64,000 bases of DNA, taken from NCBI GenBank assembly GCA_947174995.1, contig CAMWLC010000003.1, positions 1-64,000 on the forward strand, written 5' to 3'. Positions 1-64,000 of the stretch are shown here, piece by piece. Both the position numbers and the translations under genes were made by a program. Within the stretch, counting starts at the first letter, position 1. Each line of letters opens with the position of its first letter. The stretch is from an uncultured Porphyromonadaceae bacterium. GTDB lineage: Bacteria; Bacteroidota; Bacteroidia; Bacteroidales; Muribaculaceae. The notes under the pieces are model-generated. The model saw only the letters and a list, made by a program, of their open reading frames with translations, was not told the origin of the DNA and made no database searches.

Positions 1-52
1 GATTGCCACTCTCACAGCCCTTGCCATTTCCTCTGCCTGTACTGTCATGGCG

Positions 53-688
53 TTACACGAAATTGAAGGTTATGCCGTATTTGGCTGCGCACTCCTGAAT
101 GTCGGCGATTCTGCGGAGAGGTGCAGGTTTCTCGCCGAAATGCTCCTGAAGATATTGCTTCGCAACGTCGCTGCAGCTCACTTCGACAACTTCCAGATTG
201 CTCTCCCCGGCCTCTTCCTTTTCGGTCTTTGCCTCGCCGGTCGATTCTTCTTCGGCTGTCTCGGTAGTCGATTCAGGATCGGGCTCCGGTTTTTCTTCGG
301 GTATGTCGATAGGTGCCTCTTCCTGAATCGGTGGAGGCGTTGGTGATGCAGCCTCTCTTATAAGCTCTGCTTTGGCCATTCCGGGATTAGGTGCCGGTGC
401 TTCCTCCGCTTCCTCTTTCTTAGATTCAGTAGGATTCTTGCCGATTTTCACTTCTCCCTGCATGGGGTATTTAGCCAGAAGGGTTATTGCCCCCTTCGCG
501 AAGTCGTTGCTTCTCTCGATGGCAAGCTGCACTATCGGGTCGGCGGTCGTGAACGTGGCCGGGGTGACTCCGTTTTTCGTCGTCTGTCCTCCGGTGAAGG
601 AGACATGCACCTTTGTCTTTCCCAGATGGAAAGTCGTGTGCTTCTCCGCCAGAGTGTGGTAGGCGTAGGTCTTTTTATATTTCTTCAT
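53..688 (-). CDS. Hypothetical phage structural/head-associated protein with acidic Pro/Glu-rich central linker
   Basis: 211-aa ORF immediately downstream of the capsid-like gene on the same strand; ordered N-terminus, low-complexity E/P/T linker, short ordered C-terminus. Confidence 0.6.
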   Translation of the reverse strand: MKKYKKTYAYHTLAEKHTTFHLGKTKVHVSFTGGQTTKNGVTPATFTTADPIVQLAIERSNDFAKGAITLLAKYPMQGEVKIGKNPTESKKEEAEEAPAPNPGMAKAELIREAASPTPPPIQEEAPIDIPEEKPEPDPESTTETAEEESTGEAKTEKEEAGESNLEVVEVSCSDVAKQYLQEHFGEKPAPLRRIADIQECAAKYGITFNFV

Positions 689-706
689 TGCTCTAAAGAT
701 TTATAT

Positions 707-748
707 GGGAGTGGAGAGCCTATCCGCGTCCGGTAGGTCTCCACTCCC
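707..748 (-). terminator. Strong intergenic hairpin between capsid-like gene and downstream gene
   Basis: GGGAGTGGAGA (707-717) pairs perfectly with TCTCCACTCCC (738-748); pairing continues inward (CCTA/TAGG, CCG/CGG) with two single-base bulges. Confidence 0.6.
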
Positions 749-772
749 GGACTCATAAAAAGGGGTTTCAGA

Positions 773-2299
773 TTAGTTGGCCTTGATTTCGCCGACGTAT
801 TCGGTCCACTTCTTATCCTTGTAGAGCCAGCTCTGACCGGTCATTGCTCCTGCGTCTATGCCCGGACAGTCAACCATGAGGACGTAGACCTTGCCGTCGG
901 TGGGATTCTTGGGAGCGGTGGAGTCTCCCCAAAGCTCGAAGGTGGTCTGACCCTCGACTGAGCAGTTGCCCTCGCCGTCGATCCAGATATGGGCGTTCCC
1001 TTTAAGTCCGAGAGCGTCCCACACAACCGTGCTTTCCCTCTTGGCCTCTTCCCCCTCGATGTCCTCGCTGCTCTTGTGCTCGGCTGAGTAGACGTAATGC
1101 ACAAGGCCGTTGTGGTAGTTGATTACTGCGGCTGAGTTGCTCCAGCCCAGACGGTCAAGGCAGGGTTCAAGCTTGAACTCAAGGTCGCCGAAGATGGTGT
1201 GAATTGCGGTGACCTCCCAACCGATCTTGTTGGTCTTGACGTTGATCTGCACCTCCGGATGCTTGGAGAAGTCGATTGTCTGGATGTTCTCGACGAAGTT
1301 CTTGCCGCAAAGGATGATTACCGACTTGGGTACGTCGTCGCCGGTGAAAATCATCTTGGCAAGTGCGATGAACTCTTCATAAGTCCACTTCCCGGCTTTG
1401 TCGAGGTGGCGGCGTATCTGCCAGCGAACGCCTTCGGTGGTGTAGATGAACTGGTCGCCCAGCTTAGTGCTGACGGTGAATTTCGACGAGCGGCTTGCCC
1501 ACAGCGTGCGGTTGCCGTCCGTCTTGAACTTCTTGATCTGCATCTGCGCGATGAGTGCCTTACCGAAGGGGATGTGCTTGCGCTGAGCCTCGAAGTAGTC
1601 GCTCACCACACTGGAGAAGCCTCTCTTCTGGCAGTATATCATGCTCGGCGAGGGGACGATGATGTTGGGTGCTACGTCCTTCTGCGTCTCGTAGAGGGCG
1701 TTGGCGAGTCCTACGAGGGTTGTGCCGGCCGGTATTTCAGGCACGGTGCCGATTGCGTCGGTCTCGTTGGCCTTCTTGCCGTTCACGGCCATTACGATAG
1801 GCTCTTTGTCTACATCCGTGAAGCCGGTGACGAAAAGCATAAGCTCCTGTCCGGGTGTCACGTTCTTGCCCTTCTTGTCGTAACCGTCCACTCCCTTCAC
1901 GAGAATGGTTGTGTAGGGCTGGAAAAGGCCTCGGTCGGCCTTGTTGAGTTTGAGCACTACGTTCTCGTCTGTACCGTCGCCAACCTTAGCGATGGTTACA
2001 GCCTGACAGCGTGGCTCGTCGAGTGCGAAATGCTCCACTTCGGGAGAGGTCACCGAGACGCGCTTTGCCTGAAGCATAAGCTGCATCAGCGGCGTGTCGT
2101 CGCTGTTGAATTCATAGATGTTGCGGTCTATGTCACTCTCGATGAAGTGACCGGGGCCGATGTCTCCTGTGGCGTTGGCTGCCGTGCTGACGGTTGCGGC
2201 CTGACCCTGAACCTGTGTGTTCAGTCCCCCTGTGCCGGGAGCGGTCGTGACCGTGCCGGTTCCGGTTTCTACCGGGCTGTTGGTTAAATCGTCTGCCAT
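773..2299 (-). CDS. Putative major capsid protein
   Basis: 508-aa ORF following a scaffold-like ORF, in the same module as TerL and portal; Ala/Gly/Thr-rich N-arm. Assigned mainly by gene order and size. Confidence 0.65.
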   Translation of the reverse strand: MADDLTNSPVETGTGTVTTAPGTGGLNTQVQGQAATVSTAANATGDIGPGHFIESDIDRNIYEFNSDDTPLMQLMLQAKRVSVTSPEVEHFALDEPRCQAVTIAKVGDGTDENVVLKLNKADRGLFQPYTTILVKGVDGYDKKGKNVTPGQELMLFVTGFTDVDKEPIVMAVNGKKANETDAIGTVPEIPAGTTLVGLANALYETQKDVAPNIIVPSPSMIYCQKRGFSSVVSDYFEAQRKHIPFGKALIAQMQIKKFKTDGNRTLWASRSSKFTVSTKLGDQFIYTTEGVRWQIRRHLDKAGKWTYEEFIALAKMIFTGDDVPKSVIILCGKNFVENIQTIDFSKHPEVQINVKTNKIGWEVTAIHTIFGDLEFKLEPCLDRLGWSNSAAVINYHNGLVHYVYSAEHKSSEDIEGEEAKRESTVVWDALGLKGNAHIWIDGEGNCSVEGQTTFELWGDSTAPKNPTDGKVYVLMVDCPGIDAGAMTGQSWLYKDKKWTEYVGEIKAN

Positions 2300-2325
2300 G
2301 TTAAGAAATTATTAATTGGTTTATA

Positions 2326-2490
2326 CTATTTTCGGTCGGTCTCGATCAGGCCTCCCGGTCTTATTCCTCCGGTAGTGGATGCAATCGCGCTTATGGTGGC
2401 CGCATATCCCGGCATCTGGCATTTCAGCCCTCCAGTCCCTGTCTGAGCCTCCTGCTGTGGAGTTTTTACTATCTTTACTACCTGTGGCAT
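2326..2490 (-). CDS. 54-aa ORF resembling a free-standing capsid N-arm (not in ORF track)
   Basis: Translates to MPQVVKIVKTPQQEAQTGTGGLKCQMPGYAATISAIASTTGGIRPGGLIETDRK*. Start codon is 5 nt after the scaffold stop with AAGGA upstream. Residues 18-52 align ungapped with capsid residues 22-56 (20/35 identical). Confidence 0.75.
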   Translation of the reverse strand: MPQVVKIVKTPQQEAQTGTGGLKCQMPGYAATISAIASTTGGIRPGGLIETDRK

Positions 2491-2495
2491 AGTCC

Positions 2496-3239
2496 TTAGT
2501 CAGCTTCGCGCGCAAGGTCGAAGACGCTCTGCTTCTTGTTGGCCTTCTGGCTCGGTGTGCCGTTGCGTCCGTTGAGGTTGGTGATTCCGTCTCCCTTCTT
2601 GGAGTTGCGCATCTTCTCCACAATCTTGGCGTTGCGTCCGGCCACTTCTCCCTCTTCCTGAGCGTTGGCTACGTCCGCGTCATGGTTCAGGGCGTTCGCT
2701 ATCAGGGTTATGGTCTCAGGCGAGAGTATGCCCATGATTCCCTCGCGGATTATCTGCACCCATGCCGCGCCGATAGCGTCTATCTGCTCGTCGCTGAGGC
2801 CGTTCTGCTGCTGATATTCCGGAAGGGTCTTGTTCAGGGTGGTGTCCATGTTGCGCTCATACTCTTCGTCGAGCTGCTTGCTCTTGGCGAGTCGGTCAAG
2901 ATATTCCTTGTTGGCTGCCTCGATTTTATCCTGCATGGCCGGATCGTCCATTACGTCCTTGACCTGTATTCCTAAGCGTCTGACGAGACTCGTCACAGGG
3001 TCTTTCCCCTCGCGCATGTCGTTGAGGATAAAGGCGGCCTGTGGGTTCTCCCTGAACATATTGCTCAGTGATTTCTCCCTCTCCTTCATCGCGCCGTTCT
3101 CTGCCTCAAAAGCGTCGTAATCGTCTGAAATCTGTCCGAAGATTTCTTCGTCGTCCTCGAATTTCTTTTCAGGATATTTGGTGCGCAGTCGTTCCAGATG
3201 TTGGTCGCGTCTGCTTCTAACCGGGTTATTCTCAGCCAT
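2496..3239 (-). CDS. Putative scaffold/head-maturation-like protein
   Basis: Charged, helix-rich protein directly upstream of the capsid gene. ATG at 3239 preferred over the TTG start used in the ORF track. Confidence 0.5.
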   Translation of the reverse strand: MAENNPVRSRRDQHLERLRTKYPEKKFEDDEEIFGQISDDYDAFEAENGAMKEREKSLSNMFRENPQAAFILNDMREGKDPVTSLVRRLGIQVKDVMDDPAMQDKIEAANKEYLDRLAKSKQLDEEYERNMDTTLNKTLPEYQQQNGLSDEQIDAIGAAWVQIIREGIMGILSPETITLIANALNHDADVANAQEEGEVAGRNAKIVEKMRNSKKGDGITNLNGRNGTPSQKANKKQSVFDLAREAD

Positions 3240-3276
3240 ATTCAAAAAGTTGTGTTGATGCGTATGTTACTGGCCG

Positions 3277-3284
3277 CAAAAATA
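3277..3284 (-). promoter_or_regulatory. Bacteroidales -7-like element for the capsid operon
   Basis: TATTTTTG on minus strand fits TAnnTTTG, upstream of the 3239 start. Confidence 0.45.
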
Positions 3285-3331
3285 ACTCATTATAACCTAT
3301 CTCATTTTTAAGTGTTGTCGCGTGAATTGAT

Positions 3332-3339
3332 TAATTTTG
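3332..3339 (+). promoter_or_regulatory. Bacteroidales -7-like element for the terminase operon
   Basis: TAATTTTG fits TAnnTTTG, 16 nt upstream of the ATG at 3355. Confidence 0.4.
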
Positions 3340-3354
3340 CATTGAGGCAGTATC

Positions 3355-3828
3355 ATGAAGTATTTCGGTTCCACAGTCACTTTCACGCGCGAACGCAATG
3401 CGGACATCATGCGTGTGTTTCGGCAAAAGCTTGTCGAGGCAGACTTCATACGCATGGACGATATTTGCCGTCAGGTGGCAGAGTCTCCCTCTTCCCGGTT
3501 CTGGGTGAGTGCGGAGCGTGCCGCTGTTGTCATTTCCTCGATGGAGGCCGGACGCGCCGTCCCCTGTCTGACGGAAATGAAGCGTGAGATGTTCGACGAG
3601 ATTTTCCGTAGGTATAAGGAGATGCGGATTCTTCGTCCGGAAGAGTCCCTGTTGGATTTGGTTGCGGTCATTGTCAATCAGCCCGCGCCTAAATTCTATT
3701 TCACTCCCCGGACGGTCAAGGAGTTTGTGCGCCGCATTCGCAGTGGCTGGTATGACCGGAAGCAGTGTAGCTTAGAGGAAGATGGATTTAGCGAAGGAAA
3801 TAAAGGAGAGGTTCGACCTGATTATTGA
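3355..3828 (+). CDS. Hypothetical phage protein upstream of TerL
   Basis: 157-aa ORF, overlaps the terL start by 47 nt; divergent from capsid operon. Confidence 0.55.
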   Translation: MKYFGSTVTFTRERNADIMRVFRQKLVEADFIRMDDICRQVAESPSSRFWVSAERAAVVISSMEAGRAVPCLTEMKREMFDEIFRRYKEMRILRPEESLLDLVAVIVNQPAPKFYFTPRTVKEFVRRIRSGWYDRKQCSLEEDGFSEGNKGEVRPDY

Positions 3829-5923
3829 CCTCCTGAAGGAGAATGACAGGCGCAACGAGATCATCTACGCGAAGTTCGACCCGATTACCGGGGAAGGCTC
3901 CGTAGGTGAGCGTGTCCGTGTCGAGATTCCTGATTTCGTTATTCCCGTTCAGTGGCTTCCTGAAAGCATGATGAAGGTTGAGTTTGTCCGCAGGTTGGTC
4001 GAGGCCGGTTCCATCAAGCTGTTTCTTTCCGGCTTCCTCGGTGTGGAGCCTAACCCCTCCGACGCTTCAAAGGTGGCCACTCAGTTGATGCGTCTCCGCT
4101 ATCGGCATGACTTCCCTTTCTGGTGCGCCACTCTTGTGAAAGTGAAGAAAAAGGGCGGTGGTGATGATGTCCTGTTCCGGCTCTGGTATCCTCAGCGTCG
4201 CCTCGTAGAGATGTTTGAAAAAAGCCGGTTGGCCGGTGAGCCGATACGCATTGTCATGCTGAAGGCTCGCCAGTGGGGAGGCTCCACCACTACGCAGCTC
4301 TATATGGCATGGCTCCAGTTCCTCCATAAGAAAGGCCTCAACTCCCTCATCATCGCCCATCAGGGTTCTGCCTCCGACGAGATCAAGGATATGTTCGACC
4401 GTATGATTGCCGATTATCCTGTTGAGATGCTGCATCCCCTCGGCGATTCATGGTCTGACACTGAGGTTAAGATGGTGGGTGTTGGTAAGTCGGGCTCTAT
4501 TCACCGTGTGCCTCAACGCAACTGCAAGATAAAGATAGGTACTGCCGAGCGTCCGGATTCTTGCCGTGGTGGTGATTACAACCTTGTGCATCTTTCAGAG
4601 GTCGGACTGTGGAAGAAAACCGAAAACAAGACCCCGGAGGATATTGTGCGCTCCGCTTGCTCCGGTATTCTCTTCCGGCCATACACCATGATTGTCTATG
4701 AGTCTACGGCCAACGGAACCGGCAATTTCTTCCACTCCGAATATCATGCGGCCGCATACCCTGACCCTGACGCTAAGGTTCACTCCCAGTTCTCGCCCCT
4801 CTTTATTCCCTGGTATGAGATTGAGCAGTATTCCCTTCTCTTCAAGTCTTTCAGCGATAAGGTGATATTCGCCTTTCAGCTCTGGAGCAACCGGGAGTCT
4901 CGCACGGCCATGTCCGCGCGTGAGGAGTCTGGCCGCTATCTGTGGTGGCTTTGGGAGAAGGGTGCCACGCTGGAGGCTATCAACTGGTATGTCCATGAGC
5001 GTGCCGGAAAGAACTCCCATGACGTCATGGCCTCCGAATATCCCTCTGACGATGTGGAGGCGTTCGTGCATTCAGGCTCTATGGTGTTCGACAAATATCT
5101 GGTGAAGGAGTTTGAGGGTGCATGTTCCATTCCACGGTTCATAGGGGAGATCAACGGTGATGCCAACGAAGGCCGTCAGTGCATGAAGAATATCCGCTTC
5201 CGTGAGGACGGTCAGGCTAATTTCTGGATCTGGGCTATGCCGGAGATTGACCCGGAGGTAAAGGTTACAAACCGCTACCTCGTCGTTGTCGATATTGGAG
5301 GCCGGTCCAACAAGGCCGACTGGTCCGTGATAGCGGTGTTCGACCGTATCAACATGATAGACGGAGGCCGTCAGGCGATTGTTGCCCAGTGGAGAGGTCA
5401 CTGCGACATCGACCGCCTCGCTTGGCGTGCCGCTCAGATTGCCGCATGGTACGACAATGCCCTTCTCGTCATAGAGTCAAACACATTGGAGACACACGAC
5501 CGGGAGCGGCAGATCGAAGGCGGCGACCAGTCGCAGTATATCCTCAATCAGATTTCCGACGTATATCCCAACCTCTACGCTCGCCGTCAGTCCGAGGACG
5601 AGATTCGTCAGGGTATTCCCCGGAAATATGGCTTTCACACCAATGCCGCCACAAAGCCTATGATAATAACCACGCTCATAAAGTGCGTCCGCGATCATCT
5701 TTACACTGAGCGAGACCGTGAGGTTCTCAACGAGTTCCTGACCTATGAGCGGAAGCAGAACGGCGCATACGGCGCAATCGTCGGCAAGCATGACGACCTT
5801 CTTATGACCCGCGCCATCGGCCTTCACATTTCCCTTTATGAAATGGATATGCCTCAGATTATCAAAGTGTCTGAAATGAGGCATAAAAAAAGAAGAGGCC
5901 ACGTTTCCGAAGCCTCTATCTGA
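3782..5923 (+). CDS. Phage terminase large subunit
   Basis: 713-aa ORF with KARQWGGSTTTQ ATPase motif and VVVDIGGRSNKADWSVIAVFDR nuclease-type motif. Confidence 0.85.
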   Translation: MDLAKEIKERFDLIIDLLKENDRRNEIIYAKFDPITGEGSVGERVRVEIPDFVIPVQWLPESMMKVEFVRRLVEAGSIKLFLSGFLGVEPNPSDASKVATQLMRLRYRHDFPFWCATLVKVKKKGGGDDVLFRLWYPQRRLVEMFEKSRLAGEPIRIVMLKARQWGGSTTTQLYMAWLQFLHKKGLNSLIIAHQGSASDEIKDMFDRMIADYPVEMLHPLGDSWSDTEVKMVGVGKSGSIHRVPQRNCKIKIGTAERPDSCRGGDYNLVHLSEVGLWKKTENKTPEDIVRSACSGILFRPYTMIVYESTANGTGNFFHSEYHAAAYPDPDAKVHSQFSPLFIPWYEIEQYSLLFKSFSDKVIFAFQLWSNRESRTAMSAREESGRYLWWLWEKGATLEAINWYVHERAGKNSHDVMASEYPSDDVEAFVHSGSMVFDKYLVKEFEGACSIPRFIGEINGDANEGRQCMKNIRFREDGQANFWIWAMPEIDPEVKVTNRYLVVVDIGGRSNKADWSVIAVFDRINMIDGGRQAIVAQWRGHCDIDRLAWRAAQIAAWYDNALLVIESNTLETHDRERQIEGGDQSQYILNQISDVYPNLYARRQSEDEIRQGIPRKYGFHTNAATKPMIITTLIKCVRDHLYTERDREVLNEFLTYERKQNGAYGAIVGKHDDLLMTRAIGLHISLYEMDMPQIIKVSEMRHKKRRGHVSEASI
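5884..5917 (-). terminator. Terminator for portal transcript inside the 3' end of terL
   Basis: On minus strand AGAGGC-12nt-GCCTCT followed by TCTTTTTTT. Confidence 0.6.
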
Positions 5924-5936
5924 TTGTTGCCTGTTG

Positions 5937-7883
5937 TCATGCGGCGTTGAACATCGCCTGTGCCTGTCTCACTGCGTTCATGTCCGCTCCGGCCTGCGCC
6001 TGTCTCAGAAGTTCCGGAGATATATTGTCCGGTGTCTCTCCGCGCTCCAGTTGCTCCTGCTGGCTCTTCACGCTCTGCAGAAGGCCGTCCGCGAATGGGA
6101 AGTCGCCGTGTTCCAGAAGCTGTTGCAGCGTGATCTGTCCCATCTCGAATATCTTCATCAGGAAATCGTTCTGCATGGCCCTGTATGTAGGTGTCGCCGT
6201 GCTTTCAGTTATGCTCAGGTCAAATTCTATGTCGCTCAGCTTCGACGGGTCGTATATGGCCTCCTTCCCGGCTATGTTGCATGTCCTCTTGTCGTCATAA
6301 TACTGTTGGATATTCTTCACGTCCTTGTAGGCTCCCTCCTTCACGAAGTCCGAGAAGGTCTCTAAGAGGTCAAGCAGCGACGTCGTCGCGTTCTGCGTCT
6401 GCTGGCTGTAGAGGCTCGCGCTCATCCCCGAGAATCCCGGCTTCCCCTGGATCGCTCCGTTCACTCCTGATATGTCCTCAAAGAATTTAAGCTGCATGTT
6501 CAGAAGCTCCGATATTCCTATCTGGGTGCAGTTGTTGGCTATCTGCTTCGGTATCGTCGCGCTCTTGTTGGGCTTGAACACTATGATGCCGTCGGCTCTT
6601 GCCCATTCGTCTGCTATGTCGTCCATGCTCATGTGGTCCGGAAGTGCGTCCTCCGGGAAGAGAAGCACACCCTTCGCGCTCGTCTTCATGATGAAGTCGT
6701 AGAGCATTATCAGGCGGTTCACGTAGCGCTGCTGGTCTATCACGTCGGCGACGAACGAGTGTATCTCCCCGTCGATAAAGGGATAGGCCGCGAAGACATA
6801 AGGATGTTCCTTATGCTCGTATGGCGTCTCCCCCTCGTCGAGCACATCCCCGAAAGGAGTCAGGAAATAGTAATACCAGTATGAATCTATAAACCATTCA
6901 GCCTTGATCAGCGGTATCTCTTCCTCCGGTATTCCTAAAGCCGCTCCCTCTCTCCGGCGTTCCTCGTTCACTTTCACTACCTCTTCCTGATAGTCCTCCA
7001 GCTCTATCTTGAAAATATCGCCGCTGTTCGGGTCATGGCACCGGTAGCGTGCCTTGCTCTCCTTCCTCCATACCTCTATCACCCGGCAGAGGCTCGTATC
7101 TTCAGGCACGAGGAAGTCATACCGGTTGTTGAGCGGAAAGCCGAATCGCTGATAGGCTATCCCCACGACGTTGCGGTTCGATGCGTGGTTGTATATCTCC
7201 CTCAGTCGCCGCTCCTCCTCCGGGCTGTGGGCATACTTGCTTATCAGCTCACCATAGGTTATGTCGTGGATCTCGCCCAGGCAGCTCACGTCCCATCCCC
7301 GGAAATCCCTCATGTTCGGATCAATGAAGAAATTGTTGGGCTGCACATAGTCCGTCCAGCAGTCGAGGGTGTTGTTGCGCCATCCGTGCCATTTCCGGTG
7401 TACGACAAAGCCGGAGATAAGAAATTCCTCCATGCTCCGTGCGTTCACCTTCCTCATCCTGTTGCGTGCCATGTTGTATTGGAGCACCGTGCTCATCGTC
7501 TCGCCGAATTTCTGCTCGTCCCGGTCTCTGGCCGTGCAGGTCGGCTCCTTGTCCTGACTCTCATACACGCCTAAGACGCTCCTGATCATTCTCCGGATAA
7601 GGTTGTTCTTCAGCGGCAGGTTCCCCTGCTTCTTGATAAGCTCTGACTCCTTCATGCGTCGCCCGTCCACGCACACCATATCGTCCCACTGCTTGCCGTA
7701 GGTGTAGTTCTTGTTTCTCTCGCGGTCGCGCCTGAATTTGTCCATCAGCATCCAGTAGTGCTGTGCCTCCATCAGTACGTCAAATGCCTTCTTCTCTCCC
7801 CGGCGTGCCTTCTGCTCTGCCACGGAGTCATACTTGGCCTTCGGCAATACCTTGCTAAGCCTATGAAGTTTCTTCTTTGCCAT
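5937..7883 (-). CDS. Phage portal protein
   Basis: 648-aa ORF convergent with TerL; KNYTYGKQW N-terminus, helix-rich wing/stem-like composition and Gln-rich C-terminus typical of large phage portals. Confidence 0.75.
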   Translation of the reverse strand: MAKKKLHRLSKVLPKAKYDSVAEQKARRGEKKAFDVLMEAQHYWMLMDKFRRDRERNKNYTYGKQWDDMVCVDGRRMKESELIKKQGNLPLKNNLIRRMIRSVLGVYESQDKEPTCTARDRDEQKFGETMSTVLQYNMARNRMRKVNARSMEEFLISGFVVHRKWHGWRNNTLDCWTDYVQPNNFFIDPNMRDFRGWDVSCLGEIHDITYGELISKYAHSPEEERRLREIYNHASNRNVVGIAYQRFGFPLNNRYDFLVPEDTSLCRVIEVWRKESKARYRCHDPNSGDIFKIELEDYQEEVVKVNEERRREGAALGIPEEEIPLIKAEWFIDSYWYYYFLTPFGDVLDEGETPYEHKEHPYVFAAYPFIDGEIHSFVADVIDQQRYVNRLIMLYDFIMKTSAKGVLLFPEDALPDHMSMDDIADEWARADGIIVFKPNKSATIPKQIANNCTQIGISELLNMQLKFFEDISGVNGAIQGKPGFSGMSASLYSQQTQNATTSLLDLLETFSDFVKEGAYKDVKNIQQYYDDKRTCNIAGKEAIYDPSKLSDIEFDLSITESTATPTYRAMQNDFLMKIFEMGQITLQQLLEHGDFPFADGLLQSVKSQQEQLERGETPDNISPELLRQAQAGADMNAVRQAQAMFNAA

Positions 7884-7914
7884 GTCTGTTCTGTTATGTA
7901 TTGGAGCTGAGACG

Positions 7915-7922
7915 CAAAGATA
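7915..7922 (-). promoter_or_regulatory. -7-like element upstream of portal
   Basis: Minus strand TATCTTTG fits TAnnTTTG, between giant-gene stop and portal start. Confidence 0.45.
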
Positions 7923-7950
7923 ATAAATCCTTGCGCCCCGGCTCGTTTAA

Positions 7951-10900
7951 CTATTGCGCCTTAATACTGTCGGTCTCCATAAGCAGTCTGTCTCTTGCCT
8001 GAACCATAAGTTTGACTATTGAGTCGGCCTCCTGAGGAGTCTTGGCGTTCTGGAAGTCTTTATACAGGTCCTTGAAGTCATTGTTGTATTCCCTGACTGC
8101 CTCGTATCTCTCGTAAGCGGGAGAATCCTCCAATTCGTCCATCAATTCATCATACCTGTCCTCGTCGCGGTCTTTGAGTCTCCTGATTTTCTTCAGTTGC
8201 GCTGCTGTCTCTTCTGCCTCTTTCAGAAGTTCTTTGGTGCGCTCAGTGTCAAGATGAGAAGAGACACGCTTTTTGATAGCCTTCCTTGCCTTTGTACGCT
8301 GCTTTTCCAATGCCTGTTCCTTATCTTCTTCGGTTCTGACAAAGCCGGTCAACGGTGCGTTTCGTTTTACCTTATACCGGGCAAGCCTTTCAGCAATCAC
8401 TTCCGGCAACTTATCTTTCGGTATAGAAGATATTTCTTCGCCAGACATGCCGATCTCGTCAAAATAAAGTTTGTCTAACTGGCTTTGAGGACAGTTGAGT
8501 ATTCGCATCATACATAGACTTATCTCCCTCGCCGTCCACATGTCGCCTTCGCTCCAGTCCATGATTGCTACGACAGCATCGGTGAGTGTCTGAGGATTGA
8601 ATCCTAATCCAGATTGCACACATAGGTTGATAACGTCGTTCATCGCTTCCGTGTTGTCCCTCCCGAATTTGTCGTATATAGCTTCGAGGTCACTCACCGC
8701 CGGCATTTCTTTAGCCACTCCGCGCAGGCTCATTTCCCCTTTGTGTATCTGGTTCAGGGCTGCGCTGATAGCGTCACCTCCGGTAAGTCCCTCGATGCTT
8801 CCGAACATAGTATGACTCCACACGTCATCCCAGAACTCTTCTTTGGTCTGATCATCTTTGCCGAAGATGAAATAGGGGATATATCCAAACATGTTCCATA
8901 CAAACTGCATCGCCCAGCCGAATATGCCTACCCTTGCAATGTCCCGGTAGATGCCGCGCCGGTATTCCCTTTTTGCATTCTCGGTTGCTTTGTCTGGATC
9001 TATGCCGTCGCGGACCATCTGCTTAGTCATAAATTCAACAGAAAGGTCTTTATATCCCTTCTTGAATCCTACACGCGACAGGTTGCGCATTGCGTCGTAG
9101 AGCTGCCTGGTGTACGACATGGAAGAGTTACGGAATACAGTGAAGAGTACGCTAAGCCATGACCTGTCTACCTGCATCGTGGATAGGAAAGCCCCCTCGC
9201 TCGACTGCTGCGTCTGATTAAAGAGAACTGTCGCGTCCTGCAAAGCTCGTTTTCTCGCTATTTCAGGTGGGTATCCCAATTTCTTATATCTTGCCAGTTT
9301 GCTCTGATACATGGAGCGTGCGCCGATCGCTACCGTCAGAGCGTCCACAAATGCGTTGGGCGACATGCCGACGCGCCCGGCTATCTCAACGATACGATTT
9401 CTCCACATCTTCCAGTCCATTTCTGATTTCATCAGTCGCGGGTCTCCAGACATGCGGCTTTTCCATCGCTTTTCAAACAGAGGCAGGTTTTCCATGCTCC
9501 ACTTCCACGCATTGAAAGGATTGAGAATGTTCTTTGCAAGCTTCAGTATGCTTGTGTCTGAAAGATAGGCCGGCATGGATGCAAACTGTTTCAGTGCCGT
9601 AAACAATCGCAAGCTGACCTTTGCCGCTGTCGCACCCTTTGCCACGTTCACTGCCGCCTTGTCAAGCGGTGCGATAGGTGGCCGGTATGCTCCGGCGGCC
9701 ATTGAAGCCACATTCCGGAAGTTGGTCCAGAGGGTTTTTCCGGCTCCGTATGCGCTTGTCATGTTCATTACCTGATTCCTGAATCGCTTATACGATAACA
9801 GGGTGTTGAGGTCCCGGTTATACTCCGCGAAGGCAGCCCAACGCTCCATCTGCTGTATATGATCCAGAATCACGCTGAAAGCGTCCGCGCCGGTCACGTC
9901 GAGGGCAAGATTGTTCCTCTTGCGCTTGATGATACTCCCAGTTGATGTGGCTGGCAATCCGATTTCTCCGGTGTCATCGGCTACATCCACGTTCTCCACT
10001 CTCGCGTTGGCGAGTATCTTCAGGGGGAAATAGTTCTCAATGGCTGCCATCGACGTGCCGAACATTCGCTTATGCACCTCATTGTAACCGTTCCTCTTCT
10101 CTGTAAGGTATTCCTCCTGCATCCAGTCGGCAAGCTGTATGAATCGCGGATCGACGAAATCCTTTATGCGCTCCACATCGTCCTCCGTGATTCCCATGCG
10201 GCGGAGCTTCATGCGTCCGTCCGTCATTTTGTCTGTCATGTAGATGTAGAGAAGGTTTCCCTGCGTCAGCTCATGGTCACGCATTTCCCCTCCGTCCCAG
10301 AATCTCACGGACGCTTTTGGCATTCGCCGCTCCATGGCGAAGAGGTCGCCCCATTTCATATCCTTGCCGAATACCTCGCTGACCTTTTTGTCGAGGGTTT
10401 TGAGTGCCTCCTGATAGCCGGTGTATTCCTTCTCGGTGCAGTCCACCCATCCGCGCATGTAGCGGTTCCACAGGTAGCCCTCGCCACGGACGTTCTTGCT
10501 TCCGAACATACGCAGCATCTGGTCGAAGGTTCCCAATGGTGCGAGAAAGAAACGTAAGATACCGTTGTTGACAAACTTCTGGAGACGATCGGCCTTGTGG
10601 TGTTCATTAGTTGGCCTTCCTTCCATATCGGAGTTTGCATTATGATGTATCTCTTCCACGCGCTGTTTCTCGGCCTCCCTCCATTGCTTGGCACGCTCCA
10701 CGCTCTCGCCCAATACGCCTCCAAGCTGCTCAGACAGGCTCCGGTACGCCTCCGCACGCTCTATCTTGTTCTGGCGTATGGCGTCGTTGGTCGCCTCGGC
10801 ATACTGCTTGAACGCTGCCCAGCGCGCCCGCTCTTCTTCCTCGATGTCATGGACGAGAAGGTTGAAGTCATGTTCGGTCATGTGTCCTGCATCCTTATGC

Positions 10901-13900
10901 GCACGCGCCTCTTCGATGCTCTTCTTCGACTCTTCGGCCTCGGCATTTCTCTCGGCCTTGTAGTCGTCGATGCTCTTGCGGAGTTCCTTTTCTTCGTTCT
11001 TGCTCTCCCGGATTTCCTCTACATACTGGCGTGCTATCTGTAGCCCGGCATATTCAAGTGCGGACTCGTCTGCCACTGCCTGATCCGTGCTGCTCATGCG
11101 GTTTATGGCCTCGGCCATCATGTTGTCAATATCGTCAAGTGTCCGGGTGGTGGCCTTCTTTACTACCTGAGCAATCTTCTGGCCGTCCGGGTCAAGCTCG
11201 CCCTGAACCTCGATGCCTCTTGCATCTATGCGGCTTCCCTTCACGCTCAGGAGCTTACCGAAATAGTTTGCTCCCATGCGTAGCTGATTGTCAACCATGA
11301 TGTCCATAAGGCGTTGCACCTGCTTTGAGGTGTCCTCCCTTCCCACAGCATCCTTTATCGCCGTAAGTATGCGCTTGGTCTCATACTTGCTCAGGTCGTC
11401 GAGAAGTCCTGCGTCCAGAAGGATTTTTGATAGGTCGGTCATTGACTTCACGGTTGTGATGTCATATTCCCTCTGCCGTGCCATTGCCTGGCGTAGCTTG
11501 CTCAGGTTGCCGCCTATCGCTCTCATAGCGTCCTGCTTCGCCTTGAAGTCCGCGCCGTTGGCTGCCGCTGCGTCGGCCTTCATCTTCGTGATAGCCTCTT
11601 CAAGTCCTAAGTCGCCGTCGCGGAAGAGGCGGCTCTCGCTCGCTCCGAAATTGCTCTTCTCGCGCCTTACGATGTCCTCTGCCTCTGTGAAGAAAGACCG
11701 GCGGTTTCCTTCCCGGAGGTTGCGCCATGACTTCCACAGCACATAGCTCCACTCCTTATCGGTCCACGCTCTCATCTTCGGAAGTTTCAGGCCGGCAAGA
11801 AGACGGTCGAGTGCCTTCTGGAGCATCCCTTTCAGTTTCCCCCAGAAGGTCTGTTCCTCTGCGTCCATGCGCTCAAATCCCTCTTCTCCTATCTTCATGC
11901 CGAGGTCGGCCGCATATTCCTCCGTAGCGTCGCGCCTGATCTGCTCTCGCTGCTTCTCTGCCTCAATGCGAGCCTTCGCCATGTCGGAATAGTATTCCTC
12001 TTCCGGATTCTCGCCACGTTCTTCATGCTCCTTCCTCATTCGCTCCCTGATGCGGTCAACCTCATCGTCCATCATCTTCTCAGTACGTCGGTCGATCTCA
12101 GCCTTAATCCTGTCATTGCTGATGTTGTAGGCTTCATCGAGGAAGTTATTGAGCTTTTCTTCGGTGCCGAAAAGTTGACGCAAACCATAATGGCCGACGG
12201 CCTCATGCACTGCAGTGTCGGCAATGTCGCCCACGTTGCGGTGATTGTCGGCCACAACGGTAATCTGCCCGGTCTCGCGGCCATACCAGCCTTTCTTACG
12301 GCGGTAGCCCTCTACCTCGGCTTCCTTTCGGCTGATAACCCTGATAGGAGTATTCAGTTTGTCGCTGAGAAGGGTAACAGCACCCTCCATAGTGTCAGGG
12401 TCGGTGGAGGACAGACGGTCTATCCGTTGGTTGTACTTCGCGATATCGGAGTCTGACAATCCTCCTTCCACTCCGAAATCATGATTACCGGCGGCAAGCT
12501 CACTCTCAACTTCTTTAAGATGCGCCCTCTGATCTTTGCTGACAGAACCTGAAATGCCATGAAACTTTGCGCCTCTCTTCGATAACTCTGCACGCAAGCG
12601 GGGAGGCACTACGTTGAGGGGGAAAGTAACATCTTCCCCGTCGATATGGTCCATAATACGCTCTGCAACCTCGCTCCACGGAACAATGCGCCGAGGTTTG
12701 AAATATCGGGAGAGAACGGTCTGCACCTTCTTGCCGGGCGACAACTGGCCGTTGACACTTCCGGCGTGCCAGTCTGTCAGGCCGACGGCATTCTTCGCTC
12801 CCTCGGCACGATAGCCTGATGTAAGCTCGCTCTCAGGATATTCCCCCTCTACAACAACAAGCTCCGGACGGTCATACGCTGCGCTGAACTGGTCGTTGAG
12901 GGGATGCACGCGAATATGGAAATATGGATTGTAGGCTACATTGCCGGTGGTGCGTCCATTGCCCTGAACGAGATCGGCCTTGCCGTTATCCTTTCGCATA
13001 CCTTCCACACTCTGCTCCCATTCGTTGAAGACCATAGGGGCACGCCAATCCTGCGTTTCGCTGTCAATGGCGGTCATAGGAGGACGCACACCCTCGCGCA
13101 CATAGCCGGTGCCATACTTAGTGAGGCCTCCGGGTACGAACTGGGCATAGCGGTATGCTGACCGGTGTCCCTGAGCGTCGAGGAAATCAAGGCTGTTGCC
13201 TTCGGTAACAAGGCGGCTAAGCTCACGGCCTTTCTGTTTCTTAGTTTCTTCTTCCTCTTCCTCATCGTCCTCATATGTGAAAGTAATGTCGTCGAGGTCG
13301 GCAACTTCTTTATCCATCTCGGCATACTTCTTCTCCTTCGCTGCGAGATCTTCCTGAAGCTTTAGTGTATATTCTTCAAGTAGCTGTCGTAGTTCTGCGA
13401 TGCGTGCTGTATGCTCAAAAGGTTTGCCACGGTCTTTGCTCAGTATCTCGATATTTCTATGATATGCGGCCAGATCATTGGCTTCCCTTTCCCTTACACG
13501 TCTGAATCTGTCAGGGTTTATAAGTTCGAGTATCTCATTTATGTTCGCCTTTAGCCATCTTGATTTGAGAGGGCGGTGGGTTGTGATTCCGGGTATGGTG
13601 ACGTAAGTGTCAACTGTCACGCCCATGTCTCCCCGGAGGCTCACCATTTGTTGGCTTACCGTACGCTCGATCTCGCCGGGCATTTTCCCTTCTATTGTGA
13701 ATCTGACTACATGCTTGCTTTCGGTTCCGAGATTTTCGGCTCGTTCAATCAATTCTCCAAGAGTCTTGTTATCGTCCTTGAAGAGCTGTTCCATTGAGGC
13801 GGTGCCTTTATTCTTCTTGCCATTTATGGAAATAGTCTTTTCCTTCGGCAATGCCTCTAACATGGCGATTGTTTCGTCGAGTGCTTCAATACGTGCCTCG

Positions 13901-16900
13901 GTTTCCTCAATCTTTCTTTTGTATTCAGGTATCTTATAGTAGATATACGTCTGGTGCTGACGGTGATTTTCTTCCTTAGCGATAAGTTTACGCAATTCTT
14001 TCTCGGTCTGATTCTGGAGTATAGCATATTCCGAACCCGAAAGCTCTGCGGTTATCTGACCAAACTCGTCTCCCTCTTCCTCTAACACTCGGTTTTCAAG
14101 GTTGTTTGATAGAAGGGCTTTTGAGTTCATTACAGCGTCAGCAATCGCGCCTTTTGTTTTCAGACGCTGATATGCGGTCACGTCAAGAGAATCCTCTACG
14201 CCGAAGCGAAGGACACGAACAGGTATATCCATTTCCTTATGCAGGTTGCCCTGACGCAAGAGACGACCCATGCGCTGCCAATAGTCCATAGGACGGTTGG
14301 GAGCGTCGAGGTGCATGAGGGTGTGTAGACGCTCCTGTATGTTCACGCCTACACCGAGAAGGGGAGTAGTACCCATTATCACGCGAATTTCTCCGCTGTT
14401 GACACGGGCGAAAATATCCTCCTTCTTCTTTGCGGACATGCCTGAGTTCATTATCCAAATCTGGCTTTCAGGCACGCCGCTCTTGATGAGCTTCTTCTTA
14501 ATATCCTCGAACAGATTAAACTCAACCTTTTTAGTCTCCTTATTCTTCCGCTGATAGTTGTCGGCAAATATAGCGACGGTGCCGTTGTATTTCTCTGTAT
14601 CTTTGAGGGAGCGCAATGTCTGGCGTACTGCTTCATTGGTCTTTGAGTGTGGATCGTCAGGAGCGGACGCACTGACTAATCGCGCGTCAACGGCTGCGGC
14701 TTTCGCTATGCCGTACATGACGAGCGGAATATGAGAGTTCTCTTTCTTCTCCTGTCCGGTCATTTCCTCAAATTCCTTTAGACGCTGACGCACGTATTTG
14801 AGGACGGAACGGAGTGCAGAAGTCTGGGGAAGATGAATGTCGGTAGGCTGGCCGCCTTCAAGAGCCGGAATATGCTTCTTGACTTCTCCTGCCTCATCGG
14901 TCTTGACGGTATCTGCGATTCCTGCCCACAGTCGGGCCATTTCAGGGAGGTTGTTGTACCCGGCGAAACGGTTCACTTCCTTATATGTGCCACTTGTGCC
15001 ATATTCAAGCATCTGCTGTATGCTCCCGAAGTTTCTTACAAAATCATCGAAATACCAAATATTGTACGCCTCCATTTCCTCTTTCGGCATGAGATAGCGC
15101 ATGAACGTCCAAATCTCTGCTGCGGTGTTGGATATAGGCGTACCTGTGGCAAAGACAACATTACGGCCTCCTGACCTTTCCTGAATGGCTTTGACCTTCA
15201 GGAAGAGTCCCTGACATTTTTTAGAGAAGGAATTATCAACACCTTTAACGCCTCGTTGCATGGCTGTGGCGAAACCGAGGTGCTTGTATTCATGAGCCTC
15301 ATCCACAAGTATTGCATCAATGCCGAGATCGTCGAAGTTAAGATTATCGTCGGTTTCGCGCTCCAGCATTTCCTGTGCCTTGATTTTGGCATTGGCCTTT
15401 TTTATGGCCTCCTTCTTTTCATCCTTCTTCTTCTTTTTCTCTTCTTTGGCATGGAGTTCTGCGAGGTCGTCGCGAAGTTTCTCAACCTCTTTCTTCATGT
15501 TGGCAACCATACGGCCATTCTCCCTGTCTTCCGAAAGCTGACTAATGACATCAAGCTTCTCAGCGATAGTGTCCTCAATGAATTTGCGCTTGCGGTCCGG
15601 ATGATCGTCAATCTTTTCAAGCACGGATTGAGGAATGACAACCATGTCCCAGTCATTGTAGCGTATCTTGGCGTAGAAGTCCTTACGGCCTTGTGCGTTG
15701 CGGTCTTTGTCTTCCAGACTGAGTATGCGTGCGTCAGGATAGAGTGCCTTAGCACTCGCCACAAATTGACCGAGTGTAGAGTTTTGCACCACAATCATAG
15801 GCTTCTTTGCTGTGCCGAGTCGCCTCATCTCCATTGCTGTGGTAATGAGGGTGTATGTCTTACCTGTGCCTACCTCATGTGCAAGCATGAGGCTTTGCAT
15901 GGTGCCTCTCACAACTGCCTTTGATTGATGAGGACGCAATTTGAGTGGTTTGCCGTTTACTACCGTGGCCGCTCCTTCAAACCTTTCAGGGACATACTCA
16001 TTTGGTATCTCTATCGGTGCAGAGTTGTTGAACGTGTCGTTGTATTTTTCTTCGATTTCGGTAGCAAGCTTTTCATCCTGCTGCATACGACTGCGAAGCC
16101 ATGAACGGAAATCATCGCGTATCTCATCAACCTTACTTGCACATACCTGAGTAGCGGCGGGGTCAAAGATGGTCTTATCATCTTTTTGAGTTTTCGATAC
16201 CCTTATAGTCTTATTCGTCATGGCTGCAAGTATCAGCTCATGGCCGGGTATGATTTTATCGCACAGGTCACTCTGCACGCCGAATGATTTATCCTTTTCA
16301 GGGATGGAGTCGCCATCAATCTGCATAGTCCATGTTCCGGCGGCATAGGTCATTGAGACATTCAGGTCTGTGCGCTCCTTGATATATTCGTTGAATAGCT
16401 GAGGATTCAGCCATGAGGAACCGATACTAAACTCTATCATGTGGCTTGGTACGGTAGGAGGCACGATGCGACGGAGGGCTGATATGTTTGCATCATACCG
16501 TCCATTCTCGTTATTGGCCTCTGCAAGTCTTAGCTTCTCTCGCACATTACCTGACAGATAAAGGTGAGCCGGTTCCATGATATGAGTTGTGGGATTCTCA
16601 TAACCCAGACCCTGCTTGATAATATCTTTCTTGACCTCATCAACGGGTTTTCCTAACGCCTCTGCGATATAGTCAATGTTGAGGTCTCCTGTCTGCCGAA
16701 TACTGAGTATCACACCGTCCTTGATGCTCTGTGGCTTTGGTGTTTCCATTCTTGCCATGACGCGCCCACGGAATATGTCGGCCTTACCGAATACAGGAGT
16801 ATGGTCTATGCCTTCCTCCCTGTATGTTTCAAGAGCAAGCACAGAAGGAAAATCAACGTCGTTTTTCAGCAATGATATAGAAGGATTCCGGTGCAGGTGT

Positions 16901-19900
16901 CCGTAATATCCGACAAACCTGTCGTAAGCACTGTTTAAGTTGTCTATATACTTCTGTAGTCCTTCGTCGCTCTCGTTATTCTTCTGGTAATCGAGAAGTT
17001 CATTGAGAGCCTTCTTGATCTCGTTGTAGTCGGCAATCACTTGTGGACGGGTGCGTCCCTTGACCTTGTTCTTATTGAACTGCGCTATGCGCTCTTCCTC
17101 GCTCTTAGGTTTTTTCTTGTCGAAATCAGACATGAGGGGCCGGAGTACGCCGTCATAGTTGACGCATATCCTACCTTTGGAGTCAACCTGCATAGAGCCT
17201 GTCTTAACTTCCACTCCAGCGTTGTCATAGGTAGGCACATATTCCTCCCTGTGATTCGTCGGCTCGGTGACGGCCTCCGGCTCTTCAAAGGTCTTTTTGC
17301 TCATTTCCTTTACCCATGCCTTCAACATCCTTGCCTGATCCTTCCCCTTGACAGGATGAAGGGCTACGGAGGTGGGGCGGTAGGTGTTGCCGGTCTCAAA
17401 GCCGAATTTCATTTCTCCGGCCATGTGTTCAGGGTGTTCCACGAAATAGCGGTTGTAGCTGAGTGACCGGGTTACGGTTTTCTTTCCGTCGTCATAGTCG
17501 GCTGTCCTGACTCCTGTCGTCGCTGATGCGTCTATGGCATGTTCTGACTTCTGGCCGTTGACCCTCTTCCGCACTACGATGATGTCGCTCGTCGCGTCTG
17601 TGCCTCCGAAGGTCTCGTTATGCAGACGGAAGAGGCCGACAATATCGGCGTTTCCTTCGTTGGTAAGCCAGTTGTATAGCCCTCCTGCGCTGTCGAGCGT
17701 TCCCTTAGTGGTGATGAAGATGCCTATGCCTCCGTCCCGGAGTTTCCGGACGTTCTTGGCTATGCAGAAATTGTGAATGTCCTTGAAGCGTTTGCTTAGG
17801 TCATGGTCTCCTGTGGTGTCCTTTACACGGAGGCCGGGGACAAACGGCACATTGGTGATGGCAAGGTCGATGCTGCCGTTCTGGATCTTGGTCTCTTCAA
17901 AGCCTTGTACGTCCACTTTTGCGTCAGGATAAAGGAGGCTGAGCATGGAGCCGGTGGTGGTGTCCTTCTCTACGGCCTGAATCGCGCTGCGGTCGCTGAG
18001 TTCCGGAGGCATGAGGCCGATTATATTGCCTACGCCTGCAGAGCCTTCAAGCACGTTGCCGCCACGGAAACTGAGGCCTTTCGCTACGTCCCACATTGCA
18101 TCTACTACATAGCCCGGCGTGAAGTAGGCCGAGTTGCGGCTCATCTGTGCGTCCTCTGCAAATGCTTCCTCTCCCAGAAGCTGACGGAGGCGGCGTGAAA
18201 GATGATAATCGCTAAAGGCTTTGCCAAGACCTCCCCAACCGCTGAAGGCTCGCATTTTCGCCATGTCCTCCGCTGTCGCGTCCGCTCCGGAAGAGGTAAG
18301 ACGCTTCATCGTTTCTATGGCTTCTATGTTTGCTCTGATGCGTGCGTCAACGCTCGCCGGGGCTATCTCGCTCCCTCGCTTTATCACATGGTTGTTGCGG
18401 TTCCTGCGCTGCTTCTGCGGAAGGCGTGTAAGTGGCTCGTCGCGCTTCTCAGGGCTTACGGCATGTTCTGAAGATATTGGAGATACTGCACTGCCTCGTC
18501 CGGAGTCAGACCCAGTATCGCCTCCGTTACGTCCAGCCATTCCTCCTCCGTCAGTTCCTCCATCTTCATTCCGTTGGCTCGTTCCCACCGGTTCATCCTG
18601 TCGAGGTTCGTGTCCCTCTGCTCGCTCTCCAGTGCCGGGGCGAGTTTGTAACTCAGTTTCCTTTTCATTCTTTGCAGGTTCATCAAACAGGCCGCCGAAT
18701 AGATCACCGACAACCTGCTTAGGTTTTACTTCCGTTTTTTTGACCGGCCTCTTCTTCCCGGTCAGTGTCTCTATTGCTTTCTCGGTAGCGGATTCAGGAG
18801 TCTCGGCAGGGGTTTCCTGCTTAGGCTCTTTCCCTTCTACCGGCTTGATGCGCCCCCAGTCGGCTACCTCTGTTATCCAGTTCTGGCCGAAGCTGTCAAG
18901 TATGGGTCGCCCGGCTTCGTCGAAGTCGGTAATTGTCTGCTTCTCCCACTGGCCGTTGCCGTAGCGGTCCCACAATACCTCGTCGCCTCGCTTATAGCCG
19001 TTGACGGTCTCGTTCTCTCGGTCTTTTTTAGCCTCCTTTGCAAGAGCGTCCTCGATGCGTCCGGCTATCGTGCTGAGGATTATTCCCTGCTGGTCATAGT
19101 CATACCATGCCTTGACGGTCGCCGGGTGCAGTTCCATCATGTCCTCAATGCGGTCGGCCAACCATCTTTCTACGAAATCCGAAAGGTCAGCCTCCTTGAT
19201 GGAGTCGTCGTTGGTCGCCTTGAATGTGTTGCGAAGGTCGGTATCTGCCTTAGCGTCCTTTGTGATTGCATCCACGCCTTCCCAGATGGCTGCGGAGTTA
19301 TCAGACAGCCAGTCGCTCACGGCCTCCTTATCCTTCGGGTCAGGATATTGAGGTTTCTCCGGCTCTTTCTTACCGGGAGCGGCTTTAGCCACTTCCTCCT
19401 TGCGCCTAACCTGTTCCTGTGTGGCATTGACATAGAGGACAGGAGCAAGTCCTGTGTCAAGTTTCAGGCTGCCGTCATGGTTTACCTCCACAACCTTGCC
19501 GTCAGTCCATGACTTCCCTCCGTTGGATGAATACTGAATTGAGTCGCCTGACCTGTATTCCCCTCCCTCCGCACTGCGATCCGGAAGGTATCTGTATGTC
19601 TCGCGCTGTATCATGTGGAGAAGCTCGGAATATGTTCCGTCCACTGATGCCCATGAGTTGCTTCCGTATCTATCATGGCCTGTTCCGTTCGGAGTCTCGA
19701 CACGATACATGATTCCTGACACCTGAAGGTTGTCGCCGCTGAATGTCGGGTCTCCCGGTTTGGTTGTCGGGTCGAGGTAGATGTTGATTGAAAGCTCGCG
19801 CCCTTCGTTGAGAGGAAGGCGTATTGATATGTCTCCACCTGCAGGGGCTATGTTGGCCGTGACCGCCGTCCGCTTCTTGCTTTTCTTCGCTGTGGTCGAG

Positions 19901-22900
19901 CTGGTAACTTTGTCGATCTCGATGCCGAGGTCTTTTACAAGCTGCTTGGCAAGCTTCACAGCGTCGGCAAGTGCCTTCTTTTCGGCATTGCGCATGTAGC
20001 CGTATGCCTCGTTGAAGTCCTTGTCTACATGCTCGGCCTCATAATAGCCTAAAATGGCAAGCTGTTCGTTTACCTTTTCAAGTGCTTCATCTATTTTTTC
20101 GGAGGCTTCTGCGATTGATTGCTCATCGACTGCGCTTTCTGCTGTAGCTTCCGCTTCGCTTGCAGTAGCCTCTGCTTGCTTTGCAATAGCTTCTGTATCT
20201 GCTGTTGTCTGTTCATCACGTTCCTTGCGTTTCTGGTTTCTCTGTTCGGTTATCTCTTTCTTTGCCTCAGCCACTGCGGCCTCGGCTCTCGATTCTGCCA
20301 CAATCCCCTGAGCTGTCCGCATGGGGTCGGTACCCTTCTCCTTCTCATTCCTGTCGAAGTTCATCACGTCGAAAGCCCTGACCTCATCAGCCGGGGTAAA
20401 TGGCAAATGGTCATAGCCGGGTATGTCGCGTGCGCCTCCATAGAAGGCTTTAAGCCAAGGACGTATCTTTTCACCCATGCGCCTTACCATTCTGTCTGCG
20501 AAATCAGGAAATGATACAATGCCCTGATCGAAATATTTGAGGGCGTATGTTATCCCTAATGAGGTTATCTGCATACGCTCTTTGTTGGTGAAGTCCTCCG
20601 GGTTCTTGAAGAGGTCGCCTCTGTCTCCTTCGCTGTCTTCAATTCCTAAGAGGCGGCGCAATTCATCCTCCATGCCGCGCATTTCATCATCGACTACCAA
20701 ACGTCCGGGTTCAGGCTTCGCCGGTGCGCTCTCAGGCTTGACAGGTGTCGAATGGCCGGAAAGCTTAGTCTCCCCTTTGGTGTTAAGGCCATTGAAGAGT
20801 CCTTCCACGTCCACACGGTTCATTGGTGACCCTGGCGCGGAGTCTTTCTTCTTGCCTCCTGTTTCAGACGGTTTCTTATCCCCTTTCTCAGGAGTAGAAG
20901 AAGTTATGGCATCTTTATAGTCCTCACGGCTCAACGGCTGTGCATCCGCGACTGCTTCCTCGTTCCCCGGCATCTCCGCAAGTCTCTTGGCGGCTTCCTC
21001 GCTTCTCATATAGAAATGTCCTGATTCTTTATCAAGCCATCCGCGAGAAGTCTTTTTGCCTTCTGCCAGAGGTTCTTCCATATAGGCTACCAAGGCTCTT
21101 TTCTCTTCATAGCTCAGGTCGCGGTCAAATTTGACAACCCATACCGGCGTTTTCTTCTTCTTACCATGATACTCTGTCGGTGTGATAGTGTAGCCGGCAT
21201 AACTTTCCGCTCCTTTCCCTTGTTTTTCTGATTGCAAAGCATTATCTTTGCCGTCAGAATTGGAACTGAGATTGTCCGGAGTCGCTAAGGGCGTGATGGG
21301 AGCGGTTGTTTCAACAGCAAACCCGTCGGAACCATCAGTTCCTTTTTTCTTTTTATACATGGTGTGAAAAGCAAGTGATTTTCTATTGTCACGCTTCTCT
21401 TCCAAGTAATAAATGTACCCGTCTCCAAACTCCTTCTCGTAAATGATAACCTCATTTTCAGTCCCCTTTGTTTTGTTCGGAGATTTTGAAACCTTATCGT
21501 ATTCCTCCAGAATTTCGGGAATCCTCGCATAATCATCAGCAATAATGGCTATCTGCCCTCTGGCTGCCTCAGCCTTTTCACTGCCATGATGCTTCTGATT
21601 ATGTGCCACTGCTGATGACTCAAATGAGTGTACCCAAGTCTCATCCACATCTATACCATTCTCGGCAAAGTCCCTTGCCTGCCGTTTGGTTATACCGCCA
21701 ATCACAGCTCGCTCTACACGATTCTTAACCCTCTTGGCAAAGTCAATTATGCGTGTAATCGCCTTACGTTGTGCTTCCGGCGTTGCAGGTACCGTCCGGT
21801 CGTATGTGGTCCTATCAGTGACAGGCGGGTTGTGTCTTACATCAACGCTCTTATAGTCGGCAAACGCTTTGGTCTTGCGCTTGGAGGATCCAATCCACTT
21901 CTCGAAGTCCTCAAGGTTCACCTCCGTGCAGTCGAGCCGTCGCCCTTTATCCCAGTCCTTCTCATAATTGGATAGGTAAGCGGAATAAGCCTCGTCGCGG
22001 TCGTTGAAGCCAAGCATCACCTTATGCTCGTCGAAAGTGCCGTCCGGATTGTATTGGTCAACGACAAACACTTTCCTACCGTCCCAATCGTCTATATCGG
22101 AAGAGAGATATACGTCGATGTGGTCGCCGTCCACTCCCTTTGTTCCCTTGATATAGCCGTAGGTATGGGTCATGGTCGTTTCCCACGGTGTGCCGTCAGC
22201 GTCTGTGCCGCTCCGCTTTGATCCTTTCGGGTTCTCTATGGTTACGTCGAATGTCCCTACCTGAACATGCCCTTTGCGGTAGTTTCCTGCCTCCTTCTGC
22301 GCTTCGGTCGGCTCGGTGTCCACTGTGGCCTTGGCCTCGGCAATACGCTCCCCCAGAGAAGGAGCGGACACTGCGGCCTCCCTCTGCTTCTCTTCGTCGT
22401 ATGACCGGGATTTCTTCATGTAGTCGGATAGGGTGCCGGTTTCTTCCGCGCGTATGGGGTTCACGTCCACCTGTATGCCCTCGATCTCGATAGGTGTTTC
22501 GTTTATGACGTTAAACATGGCATACTCCTTCATGTCCCCCTTGTATTCAAGCACAATGTCAAGGTCGGAGTCCGGGCGTGCGTCGCCTCGGTTCCGGCTG
22601 CCGTGTATCTCCACGCCGACGATCTCAGCGTCGATGTCCGCGTCGCTGAATATCTGTTCCACCTCGCGACTGACAATATCCTTCACCTCCTTATGGGTGT
22701 AGCCTTCAAGTCCGGAGATTGGCTTCTCTTTGGTCGCCTCAGCCTTCTTAGGCTCTTCTACGGTGGTGGGGTGGCTGTCAATGTAAGCGGCCACTTCGCC
22801 TAGATAACTGAATGTCTTGTCGTCATACTCAAAGACCGGTCCGGTGTAGTCTCCCTTCCTGTTGGGAGCGTCCACCTGTGTCACGCTGTGCTTGCCGTCG

Positions 22901-25900
22901 ATGATGATCTCGCGCTTATAGGTCGGGGTCTTGCTGTCTCCTTCCTCCCAGTCGTTTTCAGTGACCTCCACACGAGCCATAAGGGCTTCCTCATCCGGTG
23001 TCACGTCTTTTTCAGGCTCTGCCGGTGCTTCTGGTTCTACTGCGGCTGGTTCAGGCTCTCCACCGCGTTCAACAGGAGGTTGAGCTTCATCGCCTGTTTC
23101 GCTTCGTCCGGCTTGCTCTGCTGCTGCCTCTTCCGCATCTCGCTTTCTTTGCTCAATGGCAGCGTCCACGAGTGCTTGCTGTTCTTTTGGGGTTGCATTT
23201 CTGAAATGGTTATTTACTAATGTTAATACTTCATTCTTCGACATCGGAGGCATCATCTCTCCATCCTTCGATATGTAATATTGCCCTGACGCGGCTTTCT
23301 GAGCGTTGAAGTTGTAGACTGCAAGCACCTTCCGCACGTCGCTCGGCTTCGCGCTGTTAAGTATGTCTGCGAGTAGGAGGGTAGCTGCGTCGGTTACCCT
23401 GGTATCTTCGAATAGTCCCTGCATCCTGCCGAAGGGAGACACTGGCATCCCCTCCTTGTATATTTTAGGCTGTGTAGTCTTGGCGCGATACACGAGGTCT
23501 ACGGCATTGGCGAGTTCTTTGCTGAGGTCATAGCCTTTCTTTGCAAGTGTACGGTTGCTTGCGATTTCACTCAGCCCCATCACGATTGACTCTCGGAGGG
23601 TTGGCATGGAGATTATCTGACGCACTGCCTCTGGTGCGGAATCGAATGTCTTACCTATTAGTGTGTTCTCGATAAGTTCTTTTCCTGCGGCCGATAGTGA
23701 CGTGCCTGTCCTTAGTTCCGGCATCTGCTTATCGTTGATCACGCCTGCTTGCATCAGTGCGCCCAGAGCGTTTGCAGCAGCAGCCTCGTCGCGGTAATAG
23801 TCTGTAAGCCGGTCATACTTCGCTATGCCTCCGACAATCTCTGCAAATACTTCGTCGGGGACGGTCTTACCAAGTTTCACTGCCGCCTCCTGCTTGCTCT
23901 GTGATTTCATCTCCTGAGCGTTGAAGCGTGAGAAGGTGTTGGCGTCGTATGGCAAATCCTCGTCAGGCACGAAAACGACACGAGGGTGTTTCATTCCTGC
24001 CGCCTGTTCAGGCGTGAATCCATATTTACGGCCATACTTGCTGAGGTATTCCAGATATGCGCCGTCCGTGCCTTGTGTGGCTGCAATGTCTCCGCTCATG
24101 GTGCGGTTGTTGCCGGAAAGTACGATGCCGTCCTTGCTGACGATTACAGGGGTCTGCATTGCCCGGCTGTCGTATGCGTCGGCCATGCTCTGCACCATGC
24201 GCTGTGCGTCATGGTCTCGTTTGTAGTCGCGGTCGTTCACGCTCTGGCCGTGTTTGTCGATCGGGAAACCCTCGGTCGGCTCGAAGGCATTGTTAACGTC
24301 ATGGCTCGCTGAGGCGGCTCCTGCCTCGGTCATGACGTAGTGGCCGGTCAGCGTGCTGCCGTCCGGAAGGGTGATTACGTCAGGGTGGCCGTCTACCTTC
24401 GGGGATGCGTCCCATTTCTCTTTTATCTTCGGATTGACTGCATGGGTGCCTATGCGCTCCTGCTCGGCCTGTTTCTCTGCCTTGATGCGCTGCTCTTCCT
24501 CAAAGCGTGCGACGGCCTCGTCATGGAGCTGTGCGTTTCGTGCTGCCGTCTCTGCCGCTCTTGCTGCGGCTTCCTCGGCCTTGCGACGCTTCTGTGCCTC
24601 TTCTATGGCTTGCCACTTGGCAAGTGTGTTCTTTGCGGCCTCCACTTTGGCTCGTGCTTTTTTGAGATCTTCACGGTATTTACCCATGCCTCCTGTCGGC
24701 TTCACTTTGCCGACGGCCTTTTCTGCGGTCGTGATGGCGGTCTTGGCATTGCCTATCTCGGCCTGAACATAGGCAAGTGCGTCCTCCGGTGTGCCGAAGA
24801 ACTCCGTCGCGGCCTCCCATGCCGTATCTGCATCGACGCTCTCATGTGTCAGGATAGGGTCGCCGGTCTGCTCGTCCACCGGGATTCTCTCCAGAGCCGA
24901 CGGTGCTTTCTCTTCCTCCGGGGCATTGTCAGGACCCGTCAGATGTCCAACCGAAGGGGAGGAAATATTCTCACCGGCATTGATGCCCTCTTCCGGAATA
25001 TTCTCAGGAGCGGCCTGTGATCCTTCCGTTGCCCTGCGCTGCTGTTCATATTCGTATGCCTCCAACCGTCCGCGCCATTCGTCGCTGAGGAAGTCGCGGC
25101 TTCGGAGATCGTCGATGGCACTGTTGAGGATATTGTCGTCAAGCGTAGTCGCAATCTGTGTCCCTTCCTCATAACCTCGGTCATATTCCTGCACGTTGGG
25201 AACGCTTTCAGGTGTTTCCTCTGCCGTATCAGTGGCTAATCCATCGTTTTCTCCGGAATTGAGAACGATTCCGTCACTTTCGGGAACACCCTCGGTTGCT
25301 GCGCTGATGAGTGCTTCCTGCTCCCGGTCTATGGCCTCGTATGCGGTTTGCAGTTCCGTCTGGGGGTCGATGGTCTCACCGACGGTCAATATCTGGTCCG
25401 GTGATGTAAACTTATACTCGCCGGATTCGTCGAGTATGATTACAGAGTCGGAAGAGCTGCGCACGTCCACGCCGCTGCCGTCCGGAAACATGGCAACGTC
25501 CCCCTTGATGATGTAGACCGGCCTGTCGTCGGCCTTCATCGTGGCCGGGACGATAACGCCCCGCTCCTTATGTGTCCGGTGGGCAACCTCACCCTGCACC
25601 TTCTGACGCTTGTCTGCTGCGGCCTCGTTCGATGCGTCAAGCACTCCGTCAAGAGAGGCTTTGGCGTTGATGTAGTAAAGCACTGCGTCCTTCTGGTCCG
25701 GTGTAAGCTCCGGATCGTTGAGTGTTCCCCACGGATTTTCTTTGATTTGCCACATGTACGCCTCGGCCTCGTCGCCGAAAGCGTCCTCGCAAAGCTGGTG
25801 TGCCTCGGTCATGCGAAGCGATATAGCGTCGATCTCGGCCTGCGCCTCCGGGTCTCCCTGCTCAAAGCGGCCATAAAGAAGGCGGCTGTCCTCATAGATG

Positions 25901-28900
25901 CGGTCGGCCTCTGCCTCTTCAGGTGTAGGCTCGTATGTCTCAGGCTCCGGAAACAGCTCGCGGACGTAGCGGTTTACTGCGTCCTTCTCGGCCTCTGTGC
26001 GCTTGCCCGGCTCCTTGCGTATGGCTTTATCTATGTCAACGCCTGTTTCCTGAGATATGCGCTCCCTGATTCCTACCGGGCTTACCTCCGCTCCTGCATC
26101 TGTGTTGCGCTCTATCGCCTCATCTATCATGTCGGCCATAATCCGCTGGTCCTCGGTTACGTCCTTATCACCGCGCCTTACGGCCTCATAGATGTTATAG
26201 ACGGTCTGGGCGTCAGCTCCGGGCGATACTTCATTGATTGCGGCCGCCATGACGCGCTGCTGTGCCTCTGCATTTCGGCATTGCTCGCCTATGTCGATGG
26301 TATTGAGTTCTGATTGGCGGTTGATGCGCTCAATCTCTCTGTCTGCCGCTTCCTTGTTTGAGAATTTACGGGAGGTTACGATTCCTCCCTGTTGGTTGAT
26401 GGAAGAGACGTATATGGTTCCGTCCTCGCCCTTATCCATTGACCAGCCGGCGACGGTTGACATGGGGAGCATACGGCCAGTCAGGATATAATATGCTTTG
26501 GCTCTTGTAGCCTCGCTCACACTCTCGTTCTCCATTAGACGCTCCATTGCTGAATAACCGTCGAATGTAGGGTTTCCGGTCTCGTCAAGTGTCGGCTCGT
26601 AGTCCGCAGCCCTTGAAAAGCCGGTGATGCCTGTGTAGTCTCCTTCTAACTTCTGCGCTGCTGCGGTCTTTCTTGACTTGTGTTCGGGGTCGTAAGTGAA
26701 GAGATTAGAGAGGTCACCGTAGCCTTTTCTCTTCAATTCCTCGCGCTCTTCCTTACTCATGGCAATGTCGGAAGGCGACTGGTCCAGACGCTCACGGAGA
26801 AGTTCTACAAAGCTCTTGTTGTTGTGTATGCGCTCTTCACGCGACAATGGACGGTCGCCTGTCGGCTGTATGGGGCGAAGGCTGCGTATCATGGCCGGGG
26901 CGGTCTTGATTGCATGAGACGCGCCGAAACCCATCATCATCGCCATACTCTCGCTCCATGCGTCTCCCGACATGTCGTTTCTGGCTTCGTTTCTGGCTTC
27001 GGTTTTTTTCTTCTCATCCTCAATCGTGTCATAACCGTACTTCTTGGCATATAGCTTATCAAATTGCTCATCGGGCATAGTCTGAATTGCGTATACGTCG
27101 GGAGCTGCAAAAATAGTACCCTCAAACAGCTTTGAAACTGCCGTCTCTCCTGCGCGTAATGCTATCTTTCCGCCTGTGGAAGTTGCTGCCTTTACCCATT
27201 TGTCCGCTACATTGCCGATAAGGGGAGAGACAACGCCTGTGGCCGCTCCCATGCCTATGCCATGCACACCGCTGTTAAGGACTGAGCCGAAAGAGAAACC
27301 TTCCATTTCTCTTGTCTCCGGATTCAGGTAGCCTCCCTGATACAACTGGCGTTCCGCGTCCTTCACGGCCTCGAATGTGCCGAAGTTGGCACCTCCGGCG
27401 GCCATGCCTCCTATGATGCGTCCTGCAAGGGTTGTGGCGGCATATCGTCCGGCCACGTCTCCCAGTGCCTTTTTCGCCATCATCTTACCTGCGGCTCTTG
27501 TGGCGTTCTTGAAGGCGATGTTTCCTGCCCAGCCTCCCAGATAGGTGGTAGGATCTATCGCCATACCTGCTATCATACCTGCAATATCGAGGCCTCTATG
27601 CTCCGCGCCGTACCTCTCCATTGCGTCAAGCTCTGCGTATGCCTGACCGTATGGGTTAATCGTGCCTGACAAAGCGACGGATGCCGGGTTAAGCTCCAGC
27701 ATCTTACGGACGAAAAATTCATTCTTGCTCTGCGGTCCGTTGCGCTTGACGTATTCCTCATGCACCTGTCCGTACACAACGGATTTAGCTGCGTCCTTCG
27801 CGGCCTGTTCAATGGTTTTGCCGTTTGTGTCCTCCGGGTGTTTGGTGAAATAGTCTGTATATGAGGCTATGAGGTCGCGCCTGTATGCCGGGGGAAGGGA
27901 ATTGTAGGCGTTCTCGGCGATAAGGTTGAGGTCACCGATTCCTGCCTGTTTCCGTGCGGCGGCATGGCCGAGTGCGGCATTGACACCTCCAACCATGTTG
28001 AGGGGGTTGCTCATGTAGGCTTCCTGCTCCTTGTCGCTCAGCTCGTCGTCTGCCTGTACTGCGGCGGCTACTGCCTTGCGTATCGGTGCCTCATAATCGA
28101 GCTGCGCCTGACGCTGCACATCCTCCTGCTTCGACGGATCGAGGCCGTTTTCTTTCATTCGGCTCACAAACTGATTCATGAGCCGGACACGACGTGCGCC
28201 GTATTCGGCTTTATCTGCCTCCATTAAGTCAGTGGTAAGACTGCCGTCGGGCAGGAGCCACTGGGTTTTACGCTGTCCGTCCACCTCAACGACACCATAA
28301 GGCACTGGACCCTGACCGGAAAGAAGAGGTTTCGCCTGTTCGCCGGTCTCTCCCTGACTATTGCCGGAAGGAGAGGCCGACACATCAGGGGTCAATCCCA
28401 TTACCTGTGTGGGTGTACCGGCGAGTTGTGCCTGAAACTTGGCCGCTTTGAGTTTCCTTCGGCCTTCAGGTGTGTTGCGCTCTGCCATGCGTCGGGTCTG
28501 CTCAATCCTCGACCTCGATCTCGCGTTAAAATCGGACAACATGGAGTTGAGGTTATATGCCATCCTGATTTTCTCCTGTTCCGTCGGTTGCCATGTCGGC
28601 TCTGGAGACGGTGTAGGAATGGAGACAGGAGGCTGTGCCGTCTGCTGAGGTGCTACGGTCTCTGTGGTCGGTTCCTGTGGCTGTGGTGCTGACTGAGGCT
28701 GCACAGGCTTTTCCTGCTTAGGTTGTGGGGCAGGAGCGACAGGAGCATACAGGGCGTTGAAATCGTCCTTGCTACCTACGTCCAATCCCATGCCGACGGC
28801 CTTGTCATAATACCAATCCCTGTCAGCTTGGTTAGCGAGTGAAGAGGTAAACTCCTGTTGGCTGCCAATGTCGTAGCCTTTAGCCCTTAGTTTGTCGTAC

Positions 28901-28932
28901 AGCCATTTAATATCTTCGGTGTTGTTAGCCAT
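7951..28932 (-). CDS. Giant (6,993 aa) multidomain polyvalent protein, phage large-polyvalent-protein class
   Basis: Single uninterrupted ORF with ParB/DdrB-like, nucleotidyltransferase, pyrophosphatase-like, nuclease-toxin-like, N6-methyltransferase, SF2 helicase and HExxH motifs, plus a C-terminal hydrophobic segment. Confidence 0.9.
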   Translation of the reverse strand: MANNTEDIKWLYDKLRAKGYDIGSQQEFTSSLANQADRDWYYDKAVGMGLDVGSKDDFNALYAPVAPAPQPKQEKPVQPQSAPQPQEPTTETVAPQQTAQPPVSIPTPSPEPTWQPTEQEKIRMAYNLNSMLSDFNARSRSRIEQTRRMAERNTPEGRRKLKAAKFQAQLAGTPTQVMGLTPDVSASPSGNSQGETGEQAKPLLSGQGPVPYGVVEVDGQRKTQWLLPDGSLTTDLMEADKAEYGARRVRLMNQFVSRMKENGLDPSKQEDVQRQAQLDYEAPIRKAVAAAVQADDELSDKEQEAYMSNPLNMVGGVNAALGHAAARKQAGIGDLNLIAENAYNSLPPAYRRDLIASYTDYFTKHPEDTNGKTIEQAAKDAAKSVVYGQVHEEYVKRNGPQSKNEFFVRKMLELNPASVALSGTINPYGQAYAELDAMERYGAEHRGLDIAGMIAGMAIDPTTYLGGWAGNIAFKNATRAAGKMMAKKALGDVAGRYAATTLAGRIIGGMAAGGANFGTFEAVKDAERQLYQGGYLNPETREMEGFSFGSVLNSGVHGIGMGAATGVVSPLIGNVADKWVKAATSTGGKIALRAGETAVSKLFEGTIFAAPDVYAIQTMPDEQFDKLYAKKYGYDTIEDEKKKTEARNEARNDMSGDAWSESMAMMMGFGASHAIKTAPAMIRSLRPIQPTGDRPLSREERIHNNKSFVELLRERLDQSPSDIAMSKEEREELKRKGYGDLSNLFTYDPEHKSRKTAAAQKLEGDYTGITGFSRAADYEPTLDETGNPTFDGYSAMERLMENESVSEATRAKAYYILTGRMLPMSTVAGWSMDKGEDGTIYVSSINQQGGIVTSRKFSNKEAADREIERINRQSELNTIDIGEQCRNAEAQQRVMAAAINEVSPGADAQTVYNIYEAVRRGDKDVTEDQRIMADMIDEAIERNTDAGAEVSPVGIRERISQETGVDIDKAIRKEPGKRTEAEKDAVNRYVRELFPEPETYEPTPEEAEADRIYEDSRLLYGRFEQGDPEAQAEIDAISLRMTEAHQLCEDAFGDEAEAYMWQIKENPWGTLNDPELTPDQKDAVLYYINAKASLDGVLDASNEAAADKRQKVQGEVAHRTHKERGVIVPATMKADDRPVYIIKGDVAMFPDGSGVDVRSSSDSVIILDESGEYKFTSPDQILTVGETIDPQTELQTAYEAIDREQEALISAATEGVPESDGIVLNSGENDGLATDTAEETPESVPNVQEYDRGYEEGTQIATTLDDNILNSAIDDLRSRDFLSDEWRGRLEAYEYEQQRRATEGSQAAPENIPEEGINAGENISSPSVGHLTGPDNAPEEEKAPSALERIPVDEQTGDPILTHESVDADTAWEAATEFFGTPEDALAYVQAEIGNAKTAITTAEKAVGKVKPTGGMGKYREDLKKARAKVEAAKNTLAKWQAIEEAQKRRKAEEAAARAAETAARNAQLHDEAVARFEEEQRIKAEKQAEQERIGTHAVNPKIKEKWDASPKVDGHPDVITLPDGSTLTGHYVMTEAGAASASHDVNNAFEPTEGFPIDKHGQSVNDRDYKRDHDAQRMVQSMADAYDSRAMQTPVIVSKDGIVLSGNNRTMSGDIAATQGTDGAYLEYLSKYGRKYGFTPEQAAGMKHPRVVFVPDEDLPYDANTFSRFNAQEMKSQSKQEAAVKLGKTVPDEVFAEIVGGIAKYDRLTDYYRDEAAAANALGALMQAGVINDKQMPELRTGTSLSAAGKELIENTLIGKTFDSAPEAVRQIISMPTLRESIVMGLSEIASNRTLAKKGYDLSKELANAVDLVYRAKTTQPKIYKEGMPVSPFGRMQGLFEDTRVTDAATLLLADILNSAKPSDVRKVLAVYNFNAQKAASGQYYISKDGEMMPPMSKNEVLTLVNNHFRNATPKEQQALVDAAIEQRKRDAEEAAAEQAGRSETGDEAQPPVERGGEPEPAAVEPEAPAEPEKDVTPDEEALMARVEVTENDWEEGDSKTPTYKREIIIDGKHSVTQVDAPNRKGDYTGPVFEYDDKTFSYLGEVAAYIDSHPTTVEEPKKAEATKEKPISGLEGYTHKEVKDIVSREVEQIFSDADIDAEIVGVEIHGSRNRGDARPDSDLDIVLEYKGDMKEYAMFNVINETPIEIEGIQVDVNPIRAEETGTLSDYMKKSRSYDEEKQREAAVSAPSLGERIAEAKATVDTEPTEAQKEAGNYRKGHVQVGTFDVTIENPKGSKRSGTDADGTPWETTMTHTYGYIKGTKGVDGDHIDVYLSSDIDDWDGRKVFVVDQYNPDGTFDEHKVMLGFNDRDEAYSAYLSNYEKDWDKGRRLDCTEVNLEDFEKWIGSSKRKTKAFADYKSVDVRHNPPVTDRTTYDRTVPATPEAQRKAITRIIDFAKRVKNRVERAVIGGITKRQARDFAENGIDVDETWVHSFESSAVAHNQKHHGSEKAEAARGQIAIIADDYARIPEILEEYDKVSKSPNKTKGTENEVIIYEKEFGDGYIYYLEEKRDNRKSLAFHTMYKKKKGTDGSDGFAVETTAPITPLATPDNLSSNSDGKDNALQSEKQGKGAESYAGYTITPTEYHGKKKKTPVWVVKFDRDLSYEEKRALVAYMEEPLAEGKKTSRGWLDKESGHFYMRSEEAAKRLAEMPGNEEAVADAQPLSREDYKDAITSSTPEKGDKKPSETGGKKKDSAPGSPMNRVDVEGLFNGLNTKGETKLSGHSTPVKPESAPAKPEPGRLVVDDEMRGMEDELRRLLGIEDSEGDRGDLFKNPEDFTNKERMQITSLGITYALKYFDQGIVSFPDFADRMVRRMGEKIRPWLKAFYGGARDIPGYDHLPFTPADEVRAFDVMNFDRNEKEKGTDPMRTAQGIVAESRAEAAVAEAKKEITEQRNQKRKERDEQTTADTEAIAKQAEATASEAEATAESAVDEQSIAEASEKIDEALEKVNEQLAILGYYEAEHVDKDFNEAYGYMRNAEKKALADAVKLAKQLVKDLGIEIDKVTSSTTAKKSKKRTAVTANIAPAGGDISIRLPLNEGRELSINIYLDPTTKPGDPTFSGDNLQVSGIMYRVETPNGTGHDRYGSNSWASVDGTYSELLHMIQRETYRYLPDRSAEGGEYRSGDSIQYSSNGGKSWTDGKVVEVNHDGSLKLDTGLAPVLYVNATQEQVRRKEEVAKAAPGKKEPEKPQYPDPKDKEAVSDWLSDNSAAIWEGVDAITKDAKADTDLRNTFKATNDDSIKEADLSDFVERWLADRIEDMMELHPATVKAWYDYDQQGIILSTIAGRIEDALAKEAKKDRENETVNGYKRGDEVLWDRYGNGQWEKQTITDFDEAGRPILDSFGQNWITEVADWGRIKPVEGKEPKQETPAETPESATEKAIETLTGKKRPVKKTEVKPKQVVGDLFGGLFDEPAKNEKETELQTRPGTGERAEGHEPRQDEPVGTSQRNEDGGTDGGGMAGRNGGDTGSDSGRGSAVSPISSEHAVSPEKRDEPLTRLPQKQRRNRNNHVIKRGSEIAPASVDARIRANIEAIETMKRLTSSGADATAEDMAKMRAFSGWGGLGKAFSDYHLSRRLRQLLGEEAFAEDAQMSRNSAYFTPGYVVDAMWDVAKGLSFRGGNVLEGSAGVGNIIGLMPPELSDRSAIQAVEKDTTTGSMLSLLYPDAKVDVQGFEETKIQNGSIDLAITNVPFVPGLRVKDTTGDHDLSKRFKDIHNFCIAKNVRKLRDGGIGIFITTKGTLDSAGGLYNWLTNEGNADIVGLFRLHNETFGGTDATSDIIVVRKRVNGQKSEHAIDASATTGVRTADYDDGKKTVTRSLSYNRYFVEHPEHMAGEMKFGFETGNTYRPTSVALHPVKGKDQARMLKAWVKEMSKKTFEEPEAVTEPTNHREEYVPTYDNAGVEVKTGSMQVDSKGRICVNYDGVLRPLMSDFDKKKPKSEEERIAQFNKNKVKGRTRPQVIADYNEIKKALNELLDYQKNNESDEGLQKYIDNLNSAYDRFVGYYGHLHRNPSISLLKNDVDFPSVLALETYREEGIDHTPVFGKADIFRGRVMARMETPKPQSIKDGVILSIRQTGDLNIDYIAEALGKPVDEVKKDIIKQGLGYENPTTHIMEPAHLYLSGNVREKLRLAEANNENGRYDANISALRRIVPPTVPSHMIEFSIGSSWLNPQLFNEYIKERTDLNVSMTYAAGTWTMQIDGDSIPEKDKSFGVQSDLCDKIIPGHELILAAMTNKTIRVSKTQKDDKTIFDPAATQVCASKVDEIRDDFRSWLRSRMQQDEKLATEIEEKYNDTFNNSAPIEIPNEYVPERFEGAATVVNGKPLKLRPHQSKAVVRGTMQSLMLAHEVGTGKTYTLITTAMEMRRLGTAKKPMIVVQNSTLGQFVASAKALYPDARILSLEDKDRNAQGRKDFYAKIRYNDWDMVVIPQSVLEKIDDHPDRKRKFIEDTIAEKLDVISQLSEDRENGRMVANMKKEVEKLRDDLAELHAKEEKKKKKDEKKEAIKKANAKIKAQEMLERETDDNLNFDDLGIDAILVDEAHEYKHLGFATAMQRGVKGVDNSFSKKCQGLFLKVKAIQERSGGRNVVFATGTPISNTAAEIWTFMRYLMPKEEMEAYNIWYFDDFVRNFGSIQQMLEYGTSGTYKEVNRFAGYNNLPEMARLWAGIADTVKTDEAGEVKKHIPALEGGQPTDIHLPQTSALRSVLKYVRQRLKEFEEMTGQEKKENSHIPLVMYGIAKAAAVDARLVSASAPDDPHSKTNEAVRQTLRSLKDTEKYNGTVAIFADNYQRKNKETKKVEFNLFEDIKKKLIKSGVPESQIWIMNSGMSAKKKEDIFARVNSGEIRVIMGTTPLLGVGVNIQERLHTLMHLDAPNRPMDYWQRMGRLLRQGNLHKEMDIPVRVLRFGVEDSLDVTAYQRLKTKGAIADAVMNSKALLSNNLENRVLEEEGDEFGQITAELSGSEYAILQNQTEKELRKLIAKEENHRQHQTYIYYKIPEYKRKIEETEARIEALDETIAMLEALPKEKTISINGKKNKGTASMEQLFKDDNKTLGELIERAENLGTESKHVVRFTIEGKMPGEIERTVSQQMVSLRGDMGVTVDTYVTIPGITTHRPLKSRWLKANINEILELINPDRFRRVREREANDLAAYHRNIEILSKDRGKPFEHTARIAELRQLLEEYTLKLQEDLAAKEKKYAEMDKEVADLDDITFTYEDDEEEEEETKKQKGRELSRLVTEGNSLDFLDAQGHRSAYRYAQFVPGGLTKYGTGYVREGVRPPMTAIDSETQDWRAPMVFNEWEQSVEGMRKDNGKADLVQGNGRTTGNVAYNPYFHIRVHPLNDQFSAAYDRPELVVVEGEYPESELTSGYRAEGAKNAVGLTDWHAGSVNGQLSPGKKVQTVLSRYFKPRRIVPWSEVAERIMDHIDGEDVTFPLNVVPPRLRAELSKRGAKFHGISGSVSKDQRAHLKEVESELAAGNHDFGVEGGLSDSDIAKYNQRIDRLSSTDPDTMEGAVTLLSDKLNTPIRVISRKEAEVEGYRRKKGWYGRETGQITVVADNHRNVGDIADTAVHEAVGHYGLRQLFGTEEKLNNFLDEAYNISNDRIKAEIDRRTEKMMDDEVDRIRERMRKEHEERGENPEEEYYSDMAKARIEAEKQREQIRRDATEEYAADLGMKIGEEGFERMDAEEQTFWGKLKGMLQKALDRLLAGLKLPKMRAWTDKEWSYVLWKSWRNLREGNRRSFFTEAEDIVRREKSNFGASESRLFRDGDLGLEEAITKMKADAAAANGADFKAKQDAMRAIGGNLSKLRQAMARQREYDITTVKSMTDLSKILLDAGLLDDLSKYETKRILTAIKDAVGREDTSKQVQRLMDIMVDNQLRMGANYFGKLLSVKGSRIDARGIEVQGELDPDGQKIAQVVKKATTRTLDDIDNMMAEAINRMSSTDQAVADESALEYAGLQIARQYVEEIRESKNEEKELRKSIDDYKAERNAEAEESKKSIEEARAHKDAGHMTEHDFNLLVHDIEEEERARWAAFKQYAEATNDAIRQNKIERAEAYRSLSEQLGGVLGESVERAKQWREAEKQRVEEIHHNANSDMEGRPTNEHHKADRLQKFVNNGILRFFLAPLGTFDQMLRMFGSKNVRGEGYLWNRYMRGWVDCTEKEYTGYQEALKTLDKKVSEVFGKDMKWGDLFAMERRMPKASVRFWDGGEMRDHELTQGNLLYIYMTDKMTDGRMKLRRMGITEDDVERIKDFVDPRFIQLADWMQEEYLTEKRNGYNEVHKRMFGTSMAAIENYFPLKILANARVENVDVADDTGEIGLPATSTGSIIKRKRNNLALDVTGADAFSVILDHIQQMERWAAFAEYNRDLNTLLSYKRFRNQVMNMTSAYGAGKTLWTNFRNVASMAAGAYRPPIAPLDKAAVNVAKGATAAKVSLRLFTALKQFASMPAYLSDTSILKLAKNILNPFNAWKWSMENLPLFEKRWKSRMSGDPRLMKSEMDWKMWRNRIVEIAGRVGMSPNAFVDALTVAIGARSMYQSKLARYKKLGYPPEIARKRALQDATVLFNQTQQSSEGAFLSTMQVDRSWLSVLFTVFRNSSMSYTRQLYDAMRNLSRVGFKKGYKDLSVEFMTKQMVRDGIDPDKATENAKREYRRGIYRDIARVGIFGWAMQFVWNMFGYIPYFIFGKDDQTKEEFWDDVWSHTMFGSIEGLTGGDAISAALNQIHKGEMSLRGVAKEMPAVSDLEAIYDKFGRDNTEAMNDVINLCVQSGLGFNPQTLTDAVVAIMDWSEGDMWTAREISLCMMRILNCPQSQLDKLYFDEIGMSGEEISSIPKDKLPEVIAERLARYKVKRNAPLTGFVRTEEDKEQALEKQRTKARKAIKKRVSSHLDTERTKELLKEAEETAAQLKKIRRLKDRDEDRYDELMDELEDSPAYERYEAVREYNNDFKDLYKDFQNAKTPQEADSIVKLMVQARDRLLMETDSIKAQ
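8847..8935 (-). other. Hydrophobic, possible membrane segment in C-terminal region of giant protein
   Basis: Encodes VGIFGWAMQFVWNMFGYIPYFIFGKDD. Confidence 0.5.
11850..12330 (-). other. Metallopeptidase-like domain in giant protein
   Basis: AVHEAVGHYGLRQLFG (HExxH) with downstream EEYAADLGMK. Confidence 0.6.
14190..15950 (-). other. SF2/SNF2-type helicase domain in giant protein
   Basis: AHEVGTGKTYT (motif I), LVDEAHEYKHLG (II), FATGTPISNT (III), MDYWQRMGRLLRQGN (VI). Confidence 0.85.
17250..18330 (-). other. N6-adenine methyltransferase-like domain in giant protein
   Basis: FSGWGGLGKAF, LEGSAGVGNIIGLMP (AdoMet site) and DLAITNVPFVPG (NPPF-like, with V). Confidence 0.75.
21310..21790 (-). 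other. Phage-Barnase/EndoU/RelE-like (PBECR-type) nuclease domain candidate in giant protein
   Basis: ERAVIGGITKRQARDF..ESSAVAHNQKHHG..RGQIAIIADDYARIPEIL...YYLEEKRDNRKSLAFHTMYKKKK; AT-rich relative to flanks. Confidence 0.5.
21930..22290 (-). other. Pyrophosphatase-like domain of polyvalent proteins
   Basis: GTFDVTIENPKGSKRSG...HTYGYIKGTKGVDGDHIDVYL...VDQYNPDGTFDEHKVMLGF. Confidence 0.6.
22480..22720 (-). other. MNT-type nucleotidyltransferase domain in giant protein
   Basis: HGSRNRGDARPDSDLDIVLEY matches GSR-x(n)-DSDLD signature. Confidence 0.75.
23150..24420 (-). other. ParB/DdrB-like domain in giant protein
   Basis: TPVIVSKDGIVLSGNNRTMSGDIAA and downstream helical region. Confidence 0.65.
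28735..28914 (-). repeat. Two tandem ~30-aa repeats at N-terminus of giant protein
   Basis: IKWLYDKLRAKGYDIGSQQEFTSSL / RDWYYDKAVGMGLDVGSKDDFNALY. Confidence 0.7.
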
Positions 28933-28934
28933 GA

Positions 28935-29915
28935 TTATTTTCTTCTGCTGGGTGGTACATTATCATCGTTGCCTCGTCTGCTTGGTGGGGTATTGTCTTT
29001 TGGCTTAGGTCTTGCCGGTTGCCCTCCCTTCTTGGTCGTTGTGGCCGTCTGGGAAGAGTGTCCGTTGGTTTCATCGTCGCGGTCGGTTGTTGTCGATGAT
29101 GTTATATCCTCTTCTTGCCATGTGCCGTGCTGCTTGGCAAAGCGGTCAGCGGCCTCCTTAGTCCGGAAGGAATGAGGGTTGCCGTTTTCGTCCCATGCCG
29201 TATATTCCTTAGCCTCGCTTCGATCATGCGCTCGTGCTGAGGCCATTGAGTTTGCTGCGGATGCACGGTAAGAACCTGCCCTTGCCGATTCCGTGGCATT
29301 CTTTAATTGTAGCTCCTGCGGCTTATTCTCAGCCTCGTATTGTGCCGCTATTGCATCCTGTTCCGCTTTATCGGCCTTTCCTTTCTGTTCTCGCTGTTTG
29401 TCGGGTTGTAAGAGTGCTTGCCAACTGTGTGCCTCTGCATCACGCTCGGCCTTCTCCCTTGCAAGCTTCTGCGCCTCATGCTGCGCCCTCATGTCGCGGA
29501 TCGTCTTGGCCTTTGCGTTCTGTGCGTCACCCAGACGTAGCATATAATTGTTGTAGCGGTCAGCGTCGGCCTGTCTCTCGGCCTTTAGAGCCTCGATGCG
29601 CTCGTTGACCTTCCCCAGATGGGAGGATTGGGGATTGTAGGCATTGGGGGCGTATTGGGTCGTAAAGAAGAGATTGGAGAGGGCTGACAGGCCATCGACG
29701 GTTGCGGCGATTACCTTCTTGGACTTCTCCATTCTCTCACGCTTTTTCTTCTGCTCCGGGGTCTCCTGATTCACGGCGGCGGCTGCCGCTTTGAGGGCGG
29801 CAATCTGCTCGTCGTAGCCCATTACGGCCTCCTGTTCCGACATGGGGGAGGTGGTGGGCTCCTGAGACGTTGCAGGTGCTTCCGGGGTCTGCTCGTTGAT
29901 CTCGTCGTTTGTCAT
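28935..29915 (-). CDS. Putative internal virion/ejection protein, Ala/Lys/Glu-rich coiled coil
   Basis: 326-aa ORF abutting the giant gene; long helical stretch and basic/Pro-rich C-terminus. Confidence 0.5.
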   Translation of the reverse strand: MTNDEINEQTPEAPATSQEPTTSPMSEQEAVMGYDEQIAALKAAAAAVNQETPEQKKKRERMEKSKKVIAATVDGLSALSNLFFTTQYAPNAYNPQSSHLGKVNERIEALKAERQADADRYNNYMLRLGDAQNAKAKTIRDMRAQHEAQKLAREKAERDAEAHSWQALLQPDKQREQKGKADKAEQDAIAAQYEAENKPQELQLKNATESARAGSYRASAANSMASARAHDRSEAKEYTAWDENGNPHSFRTKEAADRFAKQHGTWQEEDITSSTTTDRDDETNGHSSQTATTTKKGGQPARPKPKDNTPPSRRGNDDNVPPSRRK

Positions 29916-29933
29916 AAGCGTTATGGTATGGCG

Positions 29934-30431
29934 TTAGAATGCACCGGCGATATTCCCGGCGGCTGAGGCTACACCCTGTACGGCCTGAGAAATAGCCTGT
30001 GCCTTGTTTACCTCCATGTTGTTCAGTGCCTCGTTGAGTTGTGCGTCGCGCTGCTGATACTGCTGCTCGATTGAGTCCTTCCTACGCTCGGCATTGACGG
30101 CGATGTTAGAGGTTGCCTCGGCCTGTGCCTGTGCGTTGGCCGCTTTGGTGGCGGCGACACTCTCTTCTGTGCCTCCCATCACTGCGGCGGCTCCTGACGC
30201 TGCTCGGTTGCGTGACTTTATGGCCTCCTCGGTCTTGGCGAGTATGGCCTGTGCGTCGGCTCGCTGTGTAGCGTCCTCATTATATCTCTGGTCGTACCAG
30301 TCCTGATTGGTGCGCTTCTGGTCTTGCAGGTTATTCTTGACCTTCTTCATTGCCTTCGACGCGCTTATGCCGCCAAAGATACTACCGGCGATACCTGCTG
30401 CGCCTCCTATTATGCCTCCGATGAGTCCCAT
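29934..30431 (-). CDS. Putative DNA pilot/ejection-like protein with glycine-rich hydrophobic N-terminus
   Basis: MGLIGGIIGGAAGIAGSIFGG N-terminus followed by amphipathic helices. Confidence 0.55.
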   Translation of the reverse strand: MGLIGGIIGGAAGIAGSIFGGISASKAMKKVKNNLQDQKRTNQDWYDQRYNEDATQRADAQAILAKTEEAIKSRNRAASGAAAVMGGTEESVAATKAANAQAQAEATSNIAVNAERRKDSIEQQYQQRDAQLNEALNNMEVNKAQAISQAVQGVASAAGNIAGAF

Positions 30432-30487
30432 ATGTGCGTTGATTTTAGATATTGCAATACTTAAAATTCGCGCGCTAAATTAATGCC

Positions 30488-30495
30488 TATCTTTG
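30488..30495 (+). promoter_or_regulatory. -7-like element for the 30546 gene
   Basis: TATCTTTG fits TAnnTTTG. Confidence 0.4.
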
Positions 30496-30545
30496 TATGT
30501 CAGTTTTAACCGTTGCGTCACGCGCACAAAATATATTTCAGGCTT

Positions 30546-30974
30546 ATGGCAAAAGGATATAAGACAGGTGGGCGGCAGAAAGGCACACCGAACAAAAACA
30601 ACCCGACAAAAGGAGCGTTGCTCAATCATACGAGCGAATATCTTACACCGCGCCAACAGGTGGATGAGGAAGGGAAACCGAAGGTAATACAGAGAATCAA
30701 GTGGGCGAATGGTGATGACGGTCCGTATCGCACAGTAGTGGAGATTCCTGCGGTCGATGCGGACGGCAATCCGCTCGTCATGTCGGATTTTGAATTTGAC
30801 ATGAAGTTCCTGTCTCCGGCTGATCGCGTCGCGGCTGAACTTAAAATTATGGAGTTTCACACTCCGCGCATGAAGTCTCAGGATATAAACATGGAGATAA
30901 ATATGGGTCCGCGCACAATAGAGGACACGTTGAAGGCTCTGTGTGGAGGTGAAGAAGAGGACGAGGAAGAATAA
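30546..30974 (+). CDS. Small phage DNA-binding/packaging-related protein candidate
   Basis: 142 aa beginning MAKGYKTGGRQKGTPNKNNPTKG (GGRxKGTPNK motif) with acidic C-terminus; possible small-terminase role is inference only. Confidence 0.5.
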   Translation: MAKGYKTGGRQKGTPNKNNPTKGALLNHTSEYLTPRQQVDEEGKPKVIQRIKWANGDDGPYRTVVEIPAVDADGNPLVMSDFEFDMKFLSPADRVAAELKIMEFHTPRMKSQDINMEINMGPRTIEDTLKALCGGEEEDEEE

Positions 30975-31080
30975 CCGGTTCGTCTATTTTATCTACTTTA
31001 GAACCCTGCAAGCTGATTTTATTGCTGTAATATCTGATGATAGGTGGGTGGCCGTCTGTGAGGATAGTCACCCAAACTTT

Positions 31081-31190
31081 AACCTTAATCAAACCTAACA
31101 AAAACCAAACGGAAACCAAAACGTAACCAAAAATAAACCTAACTTAAACCGACAACAACAAAAATAATAACCAATCATCTACCAAACATA
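31081..31190. repeat. Non-coding 11-bp phased AACC array
   Basis: AACC at 31081, 31092, 31103, 31114, 31125, 31136, 31147 and 31169; TACC at 31180; degenerate at 31158. Confidence 0.85.
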
Positions 31191-31200
31191 AAGCTTCGCG

Positions 31201-31210
31201 CACGCGCGTG
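31201..31210. repeat. 10-bp perfect palindrome CACGCGCGTG
   Basis: Read directly; lies between the 11-bp and 6-bp arrays. Confidence 0.8.
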
Positions 31211-31213
31211 TTA

Positions 31214-31275
31214 GATGTAGATTAGGATAAGGATTAGGATTAAAGATGTAGATAAGGATTATGATTGTAGATGTA
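31214..31275. repeat. 6-bp degenerate GATNNR array
   Basis: GATGTA GATTAG GATAAG GATTAG GATTAA (a) GATGTA GATAAG GATTAT GATTGTA GATGTA. Confidence 0.8.
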
Positions 31276-31363
31276 GAATTAAGGCAACGACGTTGACGTG
31301 AAAAACACCGTGAAGGGAATTATCTTTGAATTTTAGAATCTCATAGGGGAAAATGGGAAAAGA

Positions 31364-31437
31364 AAAGCCGACTTCGGGAAATTCCAAAGCCGGTTCAGGA
31401 AATTTTTGTCTGGATCTCGTAAATAATTCAGAAAATT
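31364..31437. repeat. Direct repeats at the 3' end of the integrase gene
   Basis: AAAGCCG-ac-TTCGGGAAATT (31364-31383), AAAGCCG-g-TTCAGGAAATT (31386-31404), TTCAGAAAATT (31427-31437). Confidence 0.7.
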
Positions 31438-32579
31438 TTGGGAATGTTGTCAACGGCCTCCTGCTTCTTTGCATCGACAATCTTTGCATAGATTTGGGTC
31501 GTCTTCAGTTCGCGGTGGCCGAGAAGCTTGCTTACGGTGTAGATGTCGGTCCCTAACGTGAGCATTAAAACCGCAAAGGTATGCCGTCCCACATGAAAGG
31601 TTACGTTCTTGTCTATTTTGGCTCTCAGCGCCCAAATACGGAGGCTGTCGTTGGTCTCACCGGGGTAACGTATATCTCCAAACACTTTGTCAGTAGATTT
31701 GGCCTTTCCTCGCTCTCCAATCAGCTCAGCGGCCTGTGGGGTTATGTCGAGATACTCCTGACCTCCGGTTTTCTTCTGTCGGAATATAAGCCGGGTGCGT
31801 CCGTTAAGCTCTGTTACCTCTCCCCACGTCAGTTTAACGATGTCAGACCGACGTAAACCGGTCAGGCATGAAAAGAGGAACGCTCGCTTGATCTCCGGGA
31901 AATCGCAGTCAGCCGCCGCCATGGCCTTGACCTCTTCGAGCGTGAGATAATCTCTTGTGCCTTCCTGTGACGGAAATCCCAGAATGCCTCTCATTGGATT
32001 CGTGCGAATGATTCCGTCCTCGTATGCCTGACGGAGACAGGCACGGAGTTTATTGAAGTACGACTGTCTTGAATTTTGCGACAACGGTTTTTTATTCTGG
32101 CGTTCTCTTCGGTCACAGCCGAAGGCCTCTGCCTTGTTCTCCAGATAATCCCTGAATCCTTCTACCCACTTTGGCGTGATGTCGGCAAAGGTAAGATTCT
32201 TTCGTGGGTCATACTTCATCAGGTGACGGAGACACGATGCCCAGTTGCTGAAATTGCCCTTGCTCTCTTTCTTCTTGCGTTTTTCAGTCAGGGCATTGTA
32301 GTATTCGTAGAACAACGTCTGTTCCTTGAAATCTCCCTTGAAGCCATGCGCGCCGTTCTGAATGTCAACGATGCGCTGTGCCTTGATAGAGTTGGCGAGT
32401 GCCATTGTCTGCTTGTTACGCTCTTTATCGGCCTTCGTTTTCTCCGGAATGAGGTAGAGCTTCAGAAATTCATACTCCCTGTGTCCGTTGATGTAGATTG
32501 CCAGATAAAGGGAGATGTTTCCGTTGGCGAGTGTCTTGCGCCTGATCCTAACAGGCTCTTTGATTGATGCTGCTGCCAT
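31428..32579 (-). CDS. Tyrosine recombinase/integrase
   Basis: 383 aa with TGLRRSDIVKLTW, HVGRHTFAVLML and LGHRELKTTQIYAKI motifs (R-H-R-Y). Confidence 0.95.
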   Translation of the reverse strand: MAAASIKEPVRIRRKTLANGNISLYLAIYINGHREYEFLKLYLIPEKTKADKERNKQTMALANSIKAQRIVDIQNGAHGFKGDFKEQTLFYEYYNALTEKRKKKESKGNFSNWASCLRHLMKYDPRKNLTFADITPKWVEGFRDYLENKAEAFGCDRRERQNKKPLSQNSRQSYFNKLRACLRQAYEDGIIRTNPMRGILGFPSQEGTRDYLTLEEVKAMAAADCDFPEIKRAFLFSCLTGLRRSDIVKLTWGEVTELNGRTRLIFRQKKTGGQEYLDITPQAAELIGERGKAKSTDKVFGDIRYPGETNDSLRIWALRAKIDKNVTFHVGRHTFAVLMLTLGTDIYTVSKLLGHRELKTTQIYAKIVDAKKQEAVDNIPKIF

Positions 32580-32596
32580 AATCTGTGATGTTTAGA

Positions 32597-32643
32597 TTTG
32601 GTACTTTTGGTACTTGATTTTTACGAGTACCAAAATAGTACCA
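32597..32643. promoter_or_regulatory. Four-copy dyad upstream of integrase
   Basis: TTTGGTACT x2 (32597-32605, 32606-32614) facing AGTACCAAA (32626-32634) and AGTACCA (32637-32643). Confidence 0.7.
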
Positions 32644-32670
32644 CAAATATAACATATCCTTAGCATATAC

Positions 32671-32792
32671 ACAACATACTATTCAAGATTACGCCATATT
32701 TACCGCAGGTGGTAATCCATTGGCTAAATGTGCGTTTATGTGTCGTAGATATGCCATGAGTATGTTGTAATAAAAAATCTTGAAAATATGGC
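32671..32792. other. Putative prophage attachment (attR-side) region at mnmE 3' end
   Basis: Lies between integrase and mnmE stop; contains three inverted word pairs. No attL in window, so core not defined. Confidence 0.45.
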
Positions 32793-34148
32793 TTACTTTC
32801 CGATGCAGAAATGGGAGAAGATGTTTTGGAGGAGGTCGTCGGGGGTGATGGCGCCGGTGAGGAGGCCGAGGTGGTGGATTGCCCGGCGGATGTGCTGCGA
32901 GACGAGGTCGGCGCTTTCCTGCGCTTTCAGGGCGCCGGAGGCGTCCGTCAATGCGGCGGATACCTGCCTGAGGGCGGCGTGGTGACGGGCGTTGGTGATT
33001 ATGAGGGTCTGCGCCGGGTCATGGTCACGCAGGACGCTCTCCTTGAGGCGCCGCTTCAGTTGCTGCAGGGTGGCGGGGTCTTTGGATGAGAGGGCGAGCC
33101 ATCCTTCCGGTGTCTCGCGGCCCGGGTGCAGGTCGGATTTGGTGAGTATCCGTATGAGGGTCTGATCTCCGTTGATTTCGGGGATGTCTTCGGGTTGCGT
33201 GTCCGTGGCCGGGTCGCGGAGCCAGAGGATTATGCGGGCTTTGACAAGGGCCGCACGGGCGCGGTCGATGCCTATGCTTTCGATGGGGTCGTCGGTGTTG
33301 CCGCGCAGTCCGGCGGTGTCGATGAAGCGGTAGAGGATACCGTCGATTTCGGCGGTGTCTTCTATGATGTCGCGGGTGGTGCCGGGGATGTCGCTGACTA
33401 TTGCTTTGTCGTCGCCGACGAGGTAGTTCAGGAGGGTGGATTTGCCGGCGTTGGGGTGTCCGGCTATGACGACGGGGACACCCTCCTTGAGGACGCGTCC
33501 CGTAGCGTATGAGCCGGCCAGGGCGTCTATTTCGCGGATGGTGTCGTCACAGAGTCGGATGAGGGCTCCCCGGTCGGCAAACTCTACTTCTTCTTCGGAG
33601 AAATCGAGTTCGAGCTCGAGCATGGAGGCGAGGTGGATGAGGTCGTCGCGCAGGAGGGTGAAGCGGCGGGCGAAGTCGCCGCGTGTCTGTGAGATGGCGA
33701 GGGTGTGGGCGGCGCGTGATGAGGAGGCGATGAGGTCGGCTATTCCTTCGGCGCGGGTGAGGTCCATGCGTCCGTTGAGGAAGGAGCGCTGGGTAAACTC
33801 CCCGGGGAGGGCCACTCTTGCTCCGGCCTCCGTGAGGGCCTGCATTACGGCTGAGGCTATCCAGGGGGAGCCGTGGATGGTAAACTCCACGGAGTCCTGC
33901 CCGGTGAAGGAGCGGGGGGCACGATATGCGGTGGCCACGGCCTCGTCAAGGTCGCGGCCCTGTCCGTCATGTATCCAGCCGTGACAGGCGGTGTTGGGGC
34001 GCGTCTGATGAAGCGGCTTGCGTCCGCGCCACACTTTGTCGGCGATGGCGAGAGCGTCGGGGCCGGAGAGGCGTATGATGCTCAGGGCGCCTCCCGCGGG
34101 GGTGGCCGGAGCGGCTATGGTGTCGGAGAGGTCTATCGTCTGTTCCAT
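32793..34148 (-). CDS. mnmE: tRNA modification GTPase MnmE
   Basis: DTIAAPATPAGGALSIIRLSG N-terminus, GHPNAGKSTLLN G1, DIPGTTRD, C-terminal FCIGK. Confidence 0.97.
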   Translation of the reverse strand: MEQTIDLSDTIAAPATPAGGALSIIRLSGPDALAIADKVWRGRKPLHQTRPNTACHGWIHDGQGRDLDEAVATAYRAPRSFTGQDSVEFTIHGSPWIASAVMQALTEAGARVALPGEFTQRSFLNGRMDLTRAEGIADLIASSSRAAHTLAISQTRGDFARRFTLLRDDLIHLASMLELELDFSEEEVEFADRGALIRLCDDTIREIDALAGSYATGRVLKEGVPVVIAGHPNAGKSTLLNYLVGDDKAIVSDIPGTTRDIIEDTAEIDGILYRFIDTAGLRGNTDDPIESIGIDRARAALVKARIILWLRDPATDTQPEDIPEINGDQTLIRILTKSDLHPGRETPEGWLALSSKDPATLQQLKRRLKESVLRDHDPAQTLIITNARHHAALRQVSAALTDASGALKAQESADLVSQHIRRAIHHLGLLTGAITPDDLLQNIFSHFCIGK

Positions 34149-34975
34149 GTCTTGAAAGAGTAATTGGCCTCGACTTCGTTTTCGATGTCGTCAGGGAGCG
34201 CGGAAAAGAAATCGAAGCCGGTGATGCGCTCCACCTCGTCCACGCTCATGGCGTAGTCGGCCATATTGCCGGGAGCCTGCATGTTGGGGTAGATGAATCC
34301 TATGGCGCGGGGAGAGTCGAGATACGGAGCGAGTATCACCTTGAAGAAGGAGGAGGGGACGCGCACCCGGGCCTCCCCGATACGCTTCCTGTCGGAGTCG
34401 GTGTATATTGGGCCGCCGATGATGATGAGCGCCGAATCGCGTCTGGCCCACAGCCGCTCCTTCTCTTCGAGCGTGGCCCATGCTCCGGCGTTGAGCGCGT
34501 GGTCCTGGGGGGTGATGTTGGCCATGGAGAAGCAGTCGCGCATGGCGTCGGAGTGCCATTTCTGGTCGGCGGCGGGGATGATGTGTCCGCGGTCGTAGCC
34601 GGAATTGGTGTAGTCCTTAGTGGTGGGACACCCCGGTAAGTCGGTATCCTGCCAGAACTTCTGCCCGTCGCGGCTGTGGTTTCCGTATGTCTCGGATGCA
34701 AGGAGTTCCCAGGCCACGTAGTTGGGCGTGCGGTTGTCGGGATTGAAGGAGAGCGAGAAGCCGTTGTAGTCTTTGGTTACGGAGGAGAGAGAGGGGGGAA
34801 GGGTGACGTTAAGCAGATCCGTGGCGTCCCCGGTGATCTGCGCCGAGGGGGATTCCCCGCGTTGCTCCGGAGTGCCGGATGAGCGGGAATGTGAGCGGGC
34901 TATGCACACGGCCGCAATGGCCGCCGCTGCGACTATCAGGATTACGAGTATCGGAGAGGTGGATTTCTTTCTCAT
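34133..34975 (-). CDS. Secreted DNA/RNA non-specific endonuclease (NUC family)
   Basis: N-terminal membrane/signal segment; YDRGHIIPAADQ and MANITPQDHALNAGAWATLEE. Confidence 0.9.
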   Translation of the reverse strand: MRKKSTSPILVILIVAAAAIAAVCIARSHSRSSGTPEQRGESPSAQITGDATDLLNVTLPPSLSSVTKDYNGFSLSFNPDNRTPNYVAWELLASETYGNHSRDGQKFWQDTDLPGCPTTKDYTNSGYDRGHIIPAADQKWHSDAMRDCFSMANITPQDHALNAGAWATLEEKERLWARRDSALIIIGGPIYTDSDRKRIGEARVRVPSSFFKVILAPYLDSPRAIGFIYPNMQAPGNMADYAMSVDEVERITGFDFFSALPDDIENEVEANYSFKTWNRR

Positions 34976-35005
34976 GGGCGCGGTCGGGTGATAGGGGAAA
35001 AGTTA

Positions 35006-35036
35006 ATACGGCAGGAGGGGCTGCCTCCTGCCGTAT
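35006..35036 (-). terminator. Hairpin between lipoprotein and nuclease genes
   Basis: 13-bp perfect arms ATACGGCAGGAGG/CCTCCTGCCGTAT followed on minus strand by TAACTTTT. Confidence 0.7.
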
Positions 35037-35061
35037 CAACGTATCGGAAAGGGTTTATATT

Positions 35062-37113
35062 TTATTCAGCCGCATCCTTGGGAGGGAAGAGGGTGGAGTT
35101 GATGCGCTCATACTTGCCCGGGGCGAGCACGCGGTATACCACCTGCTGCTCGGCGCGGCCTCCGTCATACGTGCCGTAGTTGACGGTCAGCGTCACGTCG
35201 ATGCCGTCGATCGGGCCGAAGTCGGGATAGTATTTGGCCAGTACGTAGGGGAGGGTGTGGTCATGGAAGTTGGTGATGATGAACTCCTGCACCTCCTCGT
35301 CGGTCATCCCCTCGAATCCGGCGGCATACTGTGCGCGTGCCGCTGCGGGACGGATGTCAACGTTGGTCTGGTAGGCCGATGTGCCTGACCAGTACTCGTT
35401 GTTGCCGTAGGAAGTCACCCAATACTTTCCGCTCTTGATGTTGTCGTCGCCCAGTGGCACGCACTGCGTTTCGAACACGTAGTCCACGCAGGCCTGGTAG
35501 AACTCCACGCAGAAGGCGCTCTTGTCAGAGGGGAGGTTGAGCACGATTGAGGGATTGTACTGCCACTGTCCGTTGGTGCGCGAGAACTGTTCCGTCACCT
35601 CGCCGGCATTACGCGTCCACTCGCCTCCGACGAAGTCGAAGAGCATGGCCTGATAGCTGTTGGTCTTTGAAGCGGAGTCGTAGTAGTTGTAGCATACTGT
35701 CTTGCTGTCATCCTCGGCTGCGAAGGGGAACTGCATCGACAGATAGCGGGGGAGGAGGTCCTGCGGGCCGGTGCCGGAGAGGTTGGCGTAGCGCTGACCC
35801 ATGGCGGTGTAGTCGGAGGGCTGGAGCATCCAGACGTCGGAGGCGGCCTGCCATGCGGAGCCGTTGTAGCGGTAGAGGGCCACTTTCTGCGATGTCACGG
35901 GAGTGGCGGCCGGAGCGCGCCGGGTGCGCGTGGGGGAGGAAACCTCGGTAATCACCAGATTGCAGTGGGTGGAGCCGGACTTGCCGATCACATACCCCTT
36001 GAGGTGCATCTTCTCGCCATCCTCCATTATGTCCTTGAAGAAATCGAGGGCGTAGTAGGCGGAGATGTCATACCCCTCGAGACCATCGACGTAGAGGTTG
36101 TAGTAATTACCCGAAATTGAGAGCGTAGCGTCCGCCTCGGCGTAGAAAGCGGTCTCGTCGGCTGTGCGTCCGCACACGGAAGTTATGAGCTCCGGCGTCA
36201 GCTTGACGGGAGCGGGATAAGTGTACTCGCCGGCGCCTGCCACCTCAATATTGGCCGAGGAGAGGGCGATTTGGAACGCCGTGCCGTAGCTCGAGACAGT
36301 GCCGCGCACGTTCACGTAGTCATACATCGCCACGGAGTTCTCGTCGAAATCCGAACCGTAGACGAGAATCGAGCCCCCCTTGTCGGTGAGGATGAAGCCG
36401 CGTGTGCACATGGCCGTCACCACGCCCTGCACATTCACCTCCTGGTCGAGTGTCACGGCGCCCAGCACATTGCTGAGCTTGAAGCCTTGGTCGCCGCCGG
36501 AAGTGGTGCCGAACACGGGATTCTGCTCCGACCAGTTGTAAGTGACAGCCGCGTAGGTGCCCGTCTCGGCCTCCGGGAAAGCCTCCTTGAGGTATCCGGG
36601 CAGGTAAGCCGCCGCGGGAGTGACGGGAGCGAAAGCGGAGATGAAATTGTCGTCGCTCTCCCAGGCGGCCTTGTAGTCGGCCTCCGTCACCTCGTAGGCG
36701 AGCGTGCCGTCATTGATGGCCTGCACGGTGGAATTGACATCGGCGGAGGCGTTGAAAGTCACCTTCACCGAAGAGCCGTCATTAAGCGCGTAGTAGGGGA
36801 AAGAGGTCGAGCCCAGGAACGCGGGGAGATACTTGCGGGCCTGGAGATTGTCGGTGAAAGACTTTGCCGTCCCTATGGCCTTGAGCGCGTCGGCCTCTCC
36901 GTCGGCCTCGGCCAGGGCCTTGTTTGTCGCGTTAGAGGCGATGGCGGAGTAATCGGTATCCGTGAGGGTGTAGACGGTAGCCTCCGAAGAACCGATGGTC
37001 GGGTCCTTGAAGCCGTTGAGGCCGTTGTTCCAGGAATCCTCGCTGCAGGCGGTCAGCATCAGACCCGCGCCCAGGGCGCAGGCGAGAAATCCGTTAGATA
37101 ATATCTTGTTCAT
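35062..37113 (-). CDS. Surface lipoprotein with OB-fold-like repeats (DUF5689-like)
   Basis: Lipobox LTACS; VNVQGVVTAMCTRGFILTDKGGSILVYG and similar segments. Confidence 0.65.
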   Translation of the reverse strand: MNKILSNGFLACALGAGLMLTACSEDSWNNGLNGFKDPTIGSSEATVYTLTDTDYSAIASNATNKALAEADGEADALKAIGTAKSFTDNLQARKYLPAFLGSTSFPYYALNDGSSVKVTFNASADVNSTVQAINDGTLAYEVTEADYKAAWESDDNFISAFAPVTPAAAYLPGYLKEAFPEAETGTYAAVTYNWSEQNPVFGTTSGGDQGFKLSNVLGAVTLDQEVNVQGVVTAMCTRGFILTDKGGSILVYGSDFDENSVAMYDYVNVRGTVSSYGTAFQIALSSANIEVAGAGEYTYPAPVKLTPELITSVCGRTADETAFYAEADATLSISGNYYNLYVDGLEGYDISAYYALDFFKDIMEDGEKMHLKGYVIGKSGSTHCNLVITEVSSPTRTRRAPAATPVTSQKVALYRYNGSAWQAASDVWMLQPSDYTAMGQRYANLSGTGPQDLLPRYLSMQFPFAAEDDSKTVCYNYYDSASKTNSYQAMLFDFVGGEWTRNAGEVTEQFSRTNGQWQYNPSIVLNLPSDKSAFCVEFYQACVDYVFETQCVPLGDDNIKSGKYWVTSYGNNEYWSGTSAYQTNVDIRPAAARAQYAAGFEGMTDEEVQEFIITNFHDHTLPYVLAKYYPDFGPIDGIDVTLTVNYGTYDGGRAEQQVVYRVLAPGKYERINSTLFPPKDAAE

Positions 37114-37132
37114 GTCTTGAAATCATTATAGG

Positions 37133-39838
37133 TTAGAACTGCAGCTTGAGGCGGAGCGAGAAAGTGCGTCCGAAGTTGTAGAACACGCGGTAGGCATTCT
37201 GCCATGTGCCGTCCTGGCCGGAATTGGTGAAGGCGTCCACCACATAGTTGTAGTTGCAGACATTGTTGACATTGCCGAACACCGTGGCGTTGAGGCCTCC
37301 GATCTTGAAGCTGTAGCTTGCGCTCAGGTCGAGCTGGTTGCCCCAGGGTATTCTCCAGGGATCGGCCACCTTGATGTCGGCATTGGGGATGATGTCGTTG
37401 CTCGAGATCTGGTAATCGGAATAGTTGCGGGCCGAGAAAGTCCAGTCAGCGCCGATGCGCCAGCCCTTGAGGGGCTTGATGTTGACGCCGAGCGCTCCGG
37501 TGGTCTGTGCCGAGCCGCCCACCTTGCGTCCTTTCTGGTTGAGGGTAGCCTTCAGGTGGTCGGGAGCCATGATGCCGGAAGCTATCTCGCCGGTCTTGAT
37601 GTCGGCCAGGGGCTGTCCCTGACGGTTGTAGAAATAGCCTGTGGCATTGGAATCCCACACCCAGTCTCCCAGCGAGATCATGCCGCTGAACTCTATCCAG
37701 CGCGTGGGCTTGAACACCATGGCCAGCTCCACGCCCATGTGGCGTGCGTCCACGCCCTGCATGTTGAAGGCGTAGAAATCGCCGTTGTCCATATAGTTGC
37801 CCTTGGTCGTGGTCTTATCCATCCACTTCGTGTAGTATCCGTTGAGCTGCGCGGTGAAGATGGGGGAGTGAAACTCGTAGCCGATCTCGAAAGAGCCGCA
37901 CTTCTCGTTGACGGCGTCGGGATTGGTCGCGTTGCTCGTAGTGGACTGCAGGAAGGCACCGCCTGAAAAGAAGGGAGCACGAGTGAGGTATCCGCCGTTG
38001 ATAAAGACATTGTTATGGCGGTCGATGTTGTAGTTCACACCACCCTTGATGTTACCGGCCCAGAAGTTCACGGTCTCCGACTTGGCGTGCTCCTTGTCAT
38101 AATAGAAGCGGTCGTAGCGCCATTCCGCGGTATTGTTGACCGACCCTGCCACGAAAGCCGTCAGGGCGTCGTCCAGACCGGTGTACTCGAGCTGGCCGTA
38201 GATACCCTCCTGGGCGATGTGGCCCGTGTAGTCGCGATACACCACGTCGCCTACGGTCAGCTTCTCGTAGGCCCAGTTGGGATCGGCGGCCGCGATATTG
38301 TTGGCCGCGCTCACCTTGGAGCGGGAATCGGAGTCGATGAAGTAAGCGCCGTCATAGAGATCGGAGATCACCGTCTTGTGGATACCGGCGTAGTATCTCG
38401 CGTCGAGACCCACGAGGAGGTTGAGGCCCTGCATCAGCTCGTTCTTGTAGGTGGAGACCAGACCTACCCAGTTGTGATTGTTGACCGAATGAGCCATCAC
38501 CATCTCGGAGCCGGTGAGGGATGCCTCGTTGAGCTCCTGGATCGCGCCGTAATCGAAAGTGCCGTCCGCATTGCGGAAATCCATGTTGAGCACGCCGCTC
38601 GAAGCGCCATACCACTTGTTGCGCCATGAGGATGTGCGTCCCTGGCCCGAAGAGCCGTAGCCGTTGGCTATCGAGAGATAGACGGCTGTGGAGAGAGACG
38701 ACTTGTGGTTGATCTGCCAGATGTGGTTGAGTGAGATCTGGGGCTTGTGATATACGTTGAAATTGGAATTGCGCACCTGTCCGTAGCGGTCATAACCGTA
38801 GGTGGGGTTGTAGCGGTAGTTGGAATTGCCGCCGGTCATGTATTTCCCCACTTCCTGCCATCCCTCGATGGTGAGACCGTTGTTCTTGTCGCGCTTCCAG
38901 TGGTTCTGTGGGGAGCCGAAAGCCGTCAGCGAGATCTGGTGGGCGTCATTGATGCGCTTGGAGATGTTGATAAACCATGTGTAGGCATCGAACTTCGTGC
39001 CCTGCACATATCCGTCACCCCATTTACGGGAGCCGAGCAACGTCACGGCCCAACCGTTCTCCATCAGGCCGGTGGAAGCGGAGAAGCCGATATGGTTCAT
39101 GCCGTCATTGCCCATGCCGTAATAGATATTGCCTCCGCGCTTGGCGTCGATGGTGCGGGTCGTGATGTTGATAGTACCTCCGACGGAGGGTGAGGAGAGG
39201 ATCGCCGCACCCAGACCGCGCTGGGTCTGCATCGAGGAAGTCACGTCAGAGAGTCCGGCCCAGTTAGACCAATAGAGGCCGCCCCATTCCATATCGTTGA
39301 CGGGGATACCGTTCACGAGGGCTGCGAGGTTCTCGGTCTTGAAGCCTCGGATATTGATCTTGGCGTCGCCGTATCCGCCGCCGTCCTTGGTGGCCCATAC
39401 GCCCGGAGTGGTCTTGAGCACCTCGGGAAACTCCTGGTTGGAGAGCTTCGCCTCGATTGTAGGGGCATCGATGGTGGACACCGCCACGGGAGTCTTGCGG
39501 GTGCGTGCGATAGACTGCGTCACCACCACGTCCTGGAGCATCTGCTCCGAGATGTCGAGCACCACGCGCAGGTCCATGTTGCCTTTGGCCACTCGCACCG
39601 TGCGGGGCTCGTAGCCCACGTAGTCGATGCGTATTTCCTTGGTTCGGTCGGGGACATTGAGGGTGAACTCGCCGTCAAGTCCGGCGGCAGCCGCGATCGA
39701 AGTGTCGGGCACTCTGACCGTAGCGCCGATCAGGGGTTCGCCCTGGGCGTCGACCACCACGCCCTTCACCTGGTAGTCGGCCAGGGCCGACACCGTGGTC
39801 ACGGAAGCGAGGAGAGCCGGAAGAACAAGTCTCTTCAT
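37133..39838 (-). CDS. TonB-dependent receptor
   Basis: Carboxypeptidase-like N-domain (GVVVDAQGEPLIGATVRV), plug LKTTPGVWATKDGGGYGDAKINIRGF, C-terminal beta-strand ending in F. Confidence 0.93.
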   Translation of the reverse strand: MKRLVLPALLASVTTVSALADYQVKGVVVDAQGEPLIGATVRVPDTSIAAAAGLDGEFTLNVPDRTKEIRIDYVGYEPRTVRVAKGNMDLRVVLDISEQMLQDVVVTQSIARTRKTPVAVSTIDAPTIEAKLSNQEFPEVLKTTPGVWATKDGGGYGDAKINIRGFKTENLAALVNGIPVNDMEWGGLYWSNWAGLSDVTSSMQTQRGLGAAILSSPSVGGTINITTRTIDAKRGGNIYYGMGNDGMNHIGFSASTGLMENGWAVTLLGSRKWGDGYVQGTKFDAYTWFINISKRINDAHQISLTAFGSPQNHWKRDKNNGLTIEGWQEVGKYMTGGNSNYRYNPTYGYDRYGQVRNSNFNVYHKPQISLNHIWQINHKSSLSTAVYLSIANGYGSSGQGRTSSWRNKWYGASSGVLNMDFRNADGTFDYGAIQELNEASLTGSEMVMAHSVNNHNWVGLVSTYKNELMQGLNLLVGLDARYYAGIHKTVISDLYDGAYFIDSDSRSKVSAANNIAAADPNWAYEKLTVGDVVYRDYTGHIAQEGIYGQLEYTGLDDALTAFVAGSVNNTAEWRYDRFYYDKEHAKSETVNFWAGNIKGGVNYNIDRHNNVFINGGYLTRAPFFSGGAFLQSTTSNATNPDAVNEKCGSFEIGYEFHSPIFTAQLNGYYTKWMDKTTTKGNYMDNGDFYAFNMQGVDARHMGVELAMVFKPTRWIEFSGMISLGDWVWDSNATGYFYNRQGQPLADIKTGEIASGIMAPDHLKATLNQKGRKVGGSAQTTGALGVNIKPLKGWRIGADWTFSARNYSDYQISSNDIIPNADIKVADPWRIPWGNQLDLSASYSFKIGGLNATVFGNVNNVCNYNYVVDAFTNSGQDGTWQNAYRVFYNFGRTFSLRLKLQF

Positions 39839-39851
39839 AAGATTGGATATG

Positions 39852-40826
39852 TTAGTTAGTGGAATTGTCAGTGGAATTGTCGGAAGCGCTCGCGGCCGGC
39901 TTCTTCTTCATCTTGACGCGCATAGTATCGAAGCCCTTGCCGAAGACGCCGTTGACCGCCCCCTGCGTGATGAAGGCATTGTCGTCGATGGCCTTCACGA
40001 TTCGGAAGATGGTCACCGACTCCATGCGGCGACACCACACCATGAGGATCTTCATCTCCTTCTTGGAATACCATCCCATGCCGTCAAGCACCGTCACGCC
40101 CCTGTGGGCCTCGGAATTGATGACGTCCGCTATCTCGCGCCATTTCGTGGAGAAGATCATGAACTGCGTGGCCTGGCGGTTGGTGTTGATCACCAGGTCG
40201 GTGCAGAAGGCGATCACGTAAGTCACCACCAGACCGTAGACGATGATGGGCACCCTGGCCTCGAGTCTTTCGGCCACCGTGCCGTCGAAGGGGAGGAAAA
40301 TCGAACTCGCCACGATGGTCATGTCCACGAAGACCATCGTGCGCCCTATGCTGACGTTGCTCACCTTCGACACCATGGCCGCTATGATGTCCGTGCCCCC
40401 CGAGGAGCCGTTGTGGATGAAGATGGTGCCCACGCCTATGCCGGAGAGCACCGCTCCGAGGATTGCCGACATCGTTATGTCGGCTATGAGGGGATGGCCG
40501 AGATTCATGAAGAAATTCTCGAAGAAACCGATACTCAGCGCCACGACCGTGGTGCCGAAGATGGTGCGCATCACGAACTGCTTGCCGACCACGCGGAAGG
40601 CGATCGCCAGCAGCAGGAGATTGCCCACATAGAGCGTCACCGCCACGGGAATGGCCTTGTTTGTAGCGAAATAGATGAGCGTACCGAAACCGGTCATGCC
40701 CCCCATTACTATCTCGTGAGGGAGGATGAAAGCTGAGAAACCCACGGCATACAGCAGGATGCCGAATACTATCATGATGTAGTCCTTGATGGACGTAAGC
40801 GAAGATAATTTCAAGTGTCGGGTCAT
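39852..40826 (-). CDS. YitT family membrane protein
   Basis: Multi-TM protein with GGMTGFGTLI, GSSGGTDIIAA and C-terminal DUF2179-like region; ATG at 40826 preferred. Confidence 0.85.
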   Translation of the reverse strand: MTRHLKLSSLTSIKDYIMIVFGILLYAVGFSAFILPHEIVMGGMTGFGTLIYFATNKAIPVAVTLYVGNLLLLAIAFRVVGKQFVMRTIFGTTVVALSIGFFENFFMNLGHPLIADITMSAILGAVLSGIGVGTIFIHNGSSGGTDIIAAMVSKVSNVSIGRTMVFVDMTIVASSIFLPFDGTVAERLEARVPIIVYGLVVTYVIAFCTDLVINTNRQATQFMIFSTKWREIADVINSEAHRGVTVLDGMGWYSKKEMKILMVWCRRMESVTIFRIVKAIDDNAFITQGAVNGVFGKGFDTMRVKMKKKPAASASDNSTDNSTN

Positions 40827-40858
40827 AGACTTTGGTTGAATGGTTGGGAAATCCGCCA

Positions 40859-40866
40859 CAAAATTA
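40859..40866 (-). promoter_or_regulatory. -7-like element for yitT-like gene
   Basis: Minus strand TAATTTTG fits TAnnTTTG. Confidence 0.45.
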
Positions 40867-40898
40867 CTGAATAAATTTCAAATCACAATTATTTTGGC

Positions 40899-40906
40899 TA
40901 AATTTG
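40899..40906 (+). promoter_or_regulatory. -7-like element for outer-membrane gene
   Basis: TAAATTTG fits TAnnTTTG, upstream of 40938. Confidence 0.45.
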
Positions 40907-40937
40907 CCTCATCAAACCCATATCTTTAACTCCCTGT

Positions 40938-41639
40938 ATGAAAATCAATGCAAAGGGCCTTGTCTGCGCAGCGGCGTCGGTTTCCGTCGCCGCGCTTCCC
41001 GCGGGCGCCTCGGCCCAGGACTTCTTTTCCACCGACGCCCCGGAGAAGATGCTCACCATAGGTGTGCGTGCCGGACTCAACAACAGCAACGTCACCATCA
41101 ACAAGAACACCTTCGATCTCTGGAACGTCAATTCCTGGGGCCTGGGCACGAATTTCGGCGCCGAAGTCGGGATTCATTTCCGCGACTACCTGTCGATTCG
41201 CCCCTCCTTCTGGTTTGAGTCGCGCTCCGGCAGCTACGCATACGCCTCCCTCGTTGCCGACGCGGCCAATCCCGAGACCCTCGGCGAGCTGGTGCAGCTC
41301 GGCCATTACCGCACGTATCACTTCACCATCCCCGTTATGGCCGTGGTCAGCTTCAACATCACGGAGAATCTCCGCTGGAACGTCATGGCCGGCCCCTACA
41401 TCTCCTGGCGTCTCGGCACGACGGGCAACGGCATCGTGGAGATACCCCGCGGCGAGGACACCTATACCGCCGACCGCAAGAGCTTCGACGCCGGACTGCG
41501 CATCGGCACCGGTCTGGAGCTGCGGCGCCACTGGGTGCTGGAGGCAGCCTACGAGGCCGGAGGATGTCACGCCTGGAAGGATGGCAGCCTCGGGGGGCGC
41601 AACAAGGCCTGGCTGTTCTCCGTCGGCTATAACTTCTAA
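40938..41639 (+). CDS. Outer membrane beta-barrel protein (PorT-like family)
   Basis: Signal peptide and alternating beta-strand pattern ending LFSVGYNF. Confidence 0.75.
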   Translation: MKINAKGLVCAAASVSVAALPAGASAQDFFSTDAPEKMLTIGVRAGLNNSNVTINKNTFDLWNVNSWGLGTNFGAEVGIHFRDYLSIRPSFWFESRSGSYAYASLVADAANPETLGELVQLGHYRTYHFTIPVMAVVSFNITENLRWNVMAGPYISWRLGTTGNGIVEIPRGEDTYTADRKSFDAGLRIGTGLELRRHWVLEAAYEAGGCHAWKDGSLGGRNKAWLFSVGYNF

Positions 41640-42541
41640 CCCTTCCCGGCTATAGCTTTCAATTTCGCGAGGGCCTCCCCGAGGGAGAGGCGCAGGATGT
41701 CGGGGTCGCGCTTGAGCCATGTCAGCTGTTTCTTGGCGTAGACGCGCGTGTTTTTGGCTATACGGGCCACGGCCTCATCCCTGCTCATCGTGCCGTCAAA
41801 CCATGCGAACATCTCCCGCAGACCCACGGTGTCGAGCGAGTTGAGTCCGCGCAACGGATAGAGGCGCCGCGCCTCCTCCTCGAGTCCGGCCTCCATCATG
41901 CGCTCCACGCGCCCGTTGATGCGCCTGAAGAGCTGCTCCCTGGGATGATCGATCATCATTCGTGTGACCGCGAAATCCCGGGGAGCCGTGCGTTTGCCCG
42001 AGAGGAGCGAAGAGTAGGGTCTCCCGGAGAGGAGCGAGATCTCCACGGCGTGAAACACCCTGCGGAGGTTCGCGCGGTCCACGCGTGCATGATACTCAGG
42101 GTCGAGCATCCGCAGCCTCTCCAGCAGCCATGCGTCTCCCTTCTCCCCCCATTCCCCCTTCAGCTCCTCGCGAAACGCGGGGGGCACATCGGGAAGATTG
42201 TCAAGGCCGAAGCAGAGGGCATCTACATATAGCATCGAGCCTCCGCACACCACCACTTGCCCGTGGCCCTCATCCCCGAGCCGTCCGATTATCTCCCTCG
42301 CCTCCGAGGCGAAACGGGCCGCACTGTATTCCTCCGTGAGGTCGAGACACTCCATGAGGTGATGCCTCACTCCGCCGCGCTCCTCCTCGCCTGGCACGGC
42401 CGTGACTATGGGCATCCCGCGGTAGATCTGGCGCGAATCGGCCGAAATGATTTCCGTGTCGAGCAGCCGCGCCGCCTCCACAGCAAGGGCCGACTTCCCG
42501 GAGGCAGTCGGCCCTGTGATGACGATCACGTGAGGTATCAT
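41636..42541 (-). CDS. miaA: tRNA dimethylallyltransferase
   Basis: [31 protein letters not shown]. Confidence 0.96.
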
Positions 42542-43758
42542 CTTTCGGCTACGAGGCGGCAGATGTTGACGATGACGTCGGTGGCCTTCTCCATCGACTG
42601 TATGGCCACGAACTCATACCTGCCGTGGAAATTCTCTCCGCCGGCGAAGATGTTGGGGCAGGGGAGACCCTTGAAGGAGAGCTGGGCGCCGTCCGTGCCG
42701 CCGCGGATGGGCTGCACGCGGGGCGTCACGCCGCTGTTGCGCATGGCCTGTTCGGCTATCTCGATGATGTGCATCACCGGCTCGATTTTCTCGCGCATAT
42801 TGTAATACTGGTCGTTCAGCTCCACGGTGCAGCATCCGGGATACTCTTCGTTGATCTTGCGGCCCAGATGTTCCATCTCGCGCTTGCGGCTCTCGAAGCG
42901 GGCGCGGTCATGATCGCGTATGATGTAGGAGAGGGTGGTCTCCTCCACGGTGCCGTTGATGCCCACGAGGTGGTAGAAACCCTCATACCCTTCGGTGTGT
43001 TCGGGGGTCTCCCAGCTGGGGAGCATGGAGATGAAGCGGTTTGCCACGCGGATGGAATTGACCATCTTGTGTTTCGCCGTGCCGGGATGCACATTGCGTC
43101 CCTTGATGACCACGCGGCAGCCGGCCGCATTGAAATTCTCATATTCGAGTTCGCCCACGGCTCCGCCGTCCATCGTGTAGGCCCAGTCGGCGGCGAAGAG
43201 CTCCACATCAAACTTGTGCGCCCCCTTGCCGATCTCCTCGTCGGGATTGAAGGCTATGCGCACCTTGCCGTGCTTGATCTCGGGATGAGCCTGGAGATAG
43301 GCCACGGCGGAGAGGATCTCGGCGATGCCGGCCTTGTCGTCGGCCCCGAGGAGGGTCGTCCCGTCGGTAACGATGAGATCCTGGCCCACATAATTCAGGA
43401 GTTCGGGAAACTCCGAGGGGCTGAGCACTATACCCTGCTCGGCGTTGAGGGTGATGTCCTTGCCGTCATAATTTCTCACGATGCGGGGATTCACGTGGCG
43501 GCCTGACATATCGGGAGCCGTGTCCATATGGGCTATGAAGCCTACCGTGGGAACCATCTCGTCCGTATTGGATGGGAGAGTGGCCATCAGATAGCCGTTG
43601 TCGTCAAGGGTAATTTCTTCGAGGCCCATCTTCTCCACCACATCGCGGAGATAACGGGCGAACTCCATCTGGCCCGGAGTGGAGGGGGTGAGGTTGGTCT
43701 CATCGTCGCTCTGCGTGTCGAAGCGCACGAAATCGAGGAAGCGCTCTGTAACTGTCAT
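42538..43758 (-). CDS. pepT: Peptidase T
   Basis: [56 protein letters not shown]. Confidence 0.96.
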
Positions 43759-43811
43759 GGTATATACAGGTGTTTATAGACGGTTTTATTATTGTTGTCG
43801 GAATCGCGTTG

Positions 43812-43819
43812 CAAACTTA
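43812..43819 (-). promoter_or_regulatory. -7-like element for pepT
   Basis: Minus strand TAAGTTTG fits TAnnTTTG. Confidence 0.45.
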
Positions 43820-43886
43820 ATAAAATTTTTTCAGACCTGCAAGCGCAGGGCCTTAACAAACGGCGTTGCCCCGGCGTTATATCAAC

Positions 43887-44645
43887 ATGGAAAAGAAAGG
43901 AACGTTTTACAACGTCTGGCGCGGGTCGCTCGTGGTGCTCGCGCTGACGCTTCCTGCCATCGCGGTGGAGTTGGGCGATATGAAGGCGGATGACGCCGGA
44001 ATCCCCGTGGCCGCTGCCGCCCCCGTGTCTGCACGCACACCGGAGGTGGAGAAGCACGCCGTGAAAAAGGTGCTTCTTATCGGCGACAGCATGACCGGAT
44101 GGATGGGGGAGCGTCTCGAGGCATACGGCCGTGAGAACGGTTTTGAGGTCGCCACCGTGGTGTGGGACGGAAGCACCATCCGCAAGTGGGGCGACTCGGC
44201 GTCGCGCATCAGTGATTTCGTGGCTAAGGAGCATCCCGACGCCGTGATGGTGTCGTTGGGGCTCAACGAGCTGCTGGAAAAGAATCCCTCGGCCCGTTAC
44301 GCCTCGAGCATGGCGGCCATCAAAGGGGCCGTGGGCAATCTTCCGATGCTTTGGGTCGGGCCTCCGAGCTGGCCCGGCAAACCCGGTGGCGAAGCCCTCA
44401 ACGCATGGCTTGAGGAGGAGATGGGAGAGGGGAACTTCTTCCGCAGTTCCTCGCTCACCTTAGGACGCCAGAGCAAGACCAATCCCCACCCCACGCGCGA
44501 GGGTATGAGCAAATGGGTGGACGCCATAGTGGAATGGCTTCCCGAGCATGGCAATCTCTCCTTCCCGGGGCTGCGCAAGCCCTCGGGACAGCAGATGGTG
44601 AGGGGAAAAAGTTTCACCTACCGCAAGATGAAGGAGCGGCTTTGA
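43887..44645 (+). CDS. SGNH/GDSL-like hydrolase family protein
   Basis: LLIGDSMTGWMGERL, VMVSLGLNELL, NPHPTREGMSKWVDAI. Confidence 0.75.
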   Translation: MEKKGTFYNVWRGSLVVLALTLPAIAVELGDMKADDAGIPVAAAAPVSARTPEVEKHAVKKVLLIGDSMTGWMGERLEAYGRENGFEVATVVWDGSTIRKWGDSASRISDFVAKEHPDAVMVSLGLNELLEKNPSARYASSMAAIKGAVGNLPMLWVGPPSWPGKPGGEALNAWLEEEMGEGNFFRSSSLTLGRQSKTNPHPTREGMSKWVDAIVEWLPEHGNLSFPGLRKPSGQQMVRGKSFTYRKMKERL

Positions 44646-44686
44646 CCGGGAACTCCCCGAGAGATGTAATCGTGTAATGTACAAAT

Positions 44687-44723
44687 AAAATGGGCGAAGC
44701 TCGATTCGAGCTTCGCCCATTTT
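44687..44723. terminator. Bidirectional terminator between convergent genes
   Basis: Perfect 18-bp arms AAAATGGGCGAAGCTCGA/TCGAGCTTCGCCCATTTT. Confidence 0.9.
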
Positions 44724-44740
44724 GCTTATATTCGGGATAG

Positions 44741-47599
44741 TTACTTCACGATCACCTTGGAGGTCTTTCCATTGATGACGCGGATGTAGAGGCCCTGTGC
44801 GGGCTTGTCGGCGATGCGGCGGCCGTTGAGGTCGTAGTAAACGGCTACGCCGTTTTCGCTTTCGATCGCTTCCACGCCTACCATGATGTCAAGGTTGGCG
44901 GTCTTGATGTCTGAACGCTCGCCGGTGGTCTTATTTTCAGCGTAGTATGTGAGGTCGCCGAGAGTGTCGAGTTCGAGCGGATCGGTGTAGAGCTGGTAGC
45001 CCTCGAGTGGTTCGGCGTCGGCGGCACGCATCACGCGTGCACCCTCGGGTTCGGAGGTGGGGTAGGGAGCCCATTTGTAGTAGAAAGCGATACCCTCCAC
45101 TTCGGGGAATGTTATCACGCCCACATTGTAGGTGCCACGGTTCTCGGTTGTCACCTCAGGCTCCGGGAGCGTGCTCCAGTCGTAAGTGGCCATCTTGGAG
45201 ATGGAGATTACGATTTCGTTGAAGCGGCTCTGGTCGGGATTGGTGAATGTAACGCTGTTGATGCCTCTTTGGCCATCGGATGTCCATACACCCTGAGTGC
45301 TGGAATTCGTATTGTAAGTTCCTACCGAAGGCTCGGAGCTAAACTGACGGCTGGAAGTAAAATCAAAGTCAATCTGATCCAGTTGATAACCGGCGGGAAC
45401 GGAGATGGTCATTATATCACTTTGATACAGTCTCAGCTGACCTTGTGTGACCTGAGATTCGTTGCTGTTATGCTTCTCAAATGAGAGAGTGGCAAGACCT
45501 TCGGTGAGGTCACCGTCGGAAATCTTCCAACCGTCGTGTTCACCATTTTTGAAGTCTAATGTTACAGCACTGGGGTTGAACACGGTGACGGTGAAGGAAG
45601 CGGTGGCGGCTGCATAGTCGTCATTGCCGGCGAATACAGCGGAGATGGTGGCCACGCCCAGACCGATTATTGTAACGGCGCCGGTCTCGTCAACGGTAGC
45701 GACGTTCTCATCGGAGGTGGTGTAGGTCACGGGGAGGTCGTGGGGGTTGTGGAGGGTGGGAGCGGTGAAGTTTTCAGCTTTGCCGTCAACAAATTCCACG
45801 TTGATATTCTCGATGCCTGTGCCGTCGTATGCCAAGTCGGGAGAGGGGAGAGTCACGGTCAGTGTGTACTCTGCTGTTCCGGCAGCATAATCTCCGGTCT
45901 CCTCGCTGGAGGCGGAGATGATTGTTGTGCCGAAGCCGAGAAGGGTGACCTTACCCTCGGCGTCCACGGTTGCTACAGCGGTGTTGGAAGAGGTGTAGGT
46001 AACGGTCAGGTTGTGGGGATTGTCAAGCTTGGGGAAGGTGTTCTCCTCACCCTTGACCACGCTAACCTCGGATGCTACGATGTCATCAGCATCGACAAAG
46101 GAGAGCTCTGCGTTTGCAAGAACCGAGGAAGGCTTGAAGAAGATCATTAAGCTTATTATACGTAGCTGAGTGCTGTCTTCATTTGTGATTACAAGGGATG
46201 TAACCGGATGCTGGCCGCAGGGAGTCCAGATGTTTCCGGTAAGCGTGCCATGATCGTCTTTATCCGATTCGGAAGCGTCGAAGTAATTGCCTTTTGCTGT
46301 ATAACTACCTTCGGTATTGAGTTCCATATAATCGATTTCCCAACCAGCTTCCATCGTTATGGTAGCGGTGTTATGTATATACATACGGATGTCGTTAGAG
46401 GAATCATAATATGCGGGGGCAGTTTGACCGGAACCTTTTGCAAACTCCACCGTCGCGATTTTGACACCTTTGGTATTAATGAGGTCGTAAGTGCCGACAA
46501 CGGATTGTCCATTCGTGAATCCCATTTTGGTTGAATCGAAAGTTACCGAATTGGGGTTATTGACCAAGATGTTGTACTTGGCTTGGCCGGCCTCGTATTC
46601 GTCGGTTGCTTCGGTGGCGGCGGTGATGGTGGCGGTGCCGTAGCCGACGATGGTCACGTTGCCTTCGCCGTCGACGGTTGCCACAGCGTCATTGCTGGAG
46701 CTCCAGGTGACAGCGAGGTTATTGGGGTTGGAAAGTTCGGGAGCGGTGAAGGTCTCACCGAGTTCCGCCGAGTAGTCCACGACGCCCTCACCCGGGAAAG
46801 CGATTCCGGCAGGCTTGAGGATGACGGTAAGGGTGTATTCCGCCTTGCCGGCAGCAAATTCGTCTGTCTCGGCGCTCTCTGCCGTGATTACTGTTTCTCC
46901 GGCACCCACGATGGTGACAGTGCCCTCATCATTTACCGTGGCTACATTCTCGTTGGAAGAGGAGTAGGTCACTTCGAGATTGTTGTCGTTAGTGAGAGTG
47001 GGAGCTGTGAAGGACTCGCCCATCTGAACCGTGTACTCCTGCTCTCCCTCGAATATGAGACCGGCGGGCTTTAGACCCGGAGTAGACGAACTGTAGTTTT
47101 CCCATGTCAGGTTCCAGATGGATACACGGTCCTTATTGCTTGTGTAATGTGACGGGGAAAGGTTGGTGATTTCTATTACAAAGTCTCCTGTGACATTGAA
47201 CTCCTCGGAAGTGAAGGAATATACCTGCTTTTGGGTTACGCTTGTCTCCGTCAGTGTCTGTGACTTTACTACGGCACCATTCTGCAGAATGTCTATTTGG
47301 AGACTTACACCTTTGGTTTCACTGAAAGTGTTGGCATAGTTGAAAGAGAGGGTCGATATACCCCCTGTGAGTGTCGGTGAGGTGATTGAACCAACTGCAG
47401 TTGTTTTGCCGTTGAGCGTGGGAGCATTGACGCCATCGATAGATACGAAAGCAGCATTTTTAATCACCCATCCATCCGCAGTAGTGGTGCTGGTATAGCT
47501 GGAGTTAGAGCCTGCGGCTTCAATGTCAGCCTTGTTTTCTGCCCACAAGGTTACACCTGCTACCAGCAATACCGCGAGAGAAAGTAAAAACTTTTTCAT
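44741..47599 (-). CDS. Secreted protein with Big_2-like repeats and T9SS-type C-terminal sorting-like domain
   Basis: Four repeats of the TYTSSNENVATVDEEGTVTIVGxGTATITA type; C-terminus YYDLNGRRIADKPAQGLYIRVINGKTSKVIVK. Confidence 0.8.
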   Translation of the reverse strand: MKKFLLSLAVLLVAGVTLWAENKADIEAAGSNSSYTSTTTADGWVIKNAAFVSIDGVNAPTLNGKTTAVGSITSPTLTGGISTLSFNYANTFSETKGVSLQIDILQNGAVVKSQTLTETSVTQKQVYSFTSEEFNVTGDFVIEITNLSPSHYTSNKDRVSIWNLTWENYSSSTPGLKPAGLIFEGEQEYTVQMGESFTAPTLTNDNNLEVTYSSSNENVATVNDEGTVTIVGAGETVITAESAETDEFAAGKAEYTLTVILKPAGIAFPGEGVVDYSAELGETFTAPELSNPNNLAVTWSSSNDAVATVDGEGNVTIVGYGTATITAATEATDEYEAGQAKYNILVNNPNSVTFDSTKMGFTNGQSVVGTYDLINTKGVKIATVEFAKGSGQTAPAYYDSSNDIRMYIHNTATITMEAGWEIDYMELNTEGSYTAKGNYFDASESDKDDHGTLTGNIWTPCGQHPVTSLVITNEDSTQLRIISLMIFFKPSSVLANAELSFVDADDIVASEVSVVKGEENTFPKLDNPHNLTVTYTSSNTAVATVDAEGKVTLLGFGTTIISASSEETGDYAAGTAEYTLTVTLPSPDLAYDGTGIENINVEFVDGKAENFTAPTLHNPHDLPVTYTTSDENVATVDETGAVTIIGLGVATISAVFAGNDDYAAATASFTVTVFNPSAVTLDFKNGEHDGWKISDGDLTEGLATLSFEKHNSNESQVTQGQLRLYQSDIMTISVPAGYQLDQIDFDFTSSRQFSSEPSVGTYNTNSSTQGVWTSDGQRGINSVTFTNPDQSRFNEIVISISKMATYDWSTLPEPEVTTENRGTYNVGVITFPEVEGIAFYYKWAPYPTSEPEGARVMRAADAEPLEGYQLYTDPLELDTLGDLTYYAENKTTGERSDIKTANLDIMVGVEAIESENGVAVYYDLNGRRIADKPAQGLYIRVINGKTSKVIVK

Positions 47600-47678
47600 G
47601 CTTTGGTAATTAATTGAAAAGAAGTTAGTTAGTAAGGTAGGATCAAGTTTATGCTTCTTCCTTCCCTTATTTTGGGTG

Positions 47679-47686
47679 CAAAGTTA
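47679..47686 (-). promoter_or_regulatory. -7-like element for the Big_2 protein gene
   Basis: Minus strand TAACTTTG fits TAnnTTTG. Confidence 0.5.
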
Positions 47687-47762
47687 TATATAATTTTCCG
47701 AAAAGAGCATGATAATCAGGTGATTTTTTGGCCATGGCCCTAAAAATTAGGGTTTAGGGTTT

Positions 47763-47785
47763 GTAGGGACGTGGCGTGCCACGTC
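47763..47785. repeat. REP-like palindrome copy 1
   Basis: GTAGGGACGTGGCGTGCCACGTC. Confidence 0.65.
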
Positions 47786-47864
47786 TGCTTTGAACAAAGA
47801 TTATAGCCCACCGCTATTTCGGATTTTTTGCTTTTAATGCGGAGATGGCATTGGTTGATGTGGT

Positions 47865-47900
47865 TATAATGCGGACATCGCACGCGATGTCCGCATTATA
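47865..47900. repeat. REP-like palindrome/terminator copy 2
   Basis: 16-bp perfect arms TATAATGCGGACATCG/CGATGTCCGCATTATA with 4-nt loop. Confidence 0.75.
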
Positions 47901-47905
47901 TTTGA

Positions 47906-49141
47906 TTACGGGTCAACGAAGAAGAGGTAGGCGAAGAGGATGGCGGCGATGGCGCCGGTGATGTCGGCGAGCAGGGCGTAGCCGGCGGCGTAGCGCGTTT
48001 TGCTGACCCCCACGGAGCCGAAATAGACGGCCAGTATATAGAAGGTGGTGTCGGTGCTCCCCCTCACCACACCTGCCAGCCGGCTCACAAACGCGTCAGG
48101 GCCCTCCGCTTTCATCACGTCAAGCATCATGGCGCAGCTCCCGCTCCCGCTCAACGGTTTCATGAGCATCGTCGGCAACGCGCCAACCCACTGCGTATCC
48201 ACCCCCGCTTTTGCCACGAGCCATGCTACTCCGTCCGTCAGCGCGTCAAGCGCCCCTGATGCCCTGAACATACCGATGGCTACGAGGATAGCCACCAGAT
48301 AGGGTATTATCATCACAGCCGTCTTAAACCCCTCCTTCGCCCCCTCAATAAACACGTCATACACCCTGAGCCTCTTCCTCATCCCCATAGTGATAAAGGT
48401 GATTATCACCGAGAAGAGGATGAAATTCGCCGCGAAAGCCGAATATTCCTGTACCCTGTCAGCGGGAAGGGTCGAGAAAAACCAGGCGATTCCGCCGACA
48501 ACAGCGGCTATCCCCCCGAGCCAGCTCCAGAGCACGGCGTCCATGCGTATGCGCTGCCGCAGGCAAAGCGCGATCAGCCCCACGAGAGTGGCCACAGCCG
48601 TGGCAAGCAGGATTGGGAGAAAGACATCGGTGGGGTTGGAGGCTCCCCCCTGGGCGCGATACATCATTATGCTCACGGGTATCAGACACAGCCCCGAACT
48701 GTTGAGCACAAGAAACATTATCATCGCGTCGGTGGCCGTGTCCTTGCGGTCGTTGAGGGTCTGCATCTCCTGCATGGCACGAAGTCCCATCGGCGTGGCC
48801 GCATTGTCGAGGCCCAGCATATTGGCCGACACATTCATGAAAATGGCCCCCATCGCCGGGTGGCCTTTCGGTATGCCGGGAAAGAGACGCGAGAAGAGAG
48901 GAGACACCAGCCTCCCCATAGCCTCTATCACTCCGGCCCGCTCTCCTATTTTCATCAGCCCCATCCAGAGGGAGAGCACTCCCGTGAGGCCGAGGGAAAT
49001 CTCGAAGGCGAAAGCGGCCTGGGAGAAGGAGGCGTTCATGATGTCAGACCAGATGGCGGTGCCCCCCCCGGTGAGAGAGACGCCGGCGGCCATCAGAAAG
49101 GAGATTACGAAAAAGGCAATCCAGATATAGTTGAGAATCAT
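47906..49141 (-). CDS. Spore maturation A/B-like fused membrane protein (nucleoside-recognition domain)
   Basis: NMLGLDNAATPMGLRAMQEMQ and C-terminal SpmB-like GSTDTTFYILAVYFGSVGVSKTRYA. Confidence 0.88.
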   Translation of the reverse strand: MILNYIWIAFFVISFLMAAGVSLTGGGTAIWSDIMNASFSQAAFAFEISLGLTGVLSLWMGLMKIGERAGVIEAMGRLVSPLFSRLFPGIPKGHPAMGAIFMNVSANMLGLDNAATPMGLRAMQEMQTLNDRKDTATDAMIMFLVLNSSGLCLIPVSIMMYRAQGGASNPTDVFLPILLATAVATLVGLIALCLRQRIRMDAVLWSWLGGIAAVVGGIAWFFSTLPADRVQEYSAFAANFILFSVIITFITMGMRKRLRVYDVFIEGAKEGFKTAVMIIPYLVAILVAIGMFRASGALDALTDGVAWLVAKAGVDTQWVGALPTMLMKPLSGSGSCAMMLDVMKAEGPDAFVSRLAGVVRGSTDTTFYILAVYFGSVGVSKTRYAAGYALLADITGAIAAILFAYLFFVDP

Positions 49142-49151
49142 GCTGAGTGCG

Positions 49152-49802
49152 TTACGTGAAAATCCGGACCTTGCGGTCGACTTGCAGACGGAGAGTGGCC
49201 AGGCGGTCGAACGCGGTCATTTCATGGGAGATGAGTATGACGGTGGTGTGGCGCGACACCAGCTCCATCAGGGAGTAAATGCGGTGTTCAAACTCCTTGT
49301 CCACATAGCTCAGGGGTTCGTCAAGCGCCAGCAGTTCGGGACGGCAGACGAGGGCGCGGGCCAGCAGGGTGCGCTGTAACTGGCCGCCGCTGAGCGCCCC
49401 GACAGGATGGTCGAGATAGGAGCCGATGCCCGTCATCTCCACCACCTCCTCAAACCTCTCGCGGGCATCCGAGGGGAGGCGTCCGAATATGCCGGTCATC
49501 ATGCCGGAGCGTACCGCCTCGGCAGCCGTGATAGGAAACCGCGTGTCGATGCCCGACTTCTGCGGAAGATAGCCGGTCAGGAGGCGGCGAACCCGCTCAC
49601 CGTCGGCGGAGAAGTATTCCACTTTTCCCGAGATGGGCCTCAGGAGCCCGAGCATGACGCGCATCAGGGTGGTCTTTCCGCCTCCGTTGGGTCCGGTGAC
49701 GGTGACGAAAGCACCACGCTCTATGGTCAGATCGGTGTGTCTCAGTATCGGGTGGCGCTCGTATCCCGCCGTGACGTCGGATAACTTGAGGATCGGTGGC
49801 AT
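49152..49802 (-). CDS. znuC: Zinc/metal ABC transporter ATP-binding protein
   Basis: GPNGGGKTTLMRV, ALSGGQLQRTLLARAL, LALDEPLSYVD; adjacent to ZnuA-like gene. Confidence 0.88.
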   Translation of the reverse strand: MPPILKLSDVTAGYERHPILRHTDLTIERGAFVTVTGPNGGGKTTLMRVMLGLLRPISGKVEYFSADGERVRRLLTGYLPQKSGIDTRFPITAAEAVRSGMMTGIFGRLPSDARERFEEVVEMTGIGSYLDHPVGALSGGQLQRTLLARALVCRPELLALDEPLSYVDKEFEHRIYSLMELVSRHTTVILISHEMTAFDRLATLRLQVDRKVRIFT

Positions 49803-50698
49803 TGGTTGATGAAAGATGATATTTGCAAAAGGGCGTCCTGCCAGTGCTCGGAGTTGAGTGGAACGGTCACGAGGGGCACGCCGAGGGTGCGTGCCGTCTC
49901 GCGTGCCCGCATCGGATCCTGCGAGGTCTCGGCCACCATGACGGCGGCTCCACGGGCCTCGCCGACCCTTCGGGCATATTCGGCGGGCGACTCCTCGGCC
50001 CCCTTGCGGCCAAGGGTGAGCTGACGCAACCCGTAGCGGCGTGCGAAATAGCTCAGCGAGGGGTGCATCATCACGAAAGCCCTCCCCCGCGAGGGGGCCA
50101 ACTCGCGCATGAGCCGCGCGTCGAGCGAATCGAGGTGCTCGAGCACGGAGTCGGCGCGGTGGCGATAGAGCGCCGCGTTGGCCGGGTCTATCTCCGCCAT
50201 TGCCCTCCCGATGTTGGCGACCGCTATCCGCATATTGAAAGGCGTCGTGGCCAGGTGGGGATCATAATCGTCGTGATCATGATTTCCATGCTCATCCTCT
50301 GCGTCGTGGCCATGGTGATGGTCATGATGATGCGTGTCCTCAAGGCGCGGAATCCCCTCGCCCACATTCACCAGCCGGAGCGAGGCGAAATTATGGCCGG
50401 CGGTTTCGGAGAGGTTCTCCTCGAAGCCGGGGGTGTCAAACGTGAAGAGGGCGCGGGAGGAGGCGAGGTCGCGCATTGTGGCCAGGGTCGGCTCATACGT
50501 CTCGGGATCGGCCCCGTCGGGGAGCATGGTCACCACCTCCCAACCCGGTCCGGCCACAGCCTTTGCCGCCCAGCTCAAGGGGGGCGACGTGGTCGCGAGC
50601 ACCCTCCCTCCTTCACCCTCCCCGCTATTCCCGCAGGAGAGAAGGGTAAGGAGGGAGAGGGAGAGAAGGGGCGCTGTCAGGGCGCGAGTGAAAATCAT
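49742..50698 (-). CDS. znuA: Zinc ABC transporter substrate-binding lipoprotein with His-rich loop
   Basis: LLSCGNSG lipobox; THHHDHHHGHDAEDEHGNHDHDDYDPHL loop. Confidence 0.88.
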   Translation of the reverse strand: MIFTRALTAPLLSLSLLTLLSCGNSGEGEGGRVLATTSPPLSWAAKAVAGPGWEVVTMLPDGADPETYEPTLATMRDLASSRALFTFDTPGFEENLSETAGHNFASLRLVNVGEGIPRLEDTHHHDHHHGHDAEDEHGNHDHDDYDPHLATTPFNMRIAVANIGRAMAEIDPANAALYRHRADSVLEHLDSLDARLMRELAPSRGRAFVMMHPSLSYFARRYGLRQLTLGRKGAEESPAEYARRVGEARGAAVMVAETSQDPMRARETARTLGVPLVTVPLNSEHWQDALLQISSFINQCHRSSSYPTSRRDTSATRY

Positions 50699-51756
50699 AT
50701 CTTTCGGATGCCCATGATCTCGCGGACATCGCGCAAGGTGTCGGCTGCATACGCGCGGGCTCTTTCGGCACCCTGCGCCACAACCTTCGAGAGATACTCG
50801 TCATTGTCGCGGATGTCGAGTATGCGCTGACGGATGGGCGCCACGATGGTCTCCAGGTCGGCGGCGAGCTGCTTCTTCATATCGCCGTATCTGATGGAGC
50901 AGTCGGCGTAAGCATCGCGGTAGTGGGCCACGACCTCGGGCTTGCTTGCCAGTTCCATGAGGGTGAAGAGATTCTCCACAGGTTGCGACACGGGCTGGTT
51001 GGGTTCCTTGGGTCCCTCGTCGGTCACGGCTCTCATCACCTTCTTGCGCAGCGTCTTCTCGTCATCGGCCAGATAGAGGCAATTGCCCTCGCTCTTGCCC
51101 ATCTTGCCGGAGCCGTCGAGTCCGGGCACCTTGATGGCCGCGGAGCCGAAATTGAAATTGACCGGTTCGCCGAAATAGTCCACGCCGTAGAAAGAATTGA
51201 AGCGGCGTGCGAAGCGGCGTGTCAGCTCGAGGTGCTGCTCCTGGTCCTTGCCCACGGGTACGAAATCGGCCTTGTGGATGAGAATATCCACGGCCATGAG
51301 GGTAGGATAGGTGAGCAGGCCCGCATTGACGCGGCCGTTGTTGGAGGAATTGCCGATGATATCCTTCTCTATCTCCTCGCCGTCGCCGGAGAGGCCGAGG
51401 GCCTTGCGTGCCTTGTCCTTGAAGGAGGCGGTGCGCATCAGTTCGCCGATGCCCACGTGCATATTGAGCAGCAGATACATCTCGGAGATCTCGGGCACGT
51501 CGCTCTGCACGTAGATGGTGTTCTTCTCCGGGTCGAGACCGGCGGCGATATACTCCGCAAGCACTGCCTTCACGCTCTCGTGGAGGGCCTTGGGATCGGG
51601 ATTTGTGGTCAGCGCGTGAAGGTCGGCGATGAAATATCGGGTGTCGTAGTCATCCTGCATCCTCACGAAGTTGCGTAGCGCTCCGAAATAATTACCGAGG
51701 TGGAGGTTGCCGGTGGAGCGAATGCCGGAGACCACTATCTTTTTCTTTTCTTCCAT
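50695..51756 (-). CDS. trpS: Tryptophanyl-tRNA synthetase
   Basis: SGIRSTGNLHLGNYFGAL and KMGKSEGN. Confidence 0.97.
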   Translation of the reverse strand: MEEKKKIVVSGIRSTGNLHLGNYFGALRNFVRMQDDYDTRYFIADLHALTTNPDPKALHESVKAVLAEYIAAGLDPEKNTIYVQSDVPEISEMYLLLNMHVGIGELMRTASFKDKARKALGLSGDGEEIEKDIIGNSSNNGRVNAGLLTYPTLMAVDILIHKADFVPVGKDQEQHLELTRRFARRFNSFYGVDYFGEPVNFNFGSAAIKVPGLDGSGKMGKSEGNCLYLADDEKTLRKKVMRAVTDEGPKEPNQPVSQPVENLFTLMELASKPEVVAHYRDAYADCSIRYGDMKKQLAADLETIVAPIRQRILDIRDNDEYLSKVVAQGAERARAYAADTLRDVREIMGIRKI

Positions 51757-51769
51757 ATCTTTAAGTATT

Positions 51770-51777
51770 CAAATTTA
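51770..51777 (-). promoter_or_regulatory. -7-like element for trpS
   Basis: Minus strand TAAATTTG fits TAnnTTTG. Confidence 0.5.
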
Positions 51778-51836
51778 AGCTATACTATCAAAAGTTTGAA
51801 TTTTCTTTGAGGTAATTGAGGCCGGGCGCAATGCGG

Positions 51837-52346
51837 TCACCATCGGTAGGGGTAGAGCGCGGCCGCATGATCCCGCGCCCGGGAGAGGCGGAGCGCCAGG
51901 CCCTCCCCCTCAGGGTCGGGGGTGCCGTCGGGATTGTCCGGAAACGCCTGTTCGAGATAGAGCGCGGCGGTGTCGATATGCTTATGCAGCGAGGTGCGGT
52001 AGGAGAGGCGGCGCCATCGCGTGTCGAGCCAATCGGCCTGTGTCTCGGCCACATGGATGAGGAGATCCGCCACGGGGACGCGGTCAAACACCATGGTCGT
52101 GAAATCCTTGACAATCTTGTTGAGATCCGTGAGGGAGGGGCGTCGGCGCGGGCGGTCGGGGGAGGTGAAAAACACCTTCTCAACCCCCTTGCGGGCCTTC
52201 TCCAGCGCCTTTTGTGCATCCGGCTCCTGCCAGAACTCGAGATACTCGCGGGCATCCTTGCGGGCGTCATACAGCTCGAGCACCATCTCGGCCATCTGTT
52301 CCGCCGGCATCTCCGCCAGAATCTTCTTCAACCGCGCCCTGCTCAT
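51837..52346 (-). CDS. DUF6155-like protein
   Basis: Starts MSRARLKKILAEMPAEQMAEMVLELYDARKDAREYLEF; the longer ORF start is unlikely. Confidence 0.65.
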   Translation of the reverse strand: MSRARLKKILAEMPAEQMAEMVLELYDARKDAREYLEFWQEPDAQKALEKARKGVEKVFFTSPDRPRRRPSLTDLNKIVKDFTTMVFDRVPVADLLIHVAETQADWLDTRWRRLSYRTSLHKHIDTAALYLEQAFPDNPDGTPDPEGEGLALRLSRARDHAAALYPYRW

Positions 52347-53902
52347 TTGTGGATGGATATTGTCGCGGGCGCGGACTCGCGGTTCATGCGGTCGAGGGCC
52401 GTCACAGCAAAGCGCAGACGAGTCGCCTCCTCCGCGCTGTCGGCCACCTTCACCCGCGAGTGGGGAGTGAGGAGGGTGAGGGTGCCGGGGGTGTCGATGT
52501 CTGCCTCCTCGTCGGGGAAGAAGATATAGATGCCATATCTCACCACATCCTCCCCCTTGGCCGGCACGCTGACCTTCGCCCCGGGCTTCACACCGGCGGG
52601 GAGCGCCCCGGGCTGACCGGGGACGGTGCGTGCCGGAGACCAGGAGAGCCACACTCCGTCGGATGTGGTCTCGAGCTTAAGGCCGGAGGGGGCGGCGGGG
52701 CGGCGCGAGGCGTCTCCCCATGCCGGGGGAAGGGCAGGATCGGCCTGATAGTTTACCGCGAGGGAATCGAGCACACCCTTGTAATTGTCCGTCACCCAGT
52801 ATCCGTGCCACCACACGTTACCCTTCACATTGGGCAGCGAGCGCGACAGCCCGATCTTAGTGCCGAGTTCATTGGGGCGCTTCGCCTTGGGGTCGGGTGT
52901 GTCCATGGTGCGCTTGGTGTCCTGGCCAATGTAGAGCTGCACCTTGGGATTCACGTGGTCGTTCCACCAGTGTGCCAGATGGCGGCTCGGGGCTGCCTTC
53001 ATGTCGAGGGTCCAGTAGAGCTGCGGGGCGAGATAATCCACCCATCCCTTGTCTGCCCAGAGGAGCACGTCGGCGTAAAGGTCGTCGTAATTCTGAAGGC
53101 CGCTGGAATTGGAGCCCCTCGGATCGGAGGCCTTGTTGCGCCAGATGCCGAATGGCGAGACTCCAAAACGCACCCAGGGCTTCGTGGCGCGTATCGTCTT
53201 GTGGAGCTGCTCGATGAGAAGATCCACATTGTGGCGGCGCCAGTCGTTGCGGGGCATAGTGCCTCCGAAGCGGTCGTAGCTCATCTTGTCGTTCTGAAAC
53301 TTCTGTCCGTTGGCGGGGTAGGGGTAGAAATAATCGTCGATATGGATGGCATCCACGTCATAACGGCGCGTGATGTCGGCCACGACGTCGCAGATGTAGT
53401 CGCGATTTTCGGGATATGCGGGGTCGAAAAAGGTCTGCCCGTTGAATTTCACGAATCTCTCGGGGTGGCGGTGAGATATATGGTCGATGGGGAGCACCTC
53501 CTTGGGATTGGATGTCACGCGGTAGGGATTGAGCCATGCATGAAACTCCATGCCCCTCTCGTGGGCCTCGCGGATGGTGAACTCCATGGGGTCCCAGGGA
53601 GTGGCGGGAGCCTTGCCGCGCCGTCCGGCCAGCCATGCGGTCCAGGGTTCGATGTCCGACTCATACATGGCATCGGCCGTGGGGCGCACCTGGAATATAA
53701 CCGCATTGCATCCGGCCTCCTTGAGCCTGTCGAGCTGCCGGCGGATATACTCCTTGTTCTGCTCGGTGTTCTTACCCTGGTATTGCGACTGCCCGATGAT
53801 ATGGAGCCATGCGCCCCGGAACTCCCTTTTAGGGGAGTCCGAGGCGAATGAGGAGACTATCGCTCCGGCTATGAGGGAGATGATGATGAGAAGTCTTTTC
53901 AT
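52343..53902 (-). CDS. Glycoside hydrolase-like family 10 (YngK-like) protein
   Basis: REFRGAWLHIIGQSQYQGKN, FHAWLNPYRV, DAIHIDDYFYPYP. Confidence 0.9.
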   Translation of the reverse strand: MKRLLIIISLIAGAIVSSFASDSPKREFRGAWLHIIGQSQYQGKNTEQNKEYIRRQLDRLKEAGCNAVIFQVRPTADAMYESDIEPWTAWLAGRRGKAPATPWDPMEFTIREAHERGMEFHAWLNPYRVTSNPKEVLPIDHISHRHPERFVKFNGQTFFDPAYPENRDYICDVVADITRRYDVDAIHIDDYFYPYPANGQKFQNDKMSYDRFGGTMPRNDWRRHNVDLLIEQLHKTIRATKPWVRFGVSPFGIWRNKASDPRGSNSSGLQNYDDLYADVLLWADKGWVDYLAPQLYWTLDMKAAPSRHLAHWWNDHVNPKVQLYIGQDTKRTMDTPDPKAKRPNELGTKIGLSRSLPNVKGNVWWHGYWVTDNYKGVLDSLAVNYQADPALPPAWGDASRRPAAPSGLKLETTSDGVWLSWSPARTVPGQPGALPAGVKPGAKVSVPAKGEDVVRYGIYIFFPDEEADIDTPGTLTLLTPHSRVKVADSAEEATRLRFAVTALDRMNRESAPATISIHK

Positions 53903-53912
53903 TCAGTGTCCA

Positions 53913-56612
53913 TTACTTGGAAGAGGGGGACTTCAAGGCCTTCAGCGCGGACTCGATGGCCGCGATTTTCTCCTTGGCGTCAGACTGTTTCTTTCGCTCG
54001 AGAGCCACTACGGCCTCGGGGGCGTTGGCCACGAAGCGCTCGTTGGAGAGCTTCTTCTCCACGCCGGCGAGGAATCCGGTGTAGCGCTTCAGGTCGGCCT
54101 CGAGTTTTGCGATCTCGGCCTCGACATCGATGTTGCCCTCCAGGGGGATGGAGTATTCCACGGCTCCGGCGATAAACGCGGCGGCAGTCGGCGACTTCTC
54201 CTCCACGGCGCGGATCACGTCGATATTTCCCATCTTGCTGATCACGGCGTCGAGAGTGGCGTCATGCGCCCCCTTGACGTTGAGTTCGAGTGTGTCCTTG
54301 TTGGGAATCTGACGCTGTTTGCGGATGGTGCGTATGCCGGCCACCACCTCCTTGAGGTGCTCGAAGCGGGAGAGCACGGCGGGGTCGAAACTGCCCGGTT
54401 CGGGGAGACGCGCGTACATGATGCTCTCACCCTCGCGGCGCTCGTAGAGATGCTGCCAGAGCTCTTCGGTGATGAAGGGCATGAAGGGGTGGAGCATCTT
54501 GAGGAGGGTGTCGAAGAAGGAGAGCGTCGCGTCATACGTGGCGCGGTCCATCGGGGAGCCGAATGCGGGCTTCACGACCTCGAGATACCACGACGAGAAC
54601 TCGTCCCAGAAGAGGCGGTAGAGGGCCATCAGGGCTTCGGATATGCGGTATTTCCCCATGAGGTCCTCCATCTCGGCGAGGGTGTCGGAGAGGCGGGCCT
54701 CAAACCACTCCACAGCGAGGCGCGAGGCCTCGGGGGCCGGGGTGTCGGCCACCTCCCAACCCTTTACGAGGCGGAAAGCGTTCCAGATCTTGTTGCAGAA
54801 ATTGCGTCCCTGCTCCACGAGGGCGTCGTCATACATGATATCGTGTCCGGCGGGGGCGGCGAGCATCAGGCCCATGCGCACGCCGTCGGCGCCGAAGCGC
54901 TCGATGAGGTCAAGGGGATCAGGGGAGTTACCGAGCGACTTTGACATCTTGCGGCCTATCTTGTCGCGCACGATGCCGGTGAAATACACGTTGTCGAAGG
55001 GCTGCTTGCCGACATACTCGTATCCGGCCATGATCATGCGGGCCACCCAGAAGAAGATGATGTCCGGGCCGGTGACGAGCGTGGCGGTCGGGTAATAATA
55101 GTCAATCTCGGGATTGCCGGGATTGTTGATGCCGTCGAAGAGGGTGATGGGCCAGAGCCAGGAGGAGAACCAGGTGTCGAGCGCTCCGGGGTCCTGGGTC
55201 AGATCCTCCATTTTCATGTCGGGATTTCCCGTGGCCTCGCGGGCCTTTTCGAGAGCTTCCTCGGGAGTGGGAGCCACGACGAAGGCCTCCTCATCCGTGC
55301 CGTTGTCGTAGAAGTAGGCCGGGATGCGGTGTCCCCACCAGAGCTGACGGCTGATACACCAGTCCTTGATGTTCTCGAGCCACACGCGATATGTGTTCTT
55401 GTATTTCTCCGGCACGAAGCGGATGATGTCGTCCATGACGGGAGCAAGGGAGATTTTTGCGAAGTGCTCCATTTTGACGAACCACTGCAGCGAGAGTCTC
55501 GGCTCGATAGGCACCTTGGTGCGCTCCGAGAGGCCCACGTTGTTGACGTAATCCTCCACCTTCTCGAGCAGGCCGGCCTTCGCGAGGTCTTCGGATATTG
55601 CCTTGCGGCAGTCAAAACGGTCCATGCCGACATATAGGCCGGCCGCTTCCGCTATGGTGCCGTCCTCGTTGAGCATGTCGATAGTGTCGAGGTTGTGGGT
55701 CTTGCCCAGCTCGTAGTCGTTTTTGTCATGTGCGGGAGTCACCTTGAGGCATCCGGTGCCGAAGTCGATCTCCACATACCGGTCTTCGATGACAGGAATT
55801 TCGCGCCCCACGAGAGGCACGATGACGCGGCGTCCCTTGAGCCATGCGTTCTTGGGATCCTTGGGGTTGATGCACATGGCGGTGTCGCCCATGATGGTCT
55901 CGGGGCGCGTGGTGGCCACCACGGCATAGTGGCGCCCCTCGGCGTCGGTGTGGACCACGCTCCCCACCGGCGCGTCGAGAGTGTCAGGCTCCTGCGCGAG
56001 ATAATACTTTAGATAGTAGAGTTTGGACTGCTCCTCCTCGAAGAAGACCTCGTCGTCGGAGAGGGCGGTGCGGTTCTGGGGATCCCAGTTCACCATTCTC
56101 AGTCCGCGGTAGATGAGTCCCTTGTCATAGAGGTCGCAGAACACCTTCGTCACGGCCTCGCTCCGGGAGGGGTCCATGGTGAAGGCTGTGCGCTCCCAGT
56201 CGCAGGAGGCACCGAGTTTGCGGAGCTGCTGAAGGATTATCCCCCCATGCTTTTCCGTCCACTCCCAGGCGTGCTTGAGAAACTCCTCGCGCGTGAGGTC
56301 AGTCTTCTTGATACCCTCGGAGGCGAGTTTGGCTATCACCTTCGTTTCGGTGGAGATTGAGGCGTGGTCGGTGCCGGGCACCCAGAGGGCGTTTTTGCCC
56401 TGCATGCGGGCGCGTCTGACGAGGATGTCCTGGATGGTGTTGTTGAGCATGTGGCCCATGTGGAGCACACCGGTCACGTTCGGTGGCGGGATGACGATGC
56501 AGTAGGGTTCGCGGCCGTCCGGCTCGGAATGGAAGAGCTTGTGTTCCATCCAGTAGGAATACCATTTGTCCTCCACCTCGGAGGGGTTGTATTTGGGGGC
56601 TAAATCTAACAT
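53913..56612 (-). CDS. valS: Valyl-tRNA synthetase
   Basis: [21 protein letters not shown] and [16 protein letters not shown]. Confidence 0.97.
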
Positions 56613-56630
56613 ACTGTTTATTTTCTTTGT

Positions 56631-56654
56631 GGACGTGGCGATCCACGTCCCTAC
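56631..56654. repeat. REP-like palindrome copy 3
   Basis: GGACGTGGCGATCCACGTCCCTAC; reverse complement shares GTAGGGACGTGG-NNN-GCCACGTC with copy 1. Confidence 0.65.
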
Positions 56655-56665
56655 GTTATTGTCGA

Positions 56666-57433
56666 TTATTTTGTTTTTTCGATGCCGAGGCCGAAGAGGG
56701 CGTAGTCGTAAAAGACCGGGTCATCGGGGCGGAATTTCCTCAGGGCATCGGTGATGATTTCCGTGGAGCGACGGTCGGCTGCCTTGCGGTCGAGTAGGCC
56801 GAGTTCGCGCGCGGTGTTGCCGACATGGACGTCGAGGGGGATGTAGAGTCTGCTTTTCGGTATGGATTTCCACACCCCCATGTCCACTATACCGTCATCC
56901 CTGACGAGCCATCGGAGCGCCATGTTGACGCGTTTCAGGGCGGTGGTCTTCATGTTGCCCGGGAGGGTGCGCGTGCAGGAGATGCCGCCGTTGGCGTCGG
57001 CGCAGAGGGCGTTGAGCCTCTCCACGAGGAGCCAGGCCGGGGCCTTGGAGTCGCCGCATCCCATGGCGGCGGCGAAGGCGTCGAGCGAGCCGTAGCGTGT
57101 GTAGACCTCCCTGAGTCCGCGCAACAGATGACGCAGATGCTGCGAGAAGAGGGTGCGGTGGATGTTCAGTCCGTCGGGGAGATCCTCGTAGCCCCGGTCG
57201 AGCACGTAGTCGAGGGGCCGGTTGTCCATCAGGGAGAGGAGACGGTCGGCGTCACGGCATATCATCTTGCGGTTGCCCCAGGCTATGATGGCCGAAAGGA
57301 GAGCCGCTATCTCGATGTCGGGCAACGACTCGAAGCGGCGGGGAAACTGCACCGGGTCATCGGCTATGAAGGCCGGAGAATTGATGCGCGTCGCCTCGCT
57401 GTCAAGAAGATCTTTCAGGTCGTTCTGCGTCAT
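56666..57433 (-). CDS. TIGR02757 family protein
   Basis: [49 protein letters not shown]. Confidence 0.85.
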
Positions 57434-57457
57434 ATATCCTGCGTTATATATCCTGCG

Positions 57458-57796
57458 TCATTTCGAGTCCCCGGCTTCGGTTTTGCGGCGTTTCAGCACC
57501 GTCCTGACGGTGCTGTCGAAAGCGGCGTCGTAGGTCTTGGAGAGCTCGGGATGTCCCCGGGCAGCGAATATCGCCTCGGCGGAATCCTTGAGGACCCCGG
57601 CCGCTTCGGCCAAGGAGAGGGTGTCAGGCCATTCGCGGTTGATTATCGCCCTTGCATCGTTACGCGCACTCATCCTCGCCCTCTCCTCAGGGGAGGTTTC
57701 CTCTCCAGCCCCCGTGCAGGAGCAGAGGGGGAGGAGAGCAAGGAGGAGAGTAAGGAGAGGGAGATGGGTGAAGATGCGTGCGTGATTGAGTTTCAT
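57458..57796 (-). CDS. Small hypothetical lipoprotein
   Basis: ATG at 57796; hydrophobic leader with LCSC lipobox. Confidence 0.6.
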   Translation of the reverse strand: MKLNHARIFTHLPLLTLLLALLPLCSCTGAGEETSPEERARMSARNDARAIINREWPDTLSLAEAAGVLKDSAEAIFAARGHPELSKTYDAAFDSTVRTVLKRRKTEAGDSK

Positions 57797-57798
57797 TT

Positions 57799-60354
57799 TC
57801 AGTACATTTCGTTCCACCAGCGGGGATCGTCCTGGAGATATTTGGCAAACCAGGCCATGATGGTGGCCTGCCACAACTTGCGCTTGTCATATTCCGTCAC
57901 CACATGGTTGGCGCCCTCCACGGTGACAAGTTCTACATCGCGCCCCAGAATCCTCAGGGCATTGAAAATCTGTATGCTCTCGCCGATGGGTACGTTGGTA
58001 TCCACCGTGCCATGCAGCAGCAGGAGCGGGGTGTGGATCTTGTCGGCGTTGAAGAGTGAGCCGTGCTTGGTGAAGAGCTCAGGGTCGGTCCAGGGATATG
58101 ACTCGGCGGCGGCCACGGCATTGTAGCTGTAACCCCAGAAGCCTTCGCCCCAGTAGGATGTCACGTCGGAGATTCCGGCGTGGGAGACTGCTGCGGCGAA
58201 GAGGTCGGTCTTCGTCTGGAGAAGCTGTGTCATGAATCCGCCGTAGGAGGCACCCAGACACCCTATCTTCTTGCTGTCCACGAAGGGATGGGCCTCGCAG
58301 AACTTCTTCACGCCCTCGATGATGTCGTCGGCCGTGTAGTCGCCCCAGGCGTTAACGTGACGAGCGGAGAACTCCTGGCCGTAGCCGGTGGTGCCGGAGG
58401 GGTTGATGGTGTACACCACATAGTCGCGCGATGCGAACATCTGCGGCGTGTATGGATGATACATGCTTGCTTCCGATGGGGAAGTGCCGCCGTAGTAGTA
58501 TACGATCAGCGGATATTTTTTTGAGCTGTCGAAGTCCGGGGGGAGAGTGATGACGCCATCTATTTCCGAGCCGTCGCGTGCGGTGAATCTCCAATGCTCC
58601 CATGCGCCGAAATCCAGGTCGGAGGTGAGTTCCTCGATGGGATCGTCAATGGTCTGCGCCTTGCCGCTCTTAAGGTCGAGGAGCGACACGCGCCCGGCAT
58701 ATTTATAGCTCTGGCCCGTGGCAGATAGCCAGCGCGATTCGTCCCGTCCGATGGAGAAGTTGCGCACATTGTCCACCGTGAGGTTCAGACGGGTGATCCT
58801 GTCCGATTTCGGGTCGAGGGCGAACACCTTGTTGTAGAATCCCTCCTCGCCGATGAAGTAGATGCGATTGTCGGCGGCGTTCCAGACGGGAGTGCCCTTG
58901 ATCGAGGGGTCGAAATCGAGAGTCGCGGGGCGCGGGGCGCGCGTGGCGATGTCGAAGAGGTATCCCTGGATGTCGTAGTCGTTGGCTATGGGGTGGTCGC
59001 CGCAGTTCTTGCCAAGGTTGTCGAAGCAGGAGGGGCCTCCGGTGATGAAGAGGGTCTTGCCGTCGGGAGAATAGACGGCGTCAGCTAAGGCGGTGATGTC
59101 TCGCGCGAGGGTGTCCGTGCGCAGGGTGTTGACGTCCATCTCCATCAGGTCGCTTAAATAGAAGGGATAGAGCGAGGGAGTGTGGCGCGTGGAGGAGTAG
59201 AGTATGCGGCGGGAGTCGGGGGAAATATCCCGGATGATGGTGGACGCTCCGCCGTAGGTGAGGGGACGGGCTACACCCTCCTTCAGATCATACTTCGTTA
59301 TATAATACCTATCGCGGTTGCCGGGCTGACGGTCATCGGGATTGTCGACACGGCGCATGATGCCGTCGGGCTTCTCACCCCCGACCTCCTTGTAGTATAG
59401 CACATACTTTCCGTCCGGGGAGATCATCACTTCGCTCTCGGGGAGACGGCGGGCCATGACGGTGCGCCGCAGGGTCTGCGGATCGAGCTGCCAGAGGGTG
59501 AAGGTGTCGTCGGTCTTCTCCGTGAAGATCACCTTCGCCCCTTTCTGCATCCATTGCGCGGAGGAGGGGAGGTCTGCCACGAGGAGTTTCTGTGTGGCGG
59601 TCTCGCGGAGCTCGGACCATGAGCGGCGCTGTTCGCTGTCATACATTTCCGTAAACGACACGATGATGTATTTCCCGTCGGGAGAGATGGCAGAGGAGGA
59701 GGCGCGGGTGCCGAGAGACACTGTCTCGACCCTCATGCGGTCGAGAAGCGTGGGGCCTTCCCAGAGCAAGACGTCGTGGCTGCCGTCATCCGTCACGAAA
59801 CTGAGGCGGATTTTCGGAGCCTCCTTGTCTTCGGCAAGGGAGAGGATGTTGACCTGGATGTCGGCTGTCTGCTCGGGCTTGAGGGAGAGGGAGGCCTCGG
59901 AGGGTGACATCACGGAGTCGGAGGTCTCATGGGTGATGATCTCCTTGCCGTCGAGGAGCACGTTGGCGCGGGCGTTTGATTCGAGCTTGAACTTACCCTT
60001 GGCGAAGCGCTCGGGCCTCATGCGGGTGAAGAGGGTGTGTAGCCTGGCCCCCTGCTCGGGGCGGGTGAGGGTGAGGGTGCTGTCCGCGGAGGGGAGGATG
60101 GTGGTCCAGTCCTGCGACAGGGCCTCCGTGCGGCGAGCCGCGCGGCGCGCGCCGAGGAGGTCGGTGATTTTAAATTCATTGGCGGGGCCGACGGCTGAAT
60201 CAGCCGTAGCCGGGATGGGAAAATCTGCTTTCGGGGCGGCCTTCCAGGCGCTGAAGCCGAGCACCTGCGGAGTGTCGGCCTGACCGGCTGTCATCGCAGC
60301 CGTACCGGCCAGCGAGGTTGCCGTGAGAATCGTAAAAATGGCGGAGGTTTTCAT
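57799..60354 (-). CDS. S9 family prolyl oligopeptidase
   Basis: IGCLGASYGGFMTQLL nucleophile elbow and WD40-like N-terminal propeller. Confidence 0.93.
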   Translation of the reverse strand: MKTSAIFTILTATSLAGTAAMTAGQADTPQVLGFSAWKAAPKADFPIPATADSAVGPANEFKITDLLGARRAARRTEALSQDWTTILPSADSTLTLTRPEQGARLHTLFTRMRPERFAKGKFKLESNARANVLLDGKEIITHETSDSVMSPSEASLSLKPEQTADIQVNILSLAEDKEAPKIRLSFVTDDGSHDVLLWEGPTLLDRMRVETVSLGTRASSSAISPDGKYIIVSFTEMYDSEQRRSWSELRETATQKLLVADLPSSAQWMQKGAKVIFTEKTDDTFTLWQLDPQTLRRTVMARRLPESEVMISPDGKYVLYYKEVGGEKPDGIMRRVDNPDDRQPGNRDRYYITKYDLKEGVARPLTYGGASTIIRDISPDSRRILYSSTRHTPSLYPFYLSDLMEMDVNTLRTDTLARDITALADAVYSPDGKTLFITGGPSCFDNLGKNCGDHPIANDYDIQGYLFDIATRAPRPATLDFDPSIKGTPVWNAADNRIYFIGEEGFYNKVFALDPKSDRITRLNLTVDNVRNFSIGRDESRWLSATGQSYKYAGRVSLLDLKSGKAQTIDDPIEELTSDLDFGAWEHWRFTARDGSEIDGVITLPPDFDSSKKYPLIVYYYGGTSPSEASMYHPYTPQMFASRDYVVYTINPSGTTGYGQEFSARHVNAWGDYTADDIIEGVKKFCEAHPFVDSKKIGCLGASYGGFMTQLLQTKTDLFAAAVSHAGISDVTSYWGEGFWGYSYNAVAAAESYPWTDPELFTKHGSLFNADKIHTPLLLLHGTVDTNVPIGESIQIFNALRILGRDVELVTVEGANHVVTEYDKRKLWQATIMAWFAKYLQDDPRWWNEMY

Positions 60355-60363
60355 GGGCCGTGG

Positions 60364-60903
60364 TCAATATGGGGTCTCGAAGCCCTCGATGGCTTTGAGG
60401 CGGATGTCAAATACGAGTGTGGTGTATGGGGAAATCGAGCCTGATCCGAAGGCGCCGTAGCCTGCGGTCCAGGGTACTACGGCGGTCACATGGTCGCCAA
60501 CGTGCATCTCCGTGAGCGCGCGCCAGAAGCCCACTACGTTGTTACAGGGGCGGCAGCGGTAGATGCTGTCCCGGCGGGCCCATGATGAATCAATAAGGGT
60601 GCCGTTGATATTGCGCAGGGAATAGATGACGTCTACAGTGGAGTTGTCGCGGGGGGAGAGAGCGGATGCCGTCAGGGCACGGTCGTTGTGCCATTTCATC
60701 ATGATCCACGCCGTAGGGGCCCAGTCGGGTGTGACCTTCGTATAGAGGGGTGTGCCTTGGGGTGACACGGAGTCCTGCACGGTGGTTACGTAAGCCTCGT
60801 TGGTCTTGCGCCACTCTGTGTAGTCGGTGGAGTCGTTCTTTCCCAGGCATCCGGAGAGGGCGAGGATGGTCAGGAGCGATGCTGCTGCGTATTGCGGTTT
60901 CAT
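60364..60903 (-). CDS. FKBP-type peptidyl-prolyl isomerase lipoprotein
   Basis: LALSGCLGK lipobox; VGDHVTAVVPWTAGYGAFGSGSISPYTTLVFDIRL. Confidence 0.82.
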   Translation of the reverse strand: MKPQYAAASLLTILALSGCLGKNDSTDYTEWRKTNEAYVTTVQDSVSPQGTPLYTKVTPDWAPTAWIMMKWHNDRALTASALSPRDNSTVDVIYSLRNINGTLIDSSWARRDSIYRCRPCNNVVGFWRALTEMHVGDHVTAVVPWTAGYGAFGSGSISPYTTLVFDIRLKAIEGFETPY

Positions 60904-60925
60904 TATGCGTAATGGAGTCAGGGAG

Positions 60926-61513
60926 TCAGAATTCCACTTTCGGGGCTTTCTCAGCGCCGGCCTCGGCCTTGAACTGCTGCTTCTCCGAGAACCCGAACCA
61001 TCCGGCATAGATGTTGGTGGGGAATTTCTTGATGGCCGTGTTGTAGGACTGCACGGCCTCGGTGTATCTGCGGCGTTCCGTGGCGATACGGTTCTCGGTG
61101 CCCTCGAGCTGGGTCTGGAGGTTCATGAAGTTGGTGTTGGCCTTGAGGTCGGGGTAGGCCTCGCGCACGGCGTTGACATAGATGTCAAGCGCCCCCTTGA
61201 GCTTCTGCTGGGCGTCGAGATACTGCTGCACGTTTGCGGCGGGATCCTCCACGGCGTTAGCCTCGTTGTAGGCTTTGCTCAGGCCGGCGCGTGCGTTGGT
61301 GACGGCCTCGAGAGTGGAGCTCTCGTGGGCCGCATACCCCTTGACCGTATTGACGAGGTTGGGGATGAGGTCGGCGCGACGCTGATATTGGTTTTCCACC
61401 TGCGCCCAGGCCTGTTCCACTCCCTGTTGCTTCTCCACCAGGGAGTTGTAGTTGCAGCTTGTCATGGAGCAGAGCATCATCAGGGCGGCGATGAATGTGA
61501 GAATCTTATTCAT
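60926..61513 (-). CDS. LemA family protein
   Basis: YNSLVEKQQGVEQAWAQVENQYQRRADLIPNLVNTVKGYAAHE. Confidence 0.95.
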   Translation of the reverse strand: MNKILTFIAALMMLCSMTSCNYNSLVEKQQGVEQAWAQVENQYQRRADLIPNLVNTVKGYAAHESSTLEAVTNARAGLSKAYNEANAVEDPAANVQQYLDAQQKLKGALDIYVNAVREAYPDLKANTNFMNLQTQLEGTENRIATERRRYTEAVQSYNTAIKKFPTNIYAGWFGFSEKQQFKAEAGAEKAPKVEF

Positions 61514-61525
61514 ATCAATTTCTTA

Positions 61526-63070
61526 TCAAAGCAGTTTTTTAAGGAGGGAATTGAGCGATACCTTCTCGGCGAGAATCTTCTCGAGGTCGTCTACGGCCAC
61601 GCGCTCCTGCTCCATGGTGTCGCGATGGCGGAGCGTGACGGTATTGTCCTCGAGGGTCTGATGGTCTATCGTGATGCAGTAGGGGGTACCGATGGCATCC
61701 TGGCGGCGGTAACGCTTGCCGATGGAGTCCTTCTCGTCTACCTGGCAGGTGAAATCGAAGCGCAGACGGTGCTGTATCTCGCGAGCCTTTTCGGGGAGAC
61801 CATCCTTTTTGACCAGGGGAAGCACGGCGCACTTCACCGGAGCGAGGGGTGCGGGGAAGTGGAGCACGACGCGGCGGTCGCCGTTGCCGAGGTCCTGGTC
61901 CTCATAGCAGGAGCAGAAGACGCTCAAGAACATGCGGTCCACGCCGATGGAGGTCTCGATGACGTAGGGGACATAGCTCTCGTTTAGCTCGGGGTCGAAA
62001 TACTGTATCTTCTTTCCGGAGAACTTCTCATGCTGGGAGAGGTCGAAGTTGGTGCGGGAATGGATACCCTCCACCTCCTTGAAGCCGAAGGGCATGAGAA
62101 ACTCGATGTCAGTGGCGGCGTTGGCGTAGTGGGCGAGCTTCTCGTGGTCATGGAAGCGGTATTTCTGATCTCCGAGGCCGAGGTTCCTGTGCCAGCGCAG
62201 ACGGGTCTGGCGCCAGAATTCAAACCATTTCAGTTCTTCACCGGGGCGCACGAAAAACTGCATCTCCATCTGCTCGAACTCGCGCATACGGAAGATGAAC
62301 TGACGGGCCACGATCTCGTTGCGGAAGGCCTTACCTATCTGGGCGATGCCGAAGGGGAGGCGCATACGTCCGGTCTTCTGAACGTTGAGATAGTTGACGA
62401 AGATGCCCTGCGCCGTCTCGGGGCGGAGATAGACGTCCATGGCACCGTCGGCCGTGGAGCCCATTTCGGTCTTGAACATGAGGTTGAACTGGCGCACATC
62501 GGTCCAGTTGCGCGTGCCGCTTATGGGGTCTGCGATTTCATAATCGAGGATGATCTGCTTGAGCTCGGCAAGGTCGTTGGCGTTCATTGCCTCGGAGAAG
62601 CGGGTGTGCAGTGCGTCGCGCTTGGCCTGGTGTTCGAGCACGCGAGCGTTGGTGGAGCGGAACTGCGCCTCGTCGAAGGCCTCGCCGAAACGCTTGGCGG
62701 CTTTGGCCACCTCCTTGTTGATTTTTTCATCAAACTTGGCGATCTCATCCTCGATGAGTACATCGGCGCGGTAGCGCTTCTTGGAATCGCGGTTGTCGAT
62801 AAGGGGGTCGTTAAATGCGTCCACATGGCCGGATGCCTTCCAGATGGTGGGGTGCATGAAGATTGCGGAATCTATGCCCACGATGTTGTCATGAAGCATG
62901 GTCATCGCCTCCCACCAGTAGCGCTTGATGTTGTTCTTGAGTTCCACGCCGTTCTGGCCGTAGTCGTAGACGGCTGAGAGGCCGTCGTAGATTTCGCTTG
63001 ACTGGAACACGAATCCATACTCCTTGGCATGGGCTATTATGGTCTTGAAGACATCTTCTTGTTTTGCCAT
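61526..63070 (-). CDS. glyS: Glycyl-tRNA synthetase (class II)
   Basis: RPETAQGIFVNYLNVQKTGRMRLPFGIAQIGKAFRNEI, FEQMEMQFFV. Confidence 0.97.
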   Translation of the reverse strand: MAKQEDVFKTIIAHAKEYGFVFQSSEIYDGLSAVYDYGQNGVELKNNIKRYWWEAMTMLHDNIVGIDSAIFMHPTIWKASGHVDAFNDPLIDNRDSKKRYRADVLIEDEIAKFDEKINKEVAKAAKRFGEAFDEAQFRSTNARVLEHQAKRDALHTRFSEAMNANDLAELKQIILDYEIADPISGTRNWTDVRQFNLMFKTEMGSTADGAMDVYLRPETAQGIFVNYLNVQKTGRMRLPFGIAQIGKAFRNEIVARQFIFRMREFEQMEMQFFVRPGEELKWFEFWRQTRLRWHRNLGLGDQKYRFHDHEKLAHYANAATDIEFLMPFGFKEVEGIHSRTNFDLSQHEKFSGKKIQYFDPELNESYVPYVIETSIGVDRMFLSVFCSCYEDQDLGNGDRRVVLHFPAPLAPVKCAVLPLVKKDGLPEKAREIQHRLRFDFTCQVDEKDSIGKRYRRQDAIGTPYCITIDHQTLEDNTVTLRHRDTMEQERVAVDDLEKILAEKVSLNSLLKKLL

Positions 63071-63104
63071 TGTAGTCGATTTTGCTGATTTTTTCTTTAA
63101 TCTG

Positions 63105-63112
63105 CAAATTTA
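63105..63112 (-). promoter_or_regulatory. -7-like element for glyS
   Basis: Minus strand TAAATTTG fits TAnnTTTG. Confidence 0.5.
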
Positions 63113-63114
63113 TA

Positions 63115-63153
63115 AAAAAATCCTCAGATAAAGGGAGTATCTGAGGATTTTTT
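63115..63153. terminator. Terminator downstream of mdh
   Basis: AAAAAATCCTCAGATA/TATCTGAGGATTTTTT perfect arms. Confidence 0.9.
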
Positions 63154-63210
63154 GCTTCAACGGTAAGTAAGTGTTCAAATTTGAAGGCTTTCTTATGATT
63201 TCGATAATGT

Positions 63211-64000
63211 TCAGCAGGCGTCGGGGGCCGTAGGCTGCATGAGGTTGGGGTTCAGTTCGCCCCACTGGTCCACGGGGGGCATGACTCCCATGGCTATGAC
63301 CTCGTCACGCAGCTCGCATAGGTGGCGGTAGCTCTTGTCAAGCTCGGCCTCTTCCTCGGGGGTGCCGGAGAAGGGTTGCACGGTCACGCCGTTCTTGTCG
63401 ACGGTGGTCTCCATGGCCATCATGATGTGCCGGAAGCGGGAATTGTTGACGTAAGTGCCGACAGGCCAGCGGAACATCCTGCCTCCCATAGTTGCCGCGA
63501 TCATCTCTATGGAGAGATAGGCAGGGCTCTGGAAGGAGCTGCGGCCGCGCAGGTCGATGATGGCCTTGCCACCCTGCACCACACGCTGACGGAGCTTGTC
63601 CCACTCGTCGGCGGGAAGTTCTTCTGTTCCGATGAAGTCCACAAGGGGGCGTCCGTTGACCTTCGTGGTGGAGGAGAACACGGCCATCTGCTCGCCGTGG
63701 CCGCCATAGGTGCGGCAATTGACGATATTGTCGGCGGGTTGCTTGAACCACTTGGCCAGTTCGTTGCGCAGACGCGTGCTGTCAAGCGCGGCGAGAGTGG
63801 ACACCTGCGAGGGCTTCAAGCCGGAGTAGAGCAGGGTGATGAGGCCCGTGATGTCGGCGGGGTTAAATATCACCACGATGTGCTTCACGTCGGGGCAGTA
63901 CTGACGCACGTTCTTGCCGAACTCCTCGGCAATGGCGGCGTTACCCTTGAGAAGGTCCTCACGCGTCATGCCGGCCTTACGGGCCGCGCCTCCGGAGTTG
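63211..64000 (-). CDS. mdh: Malate dehydrogenase, partial (5' end beyond window)
   Basis: SGGAARKAGMTREDLLKGN, IFNPADITGLI; reading frame runs through the right edge. Confidence 0.88.
   Translation of the reverse strand, partial: NSGGAARKAGMTREDLLKGNAAIAEEFGKNVRQYCPDVKHIVVIFNPADITGLITLLYSGLKPSQVSTLAALDSTRLRNELAKWFKQPADNIVNCRTYGGHGEQMAVFSSTTKVNGRPLVDFIGTEELPADEWDKLRQRVVQGGKAIIDLRGRSSFQSPAYLSIEMIAATMGGRMFRWPVGTYVNNSRFRHIMMAMETTVDKNGVTVQPFSGTPEEEAELDKSYRHLCELRDEVIAMGVMPPVDQWGELNPNLMQPTAPDAC

Follow-up and report, generated by a model that had tools for sequence, protein, structure and literature searches.

A small gene between the scaffold-like and capsid genes of a prophage in the window (the whole 64,000-nucleotide stretch that we analysed) encodes a diverged, free-standing copy of the N-terminal arm of the major capsid protein, here called the mini-arm, and we put at about one half the probability that this product acts in trans as an arm on the viral shell, either by filling arm sites or by pairing with the acidic capsid arms. 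Sequence comparison supports the homology of the mini-arm to the whole arm, purifying selection on it, its coupling to the scaffold and capsid genes, an old origin and a special similarity to the arm of its own phage; on such comparative grounds, the open reading frame is a gene and not a remnant.

The mini-arm ORF (54 aa, MPQVVKIVKTPQQEAQTGTGGLKCQMPGYAATISAIASTTGGIRPGGLIETDRK) occupies positions 2326..2490 of the minus strand, with its ATG at 2490 and its stop ending at 2326. It stands in the order scaffold, mini-arm, capsid, in a prophage whose host belongs to the Muribaculaceae, and the window is the first part of a contig. The Muribaculaceae isolate genome G223 (loci L005/L012) was scored as the same genus as the window's genome; the assembly of Isolate-037 (L005) contains a close homologue. 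The capsid gene (773..2299, minus strand) encodes a protein of 508 aa that was assigned to the SU10_MCP family and to the HK97-type fold by Pfam, AlphaFold2 and Foldseek: it matches PF17236 (SU10_MCP) at 2.4e-10 with 40.9 bits, above the curated cut-off of 24.1, and a Foldseek search with its model returned the VP1 capsid 9in6 as best hit, then phicrAss001 (7qof) and SU10 (7z48), all with a probability of 1.00 and TM-scores of only 0.3-0.55. The capsid proteins of SU10, VP1 and phicrAss001 share the HK97-type fold with the window's parent capsid, but their solved chains contain no sequence relative of the mini-arm (PDB search). One further gene on the minus strand follows the capsid gene downstream. 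On the other side of the mini-arm, the scaffold-like protein (2496..3239, minus strand, 247 aa in its ATG reading) matches phrog_22323 at 4.8e-78, a family of unknown function, and its position and composition suggest a scaffold role. Beyond it lie a terminase-type gene (3782-5923, plus strand) and a P22-type portal gene (5937-7883, minus strand).

The sequence-only reading had proposed that the ORF duplicates the capsid N-terminal arm, and the identities and the alignments agree that this duplication is real. Residues 18-52 of the mini-arm (2335..2439, minus strand) align without gaps to capsid residues 22-56 (2132..2236, minus strand); on recheck the 20 identities out of 35 proved exact, as did the ORF length, both segments and their coordinates. 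While the best ungapped 35-residue match between the mini-arm and the capsid has these 20 identities, 3000 shuffled peptides reached at most 13 (mean 8.6), and BLASTP of the mini-arm against the capsid gave E = 9e-8, so a chance match is excluded. The homology goes beyond these 35 residues: in the family alignment it extends from the N-terminus of the mini-arm to its end. In a joint alignment of 58 mini-arms and 91 capsid N-termini, mini-arm residues 1-17 (2440..2490, minus strand) pair more weakly with the capsid N-terminus, the segment xEVVKF of the mini-arm standing opposite xETVNV of the capsid in a short beta-like start. The shared core, G-[ST]-A-G-L-x-T-Q-x-P-G-x-x-T-T-V-S-x-x-A-x-A-T-G-G-I-x-P-G-N-[LF]-[IV]-E-x-D, includes the best-conserved portion of mini-arms and capsid arms alike (G-S/T-A-G-L...A-T-G-G-I). 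The mini-arm ends where the capsid goes on with D-I-D-x-E-L-F. In the AlphaFold2 monomer model of the capsid, built on an alignment of 60 relatives (overall pLDDT 75.8), residues 1-58, which include the parent arm sequence (residues 1-56, 2132..2299, minus strand), have a pLDDT below 50 and the remainder is ordered; since the homology ends at about residue 58, where the order begins, the duplication comprises the disordered arm only. The mini-arm modelled alone is also mostly disordered (pLDDT 56). The two sequences differ in charge, with a mean net charge of +2.6 for mini-arms and -4.1 for capsid arms (residues 1 to about 56), and this difference is distributed across all three segments; mini-arms have a basic N-terminal segment and frequently a C-terminal Lys, and by segment, residues 1-17 of the mini-arm are more basic than their capsid counterpart. 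A pattern scan of the loci for the arm motif elsewhere in structural proteins gave capsid arms and mini-arms only.

To follow the gene beyond the window, capsid relatives were gathered from viral contigs and genomes, and all counts refer to distinct capsid loci. In 58 of 91 loci the capsid gene is directly preceded by an ORF fitting the mini-arm model, and 3 of 10 further capsids of a later set have one too, in keeping with the expectation that the ORF would be intact in relatives; the lengths cluster at 51-60 aa. Model E-values go down to 1e-30 in close relatives, and in the most distant clade (L107-L117, with capsids about 42% identical to that of the window) the first model gave values of 1e-2 to 1e-7, a wider alignment placing these mini-arms easily. 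The window ORF scores 84.0 bits with the mini-arm profile, whose training set included it and excluded two relocated copies considered below, and 51.5 bits with the capsid-arm profile. Among 22 pairs of related phages the median dN/dS is near 0.15, and 21 pairs have values of about 0.03-0.33, which indicates purifying selection at the protein level; the exception, L108/L114, has a dN/dS of about 1 with very few changes. These low values, together with a codon identity that does not exceed the expectation from codon usage, bear out the observation made from the window alone that the peptide was kept while its codons diverged. That same reading had counted absence or frameshifts of the ORF in related prophages against itself: some relatives indeed lack it, by absence with a short spacer, but no frame-broken copy was seen among the loci examined.

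Outside these loci, the family is hard to find. Profile searches of Pfam, PHROG and the PDB with the mini-arm gave neither a matching family nor a solved relative, and placed it in no catalogued family of decoration or accessory head proteins. With the 54-aa peptide alone as query, IMG/VR yielded no relative, so that the capsid and the family alignment were needed as seeds; 32 aligned mini-arms proved too diverse to seed contig scans. Searching 393 Bacteroidales genomes of many families recovered only one weak match besides the genome of the window itself, and therefore the mini-arm gene is not general in Bacteroidales. Cultured phage records held distant capsid relatives only and no convincing mini-arm (best E = 4), and BF1-TP2 and BKO1-TP3 gave no arm match.

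The arrangement of the genes suggests how the mini-arm may be translated. In the window its ATG follows the scaffold stop by 5 nt (GACTAA GGACT ATG), as had been reported from the sequence, and in about 48 of the 60 listed loci the start falls between -4 and +6 nt from this stop, with TAATG and ATGA overlaps being common. This tight spacing supports coupled translation; the other argument that had been advanced for it, an AAGGA ahead of the ATG, carries little weight, because Shine-Dalgarno sequences are naturally absent in Bacteroidetes (PMC6847099). Production of the mini-arm as a fusion with the scaffold or the capsid, by readthrough or frameshifting, was considered and rejected, since the spacings to both genes vary in frame between relatives.

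The age of the duplication was addressed with an arm tree of 134 sequences and 49 columns, built by a quick method and unreliable for single forks. Only 2 label changes part the mini-arms from the capsid arms, against 42 with shuffled labels, and the supported branches do not contradict a single origin. This near-clean split favours one predominant old duplication, and the sequences do not look like the outcome of repeated new duplications. After a single old duplication, a mini-arm is expected to be no closer to the arm of its own phage than to those of others. Among 33 representatives, however, the identity between mini-arm and arm is 0.57 within phages and 0.50 between phages, none of 20,000 permutations reached as high a value, and the excess persists without the distant clade as well as without the window's clade. 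Recent gene conversion was tried as an explanation and rejected for recent events: codons agree at 0.386 of the identical residues, against 0.422 predicted by codon usage, and this agreement, not being raised, makes protein-level selection the better reading of the excess, of which a composition bias within phages could explain a part. One core column illustrates the parallel change: it is Ala nearly everywhere, but the window's clade has Gly there in mini-arm and capsid alike, namely in the mini-arms of L001, L003, L005 and L006 and in their capsids, to which the capsids of L007, L013 and the unrelated L032 are to be added.

The gene has also been lost and moved. A capsid-adjacent mini-arm is missing in 33 of the 91 loci, and on the capsid tree its presence or absence next to the capsid requires 8 changes. 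With several independent losses, the mini-arm is not universally required, and on this phylogenetic evidence its gene is dispensable on the evolutionary scale. In two members of the window's own clade, L007 and L013, the spacer measures 123 and 62 nt, respectively, and contains no mini-arm; the capsids of these two types and of the L001 type, which has the gene, are more than 80% identical. In L007, similar GC-rich repeat-like sequences lie upstream of the scaffold gene (4900-5030) and, at the expected place of the mini-arm, in the scaffold-capsid spacer (5885-5960), and this is possibly linked to its loss. A Gln at capsid alignment column 49 seemed tied to the loss (24 of 33 loci without the gene, 17 of 58 with it) but failed the control for relatedness; after this control, which left only 6 supported independent pairs, none of the capsid residues tested tracked mini-arm presence. 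In two related phages, G302 (L031) and G372 (L028), the capsid spacer is empty and a mini-arm homologue is found 20-30 kb away on the same contig, among ejection-type genes: L142 at G302:C4:55234-55410 (minus strand) and L143 at G372:C73:43689-43841 (plus strand). Both are flanked by a 163-aa gene and a gene of 378 or 362 aa, with a giant late ORF just downstream, and their C-terminal third is diverged or shortened. Because they fit the mini-arm profile much better (53.0 and 42.6 bits) than the capsid-arm profile (35.1 and 26.3 bits), they look like relocated members of the family. In 16 further loci with the 163-aa gene, no second mini-arm was found in the ejection operon. That the mini-arm survives without its usual neighbours speaks against a role that depends on position or RNA alone.

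Kept intact by evolution, the mini-arm probably helps to build the virus head. We infer its production, its presence in the procapsid or the virion and the contacts that it makes there. As a translated late gene product of the head operon, it would dock in trans on the site or sites of the capsid arm itself, on neighbouring subunits or on the inner face of the shell, which the arms line, and once docked it would fill or organise arm sites without a covalently attached arm. Alternatively, its basic residues may pair with the acidic capsid arms. The sequence-only reading had suggested that a free arm could compete with the capsid arm or cap it, or bind the scaffold. The opposite net charges imply that the contacts of the two arms are not wholly identical; they speak against simple mimicry, with competition at each contact of the arm, and fit pairing with the acidic arm. 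We give slightly less than even credence to a fuller statement: to build its heads, a lineage of Bacteroidales phages would use an arm supplied in trans by an ancient paralogue of the arm alone, which has the opposite charge, evolves in concert with the covalent arm and, as the head assembles, docks on the arm lattice or pairs with it.

Other roles have to be weighed against that of an arm acting in trans. The mini-arm may regulate assembly by replacing the capsid arm on the scaffold, for instance at the strongly conserved C-terminal motif S[IVM]FDLAxEA of the scaffold-like proteins (2496-2550, minus strand, in the window, and in relatives), thereby setting the timing or nucleation of assembly before leaving with the scaffold. 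The position directly after the scaffold gene, with stop and start frequently overlapping, the conservation of the scaffold C-terminus in the same loci and the contacts known between coat arm and scaffold in P22 all lend it some support. But the motif is equally conserved in phages with and without a mini-arm, the basic residues (Lys/Arg) that precede it would suit the acidic arm better than the basic mini-arm, and in G302 and G372 the mini-arm no longer adjoins the scaffold, so that we regard such a regulator as rather unlikely. Unlikelier still is a role in the mature head, as an internal or decoration peptide that would reuse the shell-binding core of the arm to bind packaged DNA or cement the shell. 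The positive charge of mini-arms, with their basic N-terminus and C-terminal Lys, and the ejection-type neighbours of the relocated copies would suit this role, as would the precedent of phage PhiM1, whose decoration protein of about 6 kDa, the alpha-claw, touches the N-terminal arm of the capsid (PMC11440229). The alpha-claw, however, consists of two folded helices outside the shell and has no reported kinship to the arm sequence, whereas the mini-arm model is mostly disordered and the PDB profile search gave it no decoration-protein fold or solved relative; moreover, its excess similarity to the arm of its own phage suggests a constraint tied to this arm and not to DNA alone.

A free capsid fragment could also be a dominant inhibitor, by which a lysogen would poison the capsids of related superinfecting phages in the manner of satellite-encoded capsid modifiers, and the absence of the mini-arm from some phages would agree with this. 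We hold such interference to be highly improbable: the place of the gene in the phage's late head operon gives no hint of early expression in the lysogen, and a mini-arm encoded there and most like its own phage's arm would be expected to poison its own assembly. Finally, the ORF is short, unannotated and lost in several lineages, which would fit a chance ORF or a functionless relic of a duplicated capsid gene. The low dN/dS without a frame-broken copy seen, the deep conservation and family-model E-values already given, and the survival of relocation leave this explanation next to no credence.

Studies of the N-terminal arms of capsid proteins usually treat them as covalently joined to the shell protein. 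The delta domain of HK97 and T5 is joined to the capsid protein in this way and has about 100 residues or more; it resembles the capsid arm described here as an N-terminal extension with a role in assembly, but here the capsid keeps its arm, the scaffold-like gene is separate and a second arm is a protein of its own. In T4, the vertex protein gp24 is a paralogue of the major capsid protein gp23 (PMC9958956, PMC3185693) and, like the mini-arm, a head protein that specialised after duplication of the major capsid gene. Whereas gp24 is a whole folded capsid subunit, the mini-arm keeps only the disordered arm of about 55 residues; with its 54 aa and homology to the arm only, it has not retained the folded capsid core that would make it gp24-like. 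The T4 core peptides IPII and IPIII are small head proteins with a capsid-targeting sequence (PMC9958956), comparable to the mini-arm as small head proteins or short N-terminal sequences. They enter the prohead core, and their targeting sequence of about 10 residues is, unlike the mini-arm, not described as a copy of a capsid arm. A limited search of the open-access literature turned up no account of a paralogue that consists of the N-terminal arm alone and is encoded separately. A separate arm amounts to a natural two-component system, in which the function of the arm can be deleted, swapped or titrated with the shell protein untouched, giving access to its part in shell geometry, scaffold contact and the mismatch at the portal vertex. 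Mini-arms, which many viruses of gut bacteria carry just before the gene of their main shell protein, form a widespread family of small proteins missed by standard annotation and by the profile libraries searched.

Several further features were observed. The capsid N-termini of L080, L083, L088 and L094, which belong to a clade without mini-arm, repeat the arm motif in part, with GVDAQVQGDL preceding GSAGLDTQVPGQ. In the window, a single ORF of 6993 aa (7951-28932, minus strand), apparently a giant polyvalent-type protein, has the portal on one side and, on the other, two genes (326 and 165 aa; 28935-30431, minus strand) that resemble internal or ejection proteins; the counterparts of the giant ORF measure 7285 aa in G302 and 6001 aa in G372, and the 165-aa gene is kept in 17 of the 29 genomes searched. 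Finally, a tyrosine-recombinase-like gene adjoins an mnmE-like host gene at 31428-34148 (minus strand), which likely marks the edge of the prophage.
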